From the NCBI GenBank assembly GCA_030705825.1, contig JAUZPR010000016.1, forward strand, positions 1 through 38,182: 38,182 bases of DNA. The letters run 5' to 3'. Of the stretch, positions 1-38,182 are shown one piece after another; the first letter of the stretch is position 1, and every line of letters begins with the position of its first letter. Made by a program: the position numbers and the translations under genes. This stretch comes from Bacillota bacterium (lineage in GTDB: Bacteria > Bacillota > Clostridia > Acetivibrionales > JANLFN01). The notes under the pieces are model-generated. The model had not been told where the DNA came from. It saw only the letters and a list, made by a program, of their open reading frames with translations, and made no database searches.

Positions 1-536
1 ATTTCCTTCTTAATCAGGTAACCTGAAACTGCCGGCAGGTAATCAGCAAGTCCTGCTGTTGAAGCATGTGCCCTGTGGGCTGTACCGAAAGCATCATTTA
101 CAAAGATTTCTGCGAGGCTTGCAAGTTCCTTTGCAAATGCAGGGTCGTTCTTTTCTTCTTCCTTATGGAATCTTACATTTTCAAGCATAAGTATTTCGCC
201 GTCTTTGAGGGCAGCAGCCTTGGCTTTTGCATCCGGTCCGATAACGTCAGCTGCCATTATTACATCCTTGTTGAGGAGTTCTGCAAGTCTCTTTGCTGTA
301 GGTTTCATGCTGAATTTATCTTCAAAACCGTTCTTCGGTCTTCCCAGATGGGAAACGAGTATTGTCTTTGCGCCATTGTTTACAAGATACTTGATTGTAG
401 GAAGTGCACCTACTATCCTTTTATCGTCGGTAATATTTTTGTTTTCGTCCAACGGTACGTTAAAATCTACTCTTACAATAACTCTCTTGCCTTTTACATC
501 AATGTCTTCAATAGTCTTCTTGTTCAACGTTGCCAT
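1..536 (-). CDS. pgk: phosphoglycerate kinase, N-terminal part (runs off window start)
   Basis: Reverse-strand translation [68 protein letters not shown] is a PGK N-terminus; SD GGGAGAGTG upstream of the ATG at 536. Confidence 0.96.
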
Positions 537-871
537 TTATTTCACTCTCCCTATATAATATGCAGAATCCGTCCTCAACCTGATAAGACCTTTTAGCCTC
601 TATATGGTTCAAGTTGCAGGCAAATCCTCTAAAACTTGAATATGTATGGCATAATAAAATTGTTTCCAAACGAATACATAGTTATTCCCCTGCATAAGCC
701 TCATTTTTTATGAGATTCCATATCGGAATAGCATGTTTTTGCTTGGATAGCCGTTTACATTTTACATCTTTTTACCTGTTTTTTCAATAGTTACAGACTA
801 AAATAAACTATTTTTTAACAAAGTATCAAGGATAGGGAACACACCCACATGAAATTGTGCTCTGGAAACCC

Positions 872-904
872 AAAAAACAAGCCCGGCATAATATGCCGGG
901 CTTT
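872..904 (-). terminator. intrinsic terminator downstream of gap
   Basis: AGCCCGGCAT/ATGCCGGGCT stem followed by a T-rich run on the minus strand. Confidence 0.85.
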
Positions 905-919
905 AGTTACTGTATTAAA

Positions 920-1969
<1,050 letters not shown>

Positions 1970-2160
1970 TTATGAACCTTGCAATAGAATAATATAACAT
2001 TATAGCGCGATATTAGATAAATTGTATATCCCTACCGAGCCAAATATATTTTATATTATTTCATTTTAGTTTTCAATAGCAGGTAAAAAATTAATTATTT
2101 TTTTAACAAAGTTCCAACAGGCATTAGTTTTCACAAAACACCCGAAATTATTCATATAAA

Positions 2161-3057
2161 TCAGATGACAGATACAGTATATTTGTAGATCATTTTTGCC
2201 GGATTATATGAAAGTTTGGCTTTCCTTAGACCTTCTACCCCCAAATCCTGCTCTCTGTTTATAAATGTTGTCCCGGACCATTCATGTTCGCAAAATTGCT
2301 GGTTTATTACGGTATACAAGCCGTTAACCGAACTATCAGCCTTTTCTATATGTATCACTGCAGTATCCTCATTCAGCATTTCACCAACCGTAAAAGCCTT
2401 ATATACGCCGTCAACCTTAATCAATGCACCCTGGCACCCAAGAATTTTATAATTGTTGAGGAGTTCATAGTTGGCAATCTTCTCGCAGTAAAACTTCCTG
2501 TGCTCCTCACAGTTTCTTTCCTTGCACCAGTTATGTGTAATGTTCTTGCACTCATCCAGTAATTCTTCGGTTAGTACGGTATATTCGTACTCGTGCTCTT
2601 TTTTGAACCTGTTTATATGATTTCTTTTACCGTCATATTTTTTACCAGATAATTTTATAAGATTTTCCGCATTATATATATAATCACTATTGTCAGAGTC
2701 CTTAACTATTTCCCCCAAGGGTATATTTCCATTCTTCAGGAATTCAAGCTCATCCTCGGTAACCCTTTTAAATTTCAGCTGCCAGCCTTTTTGAGTAAAA
2801 TATTCTTTAAGTTTGGATACTGTGCCTTGAAAATCAGTGTTATCCCTGTCCCCAACCGGGATAAAGCAAAAAGGTTGGCCTGAACCAGGAACAGAAACAA
2901 TACATAGGAATCCGTTAACTTCGCAAAATCCAAGCTTATAATAATTCCGCCACATGAACATATTGGTGAAAGTCAATTCAGAGGCTTGCGGCTTATACTG
3001 CTTTAAATACCTGTCAAATAAGTTTTTATCGCTGATAGTTACTTCATCAAAATTCAA
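2161..3057 (-). CDS. DUF2156 / phosphatidylglycerol lysyltransferase C-terminal domain-like protein
   Basis: ORF 2161..3096; FTNMFMWRNYY and INREQDLGVEGLRKAKLSYNPAKMIYKY resemble DUF2156 proteins. TTG at 3057 has GGGGG 7 nt upstream and avoids overlap with pfkA. Confidence 0.75.
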   Translation of the reverse strand: MNFDEVTISDKNLFDRYLKQYKPQASELTFTNMFMWRNYYKLGFCEVNGFLCIVSVPGSGQPFCFIPVGDRDNTDFQGTVSKLKEYFTQKGWQLKFKRVTEDELEFLKNGNIPLGEIVKDSDNSDYIYNAENLIKLSGKKYDGKRNHINRFKKEHEYEYTVLTEELLDECKNITHNWCKERNCEEHRKFYCEKIANYELLNNYKILGCQGALIKVDGVYKAFTVGEMLNEDTAVIHIEKADSSVNGLYTVINQQFCEHEWSGTTFINREQDLGVEGLRKAKLSYNPAKMIYKYTVSVI

Positions 3058-3073
3058 ATTTCTACCCCCACTG

Positions 3074-4159
3074 TTAGTTTCCAAAGCTGACACCAATACT
3101 TTTGGCTATACTTATCAATTCACTGTCAGCAGGAACTGTTTTAAGTTTACCTACTGCTTCCTCAAGAGTAACAGATGTAATAGCATTTCCCTGAAGGGCT
3201 ACCATCCTGCCGAATTTACCTTGGTTAACAAGATCTACTGCTGCAACCCCATATCTTGACGATAAAATCCTATCATATGGGTCTGGCCTTCCGCCGCGCT
3301 GCAAATGGCCCAAAACTGTTACTCTGGTTTCTATTCCGGCAAGACGCTCAATTTCATCACCAAGCTTGTTTCCTATACCACCCAATCTGATTGGATCGGG
3401 GCTATCTTTGACCACCTTGCTAACTACAATATCTCCGCCGACGGGCTTGGCCCCTTCGGAAACAACCACTATGCTAAAGCTTTTGCCTGAATTTTTTCTT
3501 TCAATTATTTTCTCAGTTACCTTATTAATGTCATATGGTATTTCAGGAAGTATTATGACATCAGCTCCTCCTGCTATGCCTGATTCCAGCGCTATCCATC
3601 CGGCATACCTTCCCATTACTTCCAGTATCATAACTCTATGGTGGGACTCAGCTGTAGAATGAAGTTTATCTATTGCTTCAGTGGCAGTATCTACTGCTGT
3701 CATAAAGCCGAAGGTTACATCTGTAGCAAAAAGATCGTTATCTATTGTTTTGGGAACACCTACCACATTTACTCCCTTTCTTGCAAAATCCCTTGCGCTG
3801 GTTAATGTTCCGTCTCCACCTATAAGAACCATGCAATCTATTCCGTGCAGCGCAATGTTGTTTACAACTACATCGGACATATCCTTGTATTCTTCCTTGC
3901 CGTTTACCACTACCTTGAATTTAAAAGGATTGTCCCTGTTTGAAGAACCAAGTATGGTTCCACCCTTATCAAGAATACCCGAAACGTCACCAGGTTTGAA
4001 TTCAACAAAATCATTCATAACAAGGCCTCTATATCCATCCTTGAAGCCTATGACTTCGTATCCGTATTTAATTTTTGCAGTTTTAACAACTGCCCTTAAT
4101 ACTGCGTTTAAACCCGGGCAATCGCCACCGCCGGTCAAAACTCCGATTTTCTTAACCAT
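3074..4159 (-). CDS. pfkA: 6-phosphofructokinase (phosphoryl donor ATP or PPi uncertain)
   Basis: GGGDCPGLNAVLRA, GGDGTLTSA, PKTIDNDL, MGRYAGWIALE motifs. Confidence 0.93.
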   Translation of the reverse strand: MVKKIGVLTGGGDCPGLNAVLRAVVKTAKIKYGYEVIGFKDGYRGLVMNDFVEFKPGDVSGILDKGGTILGSSNRDNPFKFKVVVNGKEEYKDMSDVVVNNIALHGIDCMVLIGGDGTLTSARDFARKGVNVVGVPKTIDNDLFATDVTFGFMTAVDTATEAIDKLHSTAESHHRVMILEVMGRYAGWIALESGIAGGADVIILPEIPYDINKVTEKIIERKNSGKSFSIVVVSEGAKPVGGDIVVSKVVKDSPDPIRLGGIGNKLGDEIERLAGIETRVTVLGHLQRGGRPDPYDRILSSRYGVAAVDLVNQGKFGRMVALQGNAITSVTLEEAVGKLKTVPADSELISIAKSIGVSFGN

Positions 4160-4173
4160 AAAACACCTCCGAA

Positions 4174-4431
4174 ATTAATTGACAATTGATAATTGACAAT
4201 TAATAAAATTTATTAATTAATTTTAGTAAAACATTAGTCTACTGAATTTGATGTCTTATTTACATTAAAATGAATTCAATAAATTAAAATCTGTTTCCAC
4301 AAAATAATTGTCAATCTTAAATTTTCCATTGTCAATTGTTTTGTATCTACCATTGTCAATTATCCATTATCAATTGTCAATTGTTTTTGGTCTATGCATT
4401 GTCATTTGTCCATTTTCAATTGTCAATTGAC
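4174..4431. repeat. paired-arm heptanucleotide repeat, ATTGACA / TGTCAAT words
   Basis: Left arm attaatt-gacaatt-gataatt-gacaatt; right arm repeats caattgt/ccattat words and runs into the 3' end of the downstream-annotated peptidase ORF. Confidence 0.8.
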
Positions 4432-5531
4432 TCTATAATTGCCAGCAAAAACTCTGCTGCTTTAACCAAATTATCAATATTTATCTGCTCGTTTACACTG
4501 TGTACATTCTCCATACCGACACTGATGTCAACCGCCTGTATGCCTTTTCCGTTGATAATATTGGTATCGCTTCCACCGCCTGTCGGAACAGGTTTGAAAG
4601 TTAAACCGCAGGTATTTGCCGCCCTTTCAAGTATTGTCATTATCCTGTCCTCACTGGAAATATTGAATGAAGGATATTCCAAACTCGAAACGAATTCAAC
4701 AGCTCCGCCGTATTTTATAGCTGCCTTATCGAAGCATTCCTTCATATGGGCAGTCTGCCTGTTCAATTTGTCCTGGTTTCTGCTTCTGGCTTCTGCCTTT
4801 ATTTCCACCAGATCGCAAACAATATTTGTAGCCTGTCCGCCGTTAATTATACCAATATTTGCTGTTGTCTCATCATCTATTCTTCCCAGCGTCATTTCTG
4901 AAATGGCACTTGATGCGATTTTTATCGCACTTATCCCTTTTTCGGGCTCGACACCCGCATGTGCAGCTTTCCCCTTGACCCTTACATCTATTTTGTTCTG
5001 TGATGGAGCTGTAACTGCAACTTCTCCTATATCACCGCCATCATCCAGCACAAAGCCATATTTGGCATATATTTTGCTGTAATCCAGGTTTTTTGCACCC
5101 AGAAGCCCTTTTTCCTCACCTATTGTAAATACTACCTGAATATCCCCGTGCTCGATTTTATTTTCTTTTAATACCTTTAAAACCTCCATTATGCATTCGA
5201 TACCTGCCGTATCATCGCCGCCAAGTATGGTGGTTCCATCGGTTTTGATAATATTTCCTTCAACAATTGGTTTTTTCCCAATACCGGGAATTACAGTATC
5301 CATGTGTGCCATTAACAAAATTGGCGGCACCTTTTTTGTACCTTCTACATTGCATATCAGGTTTCCTGTATTTCCTCCAAGCTTTATTCCTGCGCCGTCA
5401 TCAAATACGGACAATCCCATTTCTTCAAGCTTCTTTTTTAAAAGCCGGGCCATTTTCTTTTCCTGCAACGACAAGCTGTCGGTTTTAACCAATTCAATAA
5501 ATTCATTGACCATTCTTTCCTTGTTTACCAT
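4416..5531 (-). CDS. M20 family peptidase, PepT-like
   Basis: LLMAHMDTVIPG, LGGDDTAGI, FTIGEEKGLLGAKNLD, GKAAHAGVEPEKGISA, PTGGGSDTNI motifs. Confidence 0.9.
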   Translation of the reverse strand: MVNKERMVNEFIELVKTDSLSLQEKKMARLLKKKLEEMGLSVFDDGAGIKLGGNTGNLICNVEGTKKVPPILLMAHMDTVIPGIGKKPIVEGNIIKTDGTTILGGDDTAGIECIMEVLKVLKENKIEHGDIQVVFTIGEEKGLLGAKNLDYSKIYAKYGFVLDDGGDIGEVAVTAPSQNKIDVRVKGKAAHAGVEPEKGISAIKIASSAISEMTLGRIDDETTANIGIINGGQATNIVCDLVEIKAEARSRNQDKLNRQTAHMKECFDKAAIKYGGAVEFVSSLEYPSFNISSEDRIMTILERAANTCGLTFKPVPTGGGSDTNIINGKGIQAVDISVGMENVHSVNEQINIDNLVKAAEFLLAIIESIDN

Positions 5532-5550
5532 AAAATACTCCTTTTTAGAT

Positions 5551-5734
5551 GTTCGGGGTTCGGAGTTGGGTGTTCGGAGCCAAGTGTACAGGATTCTGGA
5601 TTTTAAGTTAAGAGTTTGGGGTTCAGTAATAAAACCCTCAACTTTTGACCAAAAACACCAAACTCCACTCAGCCTTAACTCTCAACTCCGAACCATGAAC
5701 TCCGAACTCCCATTCCTTGACACCGAACTCTGAA
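5551..5734. repeat. paired-arm heptanucleotide repeat, GTTCGGA / AACTCCG words
   Basis: gttcggg-gttcgga-gttgggt-gttcgga... on the left; ...aactctc-aactccg-aaccatg-aactccg-aactccc... on the right; complementary arms. Confidence 0.88.
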
Positions 5735-5739
5735 CTATA

Positions 5740-6234
5740 TTACCATTTGAGCCTTGCCAATTCTCCCTGGTTTTTCATCCCTTCAAAGCCTGATTGTCTC
5801 AGCGCCTCATAAACCACTACAGCTACTGAATTCGAAAGATTTAACGATCTAATTCCCTCTCTCATGGGTATTCTTATACACTGCTCCCTGTTTTTCTTAA
5901 GCAGTTCTTCGGGAAGTCCTGCAGTTTCCTTTCCGAAAACCAGAAAACAATCGTCTTCATATTTCACATCAGTATATGTATTCAATGCTTTGGTTGACGA
6001 ATAATAAAACTTGCATGAATAATATTTTTTCAAAAGCTCCTCGAAATTATCATAATATTGAATATTCAATTCATTCCAATAATCAAGGCCTGCTCTCTTA
6101 AGGTATCTGTCGTCAACAGAAAACCCCAGAGGCTTTACAAGATGCAGGTTTGTACCCGTAGCAGCACAAGTCCTTGCTATATTACCGGTATTTTGAGGTA
6201 TTTCAGGTTCTACCAGAACAACGTTCAGCTTCAA
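5740..6234 (-). CDS. trmL: tRNA (cytidine(34)-2'-O)-methyltransferase
   Basis: VVLVEPEIPQNTGNIARTCAATGTNLHLVKPLGF, FGKETAGLPEELL, RSLNLSNSVAVVVYEALRQ. Confidence 0.94.
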   Translation of the reverse strand: MKLNVVLVEPEIPQNTGNIARTCAATGTNLHLVKPLGFSVDDRYLKRAGLDYWNELNIQYYDNFEELLKKYYSCKFYYSSTKALNTYTDVKYEDDCFLVFGKETAGLPEELLKKNREQCIRIPMREGIRSLNLSNSVAVVVYEALRQSGFEGMKNQGELARLKW

Positions 6235-6313
6235 GATTAATCCTCCATCTATTAGTTATTTAATATGTTAAAAATTATATTTTGCTCTTTATATAAATTT
6301 AATCTTTTTTAAC

Positions 6314-6344
6314 TAAAAAAACAAAGCCTTTTTGGAAGGCTTTG
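6314..6344 (-). terminator. intrinsic terminator downstream of the CheX-like gene
   Basis: 8-bp stem caaagcct/aggctttg with TTTTTTT on the minus strand. Confidence 0.8.
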
Positions 6345-6473
6345 CTGATATCTTTAAAATTAGATATAGTATATATAAATCATAGTACAATATTTCCAAC
6401 TGAAAATTTGGTATACACGTAGAACTTTGATGATATCACAATTACTTCCCCAATTTTAATCCACCTTGGTTTA

Positions 6474-6941
6474 TCAACTGTCCACAACTGATATATCTAT
6501 TTCCAATACATCGGTATCATTTAAATAAAGTGGTACGCATATAGTCGTAGCTTTGCTTGAAGAAATCTGCATATTCTCACCCATTAAAAACGACGGCGGA
6601 GTTATTTCAATACCAACACCCCTGTTATAGAGTATTGTTGCAGTATTTCCAAGTATCATATTTGTTAGTTCCGATATGGCACTTTTTGAAATCTCGTCCA
6701 GTTCGGTAACAGGCATCCCGCACATCATAGCAGATGCAATATTTAAAGCTACCTGTTTAGCCATGGAAAAAATAGTCTGCCCCCTGATTTTACCAGTCAA
6801 ACCTACTATTATCATAACGTTGTCACTTTTATAAGGTGAATCTTTTAAATAGACCTTTCCGAGTTTAGCATCAATACCGGAAATTTGTTTTAGCACTGTC
6901 TGGCTGGCCTCAATAAAAGGATTAATATATTCTACATTCAT
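6474..6941 (-). CDS. CheX-like chemotaxis phosphatase family protein
   Basis: MNVEYINPFIEASQTVLKQISG start and ISELTNMILGNTATILYNRG helix resemble CheX/CheC family. Confidence 0.8.
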   Translation of the reverse strand: MNVEYINPFIEASQTVLKQISGIDAKLGKVYLKDSPYKSDNVMIIVGLTGKIRGQTIFSMAKQVALNIASAMMCGMPVTELDEISKSAISELTNMILGNTATILYNRGVGIEITPPSFLMGENMQISSSKATTICVPLYLNDTDVLEIDISVVDS

Positions 6942-7084
6942 TATAAAATTCCCACCTTGTGATAGTCTGCTTAAAGCGTAATATATAGAATTTTTAAGTG
7001 CTTATTAAAGTATAATTCTATATACTTTATAAAAATCCTTCTTTTTAGTCATTATTTTTATAGATAATGTCAAAAAAAATATAA

Positions 7085-7114
7085 GAATAGAGAATATTGT
7101 ATATTGGCATACTA
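7085..7114 (+). promoter_or_regulatory. predicted sigma-G promoter of splB
   Basis: GAATA - 18 nt - CATACTA, fitting the sigma-G consensus, 31 nt upstream of the splB start. Confidence 0.72.
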
Positions 7115-7145
7115 TAGACAAAAATAATCAATCAGGAGCAGGCAG

Positions 7146-8171
7146 ATGAAACTTTTTTGGCCGGAAAGAGTATTTTTTGAGCAGGCAGCTCTTAAGTATC
7201 CTCTTGGGGAGAAGCTTTACAAATTTTTTAAAGATGAAGGAACTGAAATAACTCTGGCACCCATTCAAAGAGTCAACAGCTGTATTCCCGGGAATTCACC
7301 GGTAGAAAAATATTCTTCAGGAAAAAGGACACTGGTAGTTACGGTAAAAAAATCTCTAAAATTCGACATATGCAAACCCTCGGCAGATTTTGAGTTTTCC
7401 CTTGTAACAGGGTGTCCTGGGAACTGTGAATATTGTTATCTGTACACAACGCAGAGCAGCAAACCCTATATCAGAACCTATGTAAATATTGAAGAGATTT
7501 TTGATTCGATAAAAAAGCATATTGATGTAAATAAAGACATTACTACTTTTGAAGTTGCAAGCTCGGGTGATCCCTTGTCTGTAGAACATATAACCGGAAG
7601 CCTTGCCAAAACCATAGACTTTTTCGGGAATCTTGATAATGCAAGGCTCAGGGTAGTCACCAAGTATAACTACGTAGATCCTCTTTTGAATATAAACCAT
7701 AACGGTCATACTCGCTTCCGCTTCAGTATAAACTCAAGATATGTAATAGATAATTTTGAGCATACTACCTCAAATTTTGATGAACGTATTGAAGCTGCTG
7801 CCAAAATAGCCTCTGCAGGTTATCCGTTGGGCTTTATAATTGCCCCCATTATGATCTACGAAAATTGGAAGGGCCAATACAGGGAACTTCTAGAAACATT
7901 GAGCAAAAAACTTGATACTGGCAAGTCAACCGAACCCTTAAGTTTTGAGCTGATTCAATACAGGTTCACACCCACCGCCAGAAATTTCATCCAGGAAAGA
8001 TTTCCCCATACAAAGCTTGATATGGATGAAACCACAAGGATATTGAAGTGGGGTAAATTCGGAAAATTCAAATATATCTATCCAAAGGAAACGGCAGCTG
8101 AAATAAAGGAATATCTGACCTCCCTGATTACAGGTACTTTCCCCGATGCAAGAATAGATTATTTTACTTAA
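7146..8171 (+). CDS. splB: spore photoproduct lyase (radical SAM)
   Basis: CPGNCEYCYL (CX3CX2C), FDICKPSADFEFSLVTGCPGNCEYCYLYTT, YQYRFTPTARNFIQERFP-like region; SD CAGGAGCAGG. Confidence 0.95.
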   Translation: MKLFWPERVFFEQAALKYPLGEKLYKFFKDEGTEITLAPIQRVNSCIPGNSPVEKYSSGKRTLVVTVKKSLKFDICKPSADFEFSLVTGCPGNCEYCYLYTTQSSKPYIRTYVNIEEIFDSIKKHIDVNKDITTFEVASSGDPLSVEHITGSLAKTIDFFGNLDNARLRVVTKYNYVDPLLNINHNGHTRFRFSINSRYVIDNFEHTTSNFDERIEAAAKIASAGYPLGFIIAPIMIYENWKGQYRELLETLSKKLDTGKSTEPLSFELIQYRFTPTARNFIQERFPHTKLDMDETTRILKWGKFGKFKYIYPKETAAEIKEYLTSLITGTFPDARIDYFT

Positions 8172-8174
8172 AGT

Positions 8175-8207
8175 AAAAAAGATTGAGCGGTTAACTTAAT
8201 CTTTTTT
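8175..8207. terminator. bidirectional terminator between convergent splB and spoVAEa
   Basis: aaaaaagatt / aatctttttt 10-bp stem with A- and T-tracts on both sides. Confidence 0.75.
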
Positions 8208-8220
8208 ATTAAAATTATAT

Positions 8221-8787
8221 TTAATGCGGTTTAGCGCCACTTCTCTCCATTACTTCCCGCAGAGCTTTTGTTGTAATGGGGGCACCCTTCGTAACCTCAT
8301 CCTTGTAGTCCATTTTACCGGGGTCACCAATTCCGACTATAACCAAATCCTTTTTGTTTTTTAAAATACTCAGTGTATCACCACAGATGGTATCCTCACC
8401 TGTATTGTTACCATATTTATCAACCGCATTTTCTATGACCTGTCCATCTTTTGTTATCGAACATGTTACATCCAGTCCGTTACAATCCTTACCATTGGAA
8501 GACACCGCTACTATACCAATAATATCAATAGTTTTGTCTTCCAGCATTTTCATCATTACCTGTTCACCTTTACCCATACCTTTTTTACCCCTGTCATCAA
8601 CCATTACTACAACAGGATCATGTTGGGCTTTTGTTACGAGCTCTACAATTTCTTCTCCGCTTAATATGGTAGGGTTACCTGCCGACGCGGAAATACAGCG
8701 GCCTCCTATATTTGCTGCCGCAGTCTCTACAGCTTTTTGTGCCACCTTGTCTCCATCAGTTACTAAAATAACTTTCTTTTTATCCAT
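8221..8787 (-). CDS. spoVAEA: stage V sporulation protein AE-type (SpoVAEa-like)
   Basis: KKVILVTDGDKVAQKAVETAAANIGGRCISASAGNP; located in the spoVA group. ATG at 8787 has GGAGG upstream; the TTG in the ORF track overlaps the SD. Confidence 0.85.
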   Translation of the reverse strand: MDKKKVILVTDGDKVAQKAVETAAANIGGRCISASAGNPTILSGEEIVELVTKAQHDPVVVMVDDRGKKGMGKGEQVMMKMLEDKTIDIIGIVAVSSNGKDCNGLDVTCSITKDGQVIENAVDKYGNNTGEDTICGDTLSILKNKKDLVIVGIGDPGKMDYKDEVTKGAPITTKALREVMERSGAKPH

Positions 8788-8839
8788 AATTGCCTCCAAC
8801 CTAGCTGTCCAGATTATTCTTGATGAATCTGACTATAAG

Positions 8840-8874
8840 TAATTCTCAATTCTCCATTCTCAATTATCAATTAA
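8840..8874. repeat. short single-arm heptamer repeat (CAATTNT)
   Basis: taattct-caattct-ccattct-caattat-caattaa in the spoVAEb-spoVAEa spacer. Confidence 0.65.
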
Positions 8875-8876
8875 AT

Positions 8877-9245
8877 CTATCGTTTCGCTTTAGGTGAAAA
8901 TGCTACTGATATAAGATAACCAAAGAATATGGCAGCCGTAATTCCAGCCGCAGCTGCTTTTATTCCTCCGGTGAAAGCTCCCAGCAAGCCATACTTGTCC
9001 ACATCACTAAAGGTCCCTTTTGCCAGTGTATAGCCGAATCCTGTCAAGGGAACCGTAGCTCCGGCTCCACCCACCTTAACAATATTCTGATAAACTCCAA
9101 GAAGAGTAAGGATTACACCAACTGTTACAAATAGAACCAATATTTTAGCCGGAGTAAGCCTGGTTCTGTCAATTAGAATCTGTCCTGCAGAACAAAGGAC
9201 GCCGCCGACAATAAAAGCACCCAAATACATTAAAAAAACATTCAT
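8877..9245 (-). CDS. spoVAE: stage V sporulation protein AE (SpoVAEb)
   Basis: MYLGAFIVGGVLCSAGQILIDRTRLTPAKILV, VGGAGATVPLTGFGYTLAKG. Confidence 0.93.
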   Translation of the reverse strand: MNVFLMYLGAFIVGGVLCSAGQILIDRTRLTPAKILVLFVTVGVILTLLGVYQNIVKVGGAGATVPLTGFGYTLAKGTFSDVDKYGLLGAFTGGIKAAAAGITAAIFFGYLISVAFSPKAKR

Positions 9246-9289
9246 AATTTCACCTCATCAGAAACTGTTTCTTATATTATTTCCTAGCA

Positions 9290-10309
9290 TCAGCTTAAAT
9301 TTCTGTGAATAGCAACAGCATGCGCTATTCCGGGGATCGATTCCCCCTGCTGTGAACTTGAAGGACTTAATAAAGCTCCAGTTGCAATAAACAGGACATT
9401 GTTCAGGTTACCCTTAAGTAATTCCTGATATACAAATCCTCCAAACACCGTAGCAGAACAGCCGCATCCGCTTCCTCCGCAATGGGCATCCTGCCTCTTG
9501 ACGTCATATATCATTGCACCGCAGTCATTGTACCTGTCACTAATGTCATAACCCTGCTGCTTCATTAACTCATTGGTAATTTCCATGCCCAACGTTCCAA
9601 GGTCTCCAGTAAGTATAAGGTCATAGCTGTCGGGGTATATGCCGGTATCCTTAAAATGGGTTACCAAAGTATCAGCTGCTGCAGGTGCCATAGCTGCACC
9701 CATGTTATTTGCATCCTTGATACCCATATCAACAATTTTTCCGGTGGTAACATGGGTAATATACGGACCGCTTCCCTGACTGGATAAAAGCACCCCACCG
9801 GAACCTGTTACAGTCCACTGTGCGGTTGGCGGTCTCTGGCTGCCCAGCTCCAAAGGGTATCTGAACTGTTTTTCTGCTGAACAGAAATGACTTGAAGTAA
9901 TGCATATCACATTATCTGCAAATTTACCGTCAACAAGAAAGGAGCCCAGGCTCATGGATTCTGTCATTGTAGAGCATGCACCGTATACGCCAAGGAAGGA
10001 TATACCTGTATCCCTTAATGCAAAAGTTGATGCGCTTATTTGGTTAAGTAAATCCCCGGCTAAAATATAATTAACTGATTGATTGGATATACCGGATTTG
10101 CTGAGCAGCTTGTCAATGGTTTCCCGCATCAGTTTACTCTCGGCTTTTTCCCAGCTTTTTTCTCCCCAAAGTTCATCATCTATAATCATGTCGAAATACA
10201 TTCTTAATGGTCCTTCTCCTTCTTTCGGACCTACAATCGAGGCAGCCGAAAGTATGCTGGGCGGGTTTTCCAGCTGAACTGTCTGCTTCCCAATCCTCTT
10301 GTTTGCCAT
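9290..10309 (-). CDS. spoVAD: stage V sporulation protein AD
   Basis: ENPPSILSAASIVGPKEGEGPL, GVYGACSTMTESMSLGS, GGSGCGCSATVFGGF. Confidence 0.96.
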   Translation of the reverse strand: MANKRIGKQTVQLENPPSILSAASIVGPKEGEGPLRMYFDMIIDDELWGEKSWEKAESKLMRETIDKLLSKSGISNQSVNYILAGDLLNQISASTFALRDTGISFLGVYGACSTMTESMSLGSFLVDGKFADNVICITSSHFCSAEKQFRYPLELGSQRPPTAQWTVTGSGGVLLSSQGSGPYITHVTTGKIVDMGIKDANNMGAAMAPAAADTLVTHFKDTGIYPDSYDLILTGDLGTLGMEITNELMKQQGYDISDRYNDCGAMIYDVKRQDAHCGGSGCGCSATVFGGFVYQELLKGNLNNVLFIATGALLSPSSSQQGESIPGIAHAVAIHRNLS

Positions 10310-10333
10310 TAAATCACCTCAAAGAAAATAACT

Positions 10334-10777
10334 TTATTTAAGAAGAAAATATAGTATCCCTGCAAACACTGATGCCGATATACCATAAACTATAACAGGT
10401 CCGGCAATAATAAACATTCTTGCTCCCACTCCAACTACAAAACCTTCTCTTTTATATTCCATCGCCGGAGATACAATGGAATTTGCAAAACCCGTTATTG
10501 GAACTATTGAACCTGCTCCGGCAAATCTCCCCAACTCGTCGTAGACATTCAAACCGGTAAAAAAAGCACCAAAAAAAATCATAATTAAAGAAGTGAGCCC
10601 AGCTGCATCCTCCGGCTTTACTCCTTTGGATATTATGAGATTTGATATAAACTGCCCTACAATACAAATCAATCCACCTATAACAAATGCTCTCGTTACA
10701 TTTCTCAAAACTTTTGATTTAGGAGATTTTTCTTCAACATATTTGAGATACTCCTGTTTCGTGTACATTTTCTGCAT
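10334..10777 (-). CDS. spoVAC: stage V sporulation protein AC
   Basis: YVEEKSPKSKVLRNVTRAFVIGGLICIVGQFI, GAGSIVPITGFANSIVSPAMEYKREGFV. Confidence 0.95.
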   Translation of the reverse strand: MQKMYTKQEYLKYVEEKSPKSKVLRNVTRAFVIGGLICIVGQFISNLIISKGVKPEDAAGLTSLIMIFFGAFFTGLNVYDELGRFAGAGSIVPITGFANSIVSPAMEYKREGFVVGVGARMFIIAGPVIVYGISASVFAGILYFLLK

Positions 10778-10837
10778 AATTTTTCTCCTATGGTTTTATG
10801 GTTTGATTTTTAATTATTTATCGAAATGTTCAAAACA

Positions 10838-10866
10838 TATTTTGTTCAAAATAATTTTAATTATGC
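10838..10866 (-). promoter_or_regulatory. predicted sigma-G/sigma-F promoter of spoVAC
   Basis: Minus strand GCATA - 17 nt - CAAAATA, close to the forespore consensus; partly overlaps the end of the small ORF. Confidence 0.45.
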
Positions 10867-11042
10867 CGAAGGTATTTGCACCCCATATTTTGTTGGAAAT
10901 CATTAAAAACAAAAACTCCTCTGGTAGGGACCTTCCCCGCATTCTGCCTTGATTCCAGCATTATCAGAAGTACTATTGTCACTATAAGTAAAAAACCTAT
11001 CATAATTAGAATAATCTTATGTTTTTTTATAGCTTCAAGCAT
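10857..11042 (-). CDS. small single-TM protein of unknown function (61 aa)
   Basis: MLEAIKKHKIILIMIGFLLIVTIVLLIML: basic N-terminus plus hydrophobic helix; GGCGGGTG SD. Lies between sigF and spoVAC. Confidence 0.55.
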   Translation of the reverse strand: MLEAIKKHKIILIMIGFLLIVTIVLLIMLESRQNAGKVPTRGVFVFNDFQQNMGCKYLRHN

Positions 11043-11044
11043 AA

Positions 11045-11088
11045 AAACACCCGCCTATACTTTTTATTCAAAAATAGTATTAGGCGGG
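11045..11088 (-). terminator. terminator-like hairpin overlapping the SD/start of the small ORF
   Basis: cccgcctatact / agtattaggcggg stem (one bulge); minus strand ends GGCGGGTGTTTTTATG. Confidence 0.55.
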
Positions 11089-11112
11089 CATCAAAACAAT
11101 ATTCAAATTTTT

Positions 11113-11403
11113 AAAAGAATTTCCCTTGCTTGCGGCAGTTTTAAATAAGTAATTCTATTATATAGTATGTGTAATCCCTTACACATACTATATCCTTTTT
11201 TTACATCACGAAAATCTTATTTCCTATGCTTACTCATTTTCGTGATTGAATTTTTGTGTTCCGTGCCGAATTCGGCACACACACAAAAGAATTTCCCTGC
11301 GCTCTTAACACTTATTAGCGGCAGTTTTAAATAAGAAATTCTATAATTGTGTTCCGTGCCGAATTCGGCACACACACAAAAGAATTTCTAATTTAAAACT
11401 GCC
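11113..11403. repeat. cluster of nested palindromes and direct repeats
   Basis: Two identical 42-nt copies (11254-11295, 11347-11388) each with GTGCCGAATTCGGCAC; 23-nt inverted arms 11320-11342/11381-11403 (22/23); further hairpins at 11161-11192 and 11205-11246. Confidence 0.92.
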
Positions 11404-12143
11404 TAATTAAAACTTATCTTTCTTCTTATGTCTTCTATTATCTTTTTTTCGATTCTGGAGACCTGGACTTGTGACAAGCCCATCATACCGGCTATTTGCG
11501 CCTGAGTCTTCTCCTTGAAATACCTTAGTATTATTATCTGCTTTTCACGGGGCTTTAATGTTTCAAGTATCTGTTTTAAGGCTATTTTATCAATAATGTC
11601 CAATTCATTGCTGGTGTTTTCCCCATCTATCCTGTCTATAAGAAGAATTGGAGAATTATCACCTTCACTGACGGTATTATAAAGCGATTCAGGCAAGCAA
11701 CCGGCTTCCATTGCCATTACAAGGTCTTCAACCTGTATTTTTAGACGTTCTGCAATTTCATTCATAGACGGCTCTCTCCCGAGTTCCTTACTCATTACTT
11801 CCTTTGTAACTCTCGCTTTATTGGAAGTCTCTTTTAAGGAACGGCTCACCTTGATTATCCCATCATCCCTGATAAATCTTTTAATTTCTCCAATTATCAT
11901 AGGAACCGCATAGGTGGAAAACCTTACATCAAAAGATTTATCGAACTTATTGATTGCCTTGATAAGACCTATACTGCCTATCTGAAACAAATCATCGGCC
12001 TCATATCCCCTGTTCTGGAATCTTCGTACAATACTCCATACCAATCCTATATTATTCTCAACCAGGATTGACTGAGCCTCCTTGCTTCCGTTTTTAGCTT
12101 TTTCTATAAGGTCAATGACATCCATATCCTGTAAACAATTCAT
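11403..12143 (-). CDS. sigF: RNA polymerase sporulation sigma factor SigF
   Basis: GLVWSIVRRFQNRGYEADDLFQIGSIGLIKAINKFD, RFSTYAVPMIIGEIKRFIRDDG, C-terminal HTH; downstream of spoIIAA-spoIIAB. Confidence 0.96.
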   Translation of the reverse strand: MNCLQDMDVIDLIEKAKNGSKEAQSILVENNIGLVWSIVRRFQNRGYEADDLFQIGSIGLIKAINKFDKSFDVRFSTYAVPMIIGEIKRFIRDDGIIKVSRSLKETSNKARVTKEVMSKELGREPSMNEIAERLKIQVEDLVMAMEAGCLPESLYNTVSEGDNSPILLIDRIDGENTSNELDIIDKIALKQILETLKPREKQIIILRYFKEKTQAQIAGMMGLSQVQVSRIEKKIIEDIRRKISFN

Positions 12144-12257
12144 ACTCTTTTAATACCTTTCCCGCGTTTAAGTGGTTTCAGGTTATTCCTCTTATGTAAT
12201 TATGCCCATATTTACATAATATTTACATTTAAAGGCAAAAAAATATTATTTCCCATA

Positions 12258-12695
12258 CTATTTTTCTATAAGTGATTTAAAAGTTTTGTACATGGTTACA
12301 GAAGTTCCCTTTCCAGGCTCTGATTTCACTTCTATGCTGTCCATAAAGCTCTCCATTACTGTAAAACCCATTCCAGAACGTTCCATTTCCGGTTTGGACG
12401 TATACAACGGCTGTCTGGCAAGCTCAATGTCCTCTATACCCTTACCTTTATCTAAAACAGTAATTTCTACCGAATCATCAAAAAGTTTACATTCCATAAC
12501 GACTATACCGCTGTTATTTTCATAGCCGTGAATAATTGCATTTGTGACAGCTTCAGAAACTGCTGTTTTTACATCAGTCAGCTCCTCCAGGGTTGGATCA
12601 AGCTGTGAGACAAATGCAGCTGCTACTATTCTCGCAAATGATTCATTATTTGATTTGCTTAGAAATTCTAACCTCATTTCATTAACAGGTTGCAT
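12258..12695 (-). CDS. spoIIAB: anti-sigma F factor
   Basis: [56 protein letters not shown] (GHKL ATPase). Confidence 0.96.
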
Positions 12696-12712
12696 GATAT
12701 GACCCTCTCCCT

Positions 12713-13054
12713 TTACATACTTAAAGATTCTATAGCATTTTCCATATTATCATAAACAGGAATAATTTTCAAAATACCCGACATTTCCAGGATTCTTCTT
12801 ATCTGTGAGTTAGGATTGACAATAACAGCTGTACCATTCAGTTTTTGAATCATCTTATATCTTCCCATAATGACGCCAATACCTGAACTGTCCATAAAGT
12901 TTACATTGGAAAAGTCAAAAATTATATTTTTCACCGACGAGTTGATCATTTCGGAATCTACTTTTCTCTTTACACTTTCGACATAATGATGGTCCAGTTC
13001 CCCTGCAATATCAACTATTAAATTTGTTCTTTTAACCGCTACCTTGATTTGCAA
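12713..13054 (-). CDS. spoIIAA: anti-sigma F factor antagonist
   Basis: STAS domain, [24 protein letters not shown] at 13054 preceded by GGAGGGG; the ORF-track ATG at 13096 lies upstream of the SD. Confidence 0.93.
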
Positions 13055-13102
13055 TAAAATTCCCCTCCAGTTTTTATGTTTGGCGGATGCCCGCATTAAT
13101 TT

Positions 13103-13131
13103 ATATTCTTCATCAAAAATATTTACCCTTC
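13103..13131 (-). promoter_or_regulatory. predicted sigma-H promoter of the spoIIA operon
   Basis: GAAGGGTAA - 11 nt - GAAGAATAT versus RNAGGAWWW / RNNGAATWW. Confidence 0.65.
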
Positions 13132-13180
13132 AAAGAAAGATGGCTTGTTTTGTCATAAAAAAAAAACATGTCGGCAAAAT

Positions 13181-13210
13181 AAAATAAAAAATCCGGTATT
13201 TCTACCGGAT
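13181..13210 (-). terminator. intrinsic terminator downstream of the HPr gene
   Basis: ATCCGGTA/TACCGGAT stem followed by TTTTTTATTTTATTTT on the minus strand. Confidence 0.85.
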
Positions 13211-13251
13211 AGGACTTGATTATATTAATCATTCTCTAATGTTTAAAATTT

Positions 13252-13506
13252 TCAATATAAAGTCAACAGATCTATCAGCTCTTTTACAGCAAGCTCTTCG
13301 TCCTCACCTTCAGCGCTTATCATTACCGGCTCTCCATTGGCAATTGCCAGAGACATCAGACCCATTATACTTTTCGCGTTTACTCTTCTATCATCCTTGA
13401 TAATCCAGATTTTTGACGTGAATCTACCGGCGGTTTCAACAAACATTGCTGCCAGCCGGGCATGCAGCCCGGACGGATTTGTTATTTCTACCGTTTTTTC
13501 AAGCAT
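13252..13506 (-). CDS. HPr family phosphocarrier protein at crh-like locus
   Basis: NPSGLHARLAAMFVETA (His15), NAKSIMGLMSLA (Ser46); next to whiA. Confidence 0.92.
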   Translation of the reverse strand: MLEKTVEITNPSGLHARLAAMFVETAGRFTSKIWIIKDDRRVNAKSIMGLMSLAIANGEPVMISAEGEDEELAVKELIDLLTLY

Positions 13507-13508
13507 TT

Positions 13509-14465
13509 CTACTCTCCCTTTCGGCTTCTTATATCTTCTGCAATGCTGTCAAGTCTGCGTAATCTATGATTTACCCCCGACTTGCCAAGGGGCGGATTTA
13601 ACATTTCTCCCAATTCCTTAAGATTTGCATCACTGTTATTCAATCTTATTTCTGCTATCTCTCTGAGATTCTCGGGCAGACTGTCAAACCCGAGGTTATC
13701 TTTAATATACCTGATATTTTCAATCTGGCGCAAGGATGCGTTAACAGTTTTGCCGAGGTTTGCCGTTTCACAGTTTACTATTCTGTTTACATTATTGCGC
13801 ATTTCTTTTAATATCCTTACATTTTCAAGATCCATAAGAGCTGAATGAGCACCTATTATATTAAGGAAATCAACTATATTCTCACCTTCCTTGATATAAG
13901 CTACATAACTGCCTTTGCGTCTGATTATTTTAGCTTTAAGTCCAAACCTGTCCGCCAGGTTTCTGAATGTAACAGCAAAATTGCGGTTATGGCTTGCTAT
14001 CTCAAGGTGATATGTTTTTTCAGGATCGCTTAAAGAGCCACCTGCCAAAAAGGCTCCTCTCAGGAAGGATTTTCTGCAGCATGCCTTTTTAAATAGATTA
14101 GAGGTATTAATAGTAAATACTTCATGACCATCTATTTTATTGTCTTCATATAAAATGCCTGCACTGTCAAGCAGCTGTTTCAAGCCTGTAGACAATGTTA
14201 TCAGCAGAGTATAGGAAATATGGTTTTTCAGCTTTTTGCATCTTCTTATCAGAACTTCAGGATAAATATTGTACAGCTTCTTAATAATTGAAAATATTCT
14301 TCTTGCAAAAGCTGCATTTTCAGTTGAAATCCTGATACTGAATCCATTATCTGTTTTTACAACACCACTGCTTCCTATAACTGCAGCCAATTCAGAAAGC
14401 AGACAACACTTTTGTGTTGTTTCCAGCCTGCACAATTCATTTTTAACTGTCAATGAAAAGGACAA
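13509..14465 (-). CDS. whiA: DNA-binding protein WhiA
   Basis: [80 protein letters not shown]. Confidence 0.96.
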
Positions 14466-14559
14466 ATTCTACACCCCGCATAAATACAGTAACATAAGCG
14501 CGAATAAATGATATCACAAGTTATTTGCATTTTCAATCAAGGCTCATATATCAAAATTT

Positions 14560-16509
14560 TCATTTTATCAAATCACTGTAGACCCTTAGGATTTCGCCAA
14601 CACTCCAGGCTTGGGCAAAGCATCCTCTTGGATAGAAAGGCTGATTGCCGTCAAAGATTTCCGATATATTTCCCAGACATGCATCATAAATGTGTTCTTT
14701 AAGAGGTCCCAGCAGTTTTAAAGCCGTTTGTCTTGTTCGTTTATTGTAACCCCAGGTCCTCAGATATGCTGTTATAAACGGACCCATAAGCCACGGCCAG
14801 ACTGTCCCCTGATGGTATGAGCTGTCCCTGTTGTACTGGTTTCCAATATACTGCCCCCTGTACTCCTTGCTGTCAGCTGCAAGAGTTCTTAAGCCGTAGG
14901 GAGTCAGCAGCTTTTTCCATACCATATCTACAACGGCTTTAGCTTTTTCTCCCGTTATAGCCGGATAGGCCAGACTTACAGATAAAATTTGATTGGGACG
15001 CACTGCCGTATCTTTGTATTCACCATTTATTACATCATAAAGGCACTTGTAATCTTCATTCCAAAACTCAGCTGTAAAGGATTTGCCTGTTAATTCGGCC
15101 AATTCCTCATATTTTCTTCCGCCGCCACCTTTGACTTCATAAAGATAGCCCAGAATCCTAAGGGCATTATACCATAAGGCGTTTACTTCAACTGCTTTTC
15201 CTTGCCTCGGAGTAATTACCCAATCACCGACCTTTGCGTCCATCCAGGTCAGCTGAGTCTGCTCATTACCAGCTGTTATCAAGCCATCGGTATCCATTTT
15301 AATATTGTAAAGAGTCCCGTTAATAAAATGATTTACTATGTCTGTTAATACATCCAGAAGACTTCCTGTTAAATAATCCTTATCATCTGTGTAATCCAGA
15401 TAACTTTTAACTGCCTGGAAATACCACAAGGCGGCATCAACGCTGTTATAGGCAGGCTGTTGGCCTTCATCGGGAAATACGTTGGGGACAAGCCCGTTAC
15501 TTATATACCTTTTAAATGTATCCAGAATCTCTTTTGCATCCTTGAAACGTCCAGTAACCAGAGTGAGACCCGGAAAAGCTATCATAGTATCCCTGCCCCA
15601 GTCGGTGAACCAGGGGTAGCCTGCCAAAATAGTCTTGGCATCTGTGGATTTTCTGTATACAATAAAGTCATCTGCAGCTCTGGTAAGCTCACAGACAAAC
15701 TCATCGGAGGAATCAGTCAGGTTCAGCAAACGTTCTTCCTCTTCCCTTATCAATTTACATCCATCAAATACTTCTTCGCCCTTCTCAATTGTAGCCGCGA
15801 AGGTAATGTATTTTTCTTCCCCCGGCATTATTCCTGCTTCAAAATATCCCGGTATAAAATGATCTTCGGTCGAATCCAGTCCTCTTTCCCTCTCAATTGC
15901 ATAATCCATATTATAAAAGAAGCAGTCGTTTAAGCCCACAAAGCTGCCTTCACTGCAGGAAAGAGCAATTTTCGTCTCCAGTTCATAAGGAGTTACAATA
16001 ATTCTTTTACCATTCTCCTGGTATTTAAAATTCATATATTCTCTTTTAGAATTAAAATGATAGTCCCTGAAATTAAGAAGGGGTGTAAGCCTGAGTTTTA
16101 TACTGCTGTTCCCGTTAATTATATGATAGAGCACAATAATGGTATTTTTCCCATGCACCATACATATCTTTTTTTCAATAAATATGTCATCACATCTGAA
16201 ATAATAGCATGGAAGCGGGTTTCTGGAAAAATGGTCGAGGTATTGATACCCGTTCATTGTAAAATCAGGTGTTCTGAATGAACTTAAATTATATGTCATA
16301 TTATCTGCTTCTATAGTTTCATCAAGCTTTGAAACTATAAGGTGCCTTGCAACCGGCGGATTAAGCGAAGCTACCAACAAGCCGTGATACCTTCTTGTAT
16401 TTGCTCCTATTACAGTCGAAGATGCAAACCCGCCAATACCGTTTGTAATCAACCATTCCTTTTCTATTCCGCGCTCAAATGTACGCCAGTTCGTTCTGCT
16501 GAAATCCAT
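14560..16509 (-). CDS. amylo-alpha-1,6-glucosidase / glycogen debranching enzyme family
   Basis: EWLITNGIGGFASSTVIGANTRRYHGLLVA, FTDWGRDTMIAFPGLTLVTGRF, YHQGTVWPWLMGPF. Confidence 0.93.
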   Translation of the reverse strand: MDFSRTNWRTFERGIEKEWLITNGIGGFASSTVIGANTRRYHGLLVASLNPPVARHLIVSKLDETIEADNMTYNLSSFRTPDFTMNGYQYLDHFSRNPLPCYYFRCDDIFIEKKICMVHGKNTIIVLYHIINGNSSIKLRLTPLLNFRDYHFNSKREYMNFKYQENGKRIIVTPYELETKIALSCSEGSFVGLNDCFFYNMDYAIERERGLDSTEDHFIPGYFEAGIMPGEEKYITFAATIEKGEEVFDGCKLIREEEERLLNLTDSSDEFVCELTRAADDFIVYRKSTDAKTILAGYPWFTDWGRDTMIAFPGLTLVTGRFKDAKEILDTFKRYISNGLVPNVFPDEGQQPAYNSVDAALWYFQAVKSYLDYTDDKDYLTGSLLDVLTDIVNHFINGTLYNIKMDTDGLITAGNEQTQLTWMDAKVGDWVITPRQGKAVEVNALWYNALRILGYLYEVKGGGGRKYEELAELTGKSFTAEFWNEDYKCLYDVINGEYKDTAVRPNQILSVSLAYPAITGEKAKAVVDMVWKKLLTPYGLRTLAADSKEYRGQYIGNQYNRDSSYHQGTVWPWLMGPFITAYLRTWGYNKRTRQTALKLLGPLKEHIYDACLGNISEIFDGNQPFYPRGCFAQAWSVGEILRVYSDLIK

Positions 16510-16524
16510 TAAAGCCTCCGCTGT

Positions 16525-17856
16525 CTATTCAATCAAGTATTTTTTCAATCTATCTTTTACATAATAATAGTCAATTATTCTCTTTTTATCTTTTGCAAGA
16601 ACATCTTCAGCTACCAGTTCAATGATAGCCTGCGCAAGTTTCATGGGGTTGTGCCTTACCAGGTTGTTTTTAATGCTTACAAAATCCCCTCCGATAATTT
16701 TAATACCGCTCTTATCAAGATTCTCCAGGTCTATTCTTACGGTTTCTGCAAATTCTTCCTTGTATCTTGATTTTAACTCGTCGGGTATATCAGCCGTATT
16801 AACCATGCAGTAATCTAAAATGCCCTTGTAGGAATGCTCCTCTATGGCATTGATATGATCTGAAACAGAATAGCCTTCTGTCTCCCCTGACTGAGTCATT
16901 ACATTGCAAACATATATTTTTATGGCATTGGATTTTGATATTGCATCACAAATACCTTTTACAAGCAGATTAGGTATTATACTTGTATATACACTACCTG
17001 GGCCAAGAATAATGGCGTCTGCTTCCATAATGGTATCTATCGCATCCTGAAGAGGACAGACAGCTTCCGGTTCCATATAGACTCTTTTGATTTTACCGGG
17101 ATGAATATCACCATGTTTTCCGATTTTTGATTCACCGTATATGACAAACCCGTCCTCCAGCTCAGCACACAGCTGTACATCCTCCAGAGTCACAGGAAGC
17201 ACCTTTCCTGTAACGGCAAGAACTGAACTCATTTTATGTACAGCTTCCTCAAAGCTCGAAGAAATGCCGTGCATAGCAGCAAGAAACAGGTTTCCAAAGC
17301 TCTGTCCCTTTAACATTCCATCTTCAAACCTGTATTGAAGAAGCTTTTCCATTGTCGGTTCTGTATCTGCCAGAGCCAGGACACAGTTCCTTATATCACC
17401 CGGCGGAAGCATACCCAGGTCCTGTCTGAGCATTCCCGAGCCGCCGCCGTCATCTGCCACCGTAACAACCGCTGTAATATTTGAGCTGAATTCCTTGAGA
17501 CCCCTGAGCATTGTAGATAATCCGGTACCTCCGCCTATTACAACTATCTTGGGTCCGTTTATGAGAATTCTTCGTTCATAAAGCAAATTGCTCAGTTTAT
17601 CAGAGTCAAGAGATATCTTGAACTTGCTGTTTGAAATTGCGTGAAACAATGTTTTTGTCAGATACTTTAACGATAGAAATATAAAAACACAGCCGGCTAA
17701 TATCAGCATTACAGACAATGTAGTCTTGAGCAGGCTGATATAAATTTCGGTCACAATAAAAGAAAGCCCAAAGCTTATGCATGCTATTCCGGCTATGCCC
17801 AAAAGAACCCATCGTTTAATTCTAATTCCCGGTCTGAACCAGTCAATCAACCTCAT
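16525..17856 (-). CDS. yvcK: gluconeogenesis factor YvcK family
   Basis: [61 protein letters not shown]-terminal TM segments. Confidence 0.95.
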
Positions 17857-18728
17857 TTACCGGCACCTCTATTATCCTTGTCAATATCCCTATGTTCGAT
17901 AACAACCCTGTGGCTCTTTTCTACCAGAGACCTGTAAATTGAATCTGCAATAACCACAGATCTATGTTTCCCGCCGGTACACCCTATACCTATAACAAGA
18001 TGGGACTTACCCTCTTTCACGTAGTTAGGTATGAGAAATTCCAGCATCTCATCCAGTTTCTGAATAAACAAGCCTGTTTCAGGACACTTCATTACATATT
18101 CCTTTACTGCCTCGTGTTTACCGGTCAGTCTTTTCATAGAACTTATATAAAAAGGATTAGGAATAAAACGCACATCAAATACCAAATCACAGTCTGTAGG
18201 TATACCGTATTTAAAACCGAAGGAAATGACATTTATTACAAGACCTTCGGCATCCTTGCCTTCTACTACAATATTGAGTATTTCTTCCCTTAGCTGGCGT
18301 GGTGTCAATTCGGATGTATCAATGATATAGTTGGCCTTTTCCTTGATTTCCTGCAGTATATCCCTTTCCAGCTCTATACCCTTTACAATTCTCCCGTCGG
18401 GCGCCAGCGGGTGTGAACGCCTGCTTTCCTTGAACCTCTTTATTAGAACCTCATTTGATGCTTCAAGGAACATTATTTCATAGGAGAATCCCGCGTCTTT
18501 CAATGCAGATAATCCCGGAAAGAAATCATTAAGCAGAGATCCACCTCTTATATCAATAACCAAAGCAATCTTGTCCATCTTACCTTTGCTTTGAAAACAT
18601 ACCTCAGCAAACTTTGGGATAAGTGAAGGCGGAAGGTTATCAACACAGAAGAACCCTAAATCCTCCAAATATTTAGCTGTCTGGCTTTTACCCGCACCGG
18701 AAATACCTGTTACAACAATGAACCGCAT
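17853..18728 (-). CDS. rapZ: RNase adapter / nucleotide-binding protein RapZ
   Basis: [54 protein letters not shown] at 18728 preceded by GGAGG. Confidence 0.95.
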
Positions 18729-18777
18729 TTTAACCTCCATATGAACCGGAAATGTAGTATATATAAATCCTTTTATA

Positions 18778-19004
18778 GTTGAGAGTTCACGGTTGGGAGT
18801 TTGGAGTTAAAACCAAAGTTTTTACATGGGAAAAAATTTTTGGCCTGAATCCTAAACCTTTAACCCAAATTCCATCAAATTACAAACTCACTCTATTTTG
18901 AACTCTATATTTTTGCACTTATCTTTAATCCACGTACCCTAAACTCCTAACTCTTAACCTTCTAACCCGAATTTCTCCTAACCCCGAACTCCTGACACCG
19001 AACT
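18778..19004. repeat. paired-arm heptanucleotide repeat, GTTNGGA / AACTCCT words
   Basis: gttgaga-gttcacg-gttggga-gtttgga-gttaaaa at the left; complementary AAC-rich heptads at the right, with slips. Confidence 0.78.
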
Positions 19005-19012
19005 TAGTTTTC

Positions 19013-19927
19013 CTACTCTTCACCTACTATTTTAACCTCTGTCTGAAGCTCCACATTATATTTAGACTTTACTGTATCCTGTACATGTTTTATAAGGTTT
19101 ATTACATCCCTGGCTGTTGCTCCGCCCCTATTTACTATAAAGCCGCAGTGCTTTTCCGATACTTCAGCCCCGCCTATCCTGAAACCCCTTAATCCGCTGT
19201 CTTCTATCAGCTTCCCTGCAAAATAGCCTGTCGGTCTCTTGAAAACGCTGCCTGCACTTGGCAGCTCAATAGGCTGTTTGTCACACCTTTTTTTTGTAAG
19301 CTCCGCCATGGATGCTTTTATTTCTTGATAATTACCCTTTTTTAATTTTAACATACATTTAAGAATAATTCCGTCTTCAGATTGAATAAAACTGGTCCTA
19401 TATCCGAATTTATGCTGATCACCTTCCACAATCCTTATTTCGCCATTCATAGTCATATATTCGGTCTTGACAATTACATCCTTCATTTCTCCACCATAGG
19501 CACCTGCATTCATGGCAGCTGCACCGCCTAGAGTTCCCGGTATTCCCGAGGCAAACTCCAGCCCCGTCAATGAGTTTTCAAGTGCCCTGTTTGATAGCTT
19601 GGAAAGCAGTATCCCTGCCTGTGCCTCAATAACATCATCCCTGACCTGGCAGGAATTAAAATTATCAAAAAGCTTTATAACAACCCCTCTTATGCCTTTA
19701 TCCTTTACTACAAGGTTTGTTCCGTTCCCCATGACAAAAAAGGGTATACCGTTTTGGCTGCAAAATCTCAGCGTATCGGCAAGCTTCCCTATATCTGTCG
19801 GTTTAACCAAAATATCAGCGGGACCCCCAACTTTAAAGGATGTATGTAATGCCATCGGCTCATCTGTTCTAACACTTTCAATTCCTGAAATTTGTGCCAG
19901 CATTGAAGCAGTTTTAGTTTTATCCAA
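19013..19927 (-). CDS. murB: UDP-N-acetylmuramate dehydrogenase
   Basis: [70 protein letters not shown] at 19927 has SD AGGGAGTG; ORF track extends to 19969. Confidence 0.95.
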
Positions 19928-20024
19928 AAAATTCACTCCCTGTGATGTATGCCGGATTATACGTAACATCAGTTATCTTAATACCATAGTATTCCGTTCA
20001 GCCTATCCCTGACATAGTATCAGG

Positions 20025-20741
20025 TTATTTCAGCCTGTCTTTCCTTAACTTGAGATACTGCCCGAATCTTTCGACAGAAGTATTCAGTATCAATTCCTCA
20101 GGCATACCGCACTCCTCAAATAGTGCTTTTATCTTGTCAAATTTACCTATATCAAAACTAATATGGGCGTCGCTGCCGCATACTACCTTTACTCCGTACT
20201 GCTTGCATTTCATTACGAATTCGCGGCAGTTGTCTTCACTTCCCCTTCTGACAACAAAGGAATGATTATTTATTTCAATAGCCTTCCCAGCCTCTTTTGC
20301 GGTTTTGACCACCTTTTCAATATCAACCTGGAACTGTGGATTCCCAGGGTGTCCTACCGTATCCACCAACGGATTTTTCAATGCATTTACTATGGCATTG
20401 GTATGCTCCTCAACTGTTGAAGGCATTATGCATATATCGTGCAAACTGGCTATAACAAAATCCAACCTTTTAAGGTATTTGTCCTCAAGGTCGAGATTTC
20501 CCTCATAATCGATTATATTAGCCTCTATTCCTTTAACTATAGCCGTTCCGTATAACACCGGAGGTATAACCCTCATGTTTGTAAAATGAAAGGGTGGAAT
20601 ATTGTGAAGTGCAGGCCCGTGGTCAGTAAGAGCAATCATTTCTATCCCATTTAACGGGGCCTCCCTGGCCATTTCCTGTACCGTACTGTAAGCATGTCCA
20701 CTGGATATGGTATGGGTATGGCTGTCAACTACGATTTTCAA
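20025..20741 (-). CDS. PHP domain phosphatase (YcdX-like)
   Basis: DSHTHTISSGHAYSTVQEMAREA, ALTDHGPAL, VGHPGNP, CGSDAHISFDIG. Confidence 0.9.
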   Translation of the reverse strand: MKIVVDSHTHTISSGHAYSTVQEMAREAPLNGIEMIALTDHGPALHNIPPFHFTNMRVIPPVLYGTAIVKGIEANIIDYEGNLDLEDKYLKRLDFVIASLHDICIMPSTVEEHTNAIVNALKNPLVDTVGHPGNPQFQVDIEKVVKTAKEAGKAIEINNHSFVVRRGSEDNCREFVMKCKQYGVKVVCGSDAHISFDIGKFDKIKALFEECGMPEELILNTSVERFGQYLKLRKDRLK

Positions 20742-20753
20742 TTCTGATCCTCC

Positions 20754-21689
20754 TTACTCCGAATCCTTATTTATTTCCTTCATTATTCTTTGTTCAAATA
20801 CTTTAGCAGCGTTGTATCCCATTTTTTTCTGCCTGTTATTCATTGCGGCAACTTCAACAATGATGGCAAGATTACGCCCCGGTCTTACTGGTATGTTCAG
20901 GGAAGGAACATTGATTCCCAGTATATCGGTGCATTCATCTACAAGGCCCAATCTATCGTAATTTTTCTTTTCGTCCCATAATTCCAGATGTATGACAAGA
21001 TTTATGTTTTCCATCATCTTTACAGCCCCAACTCCGTAAAGATTCTTAACATCCAGTATTCCAATTCCTCTTATTTCAATAAAATGTCTGATTATATCGG
21101 GTGCCGTACCAACCAGTGTTTGATCCGATACCTTTCTTACCTCAACAAGGTCATCTGCAACAAGTCTGTGTCCCCTACGGACAAGCTCCAATGCCGTTTC
21201 ACTTTTACCTACTCCGCTTTCTCCCAAAATCAGTATTCCTTCGCCGTATACCTCTACAAGAACGCCGTGACGGGTAACCCTGGGAGCAAGCTGCAGATTC
21301 AGGTACCTTATAAGTCCGCTTAAAAACCGGGAGGTCACATCATCTGTTTTTAAGATAGGTATTTCATACTTACGTGAAACCTCCAGCATTTCCGGAAATA
21401 CCTCAAGCCCTCTGGCTACAACCGCGCATGGGAAGCCTTCTTTAAAAAAGGCATCTATCCTTTCATATCTTTCTTCTGAAGAAAGACCTTCCAGGTATGT
21501 AGTTTCAACTTTTCCTATGATCTGTATCCTGTCGGTACCGAAATACTCCATATATCCGGCAAGCTGCAATCCGGGCCTGTTAACATCGGCAGTAGTTACA
21601 ATAATATCGTCAATTTTGCTGCAATTACTGATATCTATAAGCTGAAACTCATTCATTACCTCCCGCAATGTAACACTGAACATTGTCAT
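20754..21689 (-). CDS. hprK: HPr(Ser) kinase/phosphorylase
   Basis: GILILGESGVGKSETALELVRRGHRLVADDLVEV, EIRGIGILDVKNLYGVGAV, IPVRPGRNLAIIVEVAAMN. Confidence 0.96.
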   Translation of the reverse strand: MTMFSVTLREVMNEFQLIDISNCSKIDDIIVTTADVNRPGLQLAGYMEYFGTDRIQIIGKVETTYLEGLSSEERYERIDAFFKEGFPCAVVARGLEVFPEMLEVSRKYEIPILKTDDVTSRFLSGLIRYLNLQLAPRVTRHGVLVEVYGEGILILGESGVGKSETALELVRRGHRLVADDLVEVRKVSDQTLVGTAPDIIRHFIEIRGIGILDVKNLYGVGAVKMMENINLVIHLELWDEKKNYDRLGLVDECTDILGINVPSLNIPVRPGRNLAIIVEVAAMNNRQKKMGYNAAKVFEQRIMKEINKDSE

Positions 21690-21757
21690 TGATAATCCCC
21701 CCAGGTATTAATTATATCCAAAAAAGTGCCTGAAAAGCCCTTATTTTTACAAGGATA

Positions 21758-21802
21758 AAATAAAAACAGTTATATAACTTTATTATATTATAATAACTGT
21801 TT
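21758..21802 (-). terminator. intrinsic terminator downstream of aspA (end of hyd operon)
   Basis: aaacagttat / ataactgttt stem; minus-strand TTTTTATTTTA tail. Confidence 0.7.
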
Positions 21803-21824
21803 CAAATCAAAGTTTAATGGGGCA

Positions 21825-23159
21825 TCATTCATTAGTATTTTTATCAGCCTTGTTTAGAATCTCTTTAGCCTTTCCTAAGTCCCCTTCTGATTCCTCTATG
21901 ATCCTGCTTACCGCGTCATACCCCAAATACGGTGTATACGCCGTAGCAAAGGCATATGAATTTTCCAGCAGTTCGCTGCACCTTTCCTTGTTGGGTTTGA
22001 TAAGCTCTATACATTTTCTTCGGAATATCTCAGCAGCATTTGTCAATAGTTCCAGGCTCTCAAGAATGGCTTCTGCAATCAGCGGCAGGAATGCATTAAG
22101 TTCAAATTCACCGTGTGAGGCTGCCATTGATATTGCATAATCATTGGCCGATACCTTCATCGAGACCTGCATAACCATTTCAGGTATTACGGGATTGACC
22201 TTCCCCGGCATAATAGTACTGCCCATTTGAAGCGGCGGAAGTGTAATTTCAGCCAGGCCTCCCTTAGGTCCTGAATTCATCAGACGCAAATCATTTGAAA
22301 TTTTCATAAGGTTTACCGAAAGTGCTTTTAACAGCCCGGATACTTCGACAAACACATCATTATTCTGAGTAATATCCATTGGATATTCGGCTGCGGCAAG
22401 CCCTATATCGGTTAATTCCCTAAGCTCCTCAATCACCTTGAAACGGTATTTTCGTTCGGCATTGTTCCCGGCACCCACTGCAGTTCCTCCAATGTTTACC
22501 TGCCTGAGCCTTTCTTCAACCTTGTATAATCTCCACCTGTCTCTGGCAATGGCCTGGGCATAGGAGCCGAATTCCTGTCCCAGTGTGATGGGTATGGCAT
22601 CCATAAGCTCGGTCCTGCCAAGCTTCGGAATGTTTTCGAATTCGTTCTCCTTTAACTGAAGCGCCTGCTGCAATTTGGCACAACAGTCGCTTAATTTTCT
22701 AAGCATCCTTATTGCAGCAATACGAAGTGCCGTAGGATATACGTCATTAGTGGATTGCCCACGGTTTACATCATCAAGAGGATGTATTATATCATATCTG
22801 CCGTATTCAAAACCAAGACTTTTAAGTGAAAGGTTTGCAATAACTTCGTTGACATTCATATTTGCAGAAGTTCCGGCACCGCCCTGAAGGGCATCGGTAA
22901 CAAAAGCGTCATCAGCCTTTCCTTCCAGTATAAAATCGCAGGCGTCTGAAATTGCTGAGTAGAAGTTTTCCTTGCCGATACCAAGCTTCTTATATGTCAG
23001 GGCCGCTGCCTTTTTTACTGTTACAATGGCATAAATGAGCTGCATATTGGTCTTTTTATATTTAAGTGCAAAGTTGCTGACTGCTCTGGTTGTTTGTATA
23101 CCGTACAATTTATCATTTTCAAGCTCTAATTCGCCGATTTTATCTTTTTCCATACGCAT
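21825..23159 (-). CDS. aspA: aspartate ammonia-lyase (fumarase/aspartase superfamily)
   Basis: LYGIQTTRAVSNF, GGAGTSANMNVNEVIAN, GSTIMPGKVNPVIPE. ATG at 23159 has SD TGAGGAA; the ORF track starts upstream at a TTG. Confidence 0.9.
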   Translation of the reverse strand: MRMEKDKIGELELENDKLYGIQTTRAVSNFALKYKKTNMQLIYAIVTVKKAAALTYKKLGIGKENFYSAISDACDFILEGKADDAFVTDALQGGAGTSANMNVNEVIANLSLKSLGFEYGRYDIIHPLDDVNRGQSTNDVYPTALRIAAIRMLRKLSDCCAKLQQALQLKENEFENIPKLGRTELMDAIPITLGQEFGSYAQAIARDRWRLYKVEERLRQVNIGGTAVGAGNNAERKYRFKVIEELRELTDIGLAAAEYPMDITQNNDVFVEVSGLLKALSVNLMKISNDLRLMNSGPKGGLAEITLPPLQMGSTIMPGKVNPVIPEMVMQVSMKVSANDYAISMAASHGEFELNAFLPLIAEAILESLELLTNAAEIFRRKCIELIKPNKERCSELLENSYAFATAYTPYLGYDAVSRIIEESEGDLGKAKEILNKADKNTNE

Positions 23160-23163
23160 AGGC

Positions 23164-24369
23164 TTATTCCTCAACTTCCGCCAGAATGTGCGGGAACATG
23201 GCTATACTACGCTTCAGTATTCCCTGCATATAAGCTATAAGGATACCATAATTGGTCATGGGTACCTGCTGATCTATGGCACATTTCTGCCGGTATTTTA
23301 TTTCTCTTTCATTAAGCATGCAGCCTCCACAGTGGACAATCATCCGATATCCGGACAGGTCATCGGGAAATTCCGTACCTGAAGTGAACTTAAAATTTAT
23401 CTGTTTACCGGTATAGTTTTTAATCCAGCGCGGCAGTTTTACCGTGCCGATATCGTCGCATTGCCTGTGATGCGTACAGCCTTCCGAAATAAGGACAGTG
23501 TCGCCATCCTTAAGGGATTCCAACACTTTTGCCCCCTTTACGGCTGTTTCAAGATTGCCTTTATATCTAGCAAAAAGTATAGAAAAGGAGGTCAGATAGA
23601 TATCATTCGGTGTATCTGCCGATACCTTTGCAAATACCTGGCTGTCGGTAATTACAAGCCTAGGCTTTTTACCAAGGTTCTCAAGCGTTTCCCTAAGCTC
23701 AAATTCCTTAACTACAATGGCGGTGGCATCAGCCTCAAGTATGTCACGTATGGTCTGCTGCTGGGGCAGGATCAAACGTCCTTTCGGAGCTGCCTTGTCA
23801 ATAGGTGTGACAAGTACGACAAAATCAGACGGACTAATAAGATCACCCACAATTTTCAACTTGGGTTCCTCAGTAACAGCCAAAGCCGCAATTTTCTCCT
23901 TAAGTGCTTCAATGTTATAGCCTGTAGCTGCACTTACATATATTTCATTTTTGTTTTCTGCCTGTTTATTTCCTATTAAATCGGATTTATTACAGGCAAT
24001 AATATAATTTATTTTCTTAGATTCAAAAAGTGCAAGGAGTTCTTCATCCTCTTTGGCTTTTCCGCATTGTGAATCAACCACCAATACTGCAACATCGGTT
24101 TTATTAAGTACCTGCCGTGTTTTTCTTACCCGAAGCTCACCCAGGGAGCCAATATCATCTATCCCCGGAGTATCAATAATCATTACAGGACCCAGGGGAA
24201 GCAGTTCCATAGCCTTGTATACGGGATCGGTAGTGGTACCCGATACATCGGATACTACAGCCAGATCCTGCCCTGTAACAGCATTAACTATACTCGATTT
24301 GCCTGCATTTCTCCTTCCGAAAAATCCAATATGTATCCGGTTGGATGACGGTGTATCATTTAATCCCAT
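23164..24369 (-). CDS. hydF: [FeFe]-hydrogenase H-cluster maturation GTPase HydF
   Basis: GFFGRRNAGKSSIVNAVTGQDLAVVSDVSGTTTDPVYK, IDTPGIDD, EGCTHHRQ and HCGGCMLN cluster ligands. Confidence 0.96.
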   Translation of the reverse strand: MGLNDTPSSNRIHIGFFGRRNAGKSSIVNAVTGQDLAVVSDVSGTTTDPVYKAMELLPLGPVMIIDTPGIDDIGSLGELRVRKTRQVLNKTDVAVLVVDSQCGKAKEDEELLALFESKKINYIIACNKSDLIGNKQAENKNEIYVSAATGYNIEALKEKIAALAVTEEPKLKIVGDLISPSDFVVLVTPIDKAAPKGRLILPQQQTIRDILEADATAIVVKEFELRETLENLGKKPRLVITDSQVFAKVSADTPNDIYLTSFSILFARYKGNLETAVKGAKVLESLKDGDTVLISEGCTHHRQCDDIGTVKLPRWIKNYTGKQINFKFTSGTEFPDDLSGYRMIVHCGGCMLNEREIKYRQKCAIDQQVPMTNYGILIAYMQGILKRSIAMFPHILAEVEE

Positions 24370-24382
24370 TTGGTTCACCTTC

Positions 24383-25801
24383 CTAAAATCTGAAATCTCT
24401 GCTTCCTTTACTGATATTTATTAGATTTTCCTTAACAATCTCTCTGACCTTTTCTTTTGGTATATTCGGTATTTCCTTTTGAATAAGAGCTTCACCAATG
24501 GCCTTTGTCTCAGGCGAAGCATAATCCTCAAGATATTCCTTCAGCGTCATAAGGGCATTAGGGTGGCAGCAGTTTAGTATCTGACCGCTTTTGCACAGGC
24601 TCATAAACCGGTCACCGGTCCTGCCTTCCCTGTAGCACGCAGTACAAAAGCTTGGGATGTAATCCATTTCCATAAGCCATTTTATAACTTCATCAAGTGT
24701 TCTCCTGTCATTTACATCAAACTGTGCAGTATTTTCATCTTCCGGTTCGGGTTCGCAATACCCGCCTACGCTGGTTTTTGATGCTCCGCTTATTTGAGAG
24801 ATTCCAAGATGGAGCACCCGTTCCCTGCAAGCCTTGCTTTCTCTGGTAGATACGATCATTCCCGTATATGGAACTGAAATACGGATGCATGCTACAATTT
24901 TGGCAAATATGTCATCATTGATACTGTTACTGAAAGAAGCGGGATCTACATCGTCAGCTGGACGGATTCTGGGTACGCTTATGGTATGAGGACCTACTCC
25001 GAGTGCCGCTTCGAGATGTTCAGCATGCATAAGCAATGCAGCAAATTCATAACGGTATAATTCGAGTCCGAACAACACACCAAGACCTACATCATCTATG
25101 CCGCCAAGCATGGCCCTGTCCATCGCCTCTGTATGATAGGCATAATTGTGTTTCGGCCCTGTAGGATGCAATTTTTCATAGCTATCCTTATGGTAGGTCT
25201 CCTGAAAAAGTATATACGTACCAATTCCGGCATCCTTCAGCTTTTTATAATTTTCTACGGTTGTTGCAGCTATATTGACATTTACACGCCGGATTGCACC
25301 ATTCTTATGCTTTATGCTGTAAATGGTATCAATACACTCCAGAATATACTCAATCGGGTTGTTTACCGGATCTTCGCCGGCTTCTATTGCAAGCCTTTTA
25401 TGGCCCATATCCTGAAGAGCGATAACTTCCCGGCGAATCTCGTCCTGTGTCATTTTCTTTCTGGTAATATTTTTGTTCTTCATATGGTAAGGGCAGTATA
25501 CGCAGCCGTTTACACAGTAATTGGACAGGTAGAGTGGTGCAAACATTACTATGCGGTTGCCGTAAAAATCTTTCTTTATCTGTTGTGCAAGAGCATATAT
25601 TTCCTTGTTTTTTTCTTCCAGCTGACAATCAAGTAAAACGGCCGCCTCCCTATGTGAAAGCCCCTTGCGGAGCTTTGCCTTTTCAATTATGCGGTCAATC
25701 AGCTGTACATTGTTTTTATTCTTTTCAGCATACTCAAGCGTTTCGAGAACCTCCTGGTGCGATATGAATTCCTCTGCTTTTGATGACCTTGGATTATACA
25801 T
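24383..25801 (-). CDS. hydG: [FeFe]-hydrogenase H-cluster maturation radical SAM protein HydG
   Basis: APLYLSNYCVNGCVYCPYHMKNKNITRKKMT; C-terminal CTACYREGRTGDRFMSLCKSGQILNCC. ATG at 25801 with AAGGGAG SD. Confidence 0.96.
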   Translation of the reverse strand: MYNPRSSKAEEFISHQEVLETLEYAEKNKNNVQLIDRIIEKAKLRKGLSHREAAVLLDCQLEEKNKEIYALAQQIKKDFYGNRIVMFAPLYLSNYCVNGCVYCPYHMKNKNITRKKMTQDEIRREVIALQDMGHKRLAIEAGEDPVNNPIEYILECIDTIYSIKHKNGAIRRVNVNIAATTVENYKKLKDAGIGTYILFQETYHKDSYEKLHPTGPKHNYAYHTEAMDRAMLGGIDDVGLGVLFGLELYRYEFAALLMHAEHLEAALGVGPHTISVPRIRPADDVDPASFSNSINDDIFAKIVACIRISVPYTGMIVSTRESKACRERVLHLGISQISGASKTSVGGYCEPEPEDENTAQFDVNDRRTLDEVIKWLMEMDYIPSFCTACYREGRTGDRFMSLCKSGQILNCCHPNALMTLKEYLEDYASPETKAIGEALIQKEIPNIPKEKVREIVKENLINISKGSRDFRF

Positions 25802-25859
25802 ATTAAAACTCCCTTCTTGGTTAAGGTTAAAAACTTCTTCCCCTAAAGTAATGATTTTT

Positions 25860-26903
25860 TTATAAGATTGATTTGTGATCTCCACGAGAAACCGATATAT
25901 GGCAGCCGATAGCTTCTATCCGTTTTTGCAGGCAATACCGGCATTCAGCAGCCTCATCCCCCGTGCAAATCTTGTTATCGTAAAGCAAATATTTCTTCCT
26001 CACGTCTACAGGTGAAAGATTGGGCATGACCACATTAGCTCCTGCCAGTACACCCATCTCTCTGCCTTTGGTGTGGATAGTTCCCAGTGCGGTAGTTGCC
26101 GGCAGCAGTACCTGCGGAAGCATTAAACGGATGATTCCCAGTAAAAACAGGGTAAGCTCCAGTGTTCCAGCCGTTTCGCCGGCAAAAGGGGTCCCGTGAT
26201 GCGGTATGAATGGGCCTATTCCCACCATATGCGGATTGAGCTCCTTTATAAACTGCAGATCCTCGACCAGGCAGTCGGTGGTCTGATAAGGTGAACCTAC
26301 CATAAAACCGCAGCCTACCTGATAACCGATTTCTTTCAAGTCATACAGACATTTTTTTCTGTTTTTTAGAGACATTTTTGATGGGTGAAGTCTTCCATAA
26401 TGCTCTTCGTTTGCAGTCTCATGTCTTAAAAGGTAACGGTCGGCACCTGCATCATAAAACGCTTTGTATGTTTCATAGCCCTTCTCGCCTAAAGAAAGTG
26501 TAACGGCACACATAGGATAGCCTTTTTTTATACTGCGGATGATATCAACCATTTTTTCGTCCGAATAATAACCGTCCTCTCCGCCCTGTAGGACAAAGGT
26601 ACGAAAGCCCAGATCATATCCCATTTTACAGCAATCGAGTATCTGTTCCTTTGATAGGCGGTACCTTTCAACACTTGAATTGCTTTTGCGGATACCGCAG
26701 TAATAGCAGTCATTTCTGCAATAGTTGGTAAATTCTATAAGGCCACGTATGTATATATCATAACCATAATTTCTGATCCTGACCCCTCTGGCCTTTTCGA
26801 AAAGATACTCAGAAATTTCAGGATTCCGGTTATCTATCAATTCCTTATACTCTTGAGGCAAAAGCGAGGATGTTTGATAAAGCTTGTCAATAAGCTGCTT
26901 CAT
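25860..26903 (-). CDS. hydE: [FeFe]-hydrogenase H-cluster maturation radical SAM protein HydE
   Basis: RGLIEFTNYCRNDCYYCGIRKSNSSVERYRLSKEQIL, FVLQGGEDGYYSDE, PNLSPVDVRKKYLLYDNK. Confidence 0.96.
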   Translation of the reverse strand: MKQLIDKLYQTSSLLPQEYKELIDNRNPEISEYLFEKARGVRIRNYGYDIYIRGLIEFTNYCRNDCYYCGIRKSNSSVERYRLSKEQILDCCKMGYDLGFRTFVLQGGEDGYYSDEKMVDIIRSIKKGYPMCAVTLSLGEKGYETYKAFYDAGADRYLLRHETANEEHYGRLHPSKMSLKNRKKCLYDLKEIGYQVGCGFMVGSPYQTTDCLVEDLQFIKELNPHMVGIGPFIPHHGTPFAGETAGTLELTLFLLGIIRLMLPQVLLPATTALGTIHTKGREMGVLAGANVVMPNLSPVDVRKKYLLYDNKICTGDEAAECRYCLQKRIEAIGCHISVSRGDHKSIL

Positions 26904-27174
26904 CGGTTCCTCCTGCTTTCTCCTTGCCTGTTATCTTTGAAAATACAGCCTTAGAGCTTACACCCTTAAGTTTACCAAGCTTTCCGGAAAGGGCACTGAT
27001 AATATCCTGATTGGCATCCACAACAATACTTATTATGCTTATACCCTTTTCACGGTAGGGCAGTCCCATTCTACCAATTATATACTTACCATATTCGTGT
27101 AATATACCGTTTACCTTTTCAGCAGAATCAAAGTTTTCAACAATAATCCCTATAACAGCCACTCTTGTATCCAA
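26887..27174 (-). CDS. TM1266-family iron-only hydrogenase system putative regulator
   Basis: RVAVIGIIVENFDSAEKVNGILHEYGKYIIGRMGLPYREKGISIISIVVDA; TTG start with GGGAGGG SD; first gene of the hyd operon. Confidence 0.9.
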   Translation of the reverse strand: MDTRVAVIGIIVENFDSAEKVNGILHEYGKYIIGRMGLPYREKGISIISIVVDANQDIISALSGKLGKLKGVSSKAVFSKITGKEKAGGTDEAAY

Positions 27175-27208
27175 AAAAACCCTCCCTTCTTTTAATCAAA
27201 TCTCTTAT

Positions 27209-27310
27209 ATAAAATAAAATGCGCCTCGGAAGGCGCAGTATGATCATAAATCAAGCTTTTGATAATTATGAAAATTGCTGTACCTTCCGCCTTATATCTG
27301 GTATTCGGCG
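27209..27310 (-). promoter_or_regulatory. candidate structured leader/attenuator of the hyd operon
   Basis: CGCC-GAA-TACC-(8 nt)-GGCG-GAA-GGTA interleaved stems, then TGCGCCT-TCCG-AGGCGCA terminator with T-rich tail; CGGAAGG can pair with CCTTCCG. Confidence 0.6.
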
Positions 27311-27369
27311 TCAGAAACAATTATGTTTTATCCCTTGTCAAAAGAAATCTCTCGTGACTTGGTAATTTT

Positions 27370-27398
27370 AATTTATAATATTTTTAAGTAATTGTCAA
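27370..27398 (-). promoter_or_regulatory. predicted sigma-A promoter of the hyd operon
   Basis: TTGACA - 17 nt - TAAATT on the minus strand. Confidence 0.7.
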
Positions 27399-27424
27399 TA
27401 CTTTAACGAAGTTTGCTTTTTACT

Positions 27425-27461
27425 TAAAAAAACAGCCGTACAGTTAAAACTGTACGGCTGT
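27425..27461 (-). terminator. intrinsic terminator downstream of the pyrophosphatase gene
   Basis: Near-perfect ACAGCCGTACAGTT/AACTGTACGGCTGT stem plus TTTTTTT on the minus strand. Confidence 0.92.
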
Positions 27462-27475
27462 GATTGTTTTAAGAC

Positions 27476-29968
27476 TTAGTCGTTTTGTGAGGTGATTCTC
27501 ATTTTGTAGAATGAACGCCATACAAACACAAACGCTACAGCTATAAAAAATCCGCCGATATATGGAGCAATACCTCTGAATGAATCAGATATTGCTATTT
27601 CCATAGCAAGCAAACCGAAAAGTGTAGTGAATTTGATTATAGGATTCAAAGCAACAGATGATGTATCCTTGAAAGGATCACCTACTGTATCTCCAATAAC
27701 TGTTGCATCATGAAGCGCAGTTCCTTTTGCCTTCAAATCTACTTCAACTACCTTCTTTGCATTATCCCAGCAACCACCGGCATTTGCCATGAATATCGCC
27801 TGGAACAAGCCGAATACTGCAATTGAAATCAGGTATGATATAAAGAAGGATACAGGACGTGCAGCATCAATAATTGTAGCCTGTGATGCGCCATCAGCAA
27901 TCTTCCCAGGTGCAGAGAAGAATGCAAATGCAAGAGCAAAGGAGAATATTGCTATGAAGATATTGAACATACCCTTCTGGGCATATTGCGTACAAATCTT
28001 AACAACTTCCTTTGACTTTTCTGTAGCGGCTTTCTGGCTTGCATTTTCATCCAGCTGAATATTTTTCTTAATATATTCAACCGCTCTGTACGCACCTGTT
28101 GAAACAGCCTGCGTGGAAGCACCGGTAAACCAGTAGATTACTGCACCGCCGCAGATAAATCCTAAGATTGTGTATGGGTTTAATATATTAAGAATGTTCT
28201 CGGCAGGAATTCCGCCTAAAACATTTTTACTTATAACCAGTATAAGCGAGAATATCATTGTAGTTGCACCAACAACCGCCGTACCTATAAGAACAGGCTT
28301 TGCAGTCGCTTTAAAGGTATTGCCTGCACCATCATTAGCTTCAAGATAATATTTTGCTTTTTCAAAATCCGGTTTGAAACCGAAATCCTTTTCAATTTCC
28401 TTATCAACATCAGGTATTTCTTCAATAAGAGAAAGTTCGTATATTGACTGGGCATTATCTGTAACTGGACCGTAGCTGTCAACAGCTATCGTAACAGGGC
28501 CCATACCGAGGAAACCGAAAGCAACCAGACCGAATGCAAAAATCGGAGGATAAATCATTATTTCTCCCAAAGCATGTTGGCTGAACAAGTAAGCAACAAA
28601 CATAAGTACAAAGAACACTGAGCCCATCCAGAAACCGCTGAAATTACCTGCAATTAAACCTGAAAGAATATTAAGTGAAGGTCCGCCTTCTTTTGAGGCT
28701 TTAACAACTTCCTGAACATGAGCGGATTTTCCACTTGTGAATATCTTTGTGAATTCAGGTATTACTGCAGCACCGAGAGTACCGCAGCTAATGATTCCTG
28801 CAAGTATATACCACAGCGAAGTGGATTTTGTATAAACATCATTAGCAGTACCAGGTCCGATTAGCAAATAACTTACAACAAAAGTAACGATAATGGATAA
28901 AACTGAAGTTATCCAGACAAGGCTTGTCAAAGGAACTTCAAAATCCATATCATCATTATTGACAAATCTCATCTTGCTTACGAACTTGTTAATATAGAAA
29001 GAAGCAACTGAAGTTAATATCATCAATACACGCATTACAAATATCCATGTCAGAAGGTTAGCCTGTAAAACTGCATCACCTTTACCGACTGCAAGGCATA
29101 TGAATGAAATCAAAGCAACTCCGGTAACACCGTAAGTTTCAAAACCATCAGCAGTAGGGCCTACGCTGTCGCCTGCATTATCGCCCGTGCAATCTGCAAT
29201 AACTCCAGGGTTACGTGGATCATCTTCTTTAATTTTAAATACAATTTTCATCAGGTCGGAGCCGATATCCGCAATTTTTGTAAAGATACCGCCTGCTATA
29301 CGAAGTGCACTTGCACCTAAAGATTCGCCTACGGCAAATCCAATAAAGCTGGCTCCAGCCAAATTACGGGGTATGAAGAGAAGGATACACAACATCATGA
29401 ACAACTCTACGCAAATCAAAAGTACACCTATGCTCATACCAGCATCAAGCGGTATGTTCAAAAGCTTTAACGGTTTTCTTTCCAATGAGGCAAATGCCAT
29501 TCTGCTGTTTGCAAGTGTATTCATCCTGATACCAAACCAGGCAACACCATACGAACCAGCTATACCGACCACGGCAAAAGCCAGGATGAGCAGTACTCCA
29601 CCAAGGCCTTTATCCTGAAGGAAACCGAAGTAGAAAGCTATACATGCTCCAATGAATACAAAAAGTATTGCAAGGAATTTCCCCTGTTGAAGCAGATACG
29701 TTTTACAAGTCTCATAAATGGTATTTGCTACATCAAGCATGGACTTGTGTGCTCTAAGTTTTCTTACTCTTGTAAATTGATAGAATCCGAAAAGCATACC
29801 CAATACACATATTACCAACCCAATGTACAGAAGTGTGTTTTGAGTGTTTGAGAGTGAAGGAACGTTTATATCCGCTTCACTTGCAAAAGCCATGTTCGGT
29901 ATAAGAAGAATGAATAGCAGACTTGATAAACCGACCAATGCCTTTGTCTTTCTCTTGGCGTTTTTCAT
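27476..29968 (-). CDS. hppA: membrane-bound ion-pumping pyrophosphatase, divergent type
   Basis: GGIFTKIADIGSDLMKIVFKIKEDDPRNPGVIADCTGDNAGDSVGPTADGFETYGVTG; many TM helices; C-terminal GDTVGDPFKDTSSVALNPIIKF. Confidence 0.93.
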   Translation of the reverse strand: MKNAKRKTKALVGLSSLLFILLIPNMAFASEADINVPSLSNTQNTLLYIGLVICVLGMLFGFYQFTRVRKLRAHKSMLDVANTIYETCKTYLLQQGKFLAILFVFIGACIAFYFGFLQDKGLGGVLLILAFAVVGIAGSYGVAWFGIRMNTLANSRMAFASLERKPLKLLNIPLDAGMSIGVLLICVELFMMLCILLFIPRNLAGASFIGFAVGESLGASALRIAGGIFTKIADIGSDLMKIVFKIKEDDPRNPGVIADCTGDNAGDSVGPTADGFETYGVTGVALISFICLAVGKGDAVLQANLLTWIFVMRVLMILTSVASFYINKFVSKMRFVNNDDMDFEVPLTSLVWITSVLSIIVTFVVSYLLIGPGTANDVYTKSTSLWYILAGIISCGTLGAAVIPEFTKIFTSGKSAHVQEVVKASKEGGPSLNILSGLIAGNFSGFWMGSVFFVLMFVAYLFSQHALGEIMIYPPIFAFGLVAFGFLGMGPVTIAVDSYGPVTDNAQSIYELSLIEEIPDVDKEIEKDFGFKPDFEKAKYYLEANDGAGNTFKATAKPVLIGTAVVGATTMIFSLILVISKNVLGGIPAENILNILNPYTILGFICGGAVIYWFTGASTQAVSTGAYRAVEYIKKNIQLDENASQKAATEKSKEVVKICTQYAQKGMFNIFIAIFSFALAFAFFSAPGKIADGASQATIIDAARPVSFFISYLISIAVFGLFQAIFMANAGGCWDNAKKVVEVDLKAKGTALHDATVIGDTVGDPFKDTSSVALNPIIKFTTLFGLLAMEIAISDSFRGIAPYIGGFFIAVAFVFVWRSFYKMRITSQND

Positions 29969-30065
29969 TAAGACATCCTCCCTTTACTTGTAGTAATTGA
30001 TAGAAATATGTGAAGATTCTTCCTCCATTGAGAAAGAATTCGAAATAAAAATCATACCAGCATAC

Positions 30066-30094
30066 ATTATAATACCTGGTTTTCAAATATTCAA
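30066..30094 (-). promoter_or_regulatory. predicted sigma-A promoter of hppA
   Basis: TTGAAT - 17 nt - TATAAT on the minus strand. Confidence 0.6.
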
Positions 30095-30153
30095 GACAAA
30101 CTGACAAACTTTGATAATAAAGATTTCATGAAATTTTTCCCAGTTGAAGAATA

Positions 30154-30193
30154 TAAGCAAAAAGCCGTGACGCTTATAGCTTCACGGCTTTTT
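30154..30193 (-). terminator. intrinsic terminator downstream of the tRNA-Gly pair
   Basis: AAAAAGCCGTGA/TCACGGCTTTTT stem. Confidence 0.85.
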
Positions 30194-30194
30194 A

Positions 30195-30268
30195 TGGAGC
30201 GGGTGATGGGAATCGGACCCACGCAATCAGCTTGGAAGGCTGATGTTCTACCATTGAACTACACCCGC
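30195..30268 (-). tRNA. tRNA-Gly(UCC)
   Basis: GCGGGTGTAGTTCAATGGTAGAACATCAGCCTTCCAAGCTGATTGCGTGGGTCCGATTCCCATCACCCGCTCCA; anticodon TCC, encoded CCA. Confidence 0.96.
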
Positions 30269-30271
30269 AGA

Positions 30272-30346
30272 TGGAGCGGGTTACGAGATTCGGACTCGCG
30301 ACTTTCACCTTGGCAAGGTGACACTCTACCACTGAGTTAAACCCGC
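30272..30346 (-). tRNA. tRNA-Gly(GCC)
   Basis: GCGGGTTTAACTCAGTGGTAGAGTGTCACCTTGCCAAGGTGAAAGTCGCGAGTCCGAATCTCGTAACCCGCTCCA; anticodon GCC, encoded CCA. Confidence 0.96.
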
Positions 30347-30366
30347 ATTTGCTCTCTGCAAAAGAT

Positions 30367-30395
30367 ATTATACAGAGTTGCCCTTGCTTTGTCAA
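30367..30395 (-). promoter_or_regulatory. consensus sigma-A promoter of the tRNA-Gly operon
   Basis: TTGACA - 17 nt - TATAAT exactly on the minus strand. Confidence 0.88.
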
Positions 30396-30466
30396 GGCAA
30401 ATATGTTTGGAATTTAGATGGAATTGTGCCAAAATTTTATCTGCTATTATACTGATATAACTGTAG

Positions 30467-30485
30467 GGGCGGCCACCGGCCGCCC
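30467..30485. repeat. GC-rich REP-like hairpin downstream of glnS
   Basis: GGGCGGCC-ACC-GGCCGCCC perfect 8-bp stem in an AT-rich spacer. Confidence 0.7.
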
Positions 30486-30518
30486 GCTAAATTATATACT
30501 GTTATTGTGAATTACATA

Positions 30519-32237
30519 TTACGTGGTTTTAGCTCGTTCTGAAGAGGATAGCTTTGCCCAAGTATCCTTCAGTCCCACTGTCCTGTTAAACACCGGTACT
30601 CCTTCTTTTGAATCCACCGAATCAACGCAGAAATAACCCATTCTCAAAAACTGATACTTGCTTCCGGCAGGTGCATTGACAAGACTTGGCTCTACCTTGC
30701 AATCCCTTAATACTTCAAGCGAACTTGAATTGAGGTAATCCTTGAATTCAAGCCCGTCCTTTTCTTCAGATGGATTGGGATTGGTAAAAAGATTATCGTA
30801 TAGTCTTACTTCGGCATCCACACAATGAGCGGCAGACACCCAGTGTATAGTACCCTTTACTTTACGTCCATCGGGAGCGTTGCCGCCTTTTGTCTCCGGA
30901 TCATAAGAACAGTGGAGTTCAATTATTTCACCGGTCGCTTCATCTTTAACCACTTTATCGCATTTTATAAAATATGCGTTTTTAAGACGTACCTCACGGC
31001 CTGGTGACATACGGAAATAGTTTTTAGGAGGCTCTTCCATAAAGTCATCCTGTTCAATATACAGTACTTTAGAGAATGGAACCTTTCTAAAGCCTGCATT
31101 AGGATCTTCCGGATTGTTTTCAGCTTCAAATTCTTCTGACTGGTTGTCCGGGTAATTGTCTATTACAACCTTTAACGGACGAAGTACAGCCATAACACGG
31201 TGCGCTGATTTATTAAGGTCTTCCCTGATGCAGTGTTCCAATAATGCTATATCTACAGTACTTGCTGTTTTTGCAACACCTATTCTTTCACAGAAATTCC
31301 TTATTGACCATGGTGTATAGCCTCTCCTGCGTAAACCCGAAAGAGTTGGCATTCTTGGGTCATTCCAGCCCGAAACATATCCTTCTTTCACAAGAGCCAG
31401 CAGCTTTCTCTTACTCATCATAGTATATGTTATATTAAGACGGGCAAATTCTATCTGCCTTGGTTTGGATTCAAGATCAACATTATTCACAACCCAGTCG
31501 TAAAGCGGCCTGTGATCCTCAAATTCCAGAGAACATAGTGAATGAGTAATACCTTCAACGATATCCTCTATAGGATGGGCAAAGTCGTACATCGGATATA
31601 TGCACCATTTGTCACCGGTTCTATGGTGACTTGCTCTAAGAATTCGGTAAATAACCGGATCTCTCATATTTATATTTGGCGACGCCATATCTATTTTTGC
31701 TCTTAATACTCGTGAACCGTCAGCGAATTCCCCTGCTTTCATACGTTCAAACAAATCAAGATTTTCCTCAACAGACCTGTTACGGTAAGGGCTTTCCTTA
31801 CCAGGTTCGGTCAAGGTTCCTCTATACTCCCTGATCTGGTCGGCATTAAGATCGCATACAAAAGCCATTCCTTTTTTAATCAATCTTATTGCACAATCAT
31901 ACATGGTTTCAAAATATTCCGAAGCATAGAAAAGCCCGTCCCAGTTAAATCCAAGCCACTTTACATCTTCCTTTATTGATTCGACATACTCAACATCTTC
32001 CTTGCTTGGATTAGTATCATCAAAACGAAGATTACATTTTCCACCATACTTTTCAGCTGTTCCGAAGTCTATGCATATTGCTTTTGCATGTCCTATATGC
32101 AGATAACCGTTAGGCTCGGGCGGAAATCTCGTATGAATCCTTTTACCTTCATATTTTCCATTTTCAATTTCTTGGTCAATTATTTCATGAATGAAATTCG
32201 ATGGTTTCTGGATTTCCTCATTTATCTGGGGTTCCAT
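30519..32237 (-). CDS. glnS: glutaminyl-tRNA synthetase
   Basis: [61 protein letters not shown]. Confidence 0.96.
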
Positions 32238-32258
32238 AAAGCACCTCCCGGTTTATTT

Positions 32259-32352
32259 TAAATAGGTTATGGGTGGAATAGGTAGAATGGGTGGAATGGG
32301 ATATCTTTTTTTCTATAAGTAAGGGATTCCTATTACCTATTCTACCTATTAC
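32259..32352. repeat. paired-arm 9-nt repeat in the gltX-glnS spacer
   Basis: GGTGGAATA-GGTAGAATG-GGTGGAATG on the left; ATTCCTATT-ACCTATTCT-ACCTATTAC on the right. Confidence 0.78.
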
Positions 32353-32354
32353 CC

Positions 32355-33815
32355 TCATTTACTACTCAGTTTCTCAATTCCTACATTAATTCTTCTAAGG
32401 GTCTCTTCCTTACCAAGTATATCGGCAATTTCTATTGCTCCGCCAGGAGTAACTGCCTTTCCTGATACGGCCGTACGTACCGGCCAAAGCATCTGGCTGT
32501 TTTTAATACCTGATTTTTCAACCAATGAAAACAGTACTTCATGTATTTTCTGTTCATTCCATTCATTTATGTCTTCCAGCGCCTTCTCGGCTTGCTTCAG
32601 GCTTTCAAGGGCAATTTCCTCGGTTGTTTTCATCTTCTTATGAACATAAAGAGATGTGTCATATTCGGGTAATGTATCGAAAAAGTCGGTATTTTCAGGT
32701 ATAGTACTTAAAATCTCAGTTCTTGCCTGAAGAAGCCGGCTGACTTTTTTAATATCAATATTTTCATTCTTAACAGCTTTTTTCAAATAAGGGTATGCTG
32801 CCTGGTAAAATTCCTCCGGAGTAAGTTTCCTTATATATTCACCGTTAAGCCAGTTAAGTTTGTTTATATCAAATATTGCCGGTGATTTGCTCAAGCCTTC
32901 AAGAGAAAATATCTTTTCCAATTCCTTGAGCGTAAATATCTCCTCATCAGTATTGCCTGGGCTCCATCCCAAAAGTGCGATATAATTTACAACAGCTTCA
33001 ACAAGGTACCCCGATGAAATCAAATCCTCGAATGACGGGTCCCCTGCTCTTTTACTAAGTTTCTCGGTCGGAGACTTCATAATTAACGGGAGATGGATAT
33101 ATGTAGGTATCTCCCAGCCGAATGCCTGGTAAAGCAAATTATACTTGGGTGTTGATGAAAGATATTCATTACCCCTCACAACATGTGTGATTTCCATAAG
33201 GTGGTCATCCACAACATTTGCAAAGTTATATGTAGGAAGTCCGTCAGATTTTATAAGAATCTGATCATCAAGTACACTGTTATCTACGGTCAATGTACCA
33301 TATACTGCATCATCAAAGCTGGTTGTTCCAGTATCTGGCATTTTTTGTCTTATTACATAAGGTTGACCCTCAGCCACTTTCTTTTCCGCTTCTTCTCTGC
33401 TTATATTCATACAATGTCTGTCATATCTAAAGACTTTTCCTTCTGCCTCATAAGAATCCTTCAGTTGTGTCAGCCTCTCCTGGGAACAGAAACAGTAATA
33501 TGCCGATCCATTATCAATCAATTTCTTGGCATAGTCCAAATAGAGACCTTTTCTCTGGCTTTGTACATAAGGTCCGTATTCACCGCCTATATCAGGGCCT
33601 TCATCATGTCTTATTCCAGCAAGCCTTAGAGACTTGTATATAACTTCTACTGCCCCTTCCACATACCTTTTTTGATCGGTATCCTCTATCCTTAAAATAA
33701 ACTTTCCATTGTTTGATTTTGCAATCAAATACTCATAAAGTGCCGTTCTCAAGTTACCAATATGCATATATCCGGTAGGGCTTGGCGCAAATCTGGTTCT
33801 TACTTCGGTAGCCAT
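32355..33815 (-). CDS. gltX: glutamyl-tRNA synthetase
   Basis: [51 protein letters not shown] at 33815 with AAGGAG SD. Confidence 0.96.
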
Positions 33816-33910
33816 AATTCTTTTCTCCTTAATTAAAAACTGAAAAATATTATAACACAAACGTATTGTAATTAAGCAACTTGTTTTTATTTATTATATA
33901 CTTTCCAGAT

Positions 33911-33938
33911 AAAAAATAAAGAGTCTGAACGACTCTTT
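33911..33938 (-). terminator. intrinsic terminator downstream of the PilZ gene
   Basis: AAAGAGTC/GACTCTTT stem with ATTTTTTA on the minus strand. Confidence 0.75.
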
Positions 33939-33994
33939 TATATATAGTTTTATTTTTGCCCTTATTAAGCTGTTTCAACCAGTCAATATTAAAC

Positions 33995-34615
33995 CTAACG
34001 AGAATTTATAAGTTTTCTTACTGCCTCTTCCTGCTCATTCTTCAGAACTTTAAGGTAATCTTTCATAGTGTTTAAAGAGTTGCTGTCCGAATGTATGATT
34101 CCGAGACCATATTCAAAATAATTTGCACTTTCCGATTTTCTTATTACATTTGTATTAAAAAACGCTATTGACTTGTCCATATATACTGCTAAATCCAAAA
34201 GCTCGCTTACTTCTATATCGGCTTTGGAATAGATAAGCATTCCATAGCAGCTCATATCTTTGATAGTTGCAAGATGCTTCTTGTTGCTGCTCCTTAATTT
34301 CATATCGGCATACAATGATACCGGGAACCTCTCATATTTACGCTTGTTGGACTCCGCATCTATATTGTCAACCTTAAGAGTTACGATACCTTCTCGAATA
34401 CTTATGTCTACTACATTACACCCGAAAATATATACTAAATCATTGGATTCATACCCGAAAACTACAGGATCACCTATAAGAAAATTTAATAAGGCAAACT
34501 CTTTAGTCAGTTTTACTTTTACACAACCGTTATCTGCAGTTATTACAATACTTTTAAAAGGTGACAAACCCGAATAATGCCTGACAGATATTACATCGCC
34601 TGCTTTTAATCCCAT
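33995..34615 (-). CDS. PilZ domain (YcgR-like) c-di-GMP-binding protein
   Basis: RKYERFPVSLYADMKL (RxxxR) and KDMSCYGMLIYS (D/NxSxxG). Confidence 0.85.
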   Translation of the reverse strand: MGLKAGDVISVRHYSGLSPFKSIVITADNGCVKVKLTKEFALLNFLIGDPVVFGYESNDLVYIFGCNVVDISIREGIVTLKVDNIDAESNKRKYERFPVSLYADMKLRSSNKKHLATIKDMSCYGMLIYSKADIEVSELLDLAVYMDKSIAFFNTNVIRKSESANYFEYGLGIIHSDSNSLNTMKDYLKVLKNEQEEAVRKLINSR

Positions 34616-34806
34616 TCCGACTCCTCTTTTCTGAAAACTGCAAAATTAAAAAGTGCAAACTTAATAATAAATACGTTTCAAATCATTTAGCCAACTGCGT
34701 AAGCAGGATACCTAATTCGTACATCTTATCACCGTATATTCATTATATCATCTGAAAATTAATTGTAAATAAAACTACTTTTTTGTTTTTTTGTAAAAAG
34801 AAAGCT

Positions 34807-36204
34807 CTATTTGCTTTTCCCCTTAATATATTCATCTATAGCCTTAGCCGCCTTCTTACCTGCACCCATTGCCAGTATAACAGTAGCAGCTCCTGTTACA
34901 GTATCACCGCCTGCATATACTCCGGGTATGCTTGTAGCCCCTGTTTCTTCATCGGCTATTATGCCCCCCCACTTCTGTGTTTCAAGGTCCGGAGTGGTTG
35001 ATTTTATAAGTGGATTTGGGCTCTGCCCAATTGCAATTACAACTGTCTCTACATCAACAATATGCTCTGAACCCGGTTTTGCCACCGGTCTTCTTCTGCC
35101 TGAGCTGTCCGGTTCACCAAGTTCCATTTCGGTACATTCTATACCTTTTACCCAGCCGTCTTCGGTACCTACTATTCTTGTTGGATTTGTCAGAAGCTTG
35201 AATATTATGCCTTCCTCCCTTGCATGGTGAACCTCCTCGATTCTTGCAGGCATTTCTGTTTCAGACCTTCTGTATATGATATATACCTTCTCGGCACCAA
35301 GTCTTTTAGCACATCTGGCAGCATCCATCGCAACATTGCCGCCGCCTACTACTGCAACACTTTTACCCACTCTTACAGGTGTATCACAATCAGGGAACTT
35401 ATATGCCTTCATAAGATTAACCCTTGTAAGAAATTCATTTGCGGAATAAACCCCGTTAAGGTTCTCCCCCGGTATCCCAAGAAAACTCGGAAGACCTGCT
35501 CCGGTACCGACAAATATAGCCTCATAGCCCTGTTGAAACAATTCATCCAGGGAAAACACCTTGCCAATTACCATATTGGTTTTGATATCAACACCAAGGA
35601 ATTTCAGCATATCTATTTCTTTCTGAACCAATGCCTTAGGGAGCCTGAATTCAGGAATACCGTACATAAGCACGCCGCCCGGAGCATGAAAGGCCTCGAA
35701 AACCGTAACCTCGTACCCCATCTTTGCCAAATCGCCGGCACAGGTCAATCCTGCAGGGCCGGAACCTATTACTGCAACTTTTTTATTGTTTGTTTGCTGC
35801 TTTTCCGGCTTTAATGCAATATCAGACATGTATTTATCAGCCACATATCTCTCCAGTCTGCCTATAGCAACAGATTCGCCTTTTTTTGCACGGACGCAGA
35901 AATGTTCGCACTGGGATTCCTGAGGACAAACTCTACCGCATATGGCTGGAAGACTGTTGGTTTGCTTTACTTTTTGGTAAGCCTCTTCAAACTTTCCCTC
36001 ACTGACCAGCTGTATAAAATCCGGTATATTAACATTTACAGGACATCCTTGCACACATGGCTTGTTTTTACAGTTCAGACACCTCTTAGCTTCTTCAATA
36101 GCCTGTTCTTCCGTATATCCAAGTGTAACCTCAAGAAAGTTTTTATTTCTTATATTAGGATCCTGCTCCGGCATTTTAACTTTTTCCAATGTCATATTAG
36201 GCAT
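34807..36204 (-). CDS. nfnB: NADPH-dependent glutamate synthase-like / NfnB subunit
   Basis: CLNCKNKPCVQGCPVNVNIPDFI, VAVIGSGPAGLTCAGDLAKMGYEVTVFEA, AVVGGGNVAMDAARCAKRLGAEKVYIIYRR. ATG at 36204 with GGGGGG SD. Confidence 0.88.
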   Translation of the reverse strand: MPNMTLEKVKMPEQDPNIRNKNFLEVTLGYTEEQAIEEAKRCLNCKNKPCVQGCPVNVNIPDFIQLVSEGKFEEAYQKVKQTNSLPAICGRVCPQESQCEHFCVRAKKGESVAIGRLERYVADKYMSDIALKPEKQQTNNKKVAVIGSGPAGLTCAGDLAKMGYEVTVFEAFHAPGGVLMYGIPEFRLPKALVQKEIDMLKFLGVDIKTNMVIGKVFSLDELFQQGYEAIFVGTGAGLPSFLGIPGENLNGVYSANEFLTRVNLMKAYKFPDCDTPVRVGKSVAVVGGGNVAMDAARCAKRLGAEKVYIIYRRSETEMPARIEEVHHAREEGIIFKLLTNPTRIVGTEDGWVKGIECTEMELGEPDSSGRRRPVAKPGSEHIVDVETVVIAIGQSPNPLIKSTTPDLETQKWGGIIADEETGATSIPGVYAGGDTVTGAATVILAMGAGKKAAKAIDEYIKGKSK

Positions 36205-37042
36205 TCTTGATTCCCCCCAATCTACATTCATGCTGCTCCTCAGACTTCTTTTCCTCAGCCTTATACATGGCCTGTCTTCTCATCGCTTCGTCAAAATCAA
36301 CTTCATGACCGTCAAAATCAGGCCCGTCTACGCATGCGAATTTAACCCTGCCGCCAACGGTAATCCTGCACCCTCCGCACATTCCCGTTCCGTCAATCAT
36401 AACAGGATTCATACTTACTACTGTTTTTATTCCATAATTCTTTGTCAGATTTGAAACGATTTTCATCATTATCAATGGACCAATTGCAATTACCAAATCG
36501 TAGTTATTACCTTCTTCTATAAGCTTTTTCAGAATATCTGTAACAAACCCCTTTGTTCCATTTGAACCGTCATCTGTAGTAACAAACAGTCTGCTGCTTG
36601 CCGCCTGCATTTCCTTTTCAAGAATTATAAGATCCTTGTTTCGGAAACCTATTATTGAATCTACCTCAACTCCCATATTGTACAGCTTCTTGGCCTGAGG
36701 ATATGCTATGGCAGTTCCAAGGCCTCCGCCTATAACAGCTACCTTTTTAAGCCCTTCAAAATGGGATGCAACACCCAATGGACCTACAAAATCCAGCAAC
36801 AGGTCACCTTCATTCAGTTGACCCAGCAATCTGGTAGTTTTGCCGACTTCCTGAAATATTATTGTTACAGTACCTTTTTCGCGGTCATAATCTGCTATGG
36901 TTAACGGTATCCTTTCGCCGTTTTCATTTACACGAAGTATGATAAATTGCCCCGGTTCTGCTTTTTTCGCTATATGCGGAGCCTCAATTTCCATCAGCTT
37001 AACACTTGTATTCAATACTTCCTTTTTTAATATTTTAAACAT
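36197..37042 (-). CDS. nfnA: sulfide dehydrogenase-like FAD/NAD-binding subunit / NfnA
   Basis: EPGQFIILRVNENGERIPLTIADYD, VAVIGGGLGTAIAYPQAKKL, GTGMCGGCRITVGGRVKFACVDGPDFDGHEVDF; overlaps nfnB by 8 nt. Confidence 0.88.
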   Translation of the reverse strand: MFKILKKEVLNTSVKLMEIEAPHIAKKAEPGQFIILRVNENGERIPLTIADYDREKGTVTIIFQEVGKTTRLLGQLNEGDLLLDFVGPLGVASHFEGLKKVAVIGGGLGTAIAYPQAKKLYNMGVEVDSIIGFRNKDLIILEKEMQAASSRLFVTTDDGSNGTKGFVTDILKKLIEEGNNYDLVIAIGPLIMMKIVSNLTKNYGIKTVVSMNPVMIDGTGMCGGCRITVGGRVKFACVDGPDFDGHEVDFDEAMRRQAMYKAEEKKSEEQHECRLGGIKNA

Positions 37043-37291
37043 CTGTTAACCCCCCCCGTACTTTCACATAGTTAAACAAGATACTTTGAATCACTAAATT
37101 CCTAGTATTATTTTATATCCCCCACAATTTTTAGTCAACTTACAAAGCATAAACTAATAATATACAAATTTATATTACTACATATTTCATAGTAATCCTA
37201 TAAAAATCATCGGGAAACAATGCTGGAATATTTGGCTATTTTCAATATGCAATTGATTTGGATATTAGATTATGTTATCTTTAGATAGGAC

Positions 37292-37320
37292 TTGCATAAA
37301 TATGGAACTGATAATATTAT
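37292..37320 (+). promoter_or_regulatory. predicted sigma-A promoter of metF
   Basis: TTGCAT - 17 nt - TATTAT upstream of the + strand ORF. Confidence 0.5.
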
Positions 37321-37345
37321 TATATATATTGATATGGGTGGTAAA

Positions 37346-38182
37346 ATGAAAATATCAGAATTACTTAAAAATAAAAAACCTGTTACTGCATTTGAGATAT
37401 TTCCCCCTAAGCCTGATATGCCTTTGGAATCCATTTTCGATTCCCTGGAACAGTTTAAAAAGTTAAAGCCGGATTATATAAGTGTAACTTACGGCGCCGG
37501 AGGAAGCCAGAAGGGAAGAACAATTGAAATAGCGTCAAAAATAAAAACTGAATACAACATCGAAAGTATGGCTCACTTTACTTGTGTAGGACATAATCTT
37601 GAAGAAATTGATTCACTTCTTGATTCGATGCATCAGCATAACCTTGAGAATATACTGGCTTTACGCGGTGACCCACCACTCAACCAACCTGATTTTGACT
37701 TCAGGAAAAATGTATACCGCTATGCCAGTGAACTTATTGAGCATATCAGAGAAAAAAACAACTTCTGTGTGGCAGCAGCCGCATATGTAGAAGGCCATGT
37801 TGAATGCAGGCGTCTAAGGGAAGATTTGCATTATTTGAAACAAAAGGTTGATAAAGGGGTAGATTTCCTTATAACGCAGCTGTTTTTTGATAACAGGCTT
37901 TTCTATGATTTTCTTGATAAATTAGCAGCAGTAAATATAAATTGTCCTGTTATACCAGGTATCATGCCAATTTTCAGCAGCCAGATCAAAAACATGACTG
38001 CCCGCAGCGGCTGTTCGTTGCCCGCCAAGCTGGTACTTATGATGGATAAATATCAGGATAACCCTGAAGACCTGCGAAAAGCAGGTATAGAATATGCAGC
38101 CGAACAGATAAGGGATTTGATTGATAACGGCGCTGCAGGCGTACACATATATACTATGAACAGACCCAAATCAACCCGCGAA
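37346..38182 (+). CDS. metF: methylenetetrahydrofolate reductase (runs off window end)
   Basis: Translated by hand (absent from ORF track): MKISELLKNKKPVTAFEIFPPKPDMPLESIFDSLEQFKKLKPDYISVTYGAGGSQKGRTIEIA, LALRGDPP, QLFFDN, PGIMPI. Confidence 0.94.
   Translation, partial: MKISELLKNKKPVTAFEIFPPKPDMPLESIFDSLEQFKKLKPDYISVTYGAGGSQKGRTIEIASKIKTEYNIESMAHFTCVGHNLEEIDSLLDSMHQHNLENILALRGDPPLNQPDFDFRKNVYRYASELIEHIREKNNFCVAAAAYVEGHVECRRLREDLHYLKQKVDKGVDFLITQLFFDNRLFYDFLDKLAAVNINCPVIPGIMPIFSSQIKNMTARSGCSLPAKLVLMMDKYQDNPEDLRKAGIEYAAEQIRDLIDNGAAGVHIYTMNRPKSTRE

Follow-up and report, generated by a model that had tools for sequence, protein, structure and literature searches.

A conserved attenuator-like leader RNA of [FeFe]-hydrogenase maturation operons as a candidate target of TM1266-family proteins

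The TM1266-hydE-hydG-hydF-aspA operon of the window, by which we mean the whole 38,182-nucleotide stretch of DNA analysed here, is preceded on the minus strand, between a promoter at 27398-27370 and a TTG start codon at 27174, by a leader RNA that represents a real and conserved attenuator family. Both the element and its attenuation logic are well supported: conservation, covariation, the terminator, the alternative pairing and the genomic association were each observed by computation. We regard the leader as a cis-acting attenuator whose hairpin TM1266 most likely binds in a PyrR-like autogenous control, a reading to which we give moderate credence. Maturation of [FeFe]-hydrogenases depends on three enzymes of its own and on the toxic ligands CO and cyanide, and to our knowledge the control of the maturation genes in anaerobes is poorly known. 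A conserved leader RNA accompanying TM1266 offers a concrete candidate target and mechanism for this protein, ties hydrogenase maturation to further operons with TM1266, those of ABC transporters and of a nitrogenase-like cluster, and represents an RNA family that Rfam lacks and that is found in many anaerobic bacteria.

The features of leader and operon are collected in Table 1. All sequence strings quoted in the original prediction were present at their places on the minus strand. In 20 of 25 related leaders a TTGAC..TATAAT-like pair is present no more than 60 nt ahead of the first hairpin, and the transcript is predicted to start just before this hairpin. The window TM1266 protein belongs to TIGR03959, with a score well above the curated cut-off of 60.8 bits. 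For hydG, the ATG at 25801 (MYNPRSSKAEEF) is a more likely start than the GTG of the listed open reading frame. The operon also includes an aspartate ammonia-lyase family gene; a link between ammonia-lyases and synthesis of the dithiomethylamine ligand has been described (PMC11736057).

Table 1 Leader elements and operon genes in the window
Feature	Position	Strand	Basis
Promoter, sigma-70 type: TTGACA (27398-27393), 17-nt spacer, TAAATT (27375-27370)	27370-27398	-	sequence
5' hairpin, first motif copy, CC-AA-GUCA-..-UGAC-AA-GG	27331-27364	-	covariation; structural scan; identity to core
Core hairpin, second motif copy, UCU-GA-CGCC-GA-AUA..UAU-AA-GGCG-GA-AGG	27280-27316	-	models R1 and R3; covariation; folding
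Antiterminator strand CGGAAGG, 3' strand of core	27283-27289	-	sequence; recurring complementarity; truncated-transcript fold
CCUUCCG, terminator 5' arm and loop, partner of 27283-27289 in the antiterminated state	27227-27233	-	sequence; complementarity; fold
Intrinsic terminator UGCGCCU-UCCG-AGGCGCA (hairpin 27237-27220) and U-tract, UUUUAUUUUA	27210-27237	-	sequence; equivalents in relatives
Shine-Dalgarno sequence AGAAGGGAGG	27181-27190	-	sequence
TM1266-family gene, first of operon, TTG start	26887-27174	-	TIGR03959, 119.4 bits; PF21699; fold matches 2nzc
hydE	25860-26903	-	TIGR03956, 599 bits
hydG	24383-25885	-	TIGR03955, 940 bits, match from residue 30
hydF	23164-24378	-	TIGR03918, 584 bits
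Aspartate ammonia-lyase family gene (aspA), last of operon	21825-23174	-	NF008909, 590 bits, above cut-off

No gathering-score match to Rfam 15 was found in the window leader, where a relaxed search returned sub-threshold noise only, and 18 related loci had none in their hyd/TM1266 leaders either. This agrees with the earlier failure to recognise a known riboswitch class by eye. A resemblance of the Lachnospiraceae leaders to the Moco riboswitch was considered, and Rfam gives it no support. A search of open-licence PMC papers found neither a report of this leader RNA nor a described target of TM1266.

Eighty loci were gathered from public genomes by a TM1266 protein search, and many of them carry the same leader immediately upstream. 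Leader, terminator and a covarying hairpin are kept in these relatives, as the original prediction had required of a genuine regulatory element. In leaders resembling that of the window, the consensus starts with a 5' part, UUGCU-GA-GYCA..AAGA..UCUU..UGRC-AA-AGCA, and a linker, continues with the core, CU-GA-CGCC-RA-AUA..UAU-RA-GGCG-RA-AGGCAC, and ends roughly 30-110 nt later with a terminator, GCGCCUU..AGGCGC-U-run. Other groups have a single shorter hairpin, CUGACAU-AA-AG..CU-GA-GUG-AA-AG, or a GCC-GA-..GGC-AUAGG form. The conserved unit is a hairpin of about 37 nt in which 3-4 bp separate two purine-rich internal loops (RA/RA), and it is nearly two-fold symmetric, each strand reading CU-GA-N3-4-RA-(AG). 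This nested structure emerged from folding of single sequences and from alignments, and unguided RNAalifold recovered the same kind of hairpin, together with a terminator, in a divergent group. Among 36 core hairpins, 86.7% of the cells are paired and 59 carry double changes, compared with 25.8 in shuffles (0 of 500 shuffles), and all slid controls fell below the true alignment in the covariation test. An outer stem below the core (UUGU:ACAG) is paired in just 58% across relatives and was left out of the model. In L044 and L100, a long extra stem-loop is inserted in the apical loop of the core hairpin.

The roughly 40 nt before the core, which had been overlooked in the original prediction, fold as a second hairpin of like architecture. 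When both hairpins of 12 tandem leaders were considered, 7 pairs showed double changes and none of 500 shuffles reached the covariation score. The 5' hairpin matches its own core at a mean of 10.75 of 16 non-stem positions (5.1 when shuffled), and in several leaders a purely structural scan put it first among the candidates. Model R3, which derives from the 3'/core hairpins, failed by itself to find the 5' hairpins. Based on these sequence comparisons, the two hairpins are likely homologous copies, a grade kept short of proven because the core-built model misses the 5' one. G001 (L010), from the same family as the window genome, has TM1266 and no recognisable leader. Beside another TM1266 leader, on the opposite strand, lies a T-box leader (RF00230, 131 bits; L012:3370-3657, minus strand).

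The window leader has a terminator between promoter and first gene and an upstream element complementary to the 5' arm of that terminator, the two features that define a transcription attenuator. An intrinsic terminator follows the hairpin in 56 of 58 related leaders and in 16% of shuffled sequences. The proposed complementarity between CGGAAGG and CCUUCCG was confirmed in the sequence, and complementarity of this type is kept in relatives: between the 3' part of the hairpin and the 5' arm of the terminator it has a mean z of -1.6 against shuffled sequences, with 71% of values below -1. When the window leader is made to end before the 3' arm of the terminator, the minimum free energy fold is the antiterminator (-36.2 kcal/mol). 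The complete leader folds into motif plus terminator at -40.8 kcal/mol, against -35.3 kcal/mol with the core blocked, a gap of 5.5. Covariation, terminators and alternative pairing together support the earlier proposal of an attenuator in which core folding and termination depend on mutually exclusive pairings.

In three loci (L021, L036, L160) the hairpin instead overlaps the Shine-Dalgarno region of hydG. Two of these overlapping hairpins, L021:3857-3893 and L036:4327-4361, come from metagenome-assembled genomes (MAGs) labelled Alphaproteobacteria, so that this form would be a translational variant lying, by MAG label, outside Clostridia. The overlap may serve as a second expression platform of the same polarity as the terminator leaders. 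Since the two types of leader agree in polarity, a stabilised hairpin would correspond to the off state.

Based on these patterns, we infer a direction of control, binding by TM1266 and the involvement of a ligand. The nascent leader would bear one or two copies of the near-symmetric, purine-looped hairpin. With the hairpin intact, the downstream intrinsic terminator could form and the operon would be off. Were the 3' strand to pair with the terminator 5' arm instead, polymerase would read through and the operon would be on. A TM1266-family protein, usually the product of the operon's first gene, may bind the hairpin and, probably together with a small ligand or metal, stabilise it, thereby repressing its own H-cluster maturation operon in a PyrR-like manner.

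Genome-wide searches place the hairpin in a narrow context, with nearly all confident matches preceding TM1266, hydE or hydG. Model R1, searched in 388 genomes of the class at E<=0.05, matched in 14, of which 11 lie before TM1266 and 3 before hydG; these 14 include three training sequences or identical ones. Model R2 gave 9 matches at E<0.01, before TM1266 (7), hydE (1) and hydG (1), and what it matches above E 0.08 is chance. Among 80 genomes with TM1266, every one of the 14 R3 matches at E<1e-3, some of them training sequences, adjoins TM1266, hydE or hydG. R3 also found confident TM1266/hyd matches in further classes among 398 genomes of the phylum, where false positives are mixed in at E 5e-5 to 1e-3, so single matches need context. 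Part of the taxonomic evidence came from searching with TM1266 as the query. R3 matches outside the TM1266/hyd context, mostly at E>0.006, were judged chance or unrelated on inspection, as were those near or below 1e-3 in G610/G505/G469, G611, G402, G394, G530, G002 and G076. Weak R3 matches in genus g300 (L194, L202, L203) fall in an intergenic stretch that is conserved, UAUCGAACRCAAAAUGCAUUUAAUUAAGUGAAAGGCAUU; a terminator-like hairpin comes next, with no gene near, and the matches are probably unrelated.

A few matches precede ABC-transporter or FecCD/nitrogenase-like operons, and these too contain a TM1266 gene. In G439, found without preselection, and in G141 the hairpin stands in front of an operon of the order TM1266-FecCD permease-ATPase-(HydE)-NifH-like-nitrogenase-like, and the permease gene of G439 is preceded by a second hairpin with its own terminator. 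The G439 operon (L217) encodes a FecCD permease, HydE, a NifH-like protein and two nitrogenase-like proteins, and its ABC ATPase (L217:4725-5783, minus strand) carries a TM1266-like domain at its C terminus (PF21699, E 5.9e-17). The hairpin of G090, G353 and a Lachnospiraceae group precedes TM1266 and then an NMT1-type ABC transporter; an attenuator leader and TM1266 followed by an NMT1/THI5-type transporter operon were seen at L031, L035, L064, L066, L087 and L090. Because the same RNA accompanies TM1266 genes outside hydrogenase operons, TM1266 is the common factor. SAM, Fe-S status and a TM1266-protein interaction had all been raised as possible signals; as far as gene neighbourhoods can tell, genomic context favours the last. 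TM1266 is present in 238 of 388 genomes of the class sample. Of the genomes in which the motif matched next to TM1266 or hyd genes, all but two carry TM1266, a figure to be read against this high base rate; since most hyd-bearing Clostridia have TM1266, the co-occurrence is not statistically decisive.

The predicted structure of the TM1266 protein is a single ferredoxin-like domain (beta-alpha-beta-beta-alpha-beta) that matches PDB 2nzc (TM1266) and the C-terminal domain of NikR, with a Foldseek probability of 1.00 to NikR chains. Domain search and predicted structure agree on a solely regulatory NikR-C/ACT-like fold with no DNA-binding domain. The structure of TM1266, 2nzc, dates from 2006, and TM1266 is annotated as a putative hydrogenase-system regulator. 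We hold TM1266 as effector with moderate confidence. More tentatively, TM1266 proteins could found a new family of ligand-sensing attenuation regulators that bind RNA and have a NikR-C/ACT-like fold; they would act through the hairpin, by termination or Shine-Dalgarno masking, on H-cluster maturation, the FecCD/nitrogenase-like cluster and NMT1-type transporters.

Known systems offer partial parallels. In the Bacillus pyr attenuators, an antiterminator competes with a leader hairpin whose purine-rich internal loop is conserved, the gene of the regulator PyrR comes first in the operon, and the bound hairpin leads to termination. The TM1266 leader likewise sets a purine-looped hairpin against an antiterminator, with the putative regulator gene first, and binding would again mean termination. 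Its sequence and architecture differ, however (two symmetric RA/RA loops, often tandem hairpins), as does the NikR-C/ACT fold of TM1266, whose role is putative, from that of PyrR. NikR, the nickel regulator, shares its C-terminal fold with TM1266, which lacks the ribbon-helix-helix DNA-binding domain and for which the proposed target is RNA rather than a DNA operator. As with HutP and with TRAP (PMC3913778), a small protein that binds a ligand and has no DNA-binding domain would govern intrinsic termination in the operon of its own pathway, although the TM1266 leader has no (G/U)AG repeats and the target would be a structured hairpin.

Alternatively, the hairpin could be a true riboswitch that directly binds a small molecule or metal linked to the H-cluster, with TM1266 sensing the same compound separately and the attenuator mechanism unchanged. 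The leader resembles transcription-terminating riboswitches in being a compact conserved RNA with terminator/antiterminator switching, occasional Shine-Dalgarno overlap and tandem copies; such use of two expression platforms and of tandem copies is known from some riboswitches. The hairpin also lies before hydG in two genomes with no detectable TM1266 gene (G015, G193), other sampled congeneric genomes having one. Among genomes with hydG and without TM1266, these are 2 of about 27, which are neither numerous nor distantly related enough for a firm statement on co-occurrence. In contrast to such riboswitches, the leader has no Rfam 15 match, and what constantly accompanies it is the gene of a protein. 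What is conserved amounts to a simple stem, with internal loops that are symmetric and with few unpaired bases kept, and it occurs in three different pathways that share the TM1266 gene and not one metabolite. A riboswitch appears less likely. Recognition by another trans-acting RNA-binding protein or a small RNA would also account for the two genomes without detected TM1266, and a near-symmetric hairpin would suit any dimeric protein; as TM1266 is the most constantly adjacent gene, also outside hyd operons, we consider this improbable. It is very improbable that the leader is a passive, unregulated attenuator or an mRNA-stability hairpin that only sets basal expression: the full-length fold can accommodate hairpin and terminator together with no factor bound, but a passive terminator would need far less conservation than the loop bases and the alternative pairing show, and the gene association is narrow. 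Hardly credible is the H-type pseudoknot riboswitch first proposed for CGCC-GAA-UACC-AGAUAUAA-GGCG-GAA-GGUA (27310-27281, minus strand): both complementary pairs exist in the window and CGCC:GGCG covaries, but UACC:GGUA (27300-27303 with 27281-27284) is absent from most relatives, its partners differing without compensation in most of 12 leaders (e.g. UACA/GGCA, UAUU/GGCA), and the UAC segment belongs to the inner stem of the nested hairpin, which has covariation support.

Leader and TM1266 gene are also found apart. Many other TM1266 genes showed no detectable leader, and some genomes have the hairpin in front of hydG or hydE and a leaderless TM1266 gene at another place. A second TM1266 subfamily (e.g. 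VSNREE..VDGTND; L225, L227, L229, L231, L233) stands alone, without hyd genes or a recognisable leader. The window genome (G000) contains two further weak TM1266-like domains (22.2 bits), L223 (C238:13939-14118) and L224 (C38:9499-9678), the latter followed by a NifH-like open reading frame.
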